Part shown: one piece after another, positions 1-64,000 of the stretch
Position numbering within the stretch: position 1 is the first letter of the stretch
Layout: each line of letters opens with the position of its first letter
Assembly: GCA_903873185.1 (NCBI GenBank)
Contig: CAIQNN010000040.1
Span: 1 to 64,000, forward strand
Direction: 5' to 3'
Length of the DNA stretch: 64,000 bases
From: an uncultured Actinomycetes bacterium
GTDB lineage: Bacteria > Actinomycetota > Actinomycetes > Nanopelagicales > Nanopelagicaceae
Program-made: the position numbers and the translations under genes
Notes under the pieces: model-generated
Database searches by the model: none
The model's input: the letters and a program-made list of their open reading frames with translations, nothing else
What the model was told of the DNA's origin: nothing

Positions 1-81
1 AATCCTGCCGCCGTCCTGGATGGCGAGATCGATGGCTTCATCGAGGCTGGCATCAAATGGCGAAAGAGCACTGAGCGCTAA
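1..81 (+). CDS. prfB: Peptide chain release factor 2, C-terminal end (partial)
   Basis: The first 26 codons of the window read NPAAVLDGEIDGFIEAG and on to KWRKSTER before a TAA stop. This matches the conserved RF2 tail (NPxAVLDGDLDxFI followed by a short basic end). RF2 releases peptides at UGA and UAA codons; the GGQ and SPF motifs lie outside the window. The order prfB-ftsE-ftsX-smpB is standard in Actinobacteria, which supports the call. The stop codon is also the point where a 16-bp tandem array begins. Only the last 26 residues are visible, so the programmed frameshift known from some prfB genes cannot be checked. Confidence 0.85.
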   Translation, partial: NPAAVLDGEIDGFIEAGIKWRKSTER

Positions 82-218
82 AGCCAGCACCACGCAAAGC
101 CAGCACCACGCAAAGCCAGCACCAACGCAAAGCCAGCACCAACGCAAAGCCAGCACCATGCAAAGCCAGCACCACGCAAAGCCAGCACCACGCAAAGCCA
201 GCACCACGCAAAGCCAGC
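80..218. repeat. Tandem repeat array A, 16-17 bp unit, 8 full copies plus a partial
   Basis: Eight head-to-tail copies of AAAGCCAGCACCACGC (two copies carry an extra A, one has T for C) plus a 9-bp partial. The first copy overlaps the prfB stop codon TAA. No spacers, so it is not a CRISPR array. The array can be read through as a Gln/Ser/His-rich open frame, but that frame has no ribosome-binding site and is taken as spurious. Confidence 0.95.
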
Positions 219-353
219 GGACCCACCCAAAACCCCCAGATTTAACCCATCTCTCAGGCTTAAAGGCGCGTATTTACGCCGGTTCGCGACTTTCCCTACC
301 TAAACTGAGCCTCCTGCAGGAGTTCTTCCCGTCCTTCGCTAGATGAGGTGTCA
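219..353. other. prfB-ftsE intergenic region with a 12-bp palindrome
   Basis: After the repeat array the spacer holds a weak hairpin near 265-281 (GGCG/CGCC arms) and a perfect palindrome CTCCTGCAGGAG at 311-322, about 30 bp before ftsE. A TAAACT at 301-306 could be a -10 element, but no convincing -35 is seen. No gene recognised. Confidence 0.5.
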
Positions 354-1043
354 GTGATTCGCTTTGAGAACGTAACGAAGATGTACCCGAAGCAGGAGCG
401 CGCTGCTCTTGATGGGGTGGATCTGGAGATCCTCAAAGGCGAGTTCGTCTTCTTGGTTGGGCTCTCAGGCTCTGGCAAGTCGACCTTCCTCCGTTTGGTT
501 CTTCGCGAAGAGCGCCCAACCTCGGGAAACATCGTGGTGGCTGGCAAGGATCTAAATACCTTGGCCGCGCATAAGGTCCCAGAGCTTCGCCGCCAGGTTG
601 GCACGGTCTTCCAGGATTTCCGCTTGCTGCCAAATAAAACGGTTCACGAAAATGTGGCCTTCACCCTTCACGTCTTGGGCTATTCGCAGAAAGAGATCAA
701 CCGCGAAGTCCCTGAGGTTCTCGAACTGGTTGGCCTTGAAGAGAAGACCGATCGCAAACCAAATGAACTTTCCGGTGGCGAACAACAGCGGGTGGCAATT
801 GCACGTGCATATGTCAGCCGGCCAACAATCTTGATCGCCGATGAGCCAACTGGAAACCTGGACCCGGCAACAAGCGTTGGAATTATGAAGTTACTGGACC
901 GGATTAATCGCGAAGGAACAACGGTCGTTATGGCCACGCACGATTCGGGCATTGTCGATCAAATGCGAAAGCGCGTGATTGAACTTGAAGGTGGTCATGT
1001 AGTTCGTGACCAAGTACGCGGCGTCTATGGATATACGGGTTAG
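354..1043 (+). CDS. ftsE: Cell division ATP-binding protein FtsE
   Basis: ABC-type ATPase that with FtsX forms the FtsEX complex, which drives peptidoglycan hydrolases at the division septum from the inner face of the membrane. About 229 residues, usual family length. Walker [10 protein letters not shown] near residue 37, signature [16 protein letters not shown] near 139 and Walker [13 protein letters not shown] near 159 are intact. A GTG at 348 would add two residues, but the likely Shine-Dalgarno GATGAGG (342-348) overlaps it, so the GTG at 354 (protein begins VIRFENV, typical for FtsE) is preferred. ftsX follows after 9 bp, so the two are co-transcribed. Confidence 0.95.
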
Positions 1044-1052
1044 GGGAAGACG

Positions 1053-1955
1053 ATGCGCGCTCGCTTTGTTTTTGGAGAAGTTCGAATTGGGTTACGTCGA
1101 AATTTAACGATGACCTTTGCCGTAATGATCACGGTGGCAATCTCATTGACGTTATTAGGCATCGGCCTGCTTGCTAATTCGCAAGTTAAGGTCATGAAAG
1201 ATTATTGGTATGACAAGATCGAGGTCTCAGTCTTTCTCTGCGGCACGCTCTCCGAATCACCATCATGCGCCGGCGGTCCGATCACCTCTGATCAACGGTT
1301 GGCAATTCAAAATGACCTGAATGCATTGCCCGTGGTTGCTCAGGTTTATTACGAATCTCAAGCCCAGGCTTTTCAGCACTTTCAAGAACGATTTAAGAAT
1401 TCGGCAATTGCCCAAAATGTAACGGCCGATCAATTGCCAGAATCCTTCCGCGTTAAGTTGAAGGATCCAACTAAATTTGCAGTGGTCCAAAGCGCCTTCT
1501 CGGGGCGACCTGGCATCGATACCGTGCAGGATCAACGAACCATTCTTGAGAAGTTCTTCCGATTATTAGGCGTACTTCGCGACGGCGCTTTAGGAATTGG
1601 TTTCGCTAGCGTTCTTACGGCAGCGTTATTGATTAGTAATACCTTGCGTATTGCGGCCTTTAACCGGCGCCGAGAAACTGGCGTTATGAAGTTAGTTGGC
1701 GCCTCCTCCTTCTCGATTCAACTGCCATTTTTGCTCGAGGGTATCTTTTCGGCGATCGTGGGTTGGGCGGTTTCCACAGGGCTCTTATCTGCCTTTAAGT
1801 ACCTGGTCGACACGAAAGTAGCGCCATTGCTCTCATTTACCCGCTTCTTTACCTGGAGCGACGTCTGGGTAGCCTCGGGAATTTTGCTCCTTACGGGATT
1901 CTTCGTATCCTCGGTAGCATCCGTTCTTACGTTGCGTCGATACCTGAAGGTATAG
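1053..1955 (+). CDS. ftsX: Cell division protein FtsX
   Basis: Membrane partner of FtsE; its extracellular loop normally engages cell-wall hydrolases such as RipC-type amidases/peptidases in Actinobacteria. 300 residues with the FtsX layout: cytoplasmic N-terminus, membrane helix about 20-41, a large extracellular domain about 45-170, then helices about 176-198, 225-245 and 272-293. The cytoplasmic stretch NRRRETGVMKLVGAS between helices 2 and 3 is the typical MacB/FtsX signature. The start ATG is preceded by AGGGGAAG. Two Cys residues in the extracellular loop (CGTLSESPSC) could form a disulfide. Confidence 0.95.
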   Translation: MRARFVFGEVRIGLRRNLTMTFAVMITVAISLTLLGIGLLANSQVKVMKDYWYDKIEVSVFLCGTLSESPSCAGGPITSDQRLAIQNDLNALPVVAQVYYESQAQAFQHFQERFKNSAIAQNVTADQLPESFRVKLKDPTKFAVVQSAFSGRPGIDTVQDQRTILEKFFRLLGVLRDGALGIGFASVLTAALLISNTLRIAAFNRRRETGVMKLVGASSFSIQLPFLLEGIFSAIVGWAVSTGLLSAFKYLVDTKVAPLLSFTRFFTWSDVWVASGILLLTGFFVSSVASVLTLRRYLKV

Positions 1956-1991
1956 GCCAAACCCTTAAAGCTACAGGAATGTTGAGGAGAT

Positions 1992-3146
1992 GTGGCCGCT
2001 CCGATTGTCGATCTCTTTAAAGGGACGAATCGAACCGCCATCCTCGGGTTGGTCTCACTAGCGTTAATCCTTGGGCTAGGCGTAGGCGATTACGTCGGAC
2101 AATCTCGGCATAAATCCACCGTTGATGAAGCGCTGAGCACGGTTATCAAGCGCGATCCGCTGGCGCCAAAACGTAGCGTTCTAGAGAGAGCCGCAATCGA
2201 TGCGATCCTCAAGGCAACCGGTGATCGATGGGCCAACTACTTTCCACTTGAAAGCGTCGACATTTTTACTGCGGGACTTCAGGGTAGATATAGCGGGGTC
2301 GGTATTTGGCTTCGTAAATCGCCATCAGGTGTTTTGGAAATTTCTAGCGTTCAGCCAGGTAGCCCGGCTTCAGGTGCCGGCCTTCGAGTTAGAGATTTAT
2401 TGCAAACTATTGACGGTGCTGATGTGAGTACCGAATCAGTTGCAACCGCGGTTGCGGCACTTCGTGGTAGTCCAAAATCCGCGGTGAGTATTGGCGTCCT
2501 GAGGAACCAGCAAGCAATTTCAGTTAGCTTGTCTCGCGCCGATGTTCTCACCGGCGACGTTGTCGCATCACAGATTGCGCCAAAGATTTTGTATCTACAA
2601 GTTTCGGCAATTTCTACTCATTCCTCTGACGATGTTGCAACTGCGTTAAAGAAATATCCGCACTCCAAAGGAATCATTCTCGATTTGCGCGATAACCCTG
2701 GTGGAATTCTTTCGGTCGGGGTTGATTTAGTCTCACAATTCTTAAGTAGTGGCGCCGTTGTTTCTTATACCCCAAAGGGCCAGGATGATGTTCTTCTCAA
2801 CTCCAACAATTCCTCACCTGATACTGCGCCAATGACAGTTTTGATAAACCGCTCCACCGCAAGCGCAGCCGAGGTAATTGCTGGTGCGCTGCAAGATCGA
2901 AATCGGGCCGTAATTCTCGGTGAGACCAGTTATGGAAAGGGCACCGTGCAAGAAGTTGTAGCCCTTATGGATGGTTCGCAAATCGAAGTCACCGTCGGAA
3001 AGTATCGAACACCATCGGGCAAACTCTTGGATCGAGTTGGCATTCATCCCGATTTGGCGGTTGGGGAAACCGGCGAGATAACCAAGGCGATTCAAGTTCT
3101 ATCGGGGTTGGCGGCGCTCGATTCCGGCAAAGTAGCGACTAAGTAG
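1992..3146 (+). CDS. S41 family carboxy-terminal processing protease (CtpA-like)
   Basis: Membrane-anchored serine protease that trims C-termini of exported or membrane proteins. 384 residues: signal anchor about 14-32, helical segment, PDZ domain about 98-180, S41 catalytic core about 190-375. The Ser-Lys dyad is visible as Ser291 in STASAAE and Lys316 in GETSYGKG; the DLRDNPGG stretch at about 231-238 is also typical. GTG start with GAGGAG 4-5 nt upstream. It sits 36 bp behind ftsX and ahead of smpB, the usual actinobacterial place for this gene; a role in envelope remodelling near FtsEX is plausible but inferred. Confidence 0.92.
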   Translation: MAAPIVDLFKGTNRTAILGLVSLALILGLGVGDYVGQSRHKSTVDEALSTVIKRDPLAPKRSVLERAAIDAILKATGDRWANYFPLESVDIFTAGLQGRYSGVGIWLRKSPSGVLEISSVQPGSPASGAGLRVRDLLQTIDGADVSTESVATAVAALRGSPKSAVSIGVLRNQQAISVSLSRADVLTGDVVASQIAPKILYLQVSAISTHSSDDVATALKKYPHSKGIILDLRDNPGGILSVGVDLVSQFLSSGAVVSYTPKGQDDVLLNSNNSSPDTAPMTVLINRSTASAAEVIAGALQDRNRAVILGETSYGKGTVQEVVALMDGSQIEVTVGKYRTPSGKLLDRVGIHPDLAVGETGEITKAIQVLSGLAALDSGKVATK

Positions 3147-3361
3147 GGAGAAGAACTAAGTAATTTTCTTCAACTAATGCCCCACACATCAGATCGCCAC
3201 CAACTAGACAGTGCTCTTTACAACCTGCACCCATTAGAACCTGCACCCATTAGAACCTGCACCCATTAGAACCTGCACCCATTAGAACCTGCACCCATTT
3301 GAACCTACATTCCGTTATGGTCCTTAGGCTTATGTGCCCGCGAGCGACCCTCTGAACCAAG
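3147..3361. other. Intergenic region between S41 protease and smpB
   Basis: Holds tandem array B (listed separately) and no recognisable gene. No clear hairpin-plus-T-run terminator was seen after the protease stop. The 3' end carries the smpB -10 element. Confidence 0.6.
3222..3308. repeat. Tandem repeat array B, 16-bp unit, 5 copies plus a partial
   Basis: Five head-to-tail copies of AACCTGCACCCATTAG (the fifth ends TTTG) and a partial seventh-mer. The unit resembles array A at several positions (both share an A-rich lead and a GCACC core), which may reflect common origin or chance. No open frame with a ribosome-binding site runs through it. Confidence 0.95.
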
Positions 3362-3373
3362 TACCCTTAGGCC
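3362..3373 (+). promoter_or_regulatory. Leaderless-type promoter of smpB
   Basis: TACCCT at 3362-3367 is six bases from the smpB ATG, so a transcript starting the usual 6-7 bases after a -10 would begin at or next to the start codon. No Shine-Dalgarno is present, which agrees with leaderless translation. Confidence 0.55.
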
Positions 3374-3856
3374 ATGGTGAAGGAAGAGGGCAGAAAATTG
3401 ATCGCTCAGAATAAGAGCGCGCGCCACAATTACTTCATCGAAGAGGTTTACGAATGTGGGCTGGTACTGACGGGAACTGAAGTTAAATCCTTGCGTGCCG
3501 GTCGCGCCTCCTTAGTCGATGGTTTTGCCATGGTTCAAGATGGCGAACTTTGGCTTTCGGGTGTTCATATTCCGGAATACACCGAAGGAACCTGGACCAA
3601 CCACACCCCGCGAAGGGATCGGAAACTTCTGCTTCATAAGCGGGAGATTGCGAAATTATTTGGCCTGACAAAGCAAGGCGGGCTAACTCTGGTTCCGCTC
3701 TCAATCTATTTTAAGGATGGAAAAGCGAAGATCGAATTGGCGTTGGCAAAAGGTAAGAAGAGCCACGACAAGCGCTCTGATTTGATGGAGAAGCAAGCAA
3801 ATCGAGAGATCACTCGTGAACTTTCCCGTCGGACTTCAGGCAAGAGCGCTCGCTAA
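3374..3856 (+). CDS. smpB: SsrA-binding protein SmpB
   Basis: Small basic protein that binds tmRNA and mimics the anticodon arm during trans-translation rescue of stalled ribosomes. 160 residues, normal length. Typical stretches: [29 protein letters not shown] at the start, a central barrel with [14 protein letters not shown] and [12 protein letters not shown], and a basic C-terminal tail ([18 protein letters not shown] then Arg/Ser-rich end) that enters the decoding channel. Its partner tmRNA lies 111 bp downstream on the same strand. Confidence 0.97.
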
Positions 3857-3967
3857 TTGGTTTAACTGGGTGTTCTTCGGGATAACTAACTTCGTGAATG
3901 AGCCTTGTATCGGTACCCTTAGAGCACAACTACATATGGAATAAAGCTTCATTGCTGCCATAACCAT

Positions 3968-4339
3968 GGGGGTGAACGGTCTCGACTGTAACGTTAGAGA
4001 CAGGTGAAGCGGGCCGAGGAAGCCGGGATGATCTCGTTAACCAATAACCCTGGCAAAAAACTAAGCGCCAGTACAACTGCCGCTGATTTCGCTATCGCTG
4101 CCTAAGCGATCTAAGTGAATCCGTTAGCCCGAATCTGCTCTCGATTCGGAACCTAGCGTCGCTAGAGAGCTCTACCTGACGGTGGTGTTGCAGACGCCAT
4201 TGGGGACATAAATCTGTAACTGAGTTCGTTGACTACATGTGTTCGTGAGAGTCTGGACTGAGAAAACGATTAGGACACTACGCCCGTAGAAGCCCTGTTT
4301 TTGTGTTATAGGACCCGGGTTCGATTCCCGGCACCTCCA
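3968..4339 (+). ncRNA. ssrA: Transfer-messenger RNA (tmRNA, ssrA)
   Basis: Acts with SmpB to free stalled ribosomes and tag the nascent peptide. The 5' end GGGGGUG pairs with CACCUCC at 4332-4338, including a G3-U wobble that is the alanine identity element; A4339 is the discriminator and CCA is not encoded. The T-arm reads CCGGG-TTCGATT-CCCGG. The tag frame follows TAAGC with resume codon GCC at 4067 and runs to TAA at 4103-4105, coding ASTTAADFAIAA. The AIAA ending differs from the usual ALAA. A TACCCT near 3919 may be the promoter -10. The reading-frame alignment is by eye against the known E. coli arrangement. Confidence 0.93.
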
Positions 4340-4353
4340 CGCAATTCACCGAT

Positions 4354-4374
4354 GCGCTCAGATAATTTGAGCGC
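4354..4374 (+). other. Hairpin just after tmRNA
   Basis: GCGCTCA (4354-4360) and TGAGCGC (4368-4374) form a perfect 7-bp stem with a 7-nt loop, 14 nt past the mature tmRNA end. It lacks a T-run, so a 3'-processing or anti-decay role is more likely than termination. Confidence 0.5.
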
Positions 4375-4419
4375 TAAGGTGCAAAACTTTCATCGTGTGA
4401 CATTCGTCAAAGAGTGGTG

Positions 4420-4442
4420 ACACCACCATATTTGGTGTTTTT
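4420..4442 (+). terminator. Probable intrinsic terminator of tmRNA
   Basis: ACACCA at 4420-4425 pairs with TGGTGT at 4433-4438 across a short loop, followed directly by TTTT. The stem is short (6 bp), so strength is uncertain. It lies about 80 nt beyond the tmRNA end. Confidence 0.5.
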
Positions 4443-4510
4443 GATTTGTCTTTCCCGATGGATAAGAGAATCCTTTAGTTGGTACACCGAATGTGCCAGA
4501 GGGAATAAAA

Positions 4511-4648
4511 ATGAACGAGAACATCGTCTATACACATGCAGAGCCGATTCTTGGCTATCCAAAACCAAAGAGCCAACGAAGTCGACTCTTTAGAATTTTG
4601 AGTATTGCCGTTGCTCCAAATGGACTTAAGCACCTGCACTTGCGCTAG
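4511..4648 (+). CDS. Possible small protein of 45 residues
   Basis: The frame begins MNENIVYTHAEPILGYPKPK and ends with HLHLR before TAG. The ATG is preceded by AGAGGGA with about 6-7 nt spacing, a good ribosome-binding site, which is the main reason to list it. The second half is basic with a short hydrophobic stretch (ILSIAVAP). No family recognised and no homologue known to me. A competing frame on the opposite strand (4475-4678) has no visible ribosome-binding site. It could equally be chance. Confidence 0.35.
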   Translation: MNENIVYTHAEPILGYPKPKSQRSRLFRILSIAVAPNGLKHLHLR

Positions 4649-4767
4649 CAAGCAACTTAATTTGCGCTGACTTCGCAAGTAGTAATGGATTTAGTTAAAA
4701 GCTGACGTTGCCATCCTTCCATCCCTTTTTATGATTTTGATGGAATCTTGTTCAATCTCACAATTCT

Positions 4768-4836
4768 GATTCAAACTTTTGGTCTAATTTGATTCAAACT
4801 TTTGGTCTTATTTGATTCAAACTTTAGGTCAAATTC
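4768..4836. repeat. Tandem repeat array C, 23-bp unit, 3 copies
   Basis: Three exact-length copies (4768-4790, 4791-4813, 4814-4836), each starting GATTCAAACTTT and containing GGTC; copies 1 and 2 differ at one base and copy 3 is more diverged. AT-rich, unlike arrays A and B. No spacers and no reading frame of note. Confidence 0.9.
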
Positions 4837-4935
4837 AACGTATCGGTTTCAAATTGTCTTCAGAGAACTTAACTTAGCCCGCCAGTGGATCGCAGATACT
4901 TTAATAATCGCGAGCGCAAAATGAGATATTGATTT

Positions 4936-4961
4936 TGCAAGTGACTTGCAGATTCTTTTTT
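4936..4961. terminator. Palindrome with downstream T-run (terminator-like)
   Basis: TGCAAGTGACTTGCA (4936-4950) is a 15-bp perfect palindrome about a single central base, followed by GATTC and a T-run at 4955-4961. It could end a transcript coming from the region downstream of tmRNA, or be an operator; the loop would be very small, which weakens the terminator reading. Confidence 0.35.
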
Positions 4962-5014
4962 ACTCTCAGCATTTGTTCATCACGGGTTAACTGAATTTGG
5001 GTGAATCCGGGAAT

Positions 5015-5060
5015 AGTTGAACTTTCAACTTTGTTACAGTACAGTGGTTGAGAATTCAAC
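5015..5060 (+). promoter_or_regulatory. yceI promoter with two operator-like palindromes
   Basis: Site 1 is AGTTGAACTTTCAACT (5015-5030), 7-bp arms with a CT spacer. Site 2 is GTTGAGAATTCAAC (5047-5060), the same core with one mismatch. Centres are 31 bp apart, about three helical turns, so both face the same side of the DNA. A possible promoter is TTGAAC (5018-5023, inside site 1), 16 bp, TACAGT (5040-5045), which would put the start point in site 2. The GTTGAA-NN-TTCAAC core recurs in the pirin promoter at 8010-8031. Size and symmetry fit a dimeric repressor such as MarR-family proteins; the regulator gene is not in the window. Confidence 0.7.
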
Positions 5061-5105
5061 TAAATGACATTTTATGGTCAGACAACTAACCGAGGAGTAA
5101 GACAG

Positions 5106-5666
5106 ATGACAACAGCAACAGCATCTTTAACCGGCCACTACACCGTTGACGCAGCCCACAGCAGCATTAACTTTGGAATTCGCCACGTGATGGTCGCGAA
5201 GGTTCGCGGCTCATTCAAAGATTTCGCTGGAACCGGCTTTCTAGATATCGAAACCCCATCGAATTCCACGCTAGAACTTACAATTCAAGCAACCAGCATT
5301 GACACGGGCAACAACGACCGTGACGCGCACCTACGAAGTAACGACTTCTTCTCAATGGAAGAATTCCCAACCATGACTTTCGTATCAAAGGAATTCGCCG
5401 CAGCTGGTGGAAATACCTACAAAGTAACTGGCGATCTGACCATCAAGGGAATCTCAAAGTCTGTCACCATCGACCTTGATTTCACTGGCGACGCAGTTGA
5501 CCCATACGGCAACAACCGAATTGGCTTCGAAGGATCTTCTTCAATCGACCGTACCGACTTCGGTGTGAACTTTAATGCAGCCCTTGAGACTGGCGGAGTT
5601 ATGCTCGGCGAGAAGATCAGCCTTGAGTTCGACATTTCAGCTATCCGCAATGCAGAAGTTGCCTAA
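5106..5666 (+). CDS. YceI family polyisoprenoid-binding protein
   Basis: Lipocalin-like beta-barrel protein; family members bind polyisoprenoids such as the ubiquinone chain. 187 residues from the chosen start. Family signatures: YTVDAAHSSINFGIRHVMV near the N-terminus, VRGSFKDFAG, FFSMEEFPTMTFVSK in the middle and NRIGFEGSSSIDRTDFGVNF near the end. An in-frame ATG at 5064 exists, but GAGGAG (5092-5097) serves the ATG at 5106, which also matches family N-termini. No signal peptide is visible, so it is probably cytoplasmic, as in many Actinobacteria. Controlled by its own operator-bearing promoter and closed by a strong terminator, so monocistronic. Confidence 0.93.
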   Translation: MTTATASLTGHYTVDAAHSSINFGIRHVMVAKVRGSFKDFAGTGFLDIETPSNSTLELTIQATSIDTGNNDRDAHLRSNDFFSMEEFPTMTFVSKEFAAAGGNTYKVTGDLTIKGISKSVTIDLDFTGDAVDPYGNNRIGFEGSSSIDRTDFGVNFNAALETGGVMLGEKISLEFDISAIRNAEVA

Positions 5667-5688
5667 TAGCTAGAAACATTTATTGAAA

Positions 5689-5720
5689 GAACCGCCTCTG
5701 ATGGGGCGGTTCATTTTTTT
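5689..5720 (+). terminator. Intrinsic terminator after yceI
   Basis: GAACCGCC (5689-5696) pairs with GGCGGTTC (5705-5712), 8-bp GC-rich stem with an 8-nt loop, followed by an A and a run of T. Confidence 0.92.
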
Positions 5721-5730
5721 TGGAGAGAAG

Positions 5731-5818
5731 GTAGTGCATAGGTTGAGGTAGTGACCATTGGAAGTTAGTGCGTGGGTTGAGGTAGTGACCATTGGAAGTT
5801 AGAGCGTGGGTTGTAGGT
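5731..5818. repeat. Tandem repeat array D, 34-bp unit, about 2.6 copies
   Basis: Copies at 5731-5764 and 5765-5798 plus a 20-bp partial; each holds GAGGTAGTGACCATTGGAAG. It lies between the yceI terminator and the end of the small membrane protein gene on the other strand. No function visible. Confidence 0.85.
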
Positions 5819-5834
5819 GAGCCGTTTTAAATCG

Positions 5835-6131
5835 TTATTGCTCGATCGAGGGCGTGACCTCGGGTTTTGCCGGTCGAAAGGTTCTTGAGATTGCCAGGCT
5901 GGCGCAACTGAGCCCAACCAGCCCAAGAATTCGCGCGGGCATAGCTATTTTAGAGACGATTAGGAGAGCGCCACTCATGCTTGCGGCAACGCTAAACAAG
6001 GAAACAAGAATCCGTTTGGCGAGTTTGGGGAAGTATTTTCCGATGGGAATGAAGGAAATCCCTAATGCAAATGGGCCGGCGGTTAGGGCAACGAGAAAAA
6101 TAATTCCTACGACTAAAGCCAGACTCTCCAT
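5835..6131 (-). CDS. Small hydrophobic membrane protein, unknown function
   Basis: 98 residues from the ATG at 6131 (a GTG two codons upstream is also possible). Three hydrophobic segments: about 3-24, 41-62 and 67-84, followed by a polar C-terminus (RTFRPAKPEVTPSIEQ). The composition and helix spacing look like a real membrane protein, but I recognise no family, and the ribosome-binding site is poor. It lies downstream of the DUF222/HNH gene on the same strand with a 32-bp repeat array between, so co-transcription is possible. The opposite-strand frame over the same DNA has no such hydrophobic pattern. Confidence 0.55.
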   Translation of the reverse strand: MESLALVVGIIFLVALTAGPFALGISFIPIGKYFPKLAKRILVSLFSVAASMSGALLIVSKIAMPARILGLVGLSCASLAISRTFRPAKPEVTPSIEQ

Positions 6132-6145
6132 GGTCACACTTTAAA

Positions 6146-6273
6146 CGGTTTCCAATGGGGCGTGCCCAAGACTCATGCGGTTTCCAATGGGGCGTGCCCA
6201 AGACTCATGCGGTTTCCAATGGGGCGTGCCCAAGACTCATGCGGTTTCCAATGGGGCGTGCCCAAAACTTATA
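6146..6273. repeat. Tandem repeat array E, 32-bp unit, 4 copies
   Basis: Four contiguous 32-bp copies (6146-6177, 6178-6209, 6210-6241, 6242-6273), the first three nearly identical and the last diverged at its end. Each contains the small palindrome GGGCGTGCCC. The last copy overlaps the stop codon of the DUF222/HNH gene (6269-6271), so the array makes up the 3' untranslated region of that gene. Confidence 0.95.
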
Positions 6274-7720
6274 CAGCTTCCGAGATGGGCCTGGCTGGCA
6301 CTTGATATTTCTTTCCAGACGGTGAGAGCCATTCACATGAGCCATCGGCGAAGCTTTCTAACTTCCAACCGCCATGAGTTTTTAAGCGATGATGACGTCG
6401 ACAAAGTAATCCGAGATTTTCAAGATTGGTACTTCCGCCCGATTCCCAAGGATCCGCGTGATCAATATCCGCTAGCCGACCTGGCTGGCGACAACCTGGG
6501 AATCGACAAGTGCGATCCCGGGCGAGTAGAAAATCAACTAGTGGTTGGGGTGGTTCGTAGATGAGCCGACCGTAATCAAGCAGCGCACCAGTTACTGGTT
6601 CGGTAATAAAACGGCGCCACTTTGCATCGGCAGCAAGTTCTCGTGCGACTGATGCTGGGATTGGTCCGAATCCGGCAAGCTGACCAGGATTTTCTGCCAA
6701 GCCGAGAGCGGTAGGCAGATCCATTGTGAGATTAAGCGTTACTGGGCGTCGATGATTTAGTGATTCGTCCGCGCTGGTTGCTAAGTAGTTAGTGGCAAAG
6801 AGCGTTAACGCATCAGCGCGGTAAGCGTCGATGGTTTTAAAAGTGGCCGAAGTTTCGCGAACCGTGTCAATGCCGTCCGCCGTTTCGCGAACCGTGTCAA
6901 TGCCGGCTGCCTTTTCTCGATCGTGCTCTTGAAACTTTCTGGCTAATTTATCAATGGCCAACATGATGGTTTGCGCATCAGGGGCCGGAAGTAGTGCGAC
7001 CAAGGTTGCCATGCCGTCCGCCTCAGGGTAAAGATTGACTCGGCGACAATCGCGAGCGTATTCGACTGCCTCTTCGAAGGCGGCAGGTGCAAGTTGGGCC
7101 AGTAAAGTCCTGACTTTGTTGGCAACTTGTGCGGGCGTATGAAATTCGGAATGTGCTAAAGCCTCGAGCTCGATCTGCTCGATCAAAATGGGATTGATTC
7201 CTTTGTCGATTGCGGCGGCGCTTTCGCGAGCGATGACGGTGGCGTGCGCGCTTGATATTTCGCCCGAAGCCAACGCTGAGCAAGTATTGGGCAAATTATT
7301 AACCAAAGTTCTTGCCACATCGATTCGAGATTGTGCGGTATTTCCGGATAAGCGAAGGGCAGCAGCTACTTCGTCACGTTCGGCTTCGTCCACTCCGGTC
7401 CATAGATTTTCTGCTTTGGTTGGTTCATCGCCCGCCACCGCGACGATCGCCCGTTGCAGGAGTTCATTGAGCCAAGCGCTTTGTTTCTCGAGAGCGCTTA
7501 AGTAATCAATTCTCCCGGTTCGGTTTAAATCAGCTGGGTCGATGGTAACGAGTTGATCCAAGACCTCGATTCCTGCCCTTTGATTCAATAGGGAGAGGAC
7601 AAATTTCTCCGACGTCTGAGCAGGGCTGGGCAGTTCGGAAAGGGAAGTGGCAGAGGAAATTGACGATGGCTCGGAATTGGGCCGTGAATGTCGAAGATCC
7701 TTGGCTACGTTTTGCAACAT
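6269..7720 (-). CDS. DUF222 and HNH endonuclease domain protein (13E12-repeat family)
   Basis: 483 residues. The first 300 or so are the helical DUF222 region found in the mycobacterial 13E12 repeat family. The C-terminus is an HNH nuclease: C405 and C410 in RTCRFPGC, DIDH at 418-421, GGSTNLENLGLLCRRHH with C440 and H443-H444. All metal and catalytic residues of the motif are present. Cellular role of this abundant actinobacterial family is not settled; it is often multicopy and suspected to be mobile. A longer frame extends upstream to 7882, but it runs through tandem repeats; GAGGATA ahead of the ATG at 7720 fixes the start. A 10-residue duplication (GIDTVRET twice) comes from a 30-bp DNA repeat near 6851-6905. 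Confidence 0.88.
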   Translation of the reverse strand: MLQNVAKDLRHSRPNSEPSSISSATSLSELPSPAQTSEKFVLSLLNQRAGIEVLDQLVTIDPADLNRTGRIDYLSALEKQSAWLNELLQRAIVAVAGDEPTKAENLWTGVDEAERDEVAAALRLSGNTAQSRIDVARTLVNNLPNTCSALASGEISSAHATVIARESAAAIDKGINPILIEQIELEALAHSEFHTPAQVANKVRTLLAQLAPAAFEEAVEYARDCRRVNLYPEADGMATLVALLPAPDAQTIMLAIDKLARKFQEHDREKAAGIDTVRETADGIDTVRETSATFKTIDAYRADALTLFATNYLATSADESLNHRRPVTLNLTMDLPTALGLAENPGQLAGFGPIPASVARELAADAKWRRFITEPVTGALLDYGRLIYEPPQPLVDFLLARDRTCRFPGCRQPGRLADIDHADPWESGGSTNLENLGLLCRRHHRLKTHGGWKLESFADGSCEWLSPSGKKYQVPARPISEAV

Positions 7721-8000
7721 GGGAATATCCTCGAAGGTAGCGCCGACATTTCTAGGAAATTGATGGAATGGGTTGTGGATAGCGCAGATCTTGGGAAGGT
7801 CTCCCTGAATTTCGCTGGTGGCTGGAAGTAAGGCGTGGCAGGAAGCAAAAGGCGGCAGGAAGCAAAAGGCGGCAGGAAGCAAAAGGCGGCAGGAAGCAAA
7901 AGGCGGCTGAAAGTAAGGCGTGGCAGGACGGGTACCGCCGCCGAATCGTGGCGAACCGCAGCAGCTGGCCCCTGGAATAGAAATTCGCCCCAGAAGGTTC
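7721..8000. other. Divergent intergenic region between HNH gene and pirin
   Basis: Contains array F (7824-7925) and, at its right end, the pirin promoter. The frame seen across the array on the minus strand is hydrophobic and Cys-rich only because of the repeat and has no ribosome-binding site; not a gene. A promoter for the HNH gene was not identified. Confidence 0.6.
7824..7925. repeat. Tandem repeat array F, 17-bp unit, 6 copies
   Basis: Four near-identical copies of GGAAGCAAAAGGCGGCA (7841-7908) flanked on each side by one diverged copy that reads GGAAGTAAGGCGTGGCA or close to it. The outer copies match each other better than the inner ones, suggesting the inner unit was amplified inside an older pair. 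Lies upstream of the HNH gene. Confidence 0.93.
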
Positions 8001-8031
8001 TATACTCTGAGTAGTTGAAAGTTCAACTACT
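8001..8031 (+). promoter_or_regulatory. Pirin/OYE promoter with perfect operator palindrome
   Basis: TATACT (8001-8006) is a good -10; a weak -35 TAGAAA lies at 7978-7983. Directly downstream, over the expected start point, is AGTAGTTGAA (8010-8019), a two-base AG spacer, then TTCAACTACT (8022-8031): a perfect 10-bp inverted repeat. Its core GTTGAA-NN-TTCAAC is the same as in the yceI promoter. A repressor bound here would block initiation. Confidence 0.75.
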
Positions 8032-8063
8032 CGTTGAGCCCATCTGATTGAAAGAGGAAGCAA

Positions 8064-9086
8064 ATGCCAGCAGTAACCGCCAGTGATATCACTATCTTGC
8101 CGCGCGTCGTTGCCGATCCAAGTGCCCGTGCTCGTCGAGTAAAGAAGATCACCACCGCACCTCAAGGTTACGAAGGCGAAGGCTTCCCAGTTCGTCGAGC
8201 ATTTGCCGGCGTACCAATGGAGGAGCTCGATCCCTTTATCCACCTGGACCAAATGGGTGAAGTCGAATACGCCCCGGGCGAACCAAAGGGCACGCCTTGG
8301 CACCCTCATCGTGGTTTTGAAACCGTTACCTACATAATCGATGGCATCTTCGATCACAAAGATAATCATGGCGGCGGCGGAACAATCACCAATGGCGATA
8401 CGCAATGGATGACCGCAGGTGCTGGAATTTTGCACATCGAAACGCCACCCGAGCATCTCGTAATGAGCGGAGGTCTCTTTCATGGCTTCCAACTTTGGGT
8501 GAACTTGCCAGCCGCAAAGAAATGGTCGAAGCCGGCTTATCAAGATCTTCGAGCGAGCGATGTCGTACTCCTCTCTTCATTCGATGGCGGCGCACTTATT
8601 CGAGTCATCGCAGGTGAAGTTGCTGGTCATCAAGGTCCAGGCTCAACCCAGACGCCAATCACTTTGGTTCACGCAACCTTGCAACCAGGCGCTGAACTCC
8701 GATTGCCTTGGAACCCCGACTACAACGCCTTGGTTTACACATTGGCTGGCCGTGGAACTGTTGGCGAAGATCGCCAGCCAGTACACACGGGTCAACTTTC
8801 CGTGATGGTCGATGGCGGCGTTCTTGTTATGCGCGCCGATCAAACCCAAGAGTCGCGCTCGCCAGAGATGGACGTTCTGATTCTTGGCGGCGAACCGATT
8901 CGCGAAAGCGTTGCTTGGATGGGGCCCTTCGTAATGAACACTAAAGCTGAAGTTCTACAAGCTTTCGAAGATTTCCAAAAAGGAAAGCTTGGAACCATTC
9001 CAGTTGAGCATGTGGCTGCAGAACCAACTGCACCAGCAAATATCTTGGATGTGCACGGAGCACCGACTGATCTCCAAGAAGGCTAA
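8064..9086 (+). CDS. Pirin family protein
   Basis: Cupin-fold iron protein; characterised members act as quercetin 2,3-dioxygenases or redox-sensing co-regulators. 340 residues, somewhat longer than typical (about 290-320). The N-terminal cupin holds WHPHRGFETVTY (His80, His82) and GILHIETP (His124, Glu126), the four metal ligands in family positions. The C-terminal cupin runs from about 195 to 290. AAGAGGAAG lies 5 nt before the ATG. Followed after 90 bp by an Old Yellow Enzyme with no strong terminator between, so probably one transcript under the GTTGAA/TTCAAC operator. Substrate is unknown; a role in handling quinones or phenolic electrophiles is inferred from context. Confidence 0.93.
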   Translation: MPAVTASDITILPRVVADPSARARRVKKITTAPQGYEGEGFPVRRAFAGVPMEELDPFIHLDQMGEVEYAPGEPKGTPWHPHRGFETVTYIIDGIFDHKDNHGGGGTITNGDTQWMTAGAGILHIETPPEHLVMSGGLFHGFQLWVNLPAAKKWSKPAYQDLRASDVVLLSSFDGGALIRVIAGEVAGHQGPGSTQTPITLVHATLQPGAELRLPWNPDYNALVYTLAGRGTVGEDRQPVHTGQLSVMVDGGVLVMRADQTQESRSPEMDVLILGGEPIRESVAWMGPFVMNTKAEVLQAFEDFQKGKLGTIPVEHVAAEPTAPANILDVHGAPTDLQEG

Positions 9087-9176
9087 TCGAAAGCGCCGCC
9101 AGCACCTAGATGAAGTGAGATTGCTTGCTTCATCGTTCCTAATAACTTCACACTTTGAATCCTAGAAAGGCTTCCC

Positions 9177-10241
9177 TTGACCGTACATCTCTTTGATCCA
9201 ATCACAATTCGCGGTACCGAATTTTCCAATCGCGTCTGGGTAAGCCCTATGTGCCAATACTCGGCCAAAGATGGCATCGTCGGCGCATGGCACCAGGTTC
9301 ACTTGGGTTCCTTCGCTACTGGTGGTGCTGGATTGATCATCGCTGAAGCCACCGGTGTAGTTCCCGAAGGCCGAATCTCTATCGGTTGCCCGGGTCTATA
9401 CAACGATGAACAAGTTAAGGCTTGGAAAGTTATAACGGAATTCGCGCATGCAATGGGCACAAAGATTGGAATTCAATTAGCGCATGCTGGTCGCAAAGGT
9501 GGCACCACAATTCCTGGTTCCGATCATCTTATGGCCACCGCAGCTGAAGGTGGTTGGACTCCTGTAGCGCCATCGGCAATTGCCTTTGAGGGTTATCCCA
9601 CCCCACATGAATTAACGGTCGCAGAAATAAAGGCATTGGTCACGGCGTGGGCGCAGTCCGCAACCCGAGCGATCGCAGCAGGTTTCGACGTGCTAGAAAT
9701 TCACGCCGCGCATGGCTATTTGCTTCACGAGTTCTACTCCCCACTTTCAAACACGCGTACTGATGAATACGGTGGCTCGTTTGAAAACCGAACTCGCTTC
9801 TTAAAGGAAATCGTCGTCGCAGTTCGCGAAGTCATCCCAACTTCAATGCCGCTATTCGTGCGAATCTCGGCTTCTGACTGGACCGAAGGTGGCTGGACGA
9901 TCGAAGAGTCGGTGAAATTAGCACCCGAACTCATCTCCCTAGGTGCCGACTTAATCGATACTTCAAGCGGTGGCAACGTTCATAACGCAAAGATAACTCC
10001 CGGACCTGGCTACCAAGTTCACTTTTCCGAAGCGATCAAAACTCAAGGCGGAGTCACTACTTCTGTAGTTGGCATGATCACTGATCCACTTCAAGCCGAA
10101 GAAATTATCGCCTCCGGTCAAGCAGATGCCGTGATGTTGGCCCGCCAATTCCTTCGCAACCCGCGCTGGCCATTACATGCTGCGAAAGTCTTGGGCCAAG
10201 AAGTTAAGTGGCAACCACAACTTATTCGCGCCAAGAACTAA
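9177..10241 (+). CDS. NADH:flavin oxidoreductase, Old Yellow Enzyme family (YqjM-type)
   Basis: FMN-dependent ene-reductase that reduces activated C=C bonds in enals, enones and quinones with NAD(P)H. 354 residues, TIM barrel. Cys26 and Tyr28 in PMCQYSA are at the same numbers as the key residues of Bacillus YqjM, marking the thermophilic-like subclass. The substrate-binding pair His176/His179 is in EIHAAHGYLLHEF. TTG start with GAAAGG six bases before it. A 7-bp hairpin (9109-9115 with 9128-9134) lies in the spacer after pirin but has no T-run. Ended by a strong terminator at 10289. Likely detoxifies electrophiles alongside pirin. Confidence 0.93.
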   Translation: MTVHLFDPITIRGTEFSNRVWVSPMCQYSAKDGIVGAWHQVHLGSFATGGAGLIIAEATGVVPEGRISIGCPGLYNDEQVKAWKVITEFAHAMGTKIGIQLAHAGRKGGTTIPGSDHLMATAAEGGWTPVAPSAIAFEGYPTPHELTVAEIKALVTAWAQSATRAIAAGFDVLEIHAAHGYLLHEFYSPLSNTRTDEYGGSFENRTRFLKEIVVAVREVIPTSMPLFVRISASDWTEGGWTIEESVKLAPELISLGADLIDTSSGGNVHNAKITPGPGYQVHFSEAIKTQGGVTTSVVGMITDPLQAEEIIASGQADAVMLARQFLRNPRWPLHAAKVLGQEVKWQPQLIRAKN

Positions 10242-10288
10242 AAACTCGCAAATTAACGAAGGTTCCTGACGGAAACATCTGAGCACGA

Positions 10289-10320
10289 AATAGCCCCGCT
10301 GAATCACCAGCGGGGCTATT
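10289..10320. terminator. Bidirectional intrinsic terminator
   Basis: AATAGCCCCGCTG (10289-10301) and CAGCGGGGCTATT (10308-10320) form a 13-bp perfect stem with a 6-nt loop; the A/T ends give T-rich tails on both strands. It separates the OYE gene (+) from pntB (-), which converge. Confidence 0.93.
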
Positions 10321-10331
10321 TAAGTTTGGTA

Positions 10332-11726
10332 CTAGAGCGCCTTTAGTGCACTAACTACCTTGGTCAACGAATCCTTAGCGTCACCGAAGAGCAGGGTGGT
10401 CTTTGGATCGTAGAGCAGTTCGTTTTCGATACCAGCGAATCCTGGACGCATTGAGCGCTTCAGGAAGATGACGTTTCCAGCTTCGGCAACATCCAAGATT
10501 GGCATGCCATAAATTGGGCAACCAGGCGTGGTCTTTGCTGCTGGGTTAACAACATCGTTTGCGCCGACTACGAGAACGACATCGGTCTGTGGGAAGGTCG
10601 GGTTGACCTCATCCATTTCAACCAATTGCTCGTAAGGCACACTGGCTTCGGCCAAGAGCACGTTCATATGTCCTGGCATGCGACCGGCAACTGGGTGGAT
10701 GCCATAAGCAACATCGACTCCCTTTGCGGCCAACAGATCGGCAAGTTCGCGAACGGTGTGCTGAGCTTGCGCAACAGCCAAACCAAAGCCCGGAACAATT
10801 ACAACGCGCTGGGCATAGTTGAGCAAGATTGCAACGTCATCTGGTGAGCCAGATTTAACGGAGCGAGCCTCACCCGCAGCAGATACTTCTTGTGGCTTGG
10901 CAGTGAAGGCGCCGAAGAGGGTTCCAAAGAGCGAACGGCCCATCGCAGCGGCCATCAAGCGGGTCAAGATTGTTCCTGATGCGCCAACCAAAGTACCGGC
11001 AACGATCAAAAGGGTTGATTGAAGTACGTAACCGCTAGCAGCAACTGTGAGACCCGTGAAGGCGTTCAACAGCGAGATAACGATTGGGACGTCGGCCCCG
11101 CCAACAGGCAGCACGAACAAAATACCGAAGAGCAGAGCGAGTCCACCCATGACAAGCAGTGGCGTATTTCCACCGGATGCAATTACCCAACCACCAGTAC
11201 CCAGAACTCCAGCGAGGGTGGCTGCGATTACGAAGCGACCGCCAGGGAATACAACTGGGCGAGTTGTCATTAGTTCTTGCAGCTTCATGAAGGTAATGAC
11301 CGAACCGGAGAACGAAGTACATCCCACGATTACAGTGAAGACCGTTGCAACTAAGTTAGCGGCAGATGGCTTTCCATCTTTGCTCAAGTTTAGATATTCA
11401 ACGGTTGCTACCAGCGCAGCTGCGCCACCACCAACACCGTTGAAGAGTGCAACAAGTTGTGGCATCTGAGTCATTTGAATCTTGCGTGCGGCTGGAACGC
11501 CAACCAAGACACCGAAGGCAATTGCTGCCAAAATCAAGATGGTGTTGTGGTGGGACTGGCCGGCAGCCTTAGGGGCGAAGAAAACTACGATCGTTGCGAT
11601 TGTGGCGCCAGCGGCACCAATCAAGTTACCCCGACGAGCGGTCTTCGGAGTTGAAAGACCTTTCAGCGCCAAGATGAAGCAGACGGCGGAAGCTAAACCT
11701 AAGAGATCGTAAATGTTTTGATTCAC
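10332..11726 (-). CDS. pntB: NAD(P) transhydrogenase subunit beta
   Basis: Membrane subunit of proton-translocating transhydrogenase, which transfers hydride from NADH to NADP+ at the cost of proton-motive force. 464 residues: about eight or nine membrane helices in residues 1-265, then the NADP(H)-binding domain III with GYGLA-like GFGLAVAQAQ, HPVAGRMPGHMNVLLAEA and GANDVVNPAA stretches. GTG start overlaps the preceding gene stop in GTGA, with a strong AAGGAGGT site upstream. Third gene of a pntAA-pntAB-pntB operon. NADPH supply would serve the neighbouring OYE, though no shared regulation is seen. Confidence 0.96.
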   Translation of the reverse strand: MNQNIYDLLGLASAVCFILALKGLSTPKTARRGNLIGAAGATIATIVVFFAPKAAGQSHHNTILILAAIAFGVLVGVPAARKIQMTQMPQLVALFNGVGGGAAALVATVEYLNLSKDGKPSAANLVATVFTVIVGCTSFSGSVITFMKLQELMTTRPVVFPGGRFVIAATLAGVLGTGGWVIASGGNTPLLVMGGLALLFGILFVLPVGGADVPIVISLLNAFTGLTVAASGYVLQSTLLIVAGTLVGASGTILTRLMAAAMGRSLFGTLFGAFTAKPQEVSAAGEARSVKSGSPDDVAILLNYAQRVVIVPGFGLAVAQAQHTVRELADLLAAKGVDVAYGIHPVAGRMPGHMNVLLAEASVPYEQLVEMDEVNPTFPQTDVVLVVGANDVVNPAAKTTPGCPIYGMPILDVAEAGNVIFLKRSMRPGFAGIENELLYDPKTTLLFGDAKDSLTKVVSALKAL

Positions 11727-12034
11727 TTTGCGACCTCCTTAGATGCTTTAGGAGTCTTTGGCTTGCCCTTAAACATCTCCAACATTCGGTCAGTGACAAC
11801 AAAGCCACCAACCATGTTGATAGTTGCAAGGACAACCGCCACGATTGAAAGCGTGGTCTCGAGGCCGCTAGTTGCGTTATCGGCAACAATGATTGCGCCG
11901 ACAAGAATAATTCCGTGGATCGCATTTGCGCCGGACATTAAAGGAGTGTGCAAGGTCGTGGAGACCTTAGAAACCACTTCGAATCCCACAAAGATCGCGA
12001 GAAGGAAGATGGTAAGAACCGCCATAGTTGTCAT
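11723..12034 (-). CDS. pntAB: NAD(P) transhydrogenase subunit alpha, membrane part
   Basis: 103 residues with three to four membrane helices (about 4-24, 37-55, 60-82) and a Lys-rich cytosolic tail. Corresponds to the C-terminal membrane domain of single-chain PntA; in Actinobacteria and alphaproteobacteria it is a separate subunit. The segment HTPLMSGANAIHGIILVGAI is characteristic. Only 2 nt separate it from the upstream pntAA stop, and it overlaps pntB by 4 nt, so the three are translated as a unit. Start ATG at 12034 follows GGAAAGAAG. Confidence 0.95.
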   Translation of the reverse strand: MTTMAVLTIFLLAIFVGFEVVSKVSTTLHTPLMSGANAIHGIILVGAIIVADNATSGLETTLSIVAVVLATINMVGGFVVTDRMLEMFKGKPKTPKASKEVAK

Positions 12035-12036
12035 GG

Positions 12037-13167
12037 TTACTTCTTTCCTTCCGGCGTTCTACGAGCGCCATTCATAGTGAGCGTTGCCGCATCAATAATT
12101 TCATCAGCGAAATCAGGAATGACCTCACCGGTTGGCTTGCCATCGACTGATTTAGTCATCAAGAGCAATAGGTTTACGACGTTTCGAGAGAAGAGCATCG
12201 AAGCGTGGTACGGCAGCTGGCTAGGGACATCTTTTCCGCCCCATTGGCTGACGCCATTTGCGGTCATAGTGATTTCACCAGCAACTGATCCTTCAACGTT
12301 GCCACCGGTTTCAGCAGCGAGGTCGACGATTACTGCGCCGGACTTCATCGCGGCAACCATTTCGGCGGTTACCAATCGTGGCGCTGGGCGACCAGGTACG
12401 GCTGCAGTAGTAATAAGGACATCAGCATTTGCAATGTATGGCGTCAAAAGTTCGCGTTGCTTGGCTGCTCGATCTTCAGTCATCTCGCGGGCGTAACCGC
12501 CACTACCTTCGAGTGCTTCTAATTCAAGGCTAATGAATTTGGCACCCATTGATTTAACTTCGTCAGCAGATGATGGTCGAACGTCATACGCGCTAACAAC
12601 AGCACCTAAACGCTTTGCCGTTGCAATTGCCTGCAGACCAGCGACGCCAGCTCCGAGAACTACAACTTGAGCCGGAGTAACCGTTCCAGCTGCAGTCATG
12701 AGAAGTGGGAAGAAGCGAGGCGAAAGTTCAGCGGCAACGAGCGTTGCGCGATAACCGGCACAAAGTGCTTGCGATGTAAGAGCATCCATGGATTGTGCGC
12801 GCGAGATTCGTGGCACTAATTCCAACGAGATCGCGGTTACGCCGGCGCTTGCGGCGGCATCGATTGAATCAACGGAAGTTGTAGGGGATAGGAAGGAGAT
12901 GGTGATGGCGCCTTTTTTCAAAGTGCGCATCTGATCCGGAGTCAGGGGCGAAACTGAAGCTACAACATCAGCGTTGGCGAGAACATCGCCAGTTTTGATG
13001 GTGGCACCAGCTTGCGCAAATTGTTCATCGGAGAATTGGGCTGAAAGACCAGCGCCAGATTCGATGACAACTTCTAGACCTGCTCGAGTAAGTTTTGAAA
13101 TAATGTCCGGAACTAGGGCGACACGCTTCTCGCCCGGCCGGATCTCTTTAGCTACAGCAATCAACAT
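12037..13167 (-). CDS. pntAA: NAD(P) transhydrogenase subunit alpha, NAD-binding part
   Basis: Cytosolic NAD(H)-binding domain I, 376 residues, related to alanine dehydrogenase. The N-terminus MLIAVAKEIRPGEKRVALVP is typical. Rossmann motif VVVLGAGVAGLQAIATAKRLGA about 164-185, followed by YDVRPSSADEVKSMGAKF. A longer frame begins 13 codons upstream, but it adds a Cys/Arg-rich stretch foreign to the family, and TATACC lies 8 nt before the ATG at 13167, fitting a leaderless start. First gene of the transhydrogenase operon. Confidence 0.95.
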   Translation of the reverse strand: MLIAVAKEIRPGEKRVALVPDIISKLTRAGLEVVIESGAGLSAQFSDEQFAQAGATIKTGDVLANADVVASVSPLTPDQMRTLKKGAITISFLSPTTSVDSIDAAASAGVTAISLELVPRISRAQSMDALTSQALCAGYRATLVAAELSPRFFPLLMTAAGTVTPAQVVVLGAGVAGLQAIATAKRLGAVVSAYDVRPSSADEVKSMGAKFISLELEALEGSGGYAREMTEDRAAKQRELLTPYIANADVLITTAAVPGRPAPRLVTAEMVAAMKSGAVIVDLAAETGGNVEGSVAGEITMTANGVSQWGGKDVPSQLPYHASMLFSRNVVNLLLLMTKSVDGKPTGEVIPDFADEIIDAATLTMNGARRTPEGKK

Positions 13168-13181
13168 GCGGCAACGGTATA
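13168..13181 (-). promoter_or_regulatory. Leaderless-type promoter of pntAA operon
   Basis: On the minus strand TATACC (13181-13176) is eight bases before the pntAA ATG. A TTGGCA occurs about 19 bp further upstream as a possible -35. No Shine-Dalgarno is present. Confidence 0.55.
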
Positions 13182-13253
13182 GGCAGAGGAAGGCATTTTC
13201 TGCCAACCTAGGTGTGAATTGCCTCTAAATGGCGGGCAAACTGGCGAATTTCA

Positions 13254-14204
13254 CTAACTTAGTAGTGCTGACCCTTGGAGTTCGCCTCGAGTGAGGTGGT
13301 ACAAAATTGCTTGGATCGTGGTTCGGCGATGGTAAGCCTCGCGCCAGATATGGGAGCGGGGACCGTCGATGACCTCAGCGCTGACCTCCTCGCCGCGGTG
13401 AGCGGGCAGGCAGTGCATGAAGATGCCATCGGGTGCGGTGAGCGCCATCAATTCATTGGTTACCTTGAAAGGCGACAGCGCCTTTAATTTTGCGGTTCGC
13501 TCGGATTCGGGATCACCCATAGACATCCAAACATCGGTATAGAGCACGCTCGAGCCTTTAGCCGCAGCTTCTGGATCATGGAGCACTTCAACTTTGCCAC
13601 CAGTCTTGGCTGCAATGCGCTCCGCTGTTGCAACTGCAGCGGGATCCGGTGCCCAATCTCCGCTTGGGGTAGCTGCCACCACGTGAGCTCCGAGGATCGC
13701 CCCCATCGTCAACCAGGCATGAGCCATATTGTTGCCATCGCCAATATAGGTGAACTTGCGCCCCGAAACATCAGCGCCGAAAACTTCGCGAATAGTCAAC
13801 CAATCGGCCAGAAGTTGGGTTGGGTGATCAGAATCGGTTAGCCCATTAATAATAGGAATAGTTGCGTGCCGGCCAAGCTCATCGACATCGGCTTGCGCGA
13901 AGGTGCGAACGATCATCGCGCTAGCGAAACCACTGATTACGCGCGCGGTATCGGCGATGGTTTCGCCTCTTCCGATTTGAAGTTCATCGCCGCGAATAAA
14001 GATAGGTGTGCCACCCAGATGGGCGACCGCAGTTTCAGATGCCAACCGGGTTCTGGTTGAAGGTTTGGTCATATAAATCGCAACCGTGCGATGGGCAAGG
14101 GCAGCAACCGACCGGAGCGGGTTCTTGGCAAAATCGGCAGCGGTATCAAGGAGCAGATCAATGTCGGCTCGGCTGAGATCTTCGGTACGAAGGAGATCTT
14201 TCAT
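13254..14204 (-). CDS. argF: Ornithine carbamoyltransferase
   Basis: Catalyses ornithine plus carbamoyl phosphate to citrulline in arginine biosynthesis; cytosolic trimer. 316 residues. The carbamoyl-phosphate site STRTR is at 49-53, the ornithine-side motif SDHPTQLLADW near 143-153, and HCLPAHRGEEV near 263-273, which separate it from aspartate transcarbamoylase. It stands alone here, not in an argCJBDFRGH cluster. Divergent from the DUF3039 gene with 41 bp between the starts; an extended CACACT lies six bases before the ATG and may be the -10. Confidence 0.95.
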   Translation of the reverse strand: MKDLLRTEDLSRADIDLLLDTAADFAKNPLRSVAALAHRTVAIYMTKPSTRTRLASETAVAHLGGTPIFIRGDELQIGRGETIADTARVISGFASAMIVRTFAQADVDELGRHATIPIINGLTDSDHPTQLLADWLTIREVFGADVSGRKFTYIGDGNNMAHAWLTMGAILGAHVVAATPSGDWAPDPAAVATAERIAAKTGGKVEVLHDPEAAAKGSSVLYTDVWMSMGDPESERTAKLKALSPFKVTNELMALTAPDGIFMHCLPAHRGEEVSAEVIDGPRSHIWREAYHRRTTIQAILYHLTRGELQGSALLS

Positions 14205-14233
14205 TGGGCAAGTGTGGCAGATGCACCTTCTAG

Positions 14234-14245
14234 TAGGCTAACGAT
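14234..14245 (+). promoter_or_regulatory. Leaderless-type promoter of DUF3039 gene
   Basis: TAGGCT at 14234-14239, six bases (AACGAT), then ATG. The same TAGGCT-N6-ATG layout occurs at glyA and pduO. No Shine-Dalgarno. Confidence 0.6.
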
Positions 14246-14518
14246 ATGGGCATCTTCACGCGCAAACCGGGGCCTGGCCAAATTACCGAAGAGAAGTTCT
14301 CCGACCTGCTGGTCGAAGAAGAGCTGCTCTCCAATGAGAATGGTGATCACGAGCGCTTCGCCCATTATGTTCGTAAAGAGAAGATCGTTGAATCAGCGGT
14401 TACTGGCAAGCCAGTTAAGGCGCTTTGTGGCAAGAAATGGGTCCCCAGCCGAGATCCGGAAAAATTTCCGATTTGCCCCACCTGCAAGAGCATTTATGAA
14501 GGATTAAAGAAGGAATAA
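14246..14518 (+). CDS. DUF3039 family protein, probable zinc-binding
   Basis: 90 residues, a small conserved actinobacterial protein of unknown function. Cys61 in LCGKKW and the pair Cys77/Cys80 in CPTC, with His35 or His40, could bind one zinc ion. The N-terminal half is acidic (EEKFSDLLVEEELLSNENGD) and the C-terminal end basic. Followed after 47 bp by the GH18 gene, which has its own leaderless promoter. Confidence 0.88.
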   Translation: MGIFTRKPGPGQITEEKFSDLLVEEELLSNENGDHERFAHYVRKEKIVESAVTGKPVKALCGKKWVPSRDPEKFPICPTCKSIYEGLKKE

Positions 14519-14552
14519 CTCCTAATGTCAGGCCTTTCTAGGCTTGAGGCGT

Positions 14553-14565
14553 TACCCTAAAAATC
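14553..14565 (+). promoter_or_regulatory. Leaderless-type promoter of GH18 gene
   Basis: TACCCT at 14553-14558, seven bases, then ATG. No Shine-Dalgarno sequence in the gap. Confidence 0.5.
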
Positions 14566-16302
14566 ATGAACTCCCCGCGGCGCTTTCAATCCTTATTGGC
14601 TGCCGCCATTGCTCTGGTTGCCGCGCTCGCATTTCAGATTGCACCAATTGCTCAGGCTGATAATCCACCGCGGAAAATCTTTTCTGGTTGGCTGCCTTAT
14701 TATTCAATGAAGACTTCGCTGCCGGATGTCGTTACAAATTCCGACCTCATCCAAGAAGTTAATCCATTTTGGTACACCCTCAAGAGCGCTACCAAGATCA
14801 CCGACTTATATACCCCAGCAAATCCAAGCGTTCCAATGTCAGTTCCGCTTCAGACTTTGCAGAGTATGAAGTTCTCAATAATTCCCACCATAACGGATGG
14901 CACCGATAAAGGCGTGTTAGCTGGTTTGATCGCCACCGCCGCTACCCGTGCTCAGGTAGTTGCCACCCTTACAACATTGGTCATGAGTAATAACTTTGAT
15001 GGTATTGATTTGGATTTTGAAAACTTTGCTTTCGTTGATGGCACCGCTTCTTGGGCAACCACCATGCCAAATTGGATTAAATTCATTGGCGATCTTTCTG
15101 CCAGCTTGCATGCAAACGGTAAATTGCTTTCAGTTACTACGCCAGTTCTCTTTGATCCAGCATCGGGAAAGAAGGGCTATTACGTTTATGCCTGGGCGGC
15201 AATTGCGCCCGCAATCGATCGATTAAAAATTATGACCTATGACTACTCAACAAGTAGCCCTGGTCCAATCGGCCCGATCACATGGGCCGAGAGCGCTGTT
15301 CAATATGCGGTCTCGGTTGTGCCGGCATCGGAAGTTTATGTAGGCATCGCGGGTTATGGGCGCGATTGGATAACGGCGGTTTCAGGAACTTGCCCCGTTG
15401 ATGTTGCCGCTGCCATTACGCCACAAGCAAAGGCGGCAACTTTTGTAATGCGCGATGCCGCAACGCTTGCTGCAAATTATGGTGTGCTTCCTACTTACAC
15501 TCCGAAATTTGCTGAGACGAATTTTACCTATCAAAAGGTTTATAACGGGGTTACCTCATTGGGGCAAGCAACTTCCTGCACTGCCACCAGAACTGCTTGG
15601 TATCAAGATGCGCAAGGCTATTCGGTCCGCGCCGGATTGGTTTCAAAATACCGATTGGGTGGCGTTGCAGCTTGGACGATTGGAATGGAAGATCCCACAG
15701 CAATCAGCGCAATTCGCGATGTTGCTAAATCAATAGCTCCCGACACAATCGTCAGCACGGTAACAGCCGGCTCGAATTCAGCGCTTGTTGGTGATGCCAT
15801 TTCAATCACGGGAAGTTTCACTTTGCCCGATACCAAGCCAGTAGCAGGCCTGCCCGCTAAACTTGAAATCAAAAATAGTCTTGGCGATTGGCGCACCGTC
15901 TTCACGGGAGTTACCGCGTCCGATGGAACAGTAAATACTTCATTAATATTCGGTGAAATTACATCAATCCGAATGAGTTCGGATGGCTCGTGGGATCGAT
16001 TGGCAAGTCAATCCCCAGTAGCGGATGTTGCAATCAAGCCGCTCATCTCTTGGTCGCCGCCATCATCGATAAGAGCAGGTAGCGCCTATTTAATAACGGG
16101 ACAAATTCAACCAAAGAGCGCTGGCATAACGGTCACACTGGAAGGTGCCGACGCTGATCCCGCAGTCACTGATGAGAACGGCCTCTTTGCCGTAATCCTT
16201 CATATCGATACACCTGGCCTGGTTCGGCTTCGACTTTCGACAACAGCAACACAAAAGTTGGCGGCGGCCAGTGGCTCTTATTTCACCGTTCTGGTTCGTT
16301 GA
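14566..16302 (+). CDS. Secreted glycoside hydrolase family 18 protein
   Basis: 578 residues. Signal peptide about 1-31 (cleavage after AQA), GH18 barrel about 35-390, then two Ig-like beta domains about 395-490 and 495-578. The catalytic motif DGIDLDFE is complete (D145, D148, D150, Glu152 as acid), so hydrolysis of beta-1,4-GlcNAc linkages is expected. YDYSTSSPGPIGP near 220 is the second typical GH18 stretch. Domain form resembles spore-type or SleL/YaaH-like GH18 enzymes rather than large chitinases; substrate could be chitin or peptidoglycan. The C-terminal domains may bind the wall. No membrane anchor, so released or wall-bound. Confidence 0.9.
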   Translation: MNSPRRFQSLLAAAIALVAALAFQIAPIAQADNPPRKIFSGWLPYYSMKTSLPDVVTNSDLIQEVNPFWYTLKSATKITDLYTPANPSVPMSVPLQTLQSMKFSIIPTITDGTDKGVLAGLIATAATRAQVVATLTTLVMSNNFDGIDLDFENFAFVDGTASWATTMPNWIKFIGDLSASLHANGKLLSVTTPVLFDPASGKKGYYVYAWAAIAPAIDRLKIMTYDYSTSSPGPIGPITWAESAVQYAVSVVPASEVYVGIAGYGRDWITAVSGTCPVDVAAAITPQAKAATFVMRDAATLAANYGVLPTYTPKFAETNFTYQKVYNGVTSLGQATSCTATRTAWYQDAQGYSVRAGLVSKYRLGGVAAWTIGMEDPTAISAIRDVAKSIAPDTIVSTVTAGSNSALVGDAISITGSFTLPDTKPVAGLPAKLEIKNSLGDWRTVFTGVTASDGTVNTSLIFGEITSIRMSSDGSWDRLASQSPVADVAIKPLISWSPPSSIRAGSAYLITGQIQPKSAGITVTLEGADADPAVTDENGLFAVILHIDTPGLVRLRLSTTATQKLAAASGSYFTVLVR

Positions 16303-16309
16303 CAGTGGC

Positions 16310-16323
16310 TAGCCTCGAAATTT
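16310..16323 (+). promoter_or_regulatory. Leaderless-type promoter of clpS
   Basis: TAGCCT at 16310-16315, eight bases, then the GTG start. No Shine-Dalgarno. Confidence 0.5.
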
Positions 16324-16626
16324 GTGCCAAAATCAACCATGGTTAAAACGGCTAACAAAGAAGAAGTCAGCATTGAAGCCTTCTTTGACAAGCCATGGAT
16401 CACAATTGTTTGGGATGATCCAGTGAACCTAATGAGTTATGTAACTTTCGTTTTTATAAAAATCTTTGGCTTCTCATCAGAAAAAGCTAACGAACTAATG
16501 ATGAAAGTTCACACCGAGGGTCGCGCCGTGGTTAGTTCAGGGTCGCGCGAAGAGATGGAGCGCGATGTGCAGCAGCTCCACGAACATGGCTTGTGGGCTA
16601 CCTTGCAACGGGATGATCAACTCTGA
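16324..16626 (+). CDS. clpS: ATP-dependent Clp protease adaptor ClpS
   Basis: Adaptor that hands N-degron substrates to ClpC/ClpP. 100 residues. Core [26 protein letters not shown] matches the substrate-pocket region (the DDPVN stretch and following helix), then [18 protein letters not shown], typical of ClpS. GTG start without ribosome-binding site, but a leaderless promoter is present. The stop overlaps the DUF2017 start by one base (TGATG). First gene of the actinobacterial clpS-DUF2017-murI-rph-rdgB cluster. Confidence 0.94.
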
Positions 16627-17186
16627 TGTCGCAGTTCGCCCGAATCGGAAATAGTTATTCACTCGCGTTATCTCAAAACGAAGCCGAGATCTTGATTAAT
16701 TTGGCTGAACAATTATTAGAACTATTGGGTGAAGGCGATTTCTTTCACCACTTCGATAATTCCGATCCGTTGGCCCAATTGCTTTCAATGCCCAAGGAGA
16801 TTGAAACACCCGAGGATCCAGTTCTTAAGCGGCTATTGCCAAATGCCTATTCCGATCCAGAAGCGGCATCAGATTTTCGGCGCTACACGGAACCGCAATT
16901 ACGCGGCGCAAAACAACGCACTCTTCGGGTAATTCGGGAAGAGTTAACTTCAATCGTGGACGCGCAAAGTGATGGCGGAACTATTTTCAATTTGGATTCC
17001 GAACTTTGGTTAAAAGCCCTCAACGACCTTCGGCTGGCGCTTGGGGTTCGGCTGGAAGTTAATAACGATAGCTTCGAGACCTTTGAACTGTTACCAGATG
17101 AGGATTCACAAAAACCCATGTATGCCGTCTACTTCTGGTTAGGTTGGTTGCAGGGGCAACTATTGGGCTTGCTTACCGCGAACTAA
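16626..17186 (+). CDS. DUF2017 family protein
   Basis: 186 residues, conserved Actinobacteria-only family of unknown function almost always next to clpS. Mainly helical by eye, acidic, no membrane helix or signal peptide. Contains the family-like segments LLPNAYSDPEAASDFRRYTE near 70-90 and ALNDLRLALGVRLEV near 128-142. Translationally coupled to clpS through TGATG, which suggests a linked role in Clp-dependent proteolysis; that link is inference. Confidence 0.88.
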   Translation: MSQFARIGNSYSLALSQNEAEILINLAEQLLELLGEGDFFHHFDNSDPLAQLLSMPKEIETPEDPVLKRLLPNAYSDPEAASDFRRYTEPQLRGAKQRTLRVIREELTSIVDAQSDGGTIFNLDSELWLKALNDLRLALGVRLEVNNDSFETFELLPDEDSQKPMYAVYFWLGWLQGQLLGLLTAN

Positions 17187-17196
17187 AGCCAGCGGG

Positions 17197-17208
17197 TAGA
17201 GTTCGGGG
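17197..17208 (+). promoter_or_regulatory. Leaderless-type promoter of murI
   Basis: TAGAGT at 17197-17202, six bases, then the GTG start of murI. Confidence 0.5.
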
Positions 17209-18030
17209 GTGAGTCCAGCTGCCCAAAGTCCAGTAAAAGTAGGAGCCGATTCACCCATTGGGGTCTTTGATTCTGGCGTCGGTGGATTAACCGTGGCTCG
17301 AGCGATTATTGATCAATTGCCGCACGAATCAATTCTCTACGTAGGCGATACCGCGCGTGGACCTTACGGTCCTAGATCGTTGGCGCAAGTTCGTTCCTTT
17401 GCCCTAGAAATTCTCGATGAGCTGGTCGATGTTGGCGTTAAGGCGCTAGTAATCGCTTGCAACACTGCCAGCGCCGCAATGCTTCGCGATGCCAGGGAAC
17501 GTTATTCAGTCCCAGTGATTGAAGTTATTCAGCCTGCAGTTCGACGCGCAGTTTCAGCTACTCGATCCGGCAAAATCGGCGTGATTGGTACCAACGCCAC
17601 GATCGAGTCCGGAGCTTATCTAGATGCCTTTGCAGCCGCGCCACATCTTGAAATTTCATCGACCGCTTGTCCGTTATTTGTGGAATATGTAGAGCGCGGT
17701 GAAACTTCAGGTGCGGCAATCACTGAAATTGCAAAATCTTATTTGGCTCCGATGCTGGCAGAAAAAGTTGATACCTTGGTTTTGGGTTGTACCCACTACC
17801 CATTGCTTACTGGAGTCATCTCTTACGTGATGGGAAATGAAGTAACTTTAGTTTCAAGCGCCGAAGAGACTGCGAAAGATCTCTATCGAGTCTTAGTCGA
17901 AGAGAATTTACTCCGTGGAAATTCAAAACCAGAATATAAATTTGTCGCCACTGGAGACACTGAAAGTTTCAGCGCTCTAGCCCGCCGTTTTCTCGGCCCA
18001 GAAGTTGTCACCGTAAATTCAAAGATATAG
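17209..18030 (+). CDS. murI: Glutamate racemase
   Basis: Makes D-glutamate for peptidoglycan; cytosolic, cofactor-free. 273 residues. The two catalytic cysteines are in VIACNTASA (Cys84) and GCTHYP (Cys194); the substrate motif [10 protein letters not shown] is at 20-29. GTG start chosen because the family N-terminus (PIGVFDSG) follows at the usual distance and a leaderless -10 lies six bases before it. RNase PH follows after 20 bp. Confidence 0.95.
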
Positions 18031-18050
18031 CGAAACCAAGAGGAGTTAAC

Positions 18051-18782
18051 TTGTCAGAAAAACGTATCGATGGTCGAGCCGCGGATCAGCTTCGGCCAAT
18101 CAGTTTTACCCGCTCATGGTTAAACAATGCTGAAGGTTCAGTCTTGGTGGAATTTGGAAACACTCGCGTTCTTTGTGTCGCCTCATTTACTGCCGGCGTG
18201 CCACGATGGTTGCACGGCAGCGGAAAAGGATGGGTAACTTCGGAATACGCCATGTTGCCGCGTGCCACTCATACTCGCTCGGATCGCGAAAGCGTAAAAG
18301 GAAAGTTGGGCGGTCGTACTCAAGAGATCTCACGCCTGGTCGGGCGTTCCTTGCGATCAGTAGTTGATATGCAAGCGCTCGGCGAGAACACCATCGTTAT
18401 TGATTGCGATGTCTTGCAAGCCGATGGTGGCACGCGTACCGCGGCCATTACTGGTGCCTATGTCGCATTGGCCGATGCCATCAATTGGGCAAAGGGAAAA
18501 GGTTTGATTCTGCCTTCTCGCAAACCGCTGATCCAATCGGTTGCGGCGGTAAGCGTCGGAATTATCGGAGGCGTTCCGATGTTGGATCTATGTTACGAGG
18601 AAGATGTAACTGCGGAGACCGATATGAATATTGTTTGTACCGGCGATGGTAATTTTGTTGAAGTACAAGGAACGGCCGAAGGTAAGCCTTTTGACCGAAC
18701 CCTGTTAAATCAATTATTGGACCTTGGTACCGCTGGGTGTGCACAACTAACAGCGCTCCAAAACGCCGCTCTCGCTGAGTAA
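18051..18782 (+). CDS. rph: Ribonuclease PH
   Basis: Phosphate-dependent 3'-5' exoribonuclease that trims tRNA precursors. 243 residues, usual length. Conserved stretches: [46 protein letters not shown] near 60-82, and [24 protein letters not shown] near 117-140, containing the phosphate-site Arg and Asp residues. TTG start at 18051 with AAGAGGAG seven bases upstream. Third catalytic-type gene of the murI-rph-rdgB run. Confidence 0.95.
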
Positions 18783-18792
18783 GTTTTCAACG

Positions 18793-19392
18793 GTGAAACA
18801 AGTTGTCTTGGCTACCCGAAATCCCGGGAAGATTAAAGAGTTCGAGCGCCTACTGGCCGAACATGTTTCCGGGGTGCAAGTACTAGGGCTTAATGATTTT
18901 CCTAATTTGCCCGATGTCGAGGAGACCGGCGATAGCTTTGAAGCTAATGCCTTGCTCAAAGCCAGAGAAGTTAGCGCCTTCACTAATTTGCCAGCCTTGG
19001 CTGATGACAGTGGTCTTTGTATCGATGCCTTAAATGGCGACCCGGGGATATTTTCGGCTCGCTGGGCTGGAGTGCATGGCGATGATCTCGCCAATATCGC
19101 TAAAGTTTTACAGCAGCTTGAGCAGACTCCAAGTGCGCAGCGCGGGGCTCACTTTCAGTGTGCCGTCGCCCTTCACCTTCCGAACGGCACTGAGGTCATA
19201 CGAACCGGTCAATTAAAAGGCGAGATCGTGCCCGAGCCACGAGGTCACGCTGGATTTGGCTACGACCCAATCTTCAAACCCATTGGATTTGACCTAACAC
19301 TTGGGGAATTTGGCGCTGGCGAGAAGGACCGAATTAGCCATCGCGGCCAAGCACTTCGGGCAATTACCGAAGATTTAACCAAATTGCTCTAA
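18793..19392 (+). CDS. rdgB: XTP/dITP diphosphatase (non-canonical purine NTP pyrophosphatase)
   Basis: Hydrolyses XTP and (d)ITP to monophosphates, keeping deaminated purines out of nucleic acids. 199 residues. Motifs: LATRNPGKIKEF near 5-16, LADDSGLCIDALNGDPGIFSARWAG near 69-93, GHAGFGYDPIFKP near 153-165, and SHRGQALR near 185-192. GTG start; no Shine-Dalgarno, but TAAGTT overlapping the rph stop lies seven bases before it. Pairing with rph is standard in Actinobacteria. Confidence 0.94.
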   Translation: MKQVVLATRNPGKIKEFERLLAEHVSGVQVLGLNDFPNLPDVEETGDSFEANALLKAREVSAFTNLPALADDSGLCIDALNGDPGIFSARWAGVHGDDLANIAKVLQQLEQTPSAQRGAHFQCAVALHLPNGTEVIRTGQLKGEIVPEPRGHAGFGYDPIFKPIGFDLTLGEFGAGEKDRISHRGQALRAITEDLTKLL

Positions 19393-19476
19393 CCGCTGAG
19401 GTAACCTAAGCCCAGTATTTACCGCAACATCCATCGTTAGACTGGTTTCACGACCGACGAGTACAAGGAGTTAAAA

Positions 19477-20364
19477 GTGGCAGTTGCAAAGAAGAGCGCA
19501 AAGAGGCCGGTGGCCAAGAAGGCTCCCGCAAAAAAGGCCGCTGTTAAAAAGGCTGCTGCCAAGAAGGCTGCTGCCAAGAAGGCTCCGGCCAAGAAGGCTG
19601 CTGCCAAGAAGGCCACGGTAAAAAAGAGCGCTGCGAAGAAAGCCGTTGCCAAGAAAGCAACAGTCAAAAAGTCCGCAACCAAAAAAACTACCGCTAAGAA
19701 ATCTGCCTCCAAGTCCCGCGCCGCAAGCGCCGGCATTGAAAATTTCGTTATTCCACCAGTTCCTGGAACTGCAGAAGTGCCAGCTAAAGCAACAACCGTT
19801 ATTTCAACTACTCCTGCACCAATGCCAACTCCAATGGCAGCGGCATTGGCACCAAAGAAGTCAACTTCTTCAAACCGCGTGGTCGTAGCAGTAATCGCTG
19901 GCGTTGTAATTTTGGCTTTAATCGTCGTCGCCCGGAGTTCTTCAACAAACAAGAAGGCAGATGTTGCCGCTTCGGCAACTCCGTCAACGAGCGTGTCGGC
20001 TTCAACTTCGACCGATGCATCAGCTACACCTTCAATGTCAGAAGCTAGCCCTTCTGAAAGTGCGGTAGCCACTGGTGGCGCACACGAAGCACCTATTGGA
20101 ATCGTTGCTCACTACACCGCAAAGGGCGCCACAATTTTCTGGCAGGCTCCTGCAACAACTGATGGTTTAACCAACTACAACGTCGAGATCGCCAGCAATG
20201 GCGGCGCCTGGAAATTAATTTCAATGGTTCCAGCAACGCAACTTTCCTTAGATATCACCAAGTCCGGAACGACCGGTTGGTGCTCTTTCCGAATCTCGAC
20301 CGTATTCGCTGATGGTCAGACCGTGGCTGGAAAAGTCTTTGGATTGCCAGGTCAGTTCGCTTAA
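19477..20364 (+). CDS. Membrane protein with histone-H1-like Lys/Ala tail and fibronectin III-like domain
   Basis: 295 residues with an unusual layout. Residues 2-82 are built of repeated AKKA, VKK and AAKK blocks, as in bacterial histone-H1-like proteins. Residues 83-131 are a Pro/Ala linker. Residues 135-152 ([18 protein letters not shown]) form one membrane helix. Residues 155-200 are Ser/Thr/Ala-rich, and about 205-290 look like a fibronectin type III domain ([20 protein letters not shown]). By the positive-inside rule the basic tail is cytoplasmic and the Fn3 domain outside. GTG start with AAGGAG six bases before. I know no named family with this order. DNA or polyanion binding by the tail is inferred from composition only. 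Confidence 0.85.
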
Positions 20365-20398
20365 AAAGTTTTAACTTGAGATTGGGTCAGGAGTGAAA

Positions 20399-22183
20399 CT
20401 ACTTCTGGCCCAATTTTTCTAAGATCGCGGCCACATATACATCGCTACCTGCGTCCGATAAATGGACGCCATCTGGAGCAAAGAACTCGGGATGACCAGC
20501 AGAGATTACATCCCACTCGACTAACTGGGTCTGGGGATAGCGTTTTATAACCTCTTTTATGATCCGATTATTATCAGCACGCCATGGCCGCGGTACTGCG
20601 GTATCGACCAAAATAATTCTCGGCTGATCTTTCAATAATTCAAATAGGGCAACGACCGATTCTGTCGTTAAATGATTATTATTTCCAAGATCTAAAATTA
20701 CGGTGGCGCCAGGAACATGTACTCGATCTGCCGTAACAACCGTTGTTAACTCCTGAATTTGGCGACCCACTCGCGCGTTGATTAGCGCAATGTGTTCATG
20801 CGATTCCAATTTGCTTCGAATACCAAGAATTACCGAGTCGCCGGTGACCCAAAGCCCCTTTGGCTCAATAATTACCGATTTGGGATTTGTTGAAGTTGGT
20901 GTTGGGGTGACTTCGCTTTGCGCCTCAAGTGTGGCAGCTAATTTCTTGGCGCTTAGGTCACCTTGTGAAACTCCTATAACGCTTGCCACGGTTGCGGCGA
21001 TAACAACGGTAGCGGCTACTCCGGCCACCAATAGTTTTTGTTGATTCTTTATTTTTGGAGTCCGATATTTCATGCCGCGGAACCAATTTTGAAGCAAGCC
21101 GCGACGAATTGGAATTTCAATCCAACGCATAGATATATCGGCCAGTGCAAGAACTAACAGGATGCGGGCGCAATTTAAGGCGAGCGCAGATCCAGCTAAA
21201 TCAACTGATGGTCGAGTGACTTGGAAAATTACCCAGTGCCATAAATAAATTCCATAAGATCTTTCGCCGATCCAAATTAGCCATCGCGTGCTCATCAGTG
21301 GAGCGAAGCGAGATGATGGATGGACCAATGAGGTGATTGTTGCGCAACCAAAGATTCCAGCTAGTGGGAAAGCCAACTTATACAACGTGGGATTGGATTC
21401 AGTTACGAAGAGAAAAGTACTGAGCAACCCCAACAAGCCAAAGACTCCGATCCCATCTACGAAGTCTTGGGCTCGTTGACTAATACTGGAACTTAAGTTT
21501 TGTGGCACCCAACTCACGGCAAGTGCAGCGCCCAGAAATAACCCGAGGCTATGTGTATCGGTTCCAAAATAAATATGACTTATTCGCCCAGCACTTGAGG
21601 AGTCAACACGAAGCGAGAAAAGAAAGAGCGCTATTCCCGAAAACGCGGCGATACCCAAAGCAACTCTGGCGATATTTCGCTTTCCAAAGTAGCGCAAGAT
21701 TCCGATCAAAATTAGCGGCCAAACGAGATAGAACTGAGCTTCGACCGCCAAAGACCAAGTGTGTTGGAGTAAAGGTGGCCGACCAATAGTTTGGAAATAG
21801 TCCTGATGGGCCGCTACTAATCGCCAGTTATTTGAGCCGGTTATGACAAAAGGAATATCGGCCAGCAACCGCCGCATCGCCTCTTGCGCCCAGATTGCAC
21901 TGATCAGGATGGCGCCGAAGATTAGAAAGAGCAGCCCAGGTAATAGTCGCTTTGCCCGACTGGCATAGAACTGTCTTAGGTCAAGCGCGCTAGAACTATC
22001 GATGGAATCCAAAATCAACCGGGTTATTACATAACCGGAGATAACAAAGAATAGGTCGACGCCGAGAAAGCCACCGGGAATCCATGCAACGCCCAGGTGA
22101 TAAAGGACTACCGCAGCAACGGCGATAGCACGAAGGCCATCGATCGGCGCTATGTATCGGCTCTTAGTGGCCGCGGGATTCAC
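20399..22183 (-). CDS. Acyltransferase 3 / SGNH O-acetyltransferase (OatA-like)
   Basis: 594 residues. N-terminal acyltransferase-3 membrane domain about 10-370 with ten or more helices and motifs DGLRAIAVAAVVLYHLG, GGFLGVDLFFVISGYVIT and HTWSLAVEAQFYLVWP; a helix near 383-405 follows; then an extracytoplasmic SGNH esterase-like domain with GDS near 450, DLGNNN near 500 and APDGVHLSDAG near 570. This fusion moves acetyl groups outward onto peptidoglycan or other surface glycans. GTG start overlaps the stop of the upstream coiled-coil gene in GTGA, so the two are translationally coupled. Substrate not determinable. Confidence 0.92.
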   Translation of the reverse strand: MNPAATKSRYIAPIDGLRAIAVAAVVLYHLGVAWIPGGFLGVDLFFVISGYVITRLILDSIDSSSALDLRQFYASRAKRLLPGLLFLIFGAILISAIWAQEAMRRLLADIPFVITGSNNWRLVAAHQDYFQTIGRPPLLQHTWSLAVEAQFYLVWPLILIGILRYFGKRNIARVALGIAAFSGIALFLFSLRVDSSSAGRISHIYFGTDTHSLGLFLGAALAVSWVPQNLSSSISQRAQDFVDGIGVFGLLGLLSTFLFVTESNPTLYKLAFPLAGIFGCATITSLVHPSSRFAPLMSTRWLIWIGERSYGIYLWHWVIFQVTRPSVDLAGSALALNCARILLVLALADISMRWIEIPIRRGLLQNWFRGMKYRTPKIKNQQKLLVAGVAATVVIAATVASVIGVSQGDLSAKKLAATLEAQSEVTPTPTSTNPKSVIIEPKGLWVTGDSVILGIRSKLESHEHIALINARVGRQIQELTTVVTADRVHVPGATVILDLGNNNHLTTESVVALFELLKDQPRIILVDTAVPRPWRADNNRIIKEVIKRYPQTQLVEWDVISAGHPEFFAPDGVHLSDAGSDVYVAAILEKLGQK

Positions 22184-23070
22184 TTACGTTTTGCAGTGGT
22201 TCGCTTCGCGCTCTTGCTTGAAGCCGATCGATTAGATGTAGAGCGAGTGGAGGTAGAACGTTTAGGGTTTCGCTTTGCAGCTGGCTTCTTGAAGGGAACT
22301 TCCGGAACGCTTACCTGCTCATCCAATTCTTTTACTTCCGCTGATAATTCAGCCGCGTGCGCAAAACTCTTTACTTGCGGACGGTTAGTGGAATCGACGT
22401 TGGCGCCAATATCAGCTTGGAGCGCATTCAGTTTGTCAAAGGCGCCGCCAAGGCGGGTTCTGGACTGGGTAATCGCTTGTTCGGCCGCTTGCAAAGATTG
22501 GGTCTGAATTCGATATAGCCGTTCCGTCTCACTAATAGCTGAGTTCAGCCAGTTGCGGTAATCGGCAATTTCTCCGGTGGCTTCGGCAACAAGCTTTTCC
22601 GCTTCGCGCTTTGCCGCGCTGGTAACGCTGAGGGCTTCGCGCTTCTTGCTGCTAATTAGTTCTTCGGCTTCGCGCTCGGCCTCAGTTTTCACCGTTGCTG
22701 CTTCTGCCTCCGCGGCATCCAAATATTTTCGTCCGCGCGCTTCGGCGCCAGCCAGGATCTGTCGCGCTTTGGCCTCGGCAGCAGCCAAGTTATCGGCAGC
22801 GGTTTTTGTACTATCGCCTAAAACTTTCTGCGCCAAGGTAGCGGCTTTTGCTTCGCGAGCTTGGGCTGACTTAATAATCGTCATGGCCGTTTCAGTAGAC
22901 AAAATTTCAAACTCTTCTTTGGTCAAACTTGTGATGTCGCGCCGGGAACGTAGATCGGCTAGTTGAGCTTCGAGGTTGCGGATTCGTTCCAAGGCATTTT
23001 CGGTCGGGGCAGCGGCATTCGCATCTTCGCCCTTAAAACCGACCCAAGAGAGGAAGCTTTTCTCGCCCAT
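22180..23070 (-). CDS. Coiled-coil protein with basic Ser/Arg/Lys tail
   Basis: 296 residues from ATG 23070 (GGATGG upstream; an upstream TTG at 23100 lacks a site). Residues about 25-225 are a long Ala/Glu/Lys-rich helix expected to form a coiled coil, including KTEAEREAEELISSKKREAL. Residues 262-296 are a basic tail with RSTST, SNRSASSKSAK and TTAKRK. The shape resembles DivIVA/Wag31-like or SepF-independent scaffold proteins, but the DivIVA N-terminal motif is not evident, so no family name is given. Overlap with the acyltransferase suggests a role in localising or timing surface-glycan acetylation; inference only. Confidence 0.8.
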   Translation of the reverse strand: MGEKSFLSWVGFKGEDANAAAPTENALERIRNLEAQLADLRSRRDITSLTKEEFEILSTETAMTIIKSAQAREAKAATLAQKVLGDSTKTAADNLAAAEAKARQILAGAEARGRKYLDAAEAEAATVKTEAEREAEELISSKKREALSVTSAAKREAEKLVAEATGEIADYRNWLNSAISETERLYRIQTQSLQAAEQAITQSRTRLGGAFDKLNALQADIGANVDSTNRPQVKSFAHAAELSAEVKELDEQVSVPEVPFKKPAAKRNPKRSTSTRSTSNRSASSKSAKRTTAKRK

Positions 23071-23162
23071 TTTTCCATCCCAACCGTGAAGCCAAACCAA
23101 CTCGGCAGCTCCGAGCGCTGATGGGATTCTAAGGTGATTTCAGGGGATAGAGAAAGTGGCGG

Positions 23163-24659
23163 TTAGACCCAGTCCAAGGTTCGAGTCAACGCCTTTTGCC
23201 AATTCTGGTAACCAGCCCCGCGCAGTGGGTGGTCGGGTTCAGCCTGCCAACGCTTAGCTATCTGCCACTGTCCGCGAAGTTCATCGGTACCCGACCAGTA
23301 GCCCACGGCTAGCCCGGCCGCATAGGCAGCACCTAGCGCAGTGGTCTCGCTGATCACTGGGCGAATAATGTCGATTCCCATGATATTTGCCTGTAATTGC
23401 ATACATAAGGAGTTAGCGGTGATTCCGCCATCTACTCGCATTTGGGTGAGCTGAAGCCCAGTCTCCTGCGCCATGGCATCTAGCACGTCTCGAGTTTGAT
23501 AACAGATCGCTTCTAGCGCGGCCCGCGCCAAGTGAGCTTTGGTAGCTGCGCGAGTCAATCCCACGATCGCACCGCGGGCATCGCTGCGCCAATGTGGGGC
23601 AAAGAGTCCGGAGAAAGCTGGGACGAAATAAACCCCGCCGTTATCGCTCACCGATTCCGCCAACGCTTCGACTTCAGAGGCATGGGAGATGATCCCAAGC
23701 TGATCTCGAAGCCACTGAATCGCTGAGCCAGTGACTGCGACCGAGCCTTCGATCGCATACCGAGCCGGTTGATCACCAAATTTGTAACAGACCGTGGTCA
23801 GCAGGCCATGGCTGGAGCGAACAATCTGCTCGCCGGTATTTTGCAGCGTGAAATTTCCGGTTCCATATGTCGTCTTGGAATCACCTGGCTCTAAACAAAG
23901 TTGTCCGACCATCGCCGATTGTTGATCACCCAATATTCCAGCGAGCGCAACTTCGGCGCCAAAGGGACCGGCGGCATCGGTGTGACCGTAGATTTCGGAG
24001 GAACTTTTTATTGTGGGCAAGATTGAGATCGGAATCCCAAAAATAGCTAAAAGTTCTTCATCCCATTGGAGGGTTTCTAGATCCATCAACAAGGTTCGAC
24101 TGGCGTTGGTCACATCCGTGATGTGAAGTCCGCCGTTATGGCCGCCGGTTAATTTCCAGGCGATCCAACTATCCATAGTGCCGACCAGCGCGCGGCCAGA
24201 TTTCACCGCCTGTTCAACTTCCGGACAATTAGTCAGCAGCCAATTGATCTTGCTGCCAGAAAAATAAGGGGCGATGGTTAATCCAGTTTTATATCGAATC
24301 GAATTGTGAGCCTGGGGAGTTAGGCCATCCAAGAAAGCCTGAGTTCTGGTGTCCTGCCAAACAATGGCATTGTGCAGCGGCATCCCACTCTCTCGGTCCC
24401 AGGCCAAGGTCGTCTCGCGTTGATTGGTAATTCCGACCGCAGCTAAATCAGCGCCGGAAATGTTGGCTCGCTCGAGGGCGACCCGAATAACTTCTTGCGT
24501 GGCATGCCAAATTTCGCTGGCATCATGTTCGACCCAGCCAGCCCGGGGCAAGATCTGACGATGCTCTAATTGATGTTGGCTAACGATGGCGCCAACCTCA
24601 TCAAAAATGATGAAACGTGTGCTGGTCGTGCCCTGATCTAGCGAACCTATGTAGCGCAT
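23163..24659 (-). CDS. glpK: Glycerol kinase
   Basis: Phosphorylates glycerol to sn-glycerol 3-phosphate. 498 residues, FGGY fold. [15 protein letters not shown] at 5-19 is the ATP-site start; FGGY-type stretches include [24 protein letters not shown] and the glycerol-contact region [31 protein letters not shown] near 405 is the second signature. Divergent from glpD with only 18 bp between start codons and an overlapping pair of -10 elements. No glpF or glpR is in the window. Confidence 0.96.
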
Positions 24660-24677
24660 AACCCGTATCCTAAGAGC
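24660..24677. promoter_or_regulatory. Overlapping divergent leaderless promoters of glpK and glpD
   Basis: The 18 bp between the two start codons hold TATCCT (24666-24671) six bases before the glpD ATG and, on the other strand, TAGGAT (24672-24667) seven bases before the glpK ATG. The -10 elements overlap by five base pairs. Neither gene has a Shine-Dalgarno, and any -35 or operator must lie inside the opposite coding region. Confidence 0.7.
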
Positions 24678-26393
24678 ATGACCACAGCGAAGTCAGCACT
24701 TAACCCCGCCCAAAGAGGCGTCGCGATTGCAGCGTTAAAAGGTGAGAAATTTGATGTTTTAGTGATTGGTGGGGGAGTCACAGGCTCGGGTATTGCCCTC
24801 GATGCCGCTTCGCGTGGCTTAAGAGTCGCACTCGTCGAATCTGGCGATTTGGCCTCTGGAACTTCATCGCGCTCTAGCAAACTAATTCACGGTGGCCTTC
24901 GCTATTTAGAGCAATACGATTTCAAATTAGTACGAGAGGCGTTGCAAGAGCGCGAACTCATGGTGACGACACAAGCTCCGCACCTGGTTAAGCCCGTTGC
25001 CTTTCTTTATCCGCTTCAAGAGAAGGTAAAAGAGCGCACCTATGTCGGCGCGGGTCTGGCTCTATACGATGCCCTTCGCGGATTTCAACGTGCGCTACCT
25101 AATCACAGGCATATGAGTCAAAAAGGAATTCACGAAGTTGCACCTGCACTGCGGCTAGATATCGTTACGGGCGGTATTCAATATTTTGATGCGCAAGTTG
25201 ATGATGCCCGACACACAATGATGATCGCGCGCACCGCTGCCGAATATGGTGCAACTATTCTCACTCAAGCCAGAGTAGAAAGTTTACTTCGACTTGGTAA
25301 GCGCGTTATCGGCGCAAAAGTATTGGATCGAACGACCGGGGAAACAATCGATGTCTCTGCAGCGGTGACGATCATGGCCGGCGGTGTGTGGAGCGATTTA
25401 CTTCACGAAAAGTTTGGCATCACACCTGGTTACCAAGTGCGGATGTCAAAGGGAACTCATATTGTTGTTCCGAAATCAGCGATTCAATCAAAGTCCGGAA
25501 TTATCTTAAAAACTTCCGTCTCTGTTTTATTTATTATCCCTTGGGGAGATAAATGGATCGTTGGTACGACCGACACTGAATTTACCGGGGACCGAAATCA
25601 ACCGTTGGCGACCAGAGAAGACGTTGATTATATTCTCGCGCAAGCCAATAAGGTTTTGACTCCTACGTTAAAGCCCAGCGATGTTCTTGGCGTTTACGCC
25701 GGTCTTCGCCCACTGGTTTCAAAAAATACTATTTCCTCGACCACGAAACTTTCGCGTGAACATATTGTCGATCACCCAGTCCAAGGTTTTGTCAGCATCG
25801 CTGGCGGTAAGTACACCACCTACCGCGTGATGGCAGAGGATGCAGTAGACCATGCTGCGCCAGATCTTCGCCGAATCGTTCCTGATTCGGTTACAAAAGA
25901 ACTTCCAATCCTGGGCGCTACGGGCTATCAAACGTTAGTAAATCGCGCGGAGTTAATTGCCGAAGAGATGAAGTTGACCAAAGCCCAAGTAATTCACCTA
26001 CTTGATCGTTATGGCTCTGAAATCTCGGAACTCGAGTCGTTGATGGTTGCAGACCCAAGCCTTCGAGAGCCGCTTGATAAGAACTTGCCCTACCTTCGAG
26101 CTGAAATTCATTTCGCCGCGAGCCATGAAGGTGCCCTTAGCGTCGCCGATGTAATTGCTCGACGAACGCGCATCTCCTTTGAGACCGCCGATCATGGTCT
26201 TTCAGTTGCCGCTGAAGTTGCCAAGATCATTGGACCACTTTTGGGATGGAGCGCAGCGGCTAAGAAGAAGTCGATCGCGGAGTACCAAGAGCAAGTAGCG
26301 ATAGAGAAGGCTGCGGTTTCGCGCCTAACTTCAACGGTCTCGGAATCGGATTCGAAGATGAACTCGGCCTCGGAATCGGCAATGTCAAAGTAA
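24678..26393 (+). CDS. glpD: Glycerol-3-phosphate dehydrogenase (FAD-dependent, aerobic type)
   Basis: Oxidises glycerol 3-phosphate to dihydroxyacetone phosphate and passes electrons to quinone at the membrane. 571 residues. FAD site [21 protein letters not shown] near 28-48, then [32 protein letters not shown], a family hallmark. [10 protein letters not shown] and the C-terminal DAO_C domain from about 430 are present. Together with glpK it completes glycerol use. The last 40 residues are Ser/Glu-rich with no obvious role. Confidence 0.95.
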
Positions 26394-26502
26394 GTTCTGC
26401 CCACTTTTTCGCGCTATAAGTTCCACCGCAGGCTCTTTATTCAAAGAAGTTCTAATCGCGCTGCTATTGAATTTGGCTTGCAGGTGCGAAAGAGTTGCAG
26501 TC

Positions 26503-27822
26503 ATGGTTAATAGAGAAGATTGGTCTTTCGATACTCAGCAAATTCACTCCGGTCAGACCCCAGATCCAGTTACCGGGGCCAGATCCCTTCCGATCTACCA
26601 AACTACCGCTTATCAATTTCGAGATACTCAACATGCTGCCAATCTTTTCGGGATAGCGGAAGCGGGCAACGTTTACACGCGAATTAATAATCCAACGCAG
26701 GATGCCGTGGAACAGCGTTTAACTGTGCTTGAAGGCGGCGTCGCATCACTGTTAGTTGCGACCGGAATGGCGGCAACAGCTTATGCAATTATGAATGTTG
26801 CTGAAGCTGGTGATCACGTTGTTGTAAGCCGAAACGTTTATGGTGGAACTTATAACCTATTCAATTACACCCTTCCGAAGTTTGGGTTGCAATTTACCTT
26901 TGTCGAAGATGCCAGCAATCTCGACGCTTGGCGCGCCGCGGTTCGCCCAAATACGAAAGCATTCTTTGGCGAAGGAATTTCAAATCCGCTTGGGGCCGTT
27001 CTCGATATTGAAGGTATTGGAAAAATTGCCCACGAAGCCGGTGTTCCATGGATCGTCGATAACACGATTGCAACGCCATATCTCACCAAGCCAATTGAAT
27101 ACGGCGCCGATATCGTCACACATTCGGCTACCAAGTTTTTATCGGGACATGGCAGCGCAATGGTCGGAGCAATTGTGGATTCGGGCAACTTTGATTTCGC
27201 GGCAAATCCCGCAAAGTTCCCCGGCTTTAATGAACCTGATCCGAGCTACAACGGCTTGGTCTACGCAAAAACCCTCGGCGTTGGTTCGGCCTTTGGCGCA
27301 AACCTGGCCTACATTTTCAAAGCGCGCTTGCAACTTTTGCGCGATATCGGAGCATCCGTCTCGCCTTTCAATGCCTGGTTGCTTGCCCAAGGGCTAGAAA
27401 CGCTTAGCCTGCGAATGCAACGACATATTGAAAATGCTCAGGCGATTGCGGAATGGCTTGAAGTTCAACCTGGCGTTGATCACGTTAGCTATGCCGGTTT
27501 GCCGTCATCAAAGTGGCATGCTCAAGCGCTTAAATATGCACCTAAAGGCGCGGGCGCAGTGATGTCCTTTGAAATTTCAGGTGGCTCAGCGGCTGGTCAG
27601 AAATTCGTTGAAGGGTTAGAACTCTTTAGCCACGTGGCAAATATCGGCGATGTTCGTTCGTTAGTTATTCACCCTGCTTCAACCACCCACTCGCAACTCA
27701 ACCCAGAAGAACAAATCGCTGCTGGTATTACGCCAGGAATGGTTCGGCTCAGCATTGGGCTGGAAGATATCTCGGATATCAAACGCGATCTCTCGTTAGG
27801 TTTTGCTGCGGCGCACAAGTAA
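26503..27822 (+). CDS. metY: O-acetylhomoserine sulfhydrylase-type PLP enzyme
   Basis: Cys/Met metabolism PLP enzyme that forms homocysteine from O-acetylhomoserine and sulfide. 439 residues, the length typical of MetY; cystathionine gamma-synthases and lyases are near 380-400. N-terminus SFDTQQIHSGQTPDPVTGARSLPIYQTTAYQF is MetY-like. PLP lysine in HSATKFLSGHG near 212. C-terminal SLVIHPASTTHSQL and GMVRLSIGLEDISDIKRDL are typical. ATG 26503 is preferred over an upstream frame beginning at 26467; the ribosome-binding site (AAAGAG) is weak. No metX is in the window. Confidence 0.9.
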   Translation: MVNREDWSFDTQQIHSGQTPDPVTGARSLPIYQTTAYQFRDTQHAANLFGIAEAGNVYTRINNPTQDAVEQRLTVLEGGVASLLVATGMAATAYAIMNVAEAGDHVVVSRNVYGGTYNLFNYTLPKFGLQFTFVEDASNLDAWRAAVRPNTKAFFGEGISNPLGAVLDIEGIGKIAHEAGVPWIVDNTIATPYLTKPIEYGADIVTHSATKFLSGHGSAMVGAIVDSGNFDFAANPAKFPGFNEPDPSYNGLVYAKTLGVGSAFGANLAYIFKARLQLLRDIGASVSPFNAWLLAQGLETLSLRMQRHIENAQAIAEWLEVQPGVDHVSYAGLPSSKWHAQALKYAPKGAGAVMSFEISGGSAAGQKFVEGLELFSHVANIGDVRSLVIHPASTTHSQLNPEEQIAAGITPGMVRLSIGLEDISDIKRDLSLGFAAAHK

Positions 27823-27851
27823 TTAAGTTTTACGCCATCAACTCTTGAGCG

Positions 27852-28187
27852 CTAGCCTCGAAAAGATAGATCCTGTTTTTTCATTTCAGTAACCAAAACC
27901 CGAATGGCATTTGGTCCCATGCCGTGCAGCTCTTTAATGGCGGCTAAAGAAACTTTACGTAAATCGCTCAATTGATAGAAGCCCTCATCGATTAACGCGT
28001 GCCGGGCAGGCGCCGCTAACCCAATTTCACGCCAATTGCCATCTTGTTCAAAGTAGTCATCTTCCGGTGCCGTCGGGGTGGTTATCGTCGCTTCGAGTTT
28101 TGCTTTCTTTTCAGCTCTATTAGCAGCCGCTGCTTTCTTTGCTTGCGATGCCAGCATCTTTACCTTCGCCGGTGATGGTTTTGCCAT
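27852..28187 (-). CDS. Small helix-hairpin-helix protein (RNA polymerase alpha-CTD-like)
   Basis: 111 residues. The first 40 are basic and Ala/Lys-rich (PSPAKVKMLASQAKKAAAANRAEKKAK); about 55-105 look like the RNA polymerase alpha C-terminal fold: IGLAAPARHALIDEGFYQLSDLRKVSLAAIKELHGMGPNAI. The HGMGPNAIRVL helix-hairpin-helix suggests binding to nucleic acid backbone. Role unknown. TAAACT six bases before the ATG gives a leaderless start. Converges with metY across 29 bp. Confidence 0.75.
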   Translation of the reverse strand: MAKPSPAKVKMLASQAKKAAAANRAEKKAKLEATITTPTAPEDDYFEQDGNWREIGLAAPARHALIDEGFYQLSDLRKVSLAAIKELHGMGPNAIRVLVTEMKKQDLSFRG

Positions 28188-28230
28188 GTCGGGAGTTTAT
28201 TGCTCGATCGTGCTTCTTGATGAGATAAAA

Positions 28231-28770
28231 CTAAGCAACGGGTTTCAATCCCTTAGCGAAAGCAATTAATTGGGTTTGGGTAAAACCGCCTTGAGTACCG
28301 ACTCGGATATAGGTTGCCTTTAATAATTTAGTTGCCGGCGCGATGAAGGTAATTTCGCCGCCGTACTTTGAGAATTTCGACGCGGTGCATTTAGCACCGG
28401 AGCAGTAAATTCCAAGCTTTGCCTTGATACCGTTTATGTAAACAGTTCCGAGAGATTTCGGGTGGTCGATTCCGGTGCAGTTGTAAGCGGCGGCCGTCTC
28501 AACCAAGGCGATTCCTTGATCCATTCCGCCAAAGCCAGCAAGCAGGTATTGCTCCTTGCCAGGATGCAGTCGACAGGCACGAACTTCAAAATTCAGGGCT
28601 TTCAATTTCAAGGTATTGGATGGTTTATAGACAACGTAGGTAACACCCGTTTGCAGATCCGAGTATTTGTCGCCGCTTCCCATAGCGGTTGCAACTGGCG
28701 CATGAAAAAGCGCACCGCCGAGCAAGATTGAGGCAATGAGGGCTCGAGTAGCAACCTTAATTTTGAGCAT
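28231..28770 (-). CDS. Secreted protein of unknown function, start adjacent to tRNA-Leu
   Basis: 179 residues. MLKIKVATRALIASILLGGALFHAPVATA is a clear Sec signal peptide. The mature part has Cys at about 60, 93, 121 and 126 that could pair, with LQTGVTYVVYKPSNTLKLKALNFEVRAC and IYCSGAKCTASKF as recognisable segments. No family recognised. The frame stays open further upstream through the tRNA, but the signal peptide fixes the start at ATG 28770, only 2 nt after the tRNA discriminator base. There is no room for its own promoter or Shine-Dalgarno, so it is probably read from the tRNA transcript. Confidence 0.75.
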   Translation of the reverse strand: MLKIKVATRALIASILLGGALFHAPVATAMGSGDKYSDLQTGVTYVVYKPSNTLKLKALNFEVRACRLHPGKEQYLLAGFGGMDQGIALVETAAAYNCTGIDHPKSLGTVYINGIKAKLGIYCSGAKCTASKFSKYGGEITFIAPATKLLKATYIRVGTQGGFTQTQLIAFAKGLKPVA

Positions 28771-28772
28771 TG

Positions 28773-28853
28773 TGCGGGAGGCGGGACTTGAACCCGCACG
28801 TCCGAAGACACAGGTTCCTAAGACCTGCGTGTCTGCCATTTCACCACTCCCGC
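28773..28853 (-). tRNA. tRNA-Leu (anticodon UAG)
   Basis: Minus-strand cloverleaf: acceptor GCGGGAG pairs with CTCCCGC, anticodon arm CAGGT-CTTAGGA-ACCTG with UAG anticodon, long variable arm TGTCTTCGGACG-type, and T-arm GCGGG-TTCAAGT-CCCGC. Type II structure and UAG assign it to leucine CUN codons. CCA is not encoded (the next bases are CA then ATG of the following gene). Confidence 0.95.
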
Positions 28854-28943
28854 TGGAGATAGGAGAAGGCTAAGGTAAGTTCCGTTCTACTCCAAATGAG
28901 AGTTTGGGATTCACCCGATTTTGCGATTCAAGGAGCCTGAAAG

Positions 28944-30101
28944 ATGTCACTAAATCCCACCCCGGCAGATAAATTTACCTTCGGCCTCTGGACCGTCGGC
29001 TGGCAGGCCCGCGATCCCTTCGGCGACGCTACCCGTGGCCCGCTGGACCCCGTCCGCAGCGTCAACGAGCTAGCGGCTCGTGGGGCTTATGGCGTCACCT
29101 TTCATGATGATGACCTGATTCCATTTGGCTCTGATGAATCAGCCCGAGCCGGGCATATCGCTCGATTCAAGAAGGCGCTGGCTGAAACTGGGATGAAGAT
29201 TCCAATGGCCACAACCAACCTTTTCTCTCACCCGGTCTTTAAAGATGGGGCACTGACTTCAAATGATCGCGATATCCGTCGTTTTGCACTTCGCAAGGTG
29301 ATGCGAAACATCGACCTGGCCGCTGAACTAGGGGCTCAGATTTATGTTTGTTGGGGTGGACGCGAAGGTGCTGAATCTGATGGCGCAAAGGATGCTTACG
29401 TAGCTTTAGAACGCTATCGCGAAGGCTTTAATGTGCTGGGACAGTATGTAATCGACAAGGGCTATGACATTAAATTTGCAATCGAGCCAAAGCCAAATGA
29501 GCCTCGGGGCGATATTTTCTTGCCAACCATCGGCCATGCGCTGGCCTTTATCAATTCCCTAGATCACCCAGAAATGGTGGGCGTAAATCCAGAAGTTGGC
29601 CACGAACAAATGGCGGGCCTTAACTTCGTTCACGGAATTGCCCAGGCGCTCTTTCACAAGAAGTTGTTCCATATCGATCTAAATGGTCAGCATGGTCCAA
29701 AGTACGATCAAGATTTGGTCTTTGGTCACGGCGATCTAAAGTCCGCCTTCTTCTTGGTTGATCTTCTCGAGCGTTATAACTATGCCGGACCTAAGCACTT
29801 CGATTACAAGCCAGCTCGAACCGAAGATGACAAGGGTGTTTGGGCATCAGCTAGCGCAAATATGCGTACCTATTTACTTTTGAAGGAGCGAGCGCTGGCC
29901 TTCCGTAGCGATCCACGAGTTCAAGCTGCAATGAAGGACTCTCGAATTGATCAACTAGAGATCCCAACCATGGCAGCAGGGGAGAGCTGGAAAGACTTGG
30001 CTGATGAATCCTTCGACGTCGATCTGGCTGGCGAGCGTGGTTATGGCTACGAAGCGCTAGATCAACTAGCGCTCGAGCATCTGATGGGTGTGGGGATTTA
30101 G
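28944..30101 (+). CDS. xylA: Xylose isomerase
   Basis: Converts D-xylose to D-xylulose (and glucose to fructose) with divalent metals. 385 residues, class I as in Streptomyces, and the catalytic numbering matches: His54 and Asp57 in TFHDDD, Glu181 and Lys183 in [10 protein letters not shown], Glu217 and His220 in NPEVGH, followed by the [15 protein letters not shown] metal loop. AAGGAG lies 8-9 nt before the ATG. Converges with the transporter permease; the stop codons overlap (TTAG, 30098-30101). No xylulokinase or XylR repressor is in the window. Confidence 0.97.
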
Positions 30102-31321
30102 CTCCCACTACCTTTACGAGAGATTGCATCGACACTGGCTGAAACTAGAAGAACTAGGCCAGTGACGATGTACTTGATACCGGCGGCGTAACCTAACAAG
30201 CCCATTCCGTTATCAATTACAGCTACAACTAAGCCACCCAAGATCGCATCGCGCATCTTGCCCTTGCCGCCAAAGAGGCTGGTGCCACCAATAACTGCGG
30301 CGCCAACTGCGTAGAGCAGGGTAGAACTTCCACCAGTTGTAGGTGAGATCGAATTCTGACGAGAAGCGAAGATCAAACCTGCGATTGCCGACATGCCAGA
30401 ACAGATTACGAAAGCCGAGATCTTGACCCACTTCACGTTGATACCGGAGCGACGTGCTGCTTCAGCGTTGCCACCAACTGCGTACAAGTGACGACCGAAA
30501 GCAGTGCGGTTCAATACAAAGGTTCCGATAACAAGCAAGAAGAGAATCACTGGGACGACAAAGGGAATTCCTTTGAGGCTAACCAATTGTGGGTTATTGC
30601 TGCGCTCCAAGTTCAACGCATAAACCGCAACTCCCATGATGCCCAAAAGGCCAACGGTCTTAAGGGTCCAAAGTTGCATAAGCTCAACTTTTAGTCCGAC
30701 CTTACGACGCGCTGCGGCTCGACGAAGTCCACTGGCAATATAAAGCCCAGCGCAGGCAGCGAAGAAAATCCAACTGGCTACGGGAGTCATATTGCTGTTC
30801 TCGATAGAAAGAACAGTTGGATCTTCCATGCGGATAGTTCCACCTTCGCCTGCAAGCAAAAGAAGTAAACCTTGGAAGGCCAAGAAGGTAGCGAGCGTTA
30901 CAACGAAGGAAGGAATTCCCAAGAAAGCAACTAGCCATCCAATAAATAGACCCAAAGCAATACCAGCAAGAATGCTGACTGGAAGTGCGATCCACCAAGC
31001 AACACTGTGATTGGTTACCAAAATAACGAGAACGGCGCCACAAACACCAGAGGCATAACCCGCGGAAAGATCAATCTCGCCAAGCAGAAGGACGAATACC
31101 AATCCCATAGCGATAACAATTACCGCTGCGGCTTGAGTTAGCAGGTTGGCAAAGTTTCCTGGGGTGAGGAAGGCCGATTGCATAATGCTAAAGACGGCAC
31201 AGAGGACTACTAATCCGAGAACTGCAGGCAGAGCGCCGATGTCACCAGATTTAATTCGAGCCCAGTAGTCACCGGCAGCGCCCTTTAGCGGACTTACTGC
31301 TACTTCAGTTTCAGTGCTCAT
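30098..31321 (-). CDS. Sugar ABC transporter permease (xylose/ribose CUT2 type)
   Basis: 407 residues, about ten membrane helices, BPD_transp_2 family as in XylH and RbsC. Segments typical of CUT2 permeases: [15 protein letters not shown] near 85, [12 protein letters not shown]-like [17 protein letters not shown] near 277-293 (coupling helix) and [27 protein letters not shown] near 345-371. Overlaps the ATPase gene by 4 nt. Genomic pairing with xylA supports xylose as substrate, but sequence alone cannot separate xylose from related sugars. Confidence 0.92.
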
Positions 31322-32082
31322 TGGTTAGCTCCTACTGGTGAGATGCCGGCTGACTTTCCGGTAGTGATCAATTCAATAACTTGGCTGGATGTGACATCGG
31401 CCTTGCGAACTTGTGCCGCTAGCTGACCCAAATAAAGTGCCGCAATATTGTCGGCAACTTCAAAGACATCGTTCAAGTTGTGGCTAATTAGAATGACGCC
31501 AATTCCGCTATCGGCCAGGCGGCGAACTAAATGCAGTACTTGCTCGGTCTGTGAAACTCCTAGCGCAGCTGTTGGTTCATCAAGGATGACCACCTTGTTG
31601 TTCCAAAGTACGGCGCGAGCAATTGCCACAGTTTGGCGTTGACCACCAGAGAGGGAAGCAACAGTTTGACGAATCGATTTAACAGTTCGAACGCTTAGGC
31701 CATCGAGGGTCTTGCGCGCCATTACCTCCATGGCAGATTCGTCGAGAACCGCGCCCTTCTTCTGCTCGCGTCCCAAGAACATGTTATGAACGATGTCGAG
31801 GTTGTCGCAGAGTGCTAAATCTTGATAAACAACTTCAATTCCAAGTGCGGTGGCATCGCGCGGTCCGTGAACAGTTACCTGGTTGCCATCAAAAATGTAT
31901 TCACCGCTATCGGGGGTGTAAATACCAGCGATGCACTTAATTAGCGTGCTCTTGCCGGCGCCGTTATCTCCAACGAGCGCGGTAACTTCACCAGGATAAA
32001 CATCGAGGTGAACATCGCGTAAGACGTGGACTGGCCCAAAAGATTTATTTATCGAACGTAGAGAAAGGATTGGCTGTGCCAC
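31318..32082 (-). CDS. Sugar ABC transporter ATP-binding protein, single-domain CUT2 type
   Basis: 254 residues with one ABC domain: Walker A GDNGAGKST near 39, signature LSGGQRQTVAIARAV near 141, Walker B VVILDEPTAALG near 163 and the switch His in LISHNLNDV. CUT2 ATPases are usually double-length fusions (about 500 residues, RbsA, XylG); a single domain acting as homodimer is the FrcA-like form common in Actinobacteria. GTG at 32082 is preferred over GTG at 32106 because GAAGGG lies about 6 nt before it. Feeds the adjacent permease. Confidence 0.9.
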   Translation of the reverse strand: MAQPILSLRSINKSFGPVHVLRDVHLDVYPGEVTALVGDNGAGKSTLIKCIAGIYTPDSGEYIFDGNQVTVHGPRDATALGIEVVYQDLALCDNLDIVHNMFLGREQKKGAVLDESAMEVMARKTLDGLSVRTVKSIRQTVASLSGGQRQTVAIARAVLWNNKVVILDEPTAALGVSQTEQVLHLVRRLADSGIGVILISHNLNDVFEVADNIAALYLGQLAAQVRKADVTSSQVIELITTGKSAGISPVGANQ

Positions 32083-32175
32083 TTTTTGCCCTTCGTTTAA
32101 TCGCACTAAATTTGCGGGGGTGGAGTTAATGTAGCCCTATATCGGCTTCAACAATGGTTCTCGTTACGGTATTGC

Positions 32176-32216
32176 AAAAATGGGCGTCCAGTTCGATTAC
32201 TCGGACTGGACGCCCA
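32176..32216 (-). terminator. Intrinsic terminator between binding-protein and ATPase genes
   Basis: TGGGCGTCCAGT (32181-32192) pairs with ACTGGACGCCCA (32205-32216), a 12-bp stem extended by a CG pair, followed on the minus strand by TTTTT (32180-32176). It would end most transcripts after the binding-protein gene, with read-through or another promoter serving the ATPase and permease genes. Confidence 0.9.
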
Positions 32217-32246
32217 CTAATAATGCGAACTAATGGTCTCTAGTAA

Positions 32247-33320
32247 TTAGATTCCGTTAGCTTTGCAAAGTGCTTCGATGCCCTTACAGACATCGGCACG
32301 CTTCTGGAAGCCATCAGCGATAACTACCTTGACGTTTGCCTTGGTAATTCCGACTGGCTTTAGAAGTACTGAAGGTACGTTAACGGTTCCGTTGTTGGTA
32401 ACGCCGGTTGCTGTTGCAGCCTTCTTACCGTTTAGGAGAGCAACTGCAAGAGCAGCAGCGCCGTTAGCTTCGGCCTTGATGGCCTTGTAAACGGTGTTTG
32501 AAAGGTCACCAGTCAAGATGGCACGAAGACCATCAACTGTTGCATCTTGTCCAGATACGCAGACCTTGCCGTTTAGCTTGTTCTTCTTAAGAACTGCAAC
32601 TGCTGCAAGTCCTAGGCCTTCGTTTGCAGAAACTACTGCATCGAGCTTGCCGCCAGCCTTGGTTAGTTGTTGTTCGAAGATGGTTCCACCCTTGACGTTA
32701 TCCCAGCCAGGAACGGCGGTGTCGTCAACGAGGGTGTATGCCTTTGAAGTGATGTATGGACGGATGACTGAGTCATAGCCCTTCTTGAACAAGGTGGCGT
32801 TGTTGTCGTCTGGAGAACCGTTTAGGTAGACGATACGAGCCTTGGTTTTCTTAGCTGCCTTGAGGCAGTTAACAATTCCGGTACCTTGAAGAACACCAAC
32901 AGCGGTGTTGTCGAAGGAGACGTAGTAAGACTCAGAACCGTTAAGTGTTAGACGGTCATAGTCGATTGTTGGAACGCCTTGAGCTTTTGCCTTGTCCTGA
33001 ACTGCCTTTGCAGAAGCAGAATCAAGGTTCACCATGATCAAAACCTTTGCACCCTTGGTGAGCATTTGATCAGCAATTGTCTGGAAAGCAGTCTTGTCGC
33101 CGTTTGCATTCTGGATGTCAGCGGTTACGCCAGCAGCCTTGAAAGCAGCGGTCAAGAAGGGACGATCTGCTGTTTCCCAACGGTTTGATGATGCAGCATC
33201 AGGAAGGATTACGCCGACGAAGCCTTTTGCGGCTGCGTTAGCAGAAGTGTTTGCGAAACCTGTTAGTGCGAGAGCTGCAGCAGCAATAACTGCAGTAAGC
33301 GCAATACGTCGCTTGGTCAT
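32247..33320 (-). CDS. Sugar ABC transporter substrate-binding protein (XylF-like)
   Basis: 357 residues, periplasmic-binding-protein type 1 fold for monosaccharides, as in XylF and RbsB. Signal peptide about 1-30 (TKRRIALTAVIAAAALALTG then a typical ANA cleavage end). Family-like segments: VGVILPDAASSNRW near 34, VLIMVNLDSASAKAVQDKAKAQGVPTIDYDRL near 93-125 and VSGQDATVDGLRAILTGDLSNTVYKAI near 262-288. The position of a lipobox Cys reads LTGF, so the protein appears not to be a lipoprotein. The Shine-Dalgarno GAAAGGT lies inside a long inverted repeat (see leader element). Confidence 0.92.
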   Translation of the reverse strand: MTKRRIALTAVIAAAALALTGFANTSANAAAKGFVGVILPDAASSNRWETADRPFLTAAFKAAGVTADIQNANGDKTAFQTIADQMLTKGAKVLIMVNLDSASAKAVQDKAKAQGVPTIDYDRLTLNGSESYYVSFDNTAVGVLQGTGIVNCLKAAKKTKARIVYLNGSPDDNNATLFKKGYDSVIRPYITSKAYTLVDDTAVPGWDNVKGGTIFEQQLTKAGGKLDAVVSANEGLGLAAVAVLKKNKLNGKVCVSGQDATVDGLRAILTGDLSNTVYKAIKAEANGAAALAVALLNGKKAATATGVTNNGTVNVPSVLLKPVGITKANVKVVIADGFQKRADVCKGIEALCKANGI

Positions 33321-33330
33321 ATTTAGTATT

Positions 33331-33429
33331 ACCTTTCGAAGGTGTCAGACTCGTGACCAAACCTGCTTTTGGCCATACGTTCGAGTCAGCCTTCGAAAGG
33401 TAGTCGGATATGGTCAATTGGTCACGAGT
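33331..33429 (-). promoter_or_regulatory. Nested inverted repeats in the xylF-type leader
   Basis: ACCTTTCGAAGG (33331-33342) is the exact reverse complement of 33390-33401; inside it 33348-33353 pairs with 33382-33387 and 33354-33361 with 33368-33375 (one G-U in RNA). A second 12-bp perfect pair, ACTCGTGACCAA (33349-33360) with 33418-33429, would compete. The Shine-Dalgarno of the gene (GAAAGGT) is in the 33331-33342 arm. GATACT on the minus strand (33432-33427) may be the -10. Could be an RNA switch hiding the ribosome site, or two sets of repressor operators, since each TTTCGAA-type arm is itself nearly palindromic with a central CG. Confidence 0.65.
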
Positions 33430-33455
33430 ATCAAAGCCACATATCGGACATTTTT

Positions 33456-33472
33456 GTTAACGATTCGATAAC
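33456..33472. promoter_or_regulatory. Operator-like palindrome between xylF-type gene and argS
   Basis: GTTAACGATTCGATAAC is a 17-bp inverted repeat with one mismatch. It lies upstream of the possible -10 of the xylF-type gene. Size is compatible with a LacI- or ROK-type repressor site; no regulator is encoded here. Confidence 0.4.
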
Positions 33473-33505
33473 GGAAACAGGGAATATGTGCAGGTGCCCA
33501 ACGGG

Positions 33506-33518
33506 TAACCTTGGCTAG
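33506..33518 (+). promoter_or_regulatory. Leaderless-type promoter of argS operon
   Basis: TAACCT at 33506-33511, seven bases, then the argS ATG. No Shine-Dalgarno. Confidence 0.55.
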
Positions 33519-35180
33519 ATGAGTTCAATTCAGGATCAAATCAGCGCGGCGATAGTCGCCATCCTGGAGCGCTCGCGCGATTTTCTCCAATGTGAAATCC
33601 CACAGGCCATCACGCTCGATCGCCCCAAGAACCGCGATCACGGAGACTATGCCACTTCTATTGCGCTCGCCTTGGCTAAGCCATCCGGAAAGGCGCCACG
33701 TGAGATCGCAGAATTGATTCGAGCTGGCTTAATCGAACTGCCACAGTTTTCTGCCGTTGAAATTGCTGGCCCGGGTTTTATCAACTTAACGCTGGCAACT
33801 GCAAGCCAGGGCGAAGTTTTAAAAACCATCTTGACCAATCGCGAGAAATTCGGAACTGGTAAGGCCATGGCCGGTGTCCGCGTTAACTTGGAATTTATCA
33901 GCGCTAACCCAACTGGGCCATTGCACTTAGGGCATACCCGCTGGGCAGCTGTCGGCGATTCTTTAGGTCGACTACTGACCGCTGCCGGTGCTTGCGTATC
34001 TCGAGAATTTTATGTAAACGATCGTGGCAATCAGATGGAACTTTTTGGTGCCTCGATTCGTACCGCAGCGATGAATTTACCTAGGCCAGAAAATGGTTAT
34101 CACGGCGAATACATTGCCGACTTAGCTGCCGTGATTGTTGCCGAACATCCGGAGTTTGCACTCTTGCCGGAAGCCGAGTCAATCCCTGCCTTCCGTGATG
34201 CTGGTTATGACTTGCAGTTAAAACAACAACAGGATGTGTTAGCGGCATTTGGAACTCATTTTGATATTTGGTTCTCCGAGCGCAGCCTTTATGAAAATGA
34301 TTTCTTTAATCACAGCATGCAACGACTGCGCGATCAGGGTCATACCTTTGAATTAGACGGCGCTACTTGGCTTCGCACCACCGACTTCGGTGACGATAAA
34401 GATCGGGTCATGATTAAGTCCGATGGCACCTTCGCCTATTTCGCCTCTGATTCGGCTTACTACATCAGCAAGCGGGAACGTGGGTTTGAGATCTGCATCT
34501 ACATGTTGGGCGCCGACCATCATGGCTACGTCAATCGCCTAAAGGCAATTGCCGCATGTGCCGGCGATGATCCCGAATACAACATTCATGTTCTGATCGG
34601 ACAAATGGTAAAGATCATGGAAGGCGGCGAAGAACTTAAACTCTCCAAGCGCGCTGGAACCATTATCACGCTTGAAGAATTGGTCGAAAAGGTGGGCGTT
34701 GATGCCGCCCGCTACACCTTGGTTCGTTACCCGGTTGAAACTCCAATGGTGATGGATGTTGATGTCCTGCGTAGTCGCACCAACGAGAATCCCGTTTATT
34801 ACGTGCAATATGCGCACGCGCGAATTTGTGCCGTCCTACGTAATGCCACCGAGTTAGGCATTAAATTTGGCGCGGATTTTGCTGCTGATTACGAACTCTT
34901 GGTCAATCCACGAGAGCGCGAACTAATTGGCTTGCTTGGCGAATTTCCTCGAGTCGTTAGCGGCGCCGCCGAACTTCGCGAGCCACATCGTGTTGCTCGA
35001 TATGTCGAAGAACTTGCTGGTGTTTATCACCGTTTCTATAACGATTGCCGCGTACTGCCTATGGGCGAAGAGCCAGCAGAAGCAATCCATTCAGCGCGAG
35101 CTAATCTCTGCCAGGCCACTGCACAAGTTGTTTCGAATGCTTTGTCGCTATTAGGTGTTAGCGCACCGGAGCGGATGTAA
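33519..35180 (+). CDS. argS: Arginyl-tRNA synthetase
   Basis: Class I synthetase charging tRNA-Arg. 553 residues. N-terminal additional domain 1-115; the HIGH motif appears as HLGH at 136-139 in SANPTGPLHLGHTRWAAVGD; the KMSKS counterpart is the degenerate KLSKRAG near 376, as is normal for this enzyme. DALR anticodon-binding domain from about 430 (YVQYAHARICAVLRNA). First gene of argS-lysA-hom-thrC-thrB, the conserved actinobacterial order; lysA follows after 2 nt. Confidence 0.96.
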   Translation: MSSIQDQISAAIVAILERSRDFLQCEIPQAITLDRPKNRDHGDYATSIALALAKPSGKAPREIAELIRAGLIELPQFSAVEIAGPGFINLTLATASQGEVLKTILTNREKFGTGKAMAGVRVNLEFISANPTGPLHLGHTRWAAVGDSLGRLLTAAGACVSREFYVNDRGNQMELFGASIRTAAMNLPRPENGYHGEYIADLAAVIVAEHPEFALLPEAESIPAFRDAGYDLQLKQQQDVLAAFGTHFDIWFSERSLYENDFFNHSMQRLRDQGHTFELDGATWLRTTDFGDDKDRVMIKSDGTFAYFASDSAYYISKRERGFEICIYMLGADHHGYVNRLKAIAACAGDDPEYNIHVLIGQMVKIMEGGEELKLSKRAGTIITLEELVEKVGVDAARYTLVRYPVETPMVMDVDVLRSRTNENPVYYVQYAHARICAVLRNATELGIKFGADFAADYELLVNPRERELIGLLGEFPRVVSGAAELREPHRVARYVEELAGVYHRFYNDCRVLPMGEEPAEAIHSARANLCQATAQVVSNALSLLGVSAPERM

Positions 35181-35182
35181 TC

Positions 35183-36550
35183 ATGGCCAACCATCCAGAT
35201 CCACATTTTGCGCCCGAAGTTTTTTCTGCTCATTCAGAATTTGGTGCAAATGAATTGACCATCGGCGGCTGCTCTGCAATTGGGTTGGCAAAAGAATTTG
35301 GCACTCCATTATTTGTTTTGGACGAACTAGATTTTCGCGAGCGAGCCTTGGCTTGGAAGAGCGCACTAGAGAGCAGTTTTGGAAGCCATGCTGGATCGGT
35401 TTTCTACGCCGCAAAATCTTTTATCAGCGTTGAAGTTGCAAAATGGATTGCTGAAATCGGAGTCGGGATCGATGTCTGTTCTGCTGGTGAGTTAAATATC
35501 GCGCTCGCGGCAAATTTTCCCGTCGATCGAATTGAAGTTCATGGAAACAACAAGTCTGAAGCGGAAATTGCCCAAGCCATTGCGGTCGGAGTTCGTTCCA
35601 TCGTGGTCGATTCATTCCAAGAAATTGAACGAGTTGCACGGTTGGCTGCCGCTGCGGGCGTAACTCAGAATGTATTCTTGCGCCTCACCGCGGGGATCGA
35701 AGCGCACACTCACGAATTTATTTCTACTGCTCACGAAGATGTGAAATTTGGATTTTCAATTGCCAGTGGATCGGCTTGGAAAGCGATCGAAGCGGTTGAA
35801 GAAGCTACCTCGCTGCGACTACTTGGTTTGCATTCACATATCGGATCACAAATTTTTGGTATCGAAGGTTTTGCAATAGCGGCCTCGCGCCTGATCGATC
35901 TGCTGGCAAAATATCGCGACCATTTTGATCGCCAGCTTCCAGAACTTGATCTTGGCGGCGGCTACGGAATCGCTTATCTACCAGGAGAAGAATCCGAAGT
36001 TCCAATGCGCGTTATGAGTGAATTGGCTGCAGTTGTTAAGGCGGAATGTGAAAAGCACAACCTCCAAGTTCCCCATATCTCGATCGAACCAGGTCGGGCA
36101 ATTGTGGGCCCAACGACTACAACACTTTATGAAGTTGGAACAACGAAGAGCGTTGAACTTGATGGCGGCTTAACTCGTCGCTACATCGCAGTTGATGGTG
36201 GCATGAGCGACAACATTCGACCGGCACTTTACGGCGCCCAGTACTACGCGCTCCTTGCAAATCGAATTTCCTCACGCCCAACAACTTCCAGTCGAGTCGT
36301 AGGAAAACATTGCGAAACCGGCGATATCGTGATTCGCGAAATTGAATTGCCGGAAGATATTGGTCCAGGGGATTTGTTGGCTGTTCCAGCTACTGGGGCG
36401 TATCACCGCAGCATGGCGAGCAATTACAACGCGCTACCGCGACCTGCCGTCATAGCCGTAAAGAATGGCAAAGCCCGCTTAATTCTTCGCCGAGAAACCC
36501 AAGACGACTTGCTGAGGCTCGATGTTGTTGAGCCAGAGCGTTCAATCTAG
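35183..36550 (+). CDS. lysA: Diaminopimelate decarboxylase
   Basis: PLP enzyme converting meso-diaminopimelate to L-lysine, last step of lysine synthesis. 455 residues. The PLP Lys is in VFYAAKSF near 75; HSHIGSQ near 214-220, LDLGGGYGI near 254 and EPGRAIVGP near 296 are the standard motifs; CETGD near 372 supplies the subunit-interface Cys. ATG two bases after the argS stop, so translation is coupled. Followed by hom after 12 bp. Confidence 0.96.
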   Translation: MANHPDPHFAPEVFSAHSEFGANELTIGGCSAIGLAKEFGTPLFVLDELDFRERALAWKSALESSFGSHAGSVFYAAKSFISVEVAKWIAEIGVGIDVCSAGELNIALAANFPVDRIEVHGNNKSEAEIAQAIAVGVRSIVVDSFQEIERVARLAAAAGVTQNVFLRLTAGIEAHTHEFISTAHEDVKFGFSIASGSAWKAIEAVEEATSLRLLGLHSHIGSQIFGIEGFAIAASRLIDLLAKYRDHFDRQLPELDLGGGYGIAYLPGEESEVPMRVMSELAAVVKAECEKHNLQVPHISIEPGRAIVGPTTTTLYEVGTTKSVELDGGLTRRYIAVDGGMSDNIRPALYGAQYYALLANRISSRPTTSSRVVGKHCETGDIVIREIELPEDIGPGDLLAVPATGAYHRSMASNYNALPRPAVIAVKNGKARLILRRETQDDLLRLDVVEPERSI

Positions 36551-36562
36551 AAGAATGGCCCT

Positions 36563-37879
36563 GTGATGAAGCGCGAACGGAAATTGTTACGAGTAGGAAT
36601 GCTCGGCTGCGGCGTTGTTGGCGCTGAAGTTGCACGACTCATGGTCGCTAACCAAGATGACTTGGCTGCCAGGTCTGGCGCCGGTCTGGAAATTGTAAAG
36701 ATTTCGGTCCGCGATCTTTCGATCCCAAGACCAGGAATCGCCGCCGAACTTTTCACAACTGATTCCGAATCGATCGTTAACGATCCAAATATCGATCTAG
36801 TAATTGAAGTTATGGGCGGTATAGAGCCAGCTCGTCACTTAATTTTGACGGCGATGAAAAATGGCAAGGCAGTAGTTACCGCCAATAAGGCGCTGCTTGC
36901 TAAACACGGTGCTGAACTCTTTCATGCCTCCGATGAGGCCGACGTGGATTTCTATTACGAAGCCGCCGTTGCGGGCGCAATTCCAATTCTTCGTCCACTA
37001 GCAGAATCCTTAGTGGGTGACCGAGTCGAGCGCGTAATGGGCATTATTAATGGCACCACCAATTACATTCTGACCAAAATGCACGAGGACGGTACTTCCT
37101 TTGAAGATGCGCTAAATGAGGCGCAACTGCTTGGTTATGCAGAGGCCGATCCCACAGCTGATATCGAAAGCTTCGACGCTGCGGCAAAGGCCGCGATCTT
37201 GGCGGGCTTGGCTTTCCACACCCAAGTAACTGATGAAGATGTTTATCGGGAGGGAATCTCCAAGATCACTTCAGATGATGTGGCCGTAGCAAAAGAGATG
37301 GGCTTTGTAATTAAACTCTTGGCCATCGCAGAAGCCAATGAAGTTCACGGCAGTGATGAAGAGACCATCACAGTGCGCGTTCATCCAACAATGATTCCAA
37401 AGAATCATCCCTTGGCTTCAGTTCGCGAAGCTTTTAACGCGGTTTTCGTTCAGTGCCAATCGGCCGGTGAATTGATGTTCTACGGTCGTGGCGCTGGCGG
37501 TGTGCCAACGGCTTCGGCAATTCTGGGAGATTTAGTTGCAGTCGCGCGAAATCGAATCGAGGGCAGCTTGGGACCAACCGAGACTGATTATGCCGATCTC
37601 GATATTGCGCCAATGGGCGTTACTAAAACTAGGTATTTAATTCGCCTCGAAGTTATGGATGTCCCAGGCGTACTAGCTTCGGTCGCAGCAACCTTCGCCA
37701 TGAATGATGTTTCAATTCTCACTGTTCGCCAAGATGGTCGTGGCGCAGATGCGGAACTGATTGTCTTAACGCACATCGCAACAGAAGCGGCACTTGCATC
37801 AACTGTTGACCAATTGGCAAAACTGCATGTTGTAAAAGATGTTCTAAGTGTCATCAGAGTTGAAGGAGTTCCCGTATGA
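36563..37879 (+). CDS. hom: Homoserine dehydrogenase
   Basis: Reduces aspartate semialdehyde to homoserine, branch point to threonine and methionine. 438 residues: NAD(P) domain with [17 protein letters not shown] near 11, catalytic domain with [14 protein letters not shown] near 162 and [22 protein letters not shown] near 195-217, C-terminal ACT domain about 350-430, which gives threonine feedback control in relatives. GTG 36563 and ATG 36566 are adjacent start options. Stop overlaps thrC in ATGA. Confidence 0.96.
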
Positions 37880-38952
37880 GTACACCACGCCTACTCTCTC
37901 GCCAATGGCTTGGAGTAATCGATGAGTATCGCGATCGCCTACCCGTTTCAGATGCCACCCCAGTAGTAACACTTCGCGAAGGTGGTACGCCGCTAGTTAT
38001 GGCCTGCGTGCTTTCAGATATGTTGGATAACGAAGTTTGGTTAAAGGTCGAAGGTGCAAATCCAACTGGCTCCTTTAAAGATCGCGGCATGACTATGGCG
38101 ATTTCGAAGGCGGCCGAAGAGGGCGCAAAAGCAGTGATCTGTGCTTCTACCGGCAATACCAGCGCAAGCGCCGCGGCCTATGCCACAAAAGCCGGAATGA
38201 CTCCAGTTGTATTGGTTCCACAAGGAAAAATTGCGATGGGAAAGTTAGCCCAGGCGATTGCCCATGGCGCTACTTTGATTCAAGTAGATGGCAACTTCGA
38301 TGATTGTTTAACATTGGCCCGCGATTTAGCTACTAAATATCCAGTTGCCTTGGTTAACTCGGTCAATCCGTATCGCATCGAAGGTCAAAAGACCGCCGCC
38401 TTTGAAATTGTTGACTTGTTGGGCGAAGCCCCAGATTTACATGTCCTGCCAGTTGGCAACGCGGGAAATATCACTGCTTATTGGAAGGGCTACCAGGAGT
38501 ACTACGCCGATGGCATCGCTACCCAGCTGCCACAGATGTGGGGATTCCAAGCGGCCGGTTCGGCGCCGATTGTGCTCAATCATGTCGTGACAAACCCGGA
38601 GACGATCGCAACTGCAATTCGAATTGGAAACCCAGCTTCATGGGCGCAAGCAATTTCGGCCAGAGATACCTCTGGTGGCCTGATCGATTCCGTTACTGAC
38701 GATGAAATCTTGAGTGCCTATCGATTGGTTGCCGCTAAAGAAGGTGTCTTCGTTGAACCATCGAGCGCCGCCGGAATTGCCGGACTAATTAAAAAGAAAG
38801 CCGAGGGAAAGTTGCCCAAGGATAAGAAGATTGTGATTACCGTTACTGGCAATGGTTTAAAAGATGTTCAATGGGTGATCGATGGTGCAGGTGCGCCAAT
38901 TCTGATTCCGGTTGATATCGATCGCGCGGCCGCAGCAATGGGATTGGCATAA
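37876..38952 (+). CDS. thrC: Threonine synthase
   Basis: PLP enzyme turning O-phosphohomoserine into threonine. 358 residues. PLP Lys in [11 protein letters not shown] near 57-67; the phosphate loop [13 protein letters not shown] near 194 and SSAAGIAGL near 297 are typical of the actinobacterial short form. AAGGAG lies 7 nt before the ATG, which overlaps the hom stop, so coupled translation is expected. Confidence 0.96.
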
Positions 38953-38954
38953 CA

Positions 38955-39887
38955 ATGGCCGCAGCAATGAATCGGCTAACTTTTCGAGCAACGATGGCGC
39001 AGGTCAGCGTTCCGGCTTCTAGTGCAAACTTAGGCCCGGGCTTTGATTCTCTCTGTTTAGCGCTAGATATCCGAGATAGATATGCCGCTCAAATTCTCGA
39101 TGAAGCAATCTTTGATGTTGATATTACGGGCGAAGGCGCCGATGAGATTAAACGCGATGCCAAAAATTTGGTAATTAAATCGATGATGCACGGCTTTGAA
39201 TTTATGGGCAGCAAACCTCGTGGCCTTGCGCTTAGAGCTCTTAACGCAATCCCACAAGGTCGCGGATTAGGCTCTTCGGCTAGTGCAATAGTTGGAGGCT
39301 TAGCTTTGGCACGCGCTCTCGTTCTTTCTGGCGAGCAATACATGAGCGATGAAGATTTAGTTGCGCTCGGAACAGAACTCGAAGGTCATCCCGACAATAT
39401 CGCGGCAGCTTTTTATGGTGGCGCAACTATCGCTTGGATGGAAGAGAGCCACGGGCAGAACTTTGGTCGCGGAGTTTCACTGACGGTTGATCCTCGGATT
39501 AAAGCGATTCTCTTCTTACCTGAAACTCATTTGGCCACTACAAAGGCCAGAAAGTTATTACCTGAGTTGGTACCCCATCGCGATGCAGCGGCGAATGTTG
39601 CTCGCTCAGCGCTGATGGTTCATGCCCTGACTGATCGCCCTGATCTGCTATTTGCTGCGACTCAAGATTTCCTCCACCAGGAATATCGCGGCGAGGCCAT
39701 GCCAAAATCCTTGGCACTAATCAGGAAATTGCGCGCGGCCGGTGTAGCTGCAACAGTCTCTGGCGCTGGACCAGCGGTTCTCGTTTTACATATCGGGAAC
39801 GAGCTGGAAGCGGCTGAAATCATGAAGAGCGCTCCCGATTCCTTCGCCGCGCTTTCGGTCAATATCTCGCCTATCGGGGTCCAATAA
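38955..39887 (+). CDS. thrB: Homoserine kinase
   Basis: GHMP-family kinase that phosphorylates homoserine. 310 residues. VPASSANLGPGFDSLCLALDI near 17-37 and the ATP loop PQGRGLGSSASAIVGGLALAR near 97-117 are clear; LEGHPDNIAAAFYGGA near 140 follows. ATG 38955 and an in-frame ATG at 38967 are both possible; neither has a good ribosome site, and the gene starts 2 nt after thrC. Last gene of the aspartate-family operon. Confidence 0.95.
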   Translation: MAAAMNRLTFRATMAQVSVPASSANLGPGFDSLCLALDIRDRYAAQILDEAIFDVDITGEGADEIKRDAKNLVIKSMMHGFEFMGSKPRGLALRALNAIPQGRGLGSSASAIVGGLALARALVLSGEQYMSDEDLVALGTELEGHPDNIAAAFYGGATIAWMEESHGQNFGRGVSLTVDPRIKAILFLPETHLATTKARKLLPELVPHRDAAANVARSALMVHALTDRPDLLFAATQDFLHQEYRGEAMPKSLALIRKLRAAGVAATVSGAGPAVLVLHIGNELEAAEIMKSAPDSFAALSVNISPIGVQ

Positions 39888-39904
39888 CAGACCTGGCGCG
39901 GGAA

Positions 39905-40096
39905 TTGCTATCAAGTGATTTTTTATGCTACCTTTCTGACGTCTGAAGATCACGCTATTTCGTGAGTCGACAAAAATCCTAAAAAAATTCTTCAGATTTT
40001 ACTTATATCTCTAGTTCCATTGGGCTGCGCTGCAGTTCGCGAACTAGGAACACCCCCCACCAATATCCATAAGAGAAATGAAACTAAAAGAAGAAA
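39905..40096 (+). promoter_or_regulatory. rho promoter and leader with alternative hairpins
   Basis: TTGCTA (39905-39910), 18 bp, TACCTT (39929-39934) form a reasonable promoter, giving a leader of about 155 nt. CTAGTTC (40011-40017) pairs with GAACTAG (40041-40047), and GTTCGCGAAC (40035-40044) is a palindrome that would compete with it. rho is autoregulated by attenuation in other bacteria, so a long structured leader is notable; mechanism here is unproven. Confidence 0.5.
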
Positions 40097-41791
40097 ATGA
40101 CTGACAAAACAACCACTCGCCCTGGAAAAGAGACTGGCGACCTCTCTGCAATGCTCCTACCTGAACTAAAAAAGGTAGCGGGACAATTGGGGATTGAAGG
40201 TTCGGCCAAACTCACAAAAGCTGCCCTCGTTCAAGCAATTGGCGATCTACAAGCAGCCAACCGGGAAGCGGCAAAGAATGAGCGAGAAGCTCGTCGTGCC
40301 GAGCGCCAAGAGCGCCGCAAAGCGGCCAAAGGCGGAGATGAACCTCGTAACTCGGATAACCGTGATGACGCCGCTGAAGATAACACTCAAGATTCTGATT
40401 CAAACGAAGTAGATAATCGTCGAGATAACGCGCCAGCGCGCGATCGTAACGATCGCAATGATCGTGCTCCCAGAGATCGTAACGATCGCAATGATCGTAA
40501 CGACCGTGCTCCCAGAGATCGCAATGATCGGAATGATCGCAATGATCGGAACGATCGTGGCGGCCGAGACGATCGCAACGACCGTAACCGCCACCGCGAC
40601 CGCGGAAATCGCGATGAACGTGAAATTACTATCTCCGAAGATGATGTCTTGGTCCCAGTCGGCGGCCTGCTAGATATTTTAGAAAATTATGCCTTCATTC
40701 GTACCGCTGGTTACTTGGCCTCTAACAACGATGTCTATGTCTCACTGCAACAGGTGCGACGTTATGGCCTTCGTAAAGGCGATGTAATTACGGGTTCGGT
40801 TCGCCAACCAAGTGAAGGCGAACGCAAAGAGAAGTTCAACGCTTTGGTTCGAGTCGAAACTGTAAACGGCATGGAGCCAGAGAGCGCTCGCGATCGCATC
40901 GAGTTTTCAAAACTAGTTCCACTTTATCCGCAAGATCGTCTGCGCCTTGAGACCGAGCCAAGTATTTTGACTACTCGCGTTATCGATCTGATTGCGCCAA
41001 TCGGTAAGGGACAACGCGGTCTGATTGTTTCGCCACCAAAGGCTGGAAAGACTATGGTCCTTCAGGCAATTGCTAATGCGATTACTACTAACAACCCGGA
41101 ATGTCACTTGATGGTTGTTCTAGTTGATGAGCGTCCAGAAGAAGTAACCGATATGCAGCGTTCGGTGAAAGGTGAGGTTATTGCCTCTACCTTCGATCGT
41201 CCCGCTGATGATCACACCGCTGTTGCTGAACTCGCAATCGAGCGCGCAAAGCGTTTGGTTGAATTAGGTCACGACGTTGTAGTCCTGCTGGATTCCATTA
41301 CTCGTTTGGGTCGCGCTTACAACATTGCCGCCCCAGCATCAGGTCGAATCCTTTCTGGTGGCGTTGATTCTGCCGCGCTCTATCCGCCTAAGAAGTTCTT
41401 CGGTGCTGCTAGAAATATCGAGAATGGTGGTTCGTTGACCATTCTTGCGACCGCTCTGGTTGAGACCGGCTCCAAGATGGATGAAGTTATCTTCGAAGAG
41501 TTCAAGGGCACAGGAAATATGGAACTCAAGCTTGATCGCAAACTTGCTGATAAGCGAATTTTCCCAGCGGTCGACGTTGATGCATCCGGTACCCGTAAGG
41601 AAGAAATTTTGATGGGCACCGAAGAGCTAAATATCGTTTGGCGCCTTCGTCGAGTGCTTCATGCCCTCGAGCCACAGCAAGCTCTTGAGCTGCTTTTAGA
41701 GAAGATGAAGGGCACCAAGTCCAACGTCGAGTTCCTGATGCAGATCCAAAAGACGGTTATCGCCGATAGTTCAGGCTCAAAGAACGGCTAA
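40097..41791 (+). CDS. rho: Transcription termination factor Rho with Asn/Asp/Arg repeat insertion
   Basis: Hexameric RNA-dependent ATPase ending transcription at C-rich sites. 564 residues. Rho N-terminal helical domain about 17-52; low-complexity charged insertion about 54-176 with many RNDRNDR-type repeats; RNA-binding cold-shock domain from about 178; ATPase core with Walker A SPPKAGKT near 312-319, [11 protein letters not shown] near 343 and [13 protein letters not shown] near 396. Inserted Arg-rich segments are known in actinobacterial Rho and raise RNA affinity; here it is made of a strict N-D-R repeat encoded by tandem DNA repeats. AAAAGAAGAA precedes the ATG. Confidence 0.96.
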
Positions 41792-41815
41792 TTTCCGCTG
41801 ATTTCACCATTTGGC

Positions 41816-41841
41816 GCCCCCGCCCAGGCGGGGGCTAGACT
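41816..41841 (+). promoter_or_regulatory. GC-rich hairpin after rho and -10 of rpmE
   Basis: GCCCCCGCC (41816-41824), CA, GGCGGGGGC (41827-41835) form a strong stem without T-run directly after rho; TAGACT at 41836-41841 looks like a -10 for rpmE. The stem may protect the rho 3' end or pause polymerase. Confidence 0.5.
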
Positions 41842-41897
41842 TACCCCTCGCGCTGGTTCCCGGACCTAACCGATCCAGCCCCACTAAGGAGATAACC

Positions 41898-42116
41898 ATG
41901 AAGGCCGATATTCACCCAAATTATTACGAGACCACTGTTACCTGTGGTTGCGGCGAAGTTTTCGTAACTCGCTCAACAAAGGCATCGGGTTCGATCTACG
42001 TAGAAGTTTGCTCCGTTTGCCATCCGTTCTACACGGGTAAGCAACGTATTCTCGATACTGGTGGCCGCGTCGCCAAGTTCGAAGAGCGCTTTGGCAAGGT
42101 CAACGCCGCAAAGTAG
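41898..42116 (+). CDS. rpmE: 50S ribosomal protein L31, zinc-binding form
   Basis: 72 residues from the ATG that follows AAGGAG; a longer in-frame extension upstream from 41811 is rejected. Zinc ligands Cys16 and Cys18 in TCGCGE and Cys38 and Cys41 in CSVCHPFY are complete, so this is the C+ form used when zinc is ample. [25 protein letters not shown] is the family signature. Ends with a strong terminator. Confidence 0.96.
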
Positions 42117-42126
42117 CGATTTTACC

Positions 42127-42176
42127 GAGACCGTTGTTCGCCCCACTAACTCTGGGGCGACGCGGTCTCTTTTTTA
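42127..42176 (+). terminator. Intrinsic terminator after rpmE
   Basis: GAGACCG (42127-42133) pairs with CGGTCTC (42163-42169), with an inner CGCCCC/GGGGCG stem, followed by seven T. Confidence 0.93.
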
Positions 42177-42200
42177 TTCTCGAAGTGAAAGGAGTCGGCA

Positions 42201-43286
42201 ATGAGTAACGATCGCTTTGCATCCGTTAATGATTTAGTAGCGGAATACATTGAGCTTGAGAGAGAACTCGCCGATCCTGCAATTCATAGCGATCCAGGCA
42301 AGGCTCGAAAGCTGGGAAAGCGTTATGCCCATTTAGGTCCAGTTATTGGTGGCTATCGCAAATGGACGGCAGCCGAAGATGATTTAGCAGCAGGAAAAGA
42401 GTTAGCCGCGAGCGATCCAGATTTTGCGGAAGAGATTCCAGCGCTGGAGGTAACGCGCGATCAGGCGGCCCACGAACTTGAAGAGTTGTTATTGCCCCGC
42501 GATCCTAATGATGATCGTGATGTGATTTTGGAAATCAAAGCTGGCGCCGGCGGCGATGAATCAGCGCTCTTTGCTGGTGATCTACTTCGGATGTATATGC
42601 GATTTGCCGAAAAGCAAGGTTGGAAGACCGAAATCATCGACATGACCGAGAGTGATTTAGGCGGCTATAAAGATATTTCCATGGCGGTTAAATCCAAAGG
42701 CACCGCCGAACCGGGGAAAACACCTTATGCAAAATTGAAATTTGAAGGTGGAGTGCACCGAGTTCAGCGAGTTCCTGAGACTGAATCCCAAGGTCGAATC
42801 CACACCTCTGCTGCTGGAGTTTTAGTACTTCCAGAAGCGGAAGAAGTTGAAGTTGATATCAATATGAATGATCTTCGGATCGACGTCTTCCGCTCTAGCG
42901 GTCCAGGCGGTCAGAGCGTTAACACCACCGACTCGGCAGTTCGAATCACTCACGTTCCAACTGGAATTGTCGTTTCGTGCCAAAACGAGAAGAGCCAATT
43001 ACAGAATAAAGAGTCAGCGCTGCGAATTTTGCGCGCGCGAATGTTGGTAGCGGCGCAAGAAGAGCAAGATCGGATTGCCTCGATAGAGCGCAAGAGTCAG
43101 GTTCGCACCGTGGATCGAAGCGAGCGAATTCGTACTTATAACTTTCCAGAAAATCGATTAAGCGATCACCGCGTCAATTTCAAATCAAATAATTTGGATG
43201 CCGTTCTAAATGGCGATCTTGACCCAGTAATTGAGGCGCTGCTCGAAGCCGATAAGGCTGCCAAACTCTCTTCCACCGAGCATTAA
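42201..43286 (+). CDS. prfA: Peptide chain release factor 1
   Basis: Releases peptides at UAA and UAG. 361 residues. The GGQ motif is in [20 protein letters not shown] near 233-252; an acidic helical N-terminal domain and the C-terminal [12 protein letters not shown] stretch are typical. AAAGGAG lies 8-9 nt before the ATG. The RF2 gene end is at the left edge of the window, so both factors are present. prmC, whose product methylates the GGQ Gln, follows after 13 bp. Confidence 0.96.
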
Positions 43287-43299
43287 TAGCGGGTTAGTA

Positions 43300-44142
43300 A
43301 TGGTTCGTGAGCTTCTTCGCTGGGGAAAATCGGAATTGGCTGGGGCAAATATTTCGGGTGTCGATGCCGAACTTCTTCTCGCCTACCTTCTCAATATTTC
43401 CCGAATGGAACTTCATTCCAAGAGCGTTGAACTCGACGTTGTCGAAGCGCAGCGCATAGATGAAGCCTTCCGCGAATTAATCACCCAACGGTTAACCGGT
43501 GAGCCAGTCCAGTACCTAACGGGGGAGGCGCCGTTTCGCTATTTGACGCTAGATGTTGGCCCAGGAGTACTGATCCCGCGGCCAGAGACTGAAGTGCTAG
43601 TAGATGAAGTTTTACATCAGCTGCAACACTTTGATGATCCAGTCTCGATAGTTGATCTTGGCGCTGGAAGTGGAGCGATTGCAATTTCGATTGCATCTGA
43701 AGTAGTGGGCAAGAAAACAGTTCATGTAATCGCGGTTGAAAAATCTTCCGAAGCGCTGGTTTGGTTACAGAAAAATATCGCAAAATTTGATCTACCAATT
43801 AGAACGATTCAAGCCGATGTTGCGGATGCGCTAATTGGAGTTAAATGCGATGTTGTTGTCGCCAACCCGCCATACATTCCGGATTTGGAAAGCTTGCCAC
43901 CCGAGGTAGCAAATTTTGAGCCGGCTATCGCCCTTCGTGGTGGCAGCGATGGGATGGCTATTCCCCATCAATTTATTGTGGCAGCCAGTCGACTGCTCAA
44001 AGGCGGCGGCTTTTTCGCCATGGAGCACCATGAGAGCCAAGTTGAATTAGTTCGAGCTGAACTTTTTGCCGACTTTATTGAGATTAAAATCCATTACGAT
44101 TTGGCGCAGCGTCCCAGATTTACCACCGCAGTTAGAAAATAG
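43300..44142 (+). CDS. prmC: Release factor glutamine methyltransferase
   Basis: SAM-dependent enzyme methylating the GGQ glutamine of release factors. 280 residues. Helical N-terminal domain to about 90, then Rossmann methyltransferase with VDLGAGSGAIAISIA near 121-135 and the NPPY motif in VVANPPYIPD near 186. ATG 43300 gives the expected N-terminus MVRELLRWGKSEL; no strong ribosome site, so coupling to prfA is likely. Confidence 0.95.
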   Translation: MVRELLRWGKSELAGANISGVDAELLLAYLLNISRMELHSKSVELDVVEAQRIDEAFRELITQRLTGEPVQYLTGEAPFRYLTLDVGPGVLIPRPETEVLVDEVLHQLQHFDDPVSIVDLGAGSGAIAISIASEVVGKKTVHVIAVEKSSEALVWLQKNIAKFDLPIRTIQADVADALIGVKCDVVVANPPYIPDLESLPPEVANFEPAIALRGGSDGMAIPHQFIVAASRLLKGGGFFAMEHHESQVELVRAELFADFIEIKIHYDLAQRPRFTTAVRK

Positions 44143-44179
44143 TTGGAAAATTGCTACACGAGCGGATTGGAGCCAGTAA

Positions 44180-44857
44180 ATGGCGGAAGTAATCGAACTT
44201 AAGGATATTGCTGACGATTCCGAAAAGCTCGAGAGTGAAATCGCAAAGGTTGTTGAATCGCTGCGCAGCGGCGGAATTATTGTGGCTGCGGTTGAGAGCG
44301 CCTATGTGTATGCCTGCGATGCTTTTGATCGCGAGGCGGTCTCTCGGTTACATACGCTTCGAGGCGATGATTTTGGCGTTGCTTGCCAGGTGATGATTGG
44401 AAATTTCGAGACTCTTGACGGTATTGCTCAGAACGTTACCGAAGACCTATCTTTGTTAACACAGAAATTTTGGCCCGGACTTCTGACTTTGCATGTGGCT
44501 CCGACCTATGGCTTGAGTTGGGACCTGGGAGATGCGGGCGAGTTGGGGGAATTCGCAGTTCGAATCCCAGATCGCGAGCTCTTTCGGGCAGTTTTGGAAA
44601 AGAGTGGTCCGTTAGCAGTTGCAAGTGCTGCTCTTGTGGGCCGTCCGCCGATTTTGGATATCGGTCAGATTTCCGCACTCTATTCCGATATCACCTATTA
44701 CCTTGATGAGGGCGTGCTTACTTCTGGACCGGCTTCGACAGTGGTGCAACAGATCAGTATCGGTACCGATTTGGGCTTAGAAGTTCTTCGAGTTGGGGCG
44801 ATCACGCTCGAAGCGCTCCAAGAAGTGCTGCCCAATATTTCTCTCATCTCGGCATAG
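44180..44857 (+). CDS. TsaC/Sua5-family protein with altered active-site motifs
   Basis: 225 residues in the place where Actinobacteria carry the L-threonylcarbamoyladenylate synthase gene (first step of t6A tRNA modification). The overall fold signature is kept: KFWPGLLTLHV near 96, WDLGDAG near 114, FAVRIPD near 125, SGPLAVASAALVGRPP near 142. However three active-site motifs differ from family consensus: PTDTVYG reads VESAYVY (38-44), KGR reads RGDDF (61-65) and SxN reads SAA (149-151). The protein may be inactive or do something else. TTGGAG lies about 8 nt before the ATG. Confidence 0.8.
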   Translation: MAEVIELKDIADDSEKLESEIAKVVESLRSGGIIVAAVESAYVYACDAFDREAVSRLHTLRGDDFGVACQVMIGNFETLDGIAQNVTEDLSLLTQKFWPGLLTLHVAPTYGLSWDLGDAGELGEFAVRIPDRELFRAVLEKSGPLAVASAALVGRPPILDIGQISALYSDITYYLDEGVLTSGPASTVVQQISIGTDLGLEVLRVGAITLEALQEVLPNISLISA

Positions 44858-44866
44858 GCTTAGACC
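44855..44866 (+). promoter_or_regulatory. Leaderless-type promoter of glyA
   Basis: TAGGCT at 44855-44860 (overlapping the stop codon of the preceding gene), six bases, then the glyA ATG. Confidence 0.6.
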
Positions 44867-46135
44867 ATGTCTACAGAACCCTTCTTCGGTCCAGATTTCT
44901 CGGCGCTTGCCGCCCAAGATCCAGATATTGCCGCGGTCCTTCTAAGTGAACTGGAACGCCAACGTACCAATCTGCAATTAATCGCAAGCGAGAACTTCAC
45001 CTCGCCAGCGGTGTTGGCAGCGCTTGGCTCCACACTTTCAAATAAATATGCCGAGGGTTATCCGGGTAAGCGCTACTACGGCGGCTGCGAAGAGGTTGAT
45101 AAGGTCGAGACGATTGGCATTGAACGTGCAAAGGCGCTCTTCGGAGCTGAACATGCCAACTTGCAACCACACTCCGGTGCCAGCGCAAACGTTGCCGTCT
45201 ATCAAGCATTTACCAAGCCAGGAGATACCGTTCTTGCGATGTCGCTGCCTCATGGTGGCCACTTAACGCACGGGGCGAAAGTTAACTTTTCGGGCAAGTG
45301 GTTCAACATTGTTTCTTACGGGGTTCGCCAAGATAATGAATTGATTGATTATGACCAACTGCGCGATACCGCGTTGGAACATAAGCCAAAGATGATCTGC
45401 TCGGGTGCGACTGCTTACCCCAGCCTGATCGATTTCGAAAAAGTTCGTGCGATTTGCGATGAGGTCGGCGCCATCATGTGGGTCGACGCCGCTCACTTCA
45501 TCGGTTTAGTTGCCGGTAAAGCAATCCCATCGCCGGTTCCATATGCCGATGTTGTCTCATTCACGACCCACAAAGTCTTGCGTGGTCCTCGTGGCGGCAT
45601 GATCGTCTCGAAGGCAGAGCACGCTGCTGCCATTGATAAGGCGGTCTTTCCAGGAATGCAAGGTGGACCAATCATGAGCGCGGTGGCCGCAAAAGCTGTT
45701 GCCTTAAAAGAATGCGCCACACCTGCTTATCAAGAGTATGCAAAGAACGTAATCACCAACGCTAAAGCCCTTGCTGCTGGCTTAGTTGAAGAGGGAATGC
45801 GTGCGGTCTCAGGCGGAACGCAAACCCACCTGGCGCTAATTGATATCAGAAATTCTGGCGTGAGTGGAAAAGTTGCCGACCAACGTTGCGGGGATTCGGG
45901 AATTACATTAAATAAGAATTCAATTCCATATGATCCAGAATCTCCCGCGGTCACCAGCGGAATTCGAGTTGGCACCGCCGCCACAACTACCCAAGGAATG
46001 GGCGTGCCGCAGATGCGCGAGATCGCCGCGCTGATTGCGCGCGCAATTAAAGATGGCGAAGATCCAGCAAAGGCCGCAGCGATTCGTGGTGAGGTCCATG
46101 ACCTAACGGCAAAATTCCCGGTCTACCCAAGATAA
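44867..46135 (+). CDS. glyA: Serine hydroxymethyltransferase
   Basis: PLP enzyme interconverting serine and glycine and charging tetrahydrofolate with one-carbon units. 422 residues. ELERQRTNLQLIASENFTSPAVL near 28, YPGKRYYGGCEEVD near 65, and the PLP Lys in VVSFTTHKVLRGPRGG near 227 are all intact. No Shine-Dalgarno, but a leaderless promoter precedes it. wecA follows after 6 bp. Confidence 0.97.
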   Translation: MSTEPFFGPDFSALAAQDPDIAAVLLSELERQRTNLQLIASENFTSPAVLAALGSTLSNKYAEGYPGKRYYGGCEEVDKVETIGIERAKALFGAEHANLQPHSGASANVAVYQAFTKPGDTVLAMSLPHGGHLTHGAKVNFSGKWFNIVSYGVRQDNELIDYDQLRDTALEHKPKMICSGATAYPSLIDFEKVRAICDEVGAIMWVDAAHFIGLVAGKAIPSPVPYADVVSFTTHKVLRGPRGGMIVSKAEHAAAIDKAVFPGMQGGPIMSAVAAKAVALKECATPAYQEYAKNVITNAKALAAGLVEEGMRAVSGGTQTHLALIDIRNSGVSGKVADQRCGDSGITLNKNSIPYDPESPAVTSGIRVGTAATTTQGMGVPQMREIAALIARAIKDGEDPAKAAAIRGEVHDLTAKFPVYPR

Positions 46136-46141
46136 CTTTTT

Positions 46142-47254
46142 ATGCGCGAGTACCTTTTAACGGCCGCGTTAGCTGCGACACTTTGTTTCTTGCTAACACC
46201 GGCCATTCGCAAAGTGGCGATGTCTGCTGGAGCTTTTATGAATCTGCGTTCTCGCGATATTCACACTGATATCACTCCGCGTTGGGGTGGCCTATCAATG
46301 TGGCTGGCAATGGCCATCACCTTTCTGACAGTTAGCCATCTGCCGCTGGTAGGAAAATCTTTTGGCCGCGAAGCTACTGGCATTTTTCTGGCCGGCACCT
46401 TCATTATGATTTTAGGTTTGTTAGATGATCGTTATGACTTAGATGCCATAACTAAATTTGCTGGACAGGCGCTTGCGGCAGGAATTTTGCTCTTGCATGG
46501 CGTGCAAATTCTCTGGCTGCCCATAAATGGCATCTTGACCTTGCCAGCGAATATTGGGCAACTGCTCACCGTAATTTTTGTAATGGTTGTGATCAATGCC
46601 GTGAATTTTGTCGATGGCTTGGATGGCTTAGCAACTGGCATCGTGGCAATCTGTGCCTTAGCCTTCTTCGGTTTCTCCTATCTATTAGCTGTCGTTAATG
46701 GTTTTTCTCGCGCTGGCGCACCATCGTTAGTTACAGCAGTTGTTGTTGGTATGTGTGTCGGATTCTTGCCGCACAACTTTCACCCCGCAAAAATATTCAT
46801 GGGCGATTCCGGGGCAATGTTGTTGGGTCTCTTACTTTCGGCAGCGGCCATTACTTTGACCGGCCAGATCGATGCCAACGCCCTAACGAACCAAGGTTCA
46901 AGTTCTAAGTTGCTGCCATTGCTTCTGCCCTTCACCGTTCTGGCAATCCCGTTGTTGGATCTGGCGCTGGCAATCTTTCGCCGGATCCGAGCCGGCCGCT
47001 CGCCCTTCGCCGCAGATCGCGAACATCTCCACCATCGCATTTTGAATTTGGGTTCGACCCAACGTCAGACCACCGTTGTCCTCTATTTGTGGACCGCAAT
47101 GTTCGCCTTTCCGACGGTGATTGCCGCCTTCGCGCCGCTCTGGATTAGTTTTGTTGCCGGTGGCGCCATTTTCGCCCTGTCGTTAATAGTTTTACGCCGC
47201 GCTCAAATCACCGCTCGAACCAGAAGCGCGCTCTTGCTGAGCTCAAATAACTAG
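46142..47254 (+). CDS. wecA: Undecaprenyl-phosphate N-acetylglucosaminyl 1-phosphate transferase-type enzyme
   Basis: MraY/WecA family membrane enzyme that places a sugar-1-phosphate on undecaprenyl phosphate, starting wall polysaccharide or teichoic-type polymer synthesis. 370 residues, about ten or eleven helices. LLDDRYDLD near 97 holds the Asp pair, NFVDGLDGLATG near 157 the catalytic Asp, FMGDSGAMLLG near 219 and the HLHHRIL motif near 297 mark the WecA/TagO branch. Located between glyA and the ATP synthase genes, matching Rfe in mycobacteria. Confidence 0.93.
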   Translation: MREYLLTAALAATLCFLLTPAIRKVAMSAGAFMNLRSRDIHTDITPRWGGLSMWLAMAITFLTVSHLPLVGKSFGREATGIFLAGTFIMILGLLDDRYDLDAITKFAGQALAAGILLLHGVQILWLPINGILTLPANIGQLLTVIFVMVVINAVNFVDGLDGLATGIVAICALAFFGFSYLLAVVNGFSRAGAPSLVTAVVVGMCVGFLPHNFHPAKIFMGDSGAMLLGLLLSAAAITLTGQIDANALTNQGSSSKLLPLLLPFTVLAIPLLDLALAIFRRIRAGRSPFAADREHLHHRILNLGSTQRQTTVVLYLWTAMFAFPTVIAAFAPLWISFVAGGAIFALSLIVLRRAQITARTRSALLLSSNN

Positions 47255-47261
47255 GAGTCAT

Positions 47262-47699
47262 ATGTCAAAAGCTTCGAAAGATCCAAGCACGCAGGCTGGC
47301 GAGGAGTCGCTCTGGAAAGGGGCGGTGGTTCCAGCCGCAGTAGTCGCCTTGCTCGGGATCGTTCTGGCTAGCTTCTTCCGCGGCCGCCCAGGTTTCTGGG
47401 GCGCGCTATTAGCGGGCTTTACGGTAATTCTCTTCTTTTCGGTGCATTTGGCCGTCTCGCGCCTGACCCGAGAGCTAGATCCGATGGCCACAATGGCGCT
47501 GGCGATGTTCTCTTACTTTGCCAAGGTGATCTTGCTCGGGGCTTTCCTTCTGGTGGTCACAAAGACCACATCAAAGGCGGCGGTGGACCGTCCCAGTTTT
47601 GCTGCTGCCGCGCTAACAATCACCGCCGTCTGGCTGGCGGGGGAGATCCGGGCATTTCTGCGGCTCCGTTTCCAGTTACCATTGCCACCCAAGCAATAA
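47262..47699 (+). CDS. Small membrane protein upstream of ATP synthase (AtpI-like)
   Basis: 145 residues, four hydrophobic segments about 20-40, 46-66, 82-103 and 113-131, with a polar N-terminus. Position just before the ATP synthase genes and size fit the ATP synthase protein I-like family of Actinobacteria; AtpI helps assemble the c-ring in other bacteria. Sequence similarity to classic AtpI cannot be confirmed by eye. AGGAG lies 6 nt before the ATG. The last codons and stop fall inside the first copy of a 24-bp tandem repeat. Confidence 0.75.
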   Translation: MSKASKDPSTQAGEESLWKGAVVPAAVVALLGIVLASFFRGRPGFWGALLAGFTVILFFSVHLAVSRLTRELDPMATMALAMFSYFAKVILLGAFLLVVTKTTSKAAVDRPSFAAAALTITAVWLAGEIRAFLRLRFQLPLPPKQ

Positions 47700-47760
47700 C
47701 GCTCTAGGTCAATCAAGCAATAACGCTCTAGGTCAATCAGGGCAATATCGCTAAGGGTTT
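47690..47760. repeat. Tandem repeat array G, 24-bp unit, 2 copies plus a degenerate third
   Basis: Exact copies at 47690-47713 and 47714-47737, each beginning CAAGCAATAACGCTCTAGG; a diverged third copy follows. The unit starts inside the final codons of the preceding gene and includes its stop TAA, so the second copy repeats the gene end. Confidence 0.88.
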
Positions 47761-47791
47761 CAATTTAGTGGAACAAAGGTAGGTGGTTTCG

Positions 47792-47983
47792 ATGGCTACA
47801 GGCGGCGAAGAGGGTGCGCTCTGGTCAATCATGGGGTACCTCCTCTCTGGTTTAATCATTTGGGGTGGAATCGGCGCTGCCGTAGATCACTGGCTAGGTA
47901 CTCATTTCTTTCTGTTGATTGGCCTACTTCTGGGTGGTGGCGCCTCTATGTACTTGGTCTGGCTCCGGTTTGGTCGAAAGTAA
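47792..47983 (+). CDS. AtpZ/AtpI family protein
   Basis: 63 residues, two membrane helices about 12-30 and 38-57 separated by a GAAVDHWLGTHF loop that is typical for the AtpZ/AtpI family; these proteins assist assembly or magnesium/calcium handling of FoF1 ATP synthase. A GTG at 47783 would add three residues, but AAAGGTAGG (47774-47782) directly abuts it and serves the ATG at 47792. A separate promoter for the atpB operon follows. Confidence 0.82.
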   Translation: MATGGEEGALWSIMGYLLSGLIIWGGIGAAVDHWLGTHFFLLIGLLLGGGASMYLVWLRFGRK

Positions 47984-48024
47984 GCTCCTTGTCTTATCTC
48001 ACAGCAGTTAAGGCGAGGTTAAAT

Positions 48025-48054
48025 TTGTTGATTTTTCCCTACTCCCAATAGGGT
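48025..48054 (+). promoter_or_regulatory. Probable promoter of the atpBEFHAGDC operon
   Basis: TTGTTG (48025-48030), 18-bp spacer, TAGGGT (48049-48054). Start near 48061 gives about 40 nt of leader to atpB. Confidence 0.5.
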
Positions 48055-48101
48055 TCGTTCGTATTCACATTGATTTCTCATTTTGAAGACCAGGGGTGTT
48101 T

Positions 48102-48887
48102 GTGAGCTTGTTCCAGATGGCTGGCAGTGGCGCCGGTTTCGTCCCACCGAGCACCGCCGACTTCAATTTGCCCCCCATTATTGGAAACAACGCTTACTCA
48201 ACTAAGCCAGTCTTTTTGGTTCTACTTTCAGTCTTAGTAATTTCCGCATTTTTCATCGCCGCATCTCGTAAAGCGCTGGTTGTTCCAAGCAAACTTCAGT
48301 TCGCGGGCGAGTCGATCTACGCCTTCGTTCGAAACGATATTGGTGAAGAGATCATCGGCCACGAGTTCATGCGCTTCGTGCCCTTCCTTTTCACGCTTTT
48401 CACTTTCATTCTTACCAACAACGTCTTTGGCATCGTGCCCTTCTTGCAATTTCCTTCGATGTCGCACGTCAGCTTCCCGTATGTCTTGGCGGTCTTCTCC
48501 TTTGTAATTTTCCATGCAGTCGGAGTTAAGAAGCAGGGTCTTGGAAAATATCTAAAAGGAATTGCCTTTATGCCCGGCGTTCCAAAAGCGGTTTACATTC
48601 TGTTGACCCCGATCGAAATCGCAACCTTCTTTTTAGTTCGACCACTGACACTTTCACTTCGTCTCTTTGCCAATATGTTCGCTGGCCACCTTTTGTTATT
48701 GGTCTTCATCATGGGCGGCGATCACTTGATTCGCGGCGTCATCGGCTTGAAGCTAATCGCACCATTTGCTTTCGCCTTCGGAATTGGCATGACCTTCTTT
48801 GAGTTCATGGTCCAATGCCTGCAGGCCTACATTTTTACTTTGCTCACAGCACTCTTTATCGCTGGAGCATTGTCTGACGAGCACTAA
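48102..48887 (+). CDS. atpB: F1Fo ATP synthase subunit a
   Basis: Membrane stator subunit with the proton half-channels. 261 residues, five to six helices. The essential Arg is in LTLSLRLFANMFAGHLLL near 199-216; the C-terminal FMVQCLQAYIFTLLTALFIAGAL helix is typical. GTG 48102 is preferred over GTG 48096 because CAGGGG (48091-48096) would overlap the latter. First gene of the eight-gene ATP synthase operon. Confidence 0.95.
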   Translation: MSLFQMAGSGAGFVPPSTADFNLPPIIGNNAYSTKPVFLVLLSVLVISAFFIAASRKALVVPSKLQFAGESIYAFVRNDIGEEIIGHEFMRFVPFLFTLFTFILTNNVFGIVPFLQFPSMSHVSFPYVLAVFSFVIFHAVGVKKQGLGKYLKGIAFMPGVPKAVYILLTPIEIATFFLVRPLTLSLRLFANMFAGHLLLLVFIMGGDHLIRGVIGLKLIAPFAFAFGIGMTFFEFMVQCLQAYIFTLLTALFIAGALSDEH

Positions 48888-48962
48888 CTAAAGTTTTACG
48901 CACGAGAATCTGATTAGCTTTCGCTAGTTAGTAACTATATAAATAAGGGAAAGGCAACAAAG

Positions 48963-49166
48963 ATGAAAGGCACACTAAACCTGGTCGGTTATGGCCTATC
49001 TGCAATCGGACCTGCAATTGCAACTGGAATGATCTTCGCGGCTTACATCAGCGGCGTCGCACGTCAACCAGAAGCACGTAGCGTCCTGCAGCCAATCGCA
49101 TTCCTTGGCTTCGCCTTGGCAGAAGCGTTGGCGCTTTTCGGCCTCGTACTCGCATTCGTTCTCTAA
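48963..49166 (+). CDS. atpE: F1Fo ATP synthase subunit c
   Basis: Rotor ring subunit. 67 residues, two helices joined by the polar loop RQPE (34-37). The ion-binding carboxylate is Glu54 in [12 protein letters not shown]; the neighbouring residues (Ala-Glu-Ala, no Gln/Ser-Thr set) indicate a proton rather than sodium ring. GGGAAAGG followed by an A-rich spacer is a strong ribosome site, fitting its high copy need. A TAGTTAGTAACTA palindrome lies in the 75-bp upstream gap. Confidence 0.96.
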
Positions 49167-49714
<548 letters not shown>

Positions 49715-49715
<1 letters not shown>

Positions 49716-50542
49716 TGATTATTCTGGGTGGCAGCAGTCGTCAATCTTTGGCGAACCTTCGTGGAACGCTCGACGAGAAAATCAAAACTCTCGCCGCGGC
49801 CGACTGTGCCACCGCATCTGCTGATCTTTTCGGAGTTTTGAAGACCCTAAATTCTTCAATTGGATTGCGCCGGGCGCTAACAGATCCATCAAGAGATATT
49901 CCAGCCAAGAGTGCGCTCATCACCGATCTCTTCGGTAAGGGCATTGGTTCGGTTGCACTTGAACTAGTCATCGCTGCTGTCTCACTTCGATGGTCATCCC
50001 CGCTAGAACTTGCAGATGCCATTGAGCAGATTGCAGTTGAAGCCGAAAGCTCAGCCGCTAATCACAACTCAGAGTTAGATCGAGTTCAGGACGAAATCTT
50101 CGAACTCTCTAGATTATTAGTCGCAAATGGCGATCTCCGTCAGGCACTTAACTCAAGCGCCGATGACTCAGAGCATAAGCAAGCGCTCGTTGCCGAATTA
50201 TTCGCCGGAAAATTCAGCGCCTCGACCGTTCGGTTACTGAACGCTCTGGTGGCAGGGCTTCGCGGACGAAGCATTGAGCAAGCGATTGCTGCTTACTCGC
50301 ACGCCGTTGCTGCCCGCCGAAATCGCATTACCGCACATGTTCGCACCGCAATTGCTTTGACTCCAGCGCAACGTGAGAAACTCACAAACGCGCTCACCAA
50401 GCAAATCGGTCAACCGGTACATGTAAATGTTGAAATTGATGCTGCCGTAATTGGTGGCGTCGCAATTCGTTTTGCCGATGAAATTATCGACGGCACCATC
50501 GTCAATCGGTTAGCAGAGGCGAGCCGAGAGCTCGTAGGTTAA
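49715..50542 (+). CDS. atpH: F1Fo ATP synthase subunit delta
   Basis: Stalk subunit linking F1 alpha to subunit b. 275 residues, the longer actinobacterial size. N-terminal helical bundle about 1-110, C-terminal OSCP part with GRSIEQAIAAYSHAVAARRNRITAHVRTAIALTP near 185-218 and the GGVAIRFADEIIDGTIVNRL ending typical of delta/OSCP. Confidence 0.94.
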
Positions 50543-50582
50543 TTTTTCAACGAAAGATCCACTTAGTTAGAGGGAGAAGATG

Positions 50583-52220
50583 ATGGCGGAACTCACGATC
50601 CGGCCCGAAGAGATTCGCGACGCGCTGGCAAAGCACGTTGCCTCTTACAATCCGGGTGCTGCGGCTCGCGATGAGATCGGCACTGTTACCGAAGCTGGCG
50701 ATGGCATCGCGCGTATTGAGGGCTTGCCTTCAACGATGACCAACGAACTGCTTAAGTTCGAAAATGGAACTTTAGGTCTGGCGCTAAACCTCGACGTGCG
50801 CGAAATCGGTGTAGTTATCCTCGGTGAATTCACCGGCATCGAAGAAGGTACTTCTGTTCGACGTACTGGCGAGATCCTTTCTGTTCCTGTCGGCGATGGC
50901 TTCCTTGGCCGCGTCGTGGACCCACTTGGTCGACCAATCGACGGTAAAGGCGAGATCGTTGCCGAAGCCACGCGTGCTTTAGAACTTCAGGCACCTTCGG
51001 TCGTTGAGCGCCAACCTGTTAAGGAACCACTTCAGACTGGTATCAAAGCTATCGATGCCATGACTGCTATTGGTCGCGGACAACGTCAGCTAATTATTGG
51101 TGACCGTCAGACTGGCAAGACAGCAATCGCCATCGACACCATCATTAACCAGAAAGCTAACTGGAAGTCGGGCGATCCCAAGAAGCAAGTTAAATGTATT
51201 TATGTTGCAATTGGTCAAAAGGGTTCAACCATCGCCTCTGTTAAGGGCGCATTGGAAGAAGCTGGCGCCATGGAGTACACCACCATTGTTGCTTCACCAG
51301 CTTCAGATCCTGCTGGCTTCAAATACTTGGCTCCTTACACCGGTTCGGCAATTGGCCAGCACTGGATGTACAAGGGCGAGCATGTCCTAATTGTGTTTGA
51401 TGATCTTTCAAAGCAAGCCGAGGCTTATCGCTCAGTCTCATTACTACTTCGTCGCCCACCGGGTCGCGAGGCCTACCCTGGCGACGTTTTCTACTTACAC
51501 TCCCGTCTTTTGGAACGTTGTGCAAAGCTCTCGGATGAGCTCGGCGGCGGCTCCATGACTGGTTTGCCAATCATTGAAACCAAAGGAAATGACGTTTCAG
51601 CCTTCATTCCTACCAACGTAATTTCAATTACTGATGGTCAGTGCTTCCTAGAGACTGACTTGTTCAACGCTGGCGTTCGTCCGGCAATCAACGTAGGTAT
51701 TTCGGTATCTCGCGTTGGTGGTTCAGCACAGACCAAAGCAATGAAGAAGATCGCTGGTCGTCTTCGTTTGGACTTGGCTCAGTACCGTGAGCTCGAAGCA
51801 TTCGCCGCTTTCGGTTCTGACCTAGATGCTGCTTCAAAAGCACAACTAGAGCGCGGTGCGCGAATGGTTGAACTGCTAAAGCAGGGTCAATATTCACCTT
51901 ATTCAGTCGCACAAGAAGTTGCTTCAATCTGGGCAGGTACCACCGGCAAAATGGATTCAATTCCAGTCGCCGATATCCGCCGCTTTGAAGCTGAGTTCTT
52001 GGACTTCTTAGCACGTGAGCGCTCGGGCATCATCGATGTTATTACTAATACTCGCGAACTAACCGATGACACCGTTGCTTCCCTTGATGAAGCGATTACC
52101 GTCTTCAAAGGTCAGTTTGCCGTCACCGGCGCTGCGCCAGTAAATGAAGCTCCAGCCGATGCCCTCGATTCTGAAGGCAACGAAACCATTACTCGTCAGG
52201 TTCCGGCGGTGAAGAAGTAA
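50583..52220 (+). CDS. atpA: F1Fo ATP synthase subunit alpha
   Basis: Non-catalytic nucleotide-binding subunit of F1. 545 residues. Walker [13 protein letters not shown] near 171, the Arg finger region [11 protein letters not shown] near 376, and the signature [17 protein letters not shown] are intact. ATGATG at 50580 offers two starts; the second leaves GGGAG about 6 nt upstream and gives MAELTI, the usual actinobacterial N-terminus. Confidence 0.97.
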
Positions 52221-52223
52221 CTC

Positions 52224-54565
<2,342 letters not shown>

Positions 54566-54570
54566 TACAA

Positions 54571-54828
54571 ATGGCCAGCAACTTAACAGTTGAAGTAGTT
54601 TCACCCGAGAAGCGGGTCTGGTCGGGCGAGGCCACCATGGTCTCAGCGCGAACGCTCGAGGGCGATTTGGGAATTTTGCCAGATCACGCACCGCTTCTTG
54701 GAGTATTGGTCGATGGCACCGTTTCAATCAAGAGTGCCACCGGAGAAAAAGTAGATTTTGAAATTCATGGCGGCTTTATTTCGGTCTCCAAGAATCGAGT
54801 TTCAATCTTGGGCGAAAGCACCAACTAG
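54571..54828 (+). CDS. atpC: F1Fo ATP synthase subunit epsilon, short form without C-terminal helices
   Basis: 85 residues covering only the beta-sandwich domain ([51 protein letters not shown]). The usual bacterial epsilon is about 120-140 residues with two C-terminal helices that inhibit ATP hydrolysis; these are absent, and the stop overlaps the stop of murA on the other strand (CTAG). The remaining domain is complete, so it should still dock on the c-ring. Confidence 0.93.
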
Positions 54829-56099
54829 ATTCTAGAAACCTCTGCTCCTAGCGAGCAGAGGGCTTGCGCAAAACCTGGATAACCACGATCAATGTGGAAG
54901 CCATCTTCAACGATAGTTTCACCTTCACTAACCAACGCCGCCAAAATTAAACCAGCCCCTGCTCTGATATCGGTAGCAACTACTGGCGCACCAGAAAGGT
55001 GCGTTACGCCCGATATGGCGGCATGGTGGCCATCGACTTGGATGTTGGCACCTAAACGTTTTAGTTCGTTTACAAACATAAATCGACCTTCAAAAACATT
55101 TTCGGTAACTATCGAATCGCCATTTGCAATTGCGTTTAACGAGATTGCCATCGGCTGTAAGTCGGTCGGAAATCCAGGATAGGGAAGGGTCGCGATATCA
55201 AAGGCGCTGGGGCGGCGATCCATCTTTACGCGAAAGCCATCTGCAGTCGTAGTTACAACGGCACCGGCGGCTACCAATTTATCCAAGGGCAGTTCTAGAT
55301 GCTCGGCTCGGCCACCGATGATTGTGATGTCGCCTTGGGTGATAGCGGCGGCGAATGCCCAAGTGCCTGCCACGATTCGATCACAGAGTGTGGCGTGAAC
55401 CGCTGGATTGAGCTTCGGTACGCCGGTAATTGTTATCAGCGGGGTGCCCAAACCTTCAATCTTTGCGCCCATTGCAATCAGGAATTCACCTAAGTCCACG
55501 ACATCCGGTTCTCTTGCGGCATTATCAATAGTCGTTATTCCATGGGCTAAAACTGCCGCCGTCATAATGTTCTCAGTGGCGCCAACGCTTGGAAAATCTA
55601 ATAGGACGCTAGCTCCAGTAAGGCCATCTGGCGCGGTGGCAATCACATAACCATGTTCGGAATGCGCTTGTGCCCCCAGCTCCTTCAAGCCTTTAATATG
55701 AAAATCAAGCCCGCGGGAACCGATGGCATCGCCACCTGGTAGCGCTACTTCGGCGCGACCAATTCGGGTAACTAGGGGGCCAAGTACGTTGATAGAGGCG
55801 CGCATTTTTCGAACTAGATCATAATCAGCGCGAAATCCTGGTTCAGCTGGTACATCGATTGTTAAAGATAAACTTTTTCGGTCGTATTCGACTTCGCACC
55901 CTAGGCGTACTAAAAGTTCAGACATAATTTCAACATCAGCAATATCTGGAACATTCAAAATTGTGCTCTTGCCAACTGCCAACAGCGATGCCGCCATTAG
56001 TTTCAGCGCTGAATTCTTGGCACCAGAAACGTGGACCTCGCCCACCAGCCGTGCCCCGCCGAGAACTCGGAAGGCATCGCGCGCTGTTGTACCTGGCAT
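54825..56099 (-). CDS. murA: UDP-N-acetylglucosamine 1-carboxyvinyltransferase
   Basis: First committed step of peptidoglycan synthesis: PEP plus UDP-GlcNAc to enolpyruvyl-UDP-GlcNAc. 424 residues. [31 protein letters not shown] at the start is typical. The active-site loop reads [11 protein letters not shown], with Asp124 where E. coli has Cys115; the same Cys-to-Asp change in mycobacteria gives natural fosfomycin insensitivity. ATG 56099 follows AGGGGAA; ATG 56132 further upstream is an alternative that would be near-leaderless. Confidence 0.94.
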
Positions 56100-56142
56100 A
56101 GAAATATTTCCCCTTATCCTGAGTGGTCTCATCGTAGTTGCT

Positions 56143-56158
56143 CTAATAGGCTCCACAC
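56143..56158. promoter_or_regulatory. Divergent promoters of pduO and murA
   Basis: TAGGCT (56147-56152), six bases, ATG of pduO: leaderless layout as at glyA. On the other strand TATTAG (56148-56143) could serve murA; the two -10 elements share two base pairs. Confidence 0.55.
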
Positions 56159-56734
56159 ATGGTAAATCTGACGCGGATCTATACGAAAACTGGCGATGAC
56201 GGCACAACCTCCCTGGGGGACATGAGCCGTACCTCCAAGAACGACCCAAGACTGGAGGCTTACGCCACGGTCGATGAGGCCAACTCTTCGATCGGCGTCG
56301 TGCTAGCCCTGGGAGCGATTGAAGATCAGGCCATTGTGAAATTGTTAATCAGAATCCAAAATGATCTCTTCGATGTGGGCGCTGATCTTTGCACCCCAGT
56401 AGTCGATGAACCAAAGATTGAACCCCTTCGGGTATTGGAATCACAGATTGCGTATCTGGAATCGCAGATTGATTCTTACAACGAGAAGTTAGAACCGCTT
56501 CGTTCATTTGTACTGCCATCTGGCACGCCTGCTGCGGCGCTATTACATGTTGCGCGGACCATAGTCCGTCGAGCAGAGCGCTGCACCTGGAGTGCGATTC
56601 ACTCCTTTGGCGGCGGCGTAAATCCTTTGACCGCGAAATATTTAAATCGCTTATCTGATCTGCTTTTTGTTTTGGCTCGGATCTCTAACATTGGCAACGG
56701 CGATGTGCTGTGGGTCCCAGGAGCTAATCGCTAG
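56159..56734 (+). CDS. pduO: Cob(I)alamin adenosyltransferase, PduO type
   Basis: Attaches the adenosyl group to cobalamin to make coenzyme B12. 191 residues, five-helix bundle. [40 protein letters not shown] holds the ATP-site Thr/Gly loop and the Asp-Glu pair; [11 protein letters not shown] near 141 and [13 protein letters not shown] near 163 are standard. Stop overlaps that of the converging gene inside a 14-bp palindrome. No B12-dependent enzyme is in the window. Confidence 0.95.
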
Positions 56735-57450
56735 CGATTGGTATTGGGTATGTAGGTGTTATTTGGCACCTTCTCAGGTGGCGGGCTGCTCCAACATTTT
56801 GCCCCAATATTTCCCACGCTAACTCCGGCCGAAAGCGGTTCGCTGCTGACCATCAGAATTGCCGCGCTGGTCTTTGGTTTTGTTCCTTTGGCAGTTGTTC
56901 TAAGGGTTCCGTACTCGATGACCTTGGATGGATCAGTTACCCCTGGCCCATAAACTGATGAATCAACCTCCCACCAGATACAGCCATCCACTGAAGCCAC
57001 AAAGAGCGCACCGCAGGCCTTGGTGATGCAGTTTTGCGAAGCCTTAAAAAGAAGCTTCTGTGCTGAGATGATTCCAGTTAACTCAACTGCATTAGGGATT
57101 TTTGCATATATCCCGCCAGCGGAAACATATCCTTTAGGCGGCCAGGCTGCCGACGGCGATTTTGCTGGGCTTGGTTTCGCCAACGGCCGCACGATTCGCT
57201 TTGGTAGCACCTTCTTCACAACTACTTTTTTAGGCGTTGCTTTGGTTGCGACTTTCTTCTTAACCGAACTCTTTGCGCTCGGCTTAGCTGTTGCCTTAGC
57301 TATTGGCTTGGCAGTTACTTTCGCCGATGATTTCACAATTGGCTTGGTTGAGGCTTTGGAAGTTGCAGTAGCGGCGTAACTAGGCAGCGATATTGAAATC
57401 AAGATGCAGCCTAAAGTTAAACCCGCCTTTATCTTCAACGATCCGACCAT
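56731..57450 (-). CDS. Secreted protein with Lys/Ala-rich segment, unknown function
   Basis: 239 residues. Signal peptide about 1-26 (SLKIKAGLTLGCILISISLPSYA). Residues 28-98 are low-complexity Lys/Ala/Pro/Thr/Ser, rich in AKPSAK-like repeats. Residues 100-239 look globular, with Cys141, Cys146, Cys157 and one near 228 that may form disulfides, and CIWWEVDSSVYGPG as a notable stretch. No family recognised. Overlaps the 3' end of the ABC-2 permease gene by 16 bp, so it is probably the third gene of that operon and could be linked to its cargo or the wall. Confidence 0.75.
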   Translation of the reverse strand: MVGSLKIKAGLTLGCILISISLPSYAATATSKASTKPIVKSSAKVTAKPIAKATAKPSAKSSVKKKVATKATPKKVVVKKVLPKRIVRPLAKPSPAKSPSAAWPPKGYVSAGGIYAKIPNAVELTGIISAQKLLFKASQNCITKACGALFVASVDGCIWWEVDSSVYGPGVTDPSKVIEYGTLRTTAKGTKPKTSAAILMVSSEPLSAGVSVGNIGAKCWSSPPPEKVPNNTYIPNTNR

Positions 57451-58223
57451 TTAAAGGTCTTGATTGAAATTAAAGTTCCAGCAATGGTCCATGCCACCAA
57501 AACCAAGATGGTGCGACCGGTCTCCCAAGAATGCGCAACTTCCTTGATCGCAAAATTATCTGGCAAGAAAATAGAGCGCATCCCTAGCGTCAGCCATTTC
57601 AGAGGGAAGAGTGCGGCAAAATCTTGCATCCATTTTGGCAAGCTAGAAAAGAGAAAAAAGACACCACTGAAGAACTGCAACACAATGACAATAGGGGAGA
57701 CGATCGCTGATGCGCCTCGACCAGATTTAGGCACGCTCGCGAATGCGATTCCCAGCACAGTAGCGCAGATGCTGCCCAGAATTACTAGCCAAATAAAGCG
57801 GAACCAACGTTCACCAGTGCTTGGTAGATGTAGGCCAAAGAAGGCCAAGCCAAAGCCCAAGAGCATTGCAACCTGGACCAACATTGAAACCGTAACCAAG
57901 ATTGCTTTGCCGATGAAATATGAGACTGGTGACATTGGGGTTCCGCGTAGGCGCTTTAACGTGCCAGAATCGCGCTCCATCGGGATGGTGATCGCTAGCT
58001 GTTGAAATCCAGTATTAACTAATCCTGATGCGATCATTCCGGCCACAAAATAGCGGGAGAAGGTAACCCCAGGCGCGATATTGTCTTTGAATACCGAGCC
58101 AAAAATAAAGAGCAACATAACCGGGAAGAGCAAAGTAAAGACCACCGATTCGCGCTGGCGCATAAATTGTTTAATCTCTAAGCCACCGCGAAGTAGCCCG
58201 ATTCGTAACACACTGGGCTTCAC
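57435..58223 (-). CDS. ABC-2 type transporter permease
   Basis: 262 residues, six membrane helices (about 30-50, 62-85, 110-135, 140-165, 175-195, 230-250). Contains ERDSGTLKRLRGTPMSPVSYFIGKAI, the coupling-helix signature of ABC-2 exporters, and the FSGVFFLFSSLPKWMQ segment. GTG start overlaps the ATPase stop (GTGA). Drug or lipid export is typical for the family; substrate unknown. Confidence 0.92.
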   Translation of the reverse strand: MKPSVLRIGLLRGGLEIKQFMRQRESVVFTLLFPVMLLFIFGSVFKDNIAPGVTFSRYFVAGMIASGLVNTGFQQLAITIPMERDSGTLKRLRGTPMSPVSYFIGKAILVTVSMLVQVAMLLGFGLAFFGLHLPSTGERWFRFIWLVILGSICATVLGIAFASVPKSGRGASAIVSPIVIVLQFFSGVFFLFSSLPKWMQDFAALFPLKWLTLGMRSIFLPDNFAIKEVAHSWETGRTILVLVAWTIAGTLISIKTFKWSDR

Positions 58224-59095
58224 GCTGAAACCTCCTGATCGCCGATCATGGTCAAGTAGATCTCTTCGAGGCTGGGGCGGGATACGACTAATTCTGGAAT
58301 CTCACCGTCAAAATTCTTCGCCAAAAGCGCTACCTCTTTTGTTGGCGAGTCGGTGAAGATCTCTTCGCGTCGGCCATTTGCCATCCAAGCAACTCTCGCC
58401 TTTGCATTCATGCGCCCGCCAAGATTTGCTGGAGTGGCCACTTCGAGAATTCGTCCGTTGTTAATGACGGCAACGCGGTTAGCGAGCGCTTCAGCTTCAT
58501 CCAAGTAATGGGTGGTCAGTAAAATTGTGGTGCCTTCGATCTGCAACGTTTTAATTAACTCCCAGAAAGTTCTGCGAGCTTCGGGATCAAACCCGGTGGT
58601 CGGCTCATCTAAAAAGAGGATCTTTGGTCCGCCGACAATTCCAAGCGCAACATCTAAGCGACGGCGCTGACCGCCAGAGAGCGTTCGAATCCGAGCATTT
58701 GTTTTATCGGTTAATCCAACAGCGGCAATTACTTCTTCGCTATCTTTTGGATTTGAGTAGTAGTGGGCGAAATGGCTAACCGTTTCGGCGACTGTAAGAT
58801 CTTCGGCATCGCTGGTTGATTGCAAAACAATTCCAATTTGATTGCGCCAAGTTCGATCTTGACCCTTCAAATCACCCGGGTCAAAACCCAATACGCTAAC
58901 TTCCCCGGCATCTCGATCTCGGTAGCCTTCAAGGATTTCTACCGTCGTGGTTTTGCCAGCGCCATTTGGTCCCAAGATGGCGAAGATCTCCCCGGTTTCG
59001 ACGTTTAGGTCAATTCCGTCGACCGCAACCTTGGCGCCATTCTTCTTATCTTCGTAAACCTTGCGCAGGCCTCGGACTTTAATTGCGTTCTGCAT
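58220..59095 (-). CDS. ABC transporter ATP-binding protein (ABC-2 exporter)
   Basis: 291 residues. Walker A GPNGAGKTT near 45, signature LSGGQRRRLDVALGI near 145, Walker B ILFLDEPTTGFDPEARR near 165, and the switch His in LLTTHYLDEAEAL, the DrrA/CcmA-like form. A longer frame reaches 59224, but MQNAIKVRGLRKVYEDKKNG at ATG 59095 is the family N-terminus; CACTAT lies six bases before it, a possible leaderless promoter. Works with the permease that follows. Confidence 0.93.
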   Translation of the reverse strand: MQNAIKVRGLRKVYEDKKNGAKVAVDGIDLNVETGEIFAILGPNGAGKTTTVEILEGYRDRDAGEVSVLGFDPGDLKGQDRTWRNQIGIVLQSTSDAEDLTVAETVSHFAHYYSNPKDSEEVIAAVGLTDKTNARIRTLSGGQRRRLDVALGIVGGPKILFLDEPTTGFDPEARRTFWELIKTLQIEGTTILLTTHYLDEAEALANRVAVINNGRILEVATPANLGGRMNAKARVAWMANGRREEIFTDSPTKEVALLAKNFDGEIPELVVSRPSLEEIYLTMIGDQEVSA

Positions 59096-59178
59096 TGGGT
59101 CATAGTGCCTTAGGAAGCTGAATCTTTGCCACCTGCCAGCACCCCAATTAAGCGAAAAATGGGCAAAAGCGGGAGAAT

Positions 59179-59496
59179 ATGAGGGTGAGCCCCAGACGAA
59201 ATCACCCAAAGCGGCGCGGCCCAAAGCCGGAAGAGCGGGAGATCGCGACCTCGCACGAAACCATTGAAGAACACACTGAAGGCACTTACAGGGTCCGAAA
59301 GATCACTGGCTCGACATCTACTAAGCCATACCGTTGCCCGGGTTGTGATCAGTTAATACCTACTGCGACGCCTCATATCGTGGCTTGGCTCGAAGAAGAT
59401 ATTGAGAGCCGGAGGCATTGGCATACCCCGTGCTGGACAAAGCGCGTCGAGCGTCGTCCCCGCACCGAGCGAACTCGAAATGCTCCCAGATTTTAA
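59179..59496 (+). CDS. Small basic zinc-ribbon-like actinobacterial protein
   Basis: 105 residues, strongly basic at both ends (RVSPRRNHPKRRGPKPEER and ERRPRTERTRNAPRF). The middle has Cys53 and Cys56 in YRCPGCDQLI, then His80/His82 and Cys85 in RHWHTPCW, which could bind one zinc in a treble-clef or HNH-like arrangement. Conserved in Actinobacteria and sometimes labelled ATP/GTP-binding protein without evidence. GGGAG lies close before the ATG; a GTG at 59185 is an alternative. Confidence 0.8.
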   Translation: MRVSPRRNHPKRRGPKPEEREIATSHETIEEHTEGTYRVRKITGSTSTKPYRCPGCDQLIPTATPHIVAWLEEDIESRRHWHTPCWTKRVERRPRTERTRNAPRF

Positions 59497-59506
59497 GGAT
59501 TGGGTT

Positions 59507-60967
59507 TTAGCCAACAACTTTTGAATGTAGCGATTTTGTTAAGGTCTTAATAACTTTGTCAGCGAAGGCAGTTCGCTTAAATGTTGTAAAGACCAACGGG
59601 ATATTGAATCTGGTGCTAACAACAGTGCGCGCATACGTGAATTCGAGCAAGCCTTCTGGGCCATGGATTCTGCCGTAGCCGCTGTCCTTAATGCCCCCGA
59701 ATGGAAGTGATGCGATCGCGGCAAAGGATATTACTGAGTTAACCGAAACCATGCCGCACTGTAATTTTGAAGCAATTCGGTTGCCACTTCGCTTTGACCA
59801 AACCGAAGCTGACAGCCCGTATGAACTCGCATTGGCGAGCGTGATTGCTTCATCGATATTGCTGACCCGATTGATGGTCAAGGTTGGTCCAAATGTTTCC
59901 TCAGTGATCGCCGTTGAATCTTCGGGGACATCGAGCATGATCGTCGGCATTGTGTAGGGAGCTTGAACTGAATCCACGCCACCAAGCGCAAATTTTGCCC
60001 CTTTCGCGGCGGCATCATTTAGGTGGCTTTGAATTACATTCAATTGCGATGGCATTGTTGCTGGGCCGTAATTAATACCAGGTTTCAATTCTTTGGCCAT
60101 CGCCACGATCTTATTAATGAATTGATCGGCAACACTGTCAACTACATAGACGCGTTCGGCCCCGATACAGGTCTGTCCGGCGTTTGACATGGCCGACCAG
60201 AGAACAAATTCCGCGGCCTGATCGATATCGGCATCGCCCGCAATGATTACTGGATCTTTGCCGCCACATTCAAGAACAACGGGAATCATTCGCTCGGCGC
60301 AGGATGCGGCAACTTTTTTAGCAGTTCTGGTTGACCCAGTAAACGCGATTTTGTTTACCGAACTTTCAGTCAGCGCCTTTCCGGTTTCCGGTAATCCGGT
60401 GACGGCCGTAAAAATATTAGAAAAGGGTGCGACTTCAGCGAAGGAGTTACTGAGCCAGGTTCCAACTCCAGGGGCATATTCACTTGGTTTAAAGACCACA
60501 GTATTTCCCGCGGCTAAGGCATAGGCGATGGAACCCATTGGGGTAAAGATCGGATAGTTCCAAGGACCGATAACGCCGACTACTCCAAGTGGGGAGCGCT
60601 CCACGGTGGCCTTCATGTTGAACATCAATAGTCCAGAAGGTCGCACTTGGGTACGTAGCACTCGTTTTGCATTCTTCGCTGCCCATGCCAAGTGGGCGAC
60701 CGCCAGCGTCGCCTCCAAAGTTGCATCACTAATCGGCTTGCCAGTCTCCTCGGAGATCAGAGCACCTAGTTCATCGATTCGTTTGGTTATTAGCGAACAC
60801 CAAGCCAAGAGAACTTCACCTCTGCCAGCAACTCCAAGCGCTTGCCAGGCCGTGGTCGCTATCTTTGCTTTGGCTACCAACTCCACAACATCTTCGGCAG
60901 AAGTGTTGGGAAATTGATGGCGATCTTCTCGAGTGATCGGACTATGGGTAGTGAAAGTTGAGCTCAT
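59507..60967 (-). CDS. Aldehyde dehydrogenase family protein
   Basis: NAD(P)-dependent oxidation of an aldehyde to an acid. 486 residues. PWNYPIFTPMGSIAYALAAGNTVVFKPSEYAP near 138-169 is the cofactor region, ECGGKDP near 238 has the general-base Glu, SNAGQTCIGAERVYV near 267 the catalytic Cys, and FGGIKDSGYGRIHGPEGLLEFTYART near 418-443 the C-terminal signature. The C-terminal tail (about 450-486) is longer and basic. Class resembles succinate-semialdehyde or coniferyl-type dehydrogenases; the substrate is not determinable. Divergent from the hydrolase with overlapping promoters. Confidence 0.92.
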   Translation of the reverse strand: MSSTFTTHSPITREDRHQFPNTSAEDVVELVAKAKIATTAWQALGVAGRGEVLLAWCSLITKRIDELGALISEETGKPISDATLEATLAVAHLAWAAKNAKRVLRTQVRPSGLLMFNMKATVERSPLGVVGVIGPWNYPIFTPMGSIAYALAAGNTVVFKPSEYAPGVGTWLSNSFAEVAPFSNIFTAVTGLPETGKALTESSVNKIAFTGSTRTAKKVAASCAERMIPVVLECGGKDPVIIAGDADIDQAAEFVLWSAMSNAGQTCIGAERVYVVDSVADQFINKIVAMAKELKPGINYGPATMPSQLNVIQSHLNDAAAKGAKFALGGVDSVQAPYTMPTIMLDVPEDSTAITEETFGPTLTINRVSNIDEAITLANASSYGLSASVWSKRSGNRIASKLQCGMVSVNSVISFAAIASLPFGGIKDSGYGRIHGPEGLLEFTYARTVVSTRFNIPLVFTTFKRTAFADKVIKTLTKSLHSKVVG

Positions 60968-60990
60968 GGCTTAAGACTAAACTCTCCCAC
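60968..60990. promoter_or_regulatory. Overlapping divergent leaderless promoters of aldehyde dehydrogenase and hydrolase
   Basis: Forward: TAAACT (60978-60983), seven bases, GTG. Reverse: TAGTCT (60979-60974), six bases, ATG. The -10 elements share two base pairs in 23 bp between starts. This layout also decides the hydrolase start and removes an apparent overlap of the two genes. Confidence 0.65.
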
Positions 60991-61716
60991 GTGCCTTTGC
61001 CGATTAGATCCGCCACAGTTTTACCGGCTGTTAGACGTCCACTAACGATCACCACCGCTGATGGTCTGAGGCTTATTGGCGAAGTCGCGGCTCCACTTGG
61101 AGAGCGAGCCGCAACCATGCTCTGTCTTCATCCTTTGCCAACCGCTGGCGGCATGATGGATAGTCATATCTTTCGCAAGGCAGCTAATCGCTTACCCGCT
61201 CTGGCTGGAATTGAAGTTCTCCGATTTAATACCCGTGGCACAACTAGTGAAGCTGGCACCAGCGAGGGCACTTTCGATAATGGCGGCGCCGAAAAGTTTG
61301 ATGTCGAAGCGGCAATCAATTTTGCCTTTGATGAATTAAATGCGCAGACTCTTTGGGTGGTGGGCTGGAGCTTTGGAACTGATTTAGCGCTGAAACATGC
61401 GCGCGATCCACGAGTGGCTGGTTTGATCTTATTAAGCCCACCGCTGCGTACTTCTGAGCAATCGGATTTAGATTTTTGGGCCGCCGATGGCAGACCAATA
61501 ATTGCGCTAATTCCGGAATTTGACGATTACCTAAGGCCAGCAGCTGCCAAGGAACGATTTGAAGTTATTAAGCAGATGCAGCTAATAGCGGTCAATGACG
61601 CTAAACATTTGTGGGTGGGAGAGCCTTCGGTTTATCGGGTACTTTCCGAGATCACAAATATTTTGGCGCCAGAACGGTTGCCACTTGCAACCGAGTGGGA
61701 AGAAATTATTTCCTAA
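60991..61716 (+). CDS. Alpha/beta hydrolase family protein
   Basis: 241 residues from GTG 60991. LTITTADGLRLIGEVAAPLGERAATMLCLHPLPTAGG at the N-terminus with the oxyanion HP segment, nucleophile elbow VVGWSFGTDLALKHA near 130 (Ser in GWSFG), and a late Asp/His pair (PEFDDYLRP near 182, NDAKHLWVG near 209). Resembles the dienelactone/YitV-like short hydrolases. A longer frame from 60958 overlaps the divergent gene and is rejected. Abuts the AI-2E gene tail to tail. Confidence 0.85.
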   Translation: MPLPIRSATVLPAVRRPLTITTADGLRLIGEVAAPLGERAATMLCLHPLPTAGGMMDSHIFRKAANRLPALAGIEVLRFNTRGTTSEAGTSEGTFDNGGAEKFDVEAAINFAFDELNAQTLWVVGWSFGTDLALKHARDPRVAGLILLSPPLRTSEQSDLDFWAADGRPIIALIPEFDDYLRPAAAKERFEVIKQMQLIAVNDAKHLWVGEPSVYRVLSEITNILAPERLPLATEWEEIIS

Positions 61717-62832
61717 TTAGGATTGATCAGTTTTTGGATAAACAACTTCATCCAAAATCAACAAGATAGCTGCGGCAATTGGAACTGCCATAATTGCACC
61801 GATCAATCCCAACAAACTGGTACCAAGCAGGGCAGCCAAGATTGTTACCAATCCAGGCACGGCCAGAGTGTGTTTCATGATTCGTGGCATGATTAAATAA
61901 TTTTCAATTTGGATATAAATAACGTAAAAAACAAATGCGATGATTGCAGTCGTTGGAGATTTCGTAAAGGCGATCAAGGTCATCACTGTTACTCCCAATA
62001 TGTGTCCGATCAATGGAATCAAGCCGCAGATAAAGACCAGCATTGCCATGGCGGTTGCATATGGAATCCCAATTGCATAGCCCAAGATCAAGGCAAAGAT
62101 TCCAGCGATAACAGAGACCATCGCTTGCCCACCAACGAATACGCCAACTCGATAGATGATCGCATCAGAAAGACGAGCGACTCGAACTCTGCGAGTGGCT
62201 GGAACCATTCGGTAGACCACCGTTGTTACCTTCGGAAGTGAAGCCAGGAAATACAAGGTCAAGACCAAGACCGTTAAGGTTGCAATCGCGCCAGAAACGA
62301 CGGCGCGGCCAACTCCAAGTACCCCGCCAAATGCCGTGACCACAAACTGACCATTTTTAATGGTTTCTGAGACTTTCTTCTGCAACGAATCGACCACGCC
62401 ATAATTTTCATTCAGCCGATTTATTAAAGAATTATGTTTTAGATTGGAGACGATATCTGGAGCATTGGCCAACAAAGCATTTACCTGGTGAACAACAGGT
62501 GGGATGACCACCCAAGCGAAGAGGCTAACAAAAATCAGAACAATGCCCACGATTGCCGAGACCGCCCAAGTTCTGGTGAGACCCCATCTTCGGAATAGTT
62601 CAACAGCTGGGTTGAGTCCGGCAGCGAGAAAGAGCGACAACAGAATCAGGACAAACACTTGGCTGGCTGAAGCAAGCGCTTTTAGCATTGTGATTGAAAC
62701 GAGCGCTCCGGCGGCGGCTAAGAAGCCAAAATAAAAGGGGTGTGAAATGTCGAGTGGTTGTCCCGAGGAACCAAGATCTTCGGGGGCTGGTGCAGATCGT
62801 TTGAGTTTCTTTGTAGGTTTAATGAGCGCCAT
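61717..62832 (-). CDS. AI-2E family transporter
   Basis: 371 residues, about eight membrane helices with the family spacing: two pairs at the N-terminus (about 33-53, 57-75, 87-110), a soluble stretch about 112-160, then helices from 165 onward including LGYAIGIPYATAMAMLVFICGLIPLIGHILG near 245-275, the family signature, and a proline/glycine-rich PGLVTILAALLG near 320. Members export AI-2-like molecules or act as ion antiporters; this one is unassigned. TAAAAT six bases before the ATG gives a leaderless start. Confidence 0.9.
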   Translation of the reverse strand: MALIKPTKKLKRSAPAPEDLGSSGQPLDISHPFYFGFLAAAGALVSITMLKALASASQVFVLILLSLFLAAGLNPAVELFRRWGLTRTWAVSAIVGIVLIFVSLFAWVVIPPVVHQVNALLANAPDIVSNLKHNSLINRLNENYGVVDSLQKKVSETIKNGQFVVTAFGGVLGVGRAVVSGAIATLTVLVLTLYFLASLPKVTTVVYRMVPATRRVRVARLSDAIIYRVGVFVGGQAMVSVIAGIFALILGYAIGIPYATAMAMLVFICGLIPLIGHILGVTVMTLIAFTKSPTTAIIAFVFYVIYIQIENYLIMPRIMKHTLAVPGLVTILAALLGTSLLGLIGAIMAVPIAAAILLILDEVVYPKTDQS

Positions 62833-62844
62833 ATTTACATTTTA
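62833..62844 (-). promoter_or_regulatory. Leaderless-type promoter of the AI-2E gene
   Basis: On the minus strand TAAAAT (62844-62839), six bases, then ATG. No Shine-Dalgarno. Confidence 0.55.
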
Positions 62845-62955
62845 TCGGTGATCGCGAGGCAAAGATGAGATATGTAACACGATCGAGCCATATTTCTCAC
62901 CCACCGTTAACCTGAATCAAGGTGCGAGCGCGAAGAAGTAAGGGAGAATTCTCCT

Positions 62956-64000
62956 ATGACGGGGCTTCGAATATTAGGGCTAGGCGAAGATATTGCTGCC
63001 TGTTCACTCCTGCCTTGGGTCACACCGCTTGAGGATTGGCCAGAAGACCCTACCTTGACCGATATGCGCGGAATTTCTCGCCATATTGTTCGATTGATCC
63101 ACGCCACCAGCGCGCCCGATTCTGAAGTTTATGCAGTTAAAGAGACCGTTCCAGAATTCGCCAACCGCGAGTACACGATTTTGCGCGAGCTTGCACTGCG
63201 CTTCGCCCCATCAGTTGAGCCGGTCGCGGTCGTCGAAGGACGGAAAGATCAAACTGGCGAAGAACTTCCCGCAGCCCTGGTTACCAGGTATCTACCTTTC
63301 TCATTGCCCTATCGCGTAATCCTTAGCGATTCAATAACTGCCCACGAGATAACCAACATGACCAATGCACTTGCGCTGCTCTTAGTGCGTTTGCATCTGT
63401 TGGGATTTTGGTGGGGCGATTGCTCCCTTTCAAATACGCTCTTTCGCCGCGATGCCGACGAATATTCGGCATATCTAGTCGATGCCGAAACCGGAGAGTT
63501 TCATCAATCCCTTAGCAATGGGCAGCGCGAGCACGACCTGGAGATAGCGCACTTCAACGTCGCGGCAGAGTTAGAAGATTTAGCTTGTGCCGGCCTGCTT
63601 CATCCAGGCATGGATCCGGTCCGCGCTAGCGATACTGTGATCAAGCGATACCGCAGATTGTGGCAGATGCTTAAGGAACCTCAAGTTCTCGATCCGTCAG
63701 ATCGACATGCCGTAGAACGAGCTATGCGCTCGCTCCAAGACTTGGGTTTTGCTGTCGAAGAGGTAGAAGTTCAGATCGATGGCGAGATGGGCATTCTCAA
63801 ATTCCAACCGAAATTGGTAGCTTCTGGCTATCACCAAAATCGGCTCTTTGAAATCTTAGGAATCCATGCCGAGGAACTTCAGGCCAAACGCCTGCTTGCC
63901 TCCTTTGATCGCTTCCGATCGCGCGAGAAGAAGCCACTGCCGCCAGTTGAAGAGAGCGCTCGCCGCTGGCTGACCGAAGTCTTTGATTACGTGATTGATC
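62956..64000 (+). CDS. DUF4032 family protein with kinase-like fold (partial, runs off the window)
   Basis: 348 codons visible without stop. N-terminus MTGLRILGLGEDIAACSLLPW follows AGGGAG about 10 nt upstream. The region VYAVKETVPEFANREYTILREL (residues about 57-78) resembles the ATP-binding Lys and helix of small kinases, and FWWGDCSLSNTLFRRD followed by YLVDAETGE (about 155-185) resembles a catalytic loop with Asp/Asn and a DFG-like metal motif. From about 270 the DUF4032 domain follows (LGFAVEEVEVQIDGEMGILKFQPKLVASGYHQ). Widespread in Actinobacteria, function unknown. Upstream TAACCT at 62908-62913 may be its -10. Confidence 0.85.
   Translation, partial: MTGLRILGLGEDIAACSLLPWVTPLEDWPEDPTLTDMRGISRHIVRLIHATSAPDSEVYAVKETVPEFANREYTILRELALRFAPSVEPVAVVEGRKDQTGEELPAALVTRYLPFSLPYRVILSDSITAHEITNMTNALALLLVRLHLLGFWWGDCSLSNTLFRRDADEYSAYLVDAETGEFHQSLSNGQREHDLEIAHFNVAAELEDLACAGLLHPGMDPVRASDTVIKRYRRLWQMLKEPQVLDPSDRHAVERAMRSLQDLGFAVEEVEVQIDGEMGILKFQPKLVASGYHQNRLFEILGIHAEELQAKRLLASFDRFRSREKKPLPPVEESARRWLTEVFDYVID

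Follow-up and report, generated by a model that had tools for sequence, protein, structure and literature searches.

One of the closest described systems to the leader analysed here is msiK RNA (RF01747). In Actinobacteria it places a long, bulged hairpin next to the ribosome site of a gene for a sugar-transport ATPase, and those who discovered it suggested that MsiK binds it in a feedback loop (PMC2864571). One strong copy of msiK RNA was found in each Nanopelagicaceae genome tested, including the genome of our window (the whole 64,000-nt stretch of DNA that was analysed), where it lies at G000:C7:55796-55854 (L245 1501-1559), scores 64.8 bits and precedes an MsiK-like ATPase gene. A bulged leader hairpin before a sugar-uptake operon is also seen in the RAT/BglG-type antiterminators. 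In addition, 5'-terminal stem-loops stabilise the ompA and papA mRNAs, according to references given in PMC3997798.

Few freshwater bacteria are as abundant as the Nanopelagicaceae (acI), which feed on scavenged sugars and peptides and also draw on light. On the minus strand of the window, a xylF-like gene opens an ABC transporter operon and is followed by an ATPase gene and then a permease gene. The nearest models of its product are XylF and ChvE, with scores under their cut-offs, and a xylose isomerase gene (28944-30101; 655 bits against a cut-off of 447) is convergent to the operon. Relatives of the xylF-like gene were gathered by protein searches of the genus, family genomes and named public records, and the gene was found in 3 of 3 genomes of the genus and 106 of 251 family genomes, as well as in named public records. 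From the family, 131 leaders were extracted, of which 101 were non-redundant. No curated Rfam 15 model matched the window or the relatives' leaders, and a literature search found no description of this leader. The features of the locus are listed below.

32247-33320, minus strand: gene for a XylF/ChvE-like sugar substrate-binding protein, first of the ABC operon (NCBIfam xylF 203.8 bits, cut-off 389.6; ChvE 176.5)
33331-33343, minus strand: small hairpin ACCUU-CGA-AAGGU with the Shine-Dalgarno GAAAGG (33337-33332), from the fold; CGAAAGG kept in nearly all leaders
33348-33353, minus strand: P1 3' arm CGAGUC, from covariation
33355-33361, minus strand: P2 3' arm UUUGGUC, from covariation
33362-33366, minus strand: P2 apical loop GCAGG
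33367-33374, minus strand: P2 5' arm GGCCAAAA, from covariation; one extra A compared with most relatives
33375-33381, minus strand: 5'-side bulge AACGUAU, about 7 nt; mostly 7-9 nt in relatives
33382-33387, minus strand: P1 5' arm GACUCG, from covariation and fold
33389-33391, minus strand: predicted transcription start, by the position rule of 6-8 nt past the -10
33397-33402, minus strand: -10 element TACCTT (TAnnnT), lying within the 13-bp repeat's upstream arm (33390-33402)
33420-33425, minus strand: -35 element GTGACC, within the arm read as "competing" (33418-33429); spacing conserved in family leaders
33457-33472, minus strand: conserved upstream DNA site GTTATCGAATCGTTAA, present in 83 of 101 leaders, about 150 nt ahead of the start codon
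33330-33342 and 33390-33402, no strand: arms of the outer 13-bp perfect repeat of the original prediction; species-specific, upstream arm overlapping the -10
33349-33360 and 33418-33429, no strand: arms of the competing 12-bp perfect repeat of the original prediction; species-specific, upstream arm overlapping the -35

Among 100 family leaders, TGAC was located exactly 18 nt before TAnnnT in 43, while 0.32 were expected from shuffles, and other spacings of the two elements were nearly empty. In the window, the spacer between the -35 and -10 is 17 nt. Given this recurrent exact spacing in relatives, transcription was predicted to start near 33390. Further upstream, the site at 33457-33472 has the consensus GTTAyCnnAnCGTTAn, in which GTTA is repeated directly at a distance of about one helical turn, and is probably the transcription-factor site of the operon. 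Between this site and the -35, a TGTCCGAwwTGTCC-like block (33441-33450, minus strand) is shared by 26 leaders from several genera.

When leaders were folded singly, a common form was obtained: P1, a 5'-side bulge, P2 with a short loop, and then the Shine-Dalgarno. With the RNA of the window beginning at 33390, the hairpin forms and the ribosome site is involved only in a weak five-pair hairpin; with a start at 33391 a rival fold competes, so that the ensemble is not uniform. In 47 of 49 leaders, pairing begins at +1 to +5, counted from the predicted start. The Shine-Dalgarno usually follows that start by 52-68 nt, within a 5' UTR of about 70 nt, and the hairpin ends 5-8 nt before the Shine-Dalgarno in most relatives.

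Little structure was found by RNAalifold on plain MAFFT alignments of the leaders, because indels had been misplaced; the problem was solved by an ungapped seed alignment, built without reference to structure, from which a covariance model was made. The ungapped alignment holds 31 double-change cells (12.0 +/- 2.8 in shuffled alignments), with the peak at zero slide. In the model-fitted alignment of 72 family members, 240 double-change cells were counted against 80 +/- 12, a comparison that ignores phylogeny, and at most 43 remained when the arms were slid. In the same alignment, 82% of cells are paired against 67%, again uncorrected for phylogeny, and 16 of the 18 pairs have undergone double changes. 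Among 14 representatives less than 65% identical to each other, 156 of 176 core cells are paired, and several pairs occur with all four Watson-Crick types. G.U pairs outnumber A.C pairs by 94 to 29, as expected when the mRNA strand folds. These comparisons of sequence establish that the P1-bulge-P2 hairpin is conserved as an RNA structure, keeps its position and goes with binding-protein genes. The RNA hairpin that had originally been predicted in this leader is therefore real, with abundant compensatory changes in relatives, the evidence by which that prediction had proposed to judge it; its outer stem and competing partner found no support.

Two further features of the leader were rejected. 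The P2 3' arm UUUGGUCA could pair with UGACCAA at the start codon (33312-33361, minus strand) in a single fold of the window, and by inspection this start-codon-occluding pairing (UUGGUCA/UGACCAA) is not kept by relatives. A 15-codon reading frame, MAKSRFGHESDTFER (33329-33376, minus strand), begins in the bulge and stops just past the Shine-Dalgarno. In the two sister species its end overlaps the start of xylF (ATGA), and the arrangement is limited to the genus. As a leader peptide (33376-33329) it was dismissed, being present in three genus members, with a matching frame absent or different elsewhere.

The refined covariance model was searched over 296 genomes of the order (E<=0.003) and 297 genomes of the class. 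It matched 99 of the 296 order genomes, in 7 of 17 genera and one family only, and in the 297 class genomes no match of the refined model fell outside Nanopelagicaceae. The hairpin occurs upstream of two paralogous XylF/ChvE-like binding-protein genes in several Nanopelagicaceae genera, and all strong matches that were checked lie upstream of XylF-like genes or of the paralogous clade, about 45% identical. Weak matches, of about 22-27 bits, mostly consist of the bare Shine-Dalgarno hairpin or of simple hairpins close to other genes. In genus g17 a different form of hairpin and promoter occupies the same leader position; the g17 leaders L048, L060, L124 and L129 have unrelated hairpins, some with two overlapping around a conserved ACUCAAUGUA. 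A similar layout of hairpin and ribosome site was also seen in L233 (G210:C15:4627-4680), where a simple long hairpin lies directly 5' of TTTTCGAAAGG, upstream of an ABC ATPase gene.

The reading that we favour, with a probability of about 0.5, is that an ordinary promoter would be followed directly by a structured 5' leader, whose terminal hairpin may protect the mRNA and keep the ribosome site free. Transcription would start near 33390, as the conserved -35/-10 spacing suggests, and the first 45 nt or so of the mRNA would fold into P1, a 5'-side bulge of 7-9 nt and P2. The action of the hairpin is most likely local and post-transcriptional: at the very terminus it could block attack on the 5' end, and by confining the upstream sequence it could leave the ribosome site open. 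The first gene, whose product ABC operons require in surplus, would then yield more. A high yield of binding protein fits published data on acI, in which transporters, xylose-annotated ones included, are expressed and transport proteins rank with the most strongly expressed proteins (PMC5574706). Two findings speak against this reading: a hairpin that only protects would have no need of the 5'-side bulge that has been kept, and g17 carries another hairpin and promoter at this position. The kept asymmetric bulge may point to a binding partner.

Such a partner is central to the alternative that P1-bulge-P2 is bound by a protein or small ligand, with a resulting change in translation or stability of the binding-protein mRNA, as was suggested for msiK RNA. 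This possibility gains from the retention of both the 5'-side bulge and the apical hairpin in different genera and before two paralogous genes, and from msiK RNA, which has the same architecture, precedes the gene of a sugar-transport ATPase in this genome and has been proposed to mediate MsiK feedback (PMC2864571). However, the bulge and loop sequences differ between genera, unlike those of aptamers or the near-invariant msiK bulge, and neither a conserved alternative pairing (the one proposed included) nor a terminator was found in the leaders, which speaks against a riboswitch as well. We consider regulation through the hairpin possible but doubtful. More speculatively still, and to our minds unlikely, the leader could be an undescribed Nanopelagicaceae-specific regulatory RNA that sets synthesis of the sugar-binding protein by binding, at the 5'-side bulge, either a sugar metabolite or a protein, which might be part of the transporter or the precursor of the binding protein; msiK RNA would act in parallel in the same cells.

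It is very improbable that the conserved hairpin is a mere spacer or by-product with no selected function. The primary sequence of the loops is indeed weakly conserved between genera, but compensatory change has occurred repeatedly and the position relative to both start and ribosome site has been kept.

The arms of the repeats had also been read as DNA operators for a repressor. They contain TTCGAA palindromes, and a repressor would work well if bound downstream of the -10 and ahead of the ribosome site; yet the pyrimidine half of the palindrome drifts in relatives (CTCTCGAAAGG, TTTCCGAAAGG, CCCCCGAAAGG), while CGAAAGG stays as the Shine-Dalgarno. P1 and P2 vary by compensation, with G.U pairs far in excess of A.C on the mRNA strand, and the site at 33457-33472 is a better candidate operator. 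We hold out almost no prospect for operators in the arms.

The two perfect inverted repeats on which the original prediction was built are both present, together with the two inner paired segments. The outer one, at 13 bp (33330-33342/33390-33402), is one pair longer than had been claimed and holds the Shine-Dalgarno GAAAGG (33337-33332) within its 3' arm, as described; the second is the 12-bp pair 33349-33360/33418-33429. Both repeats are more than chance in the sequence of the window: one such repeat arose in 2 of 20,000 dinucleotide shuffles of the 131-nt region and two in 0 of 20,000, and a sliding scan of the 64-kb window found two such repeats in the xylF leader region only. The RNA folded from 33440 reaches -39.9 kcal/mol (z = -3.5), a value that includes bases probably untranscribed. 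In relatives the pairing decays. The upstream arm of the outer repeat, which is the -10, pairs with the ribosome-site region at all 13 positions in the window but at only 12 and 10 in the two sister species, and the median of the other leaders is 8. For the arm with the -35, pairing with the leader falls from 12 of 12 to 7 in the sister with a 94% identical protein, 8 in the other sister and a median of 8 elsewhere. Since complementarity drops in sisters and farther leaders, the long repeats are species- or genus-level features; neither is conserved past the genus, and as conserved RNA features both pairings, including the outer stem said to bury the ribosome site, were rejected. An RNA switch in which 33418-33429 vies with the inner stems is scarcely credible, given that its perfect 12-bp complement, although beyond chance in the window, contains the conserved -35, loses some of its pairs in the sisters and would be left untranscribed by a start near 33390, further in than the start near 33420 that the original prediction itself took to preclude a switch. 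We infer that the long repeats arose where separately constrained motifs chance to be complementary, GTGACC to GGTCAC of P2 and TACCTT to AAGGTA of the Shine-Dalgarno. A striking pair of inverted repeats can thus arise where promoter hexamers, stems and ribosome site are each constrained separately.

Compared with the known systems, the xylF leader differs from the RAT/BglG type, which it resembles as a bulged hairpin ahead of a sugar-uptake operon, in that its sequence is without an overlapping terminator hairpin and U run and its 5' UTR is only about 70 nt. On the predicted start, the hairpin would lie a few nucleotides from the 5' end and ahead of the ribosome site, as do the stabilising stem-loops of ompA, papA and aprE. 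Those stem-loops are not known to have a conserved asymmetric bulge or to make up a family-wide covarying RNA family, whereas the xylF hairpin has such a bulge and covaries across a bacterial family. With msiK RNA, it shares its place as an actinobacterial 5' leader of a sugar ABC-transport gene and its plan of basal stem, one-sided 5' bulge and apical hairpin near the Shine-Dalgarno. The msiK model (gathering threshold 33 bits) had no match in the window or in the leader loci of 26 relatives: msiK RNA has an almost invariant 11-nt bulge, AACGGAUCGUC, and a CGUACC loop, while the window has an AACGUAU bulge and a GCAGG loop and its relatives differ again, and only in msiK RNA is the Shine-Dalgarno within the basal stem and an ATPase gene downstream. 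The xylF leader is thus similar in plan to msiK RNA without being a member of it. If sugar-binding-protein genes throughout the family carry a leader RNA in addition to msiK RNA, this would reveal a layer of post-transcriptional control in streamlined genomes with little known regulation. The xylF leader also offers a definite covarying structure and a covariance model for further tests. We regard it as a new motif among RNAs of a known kind.
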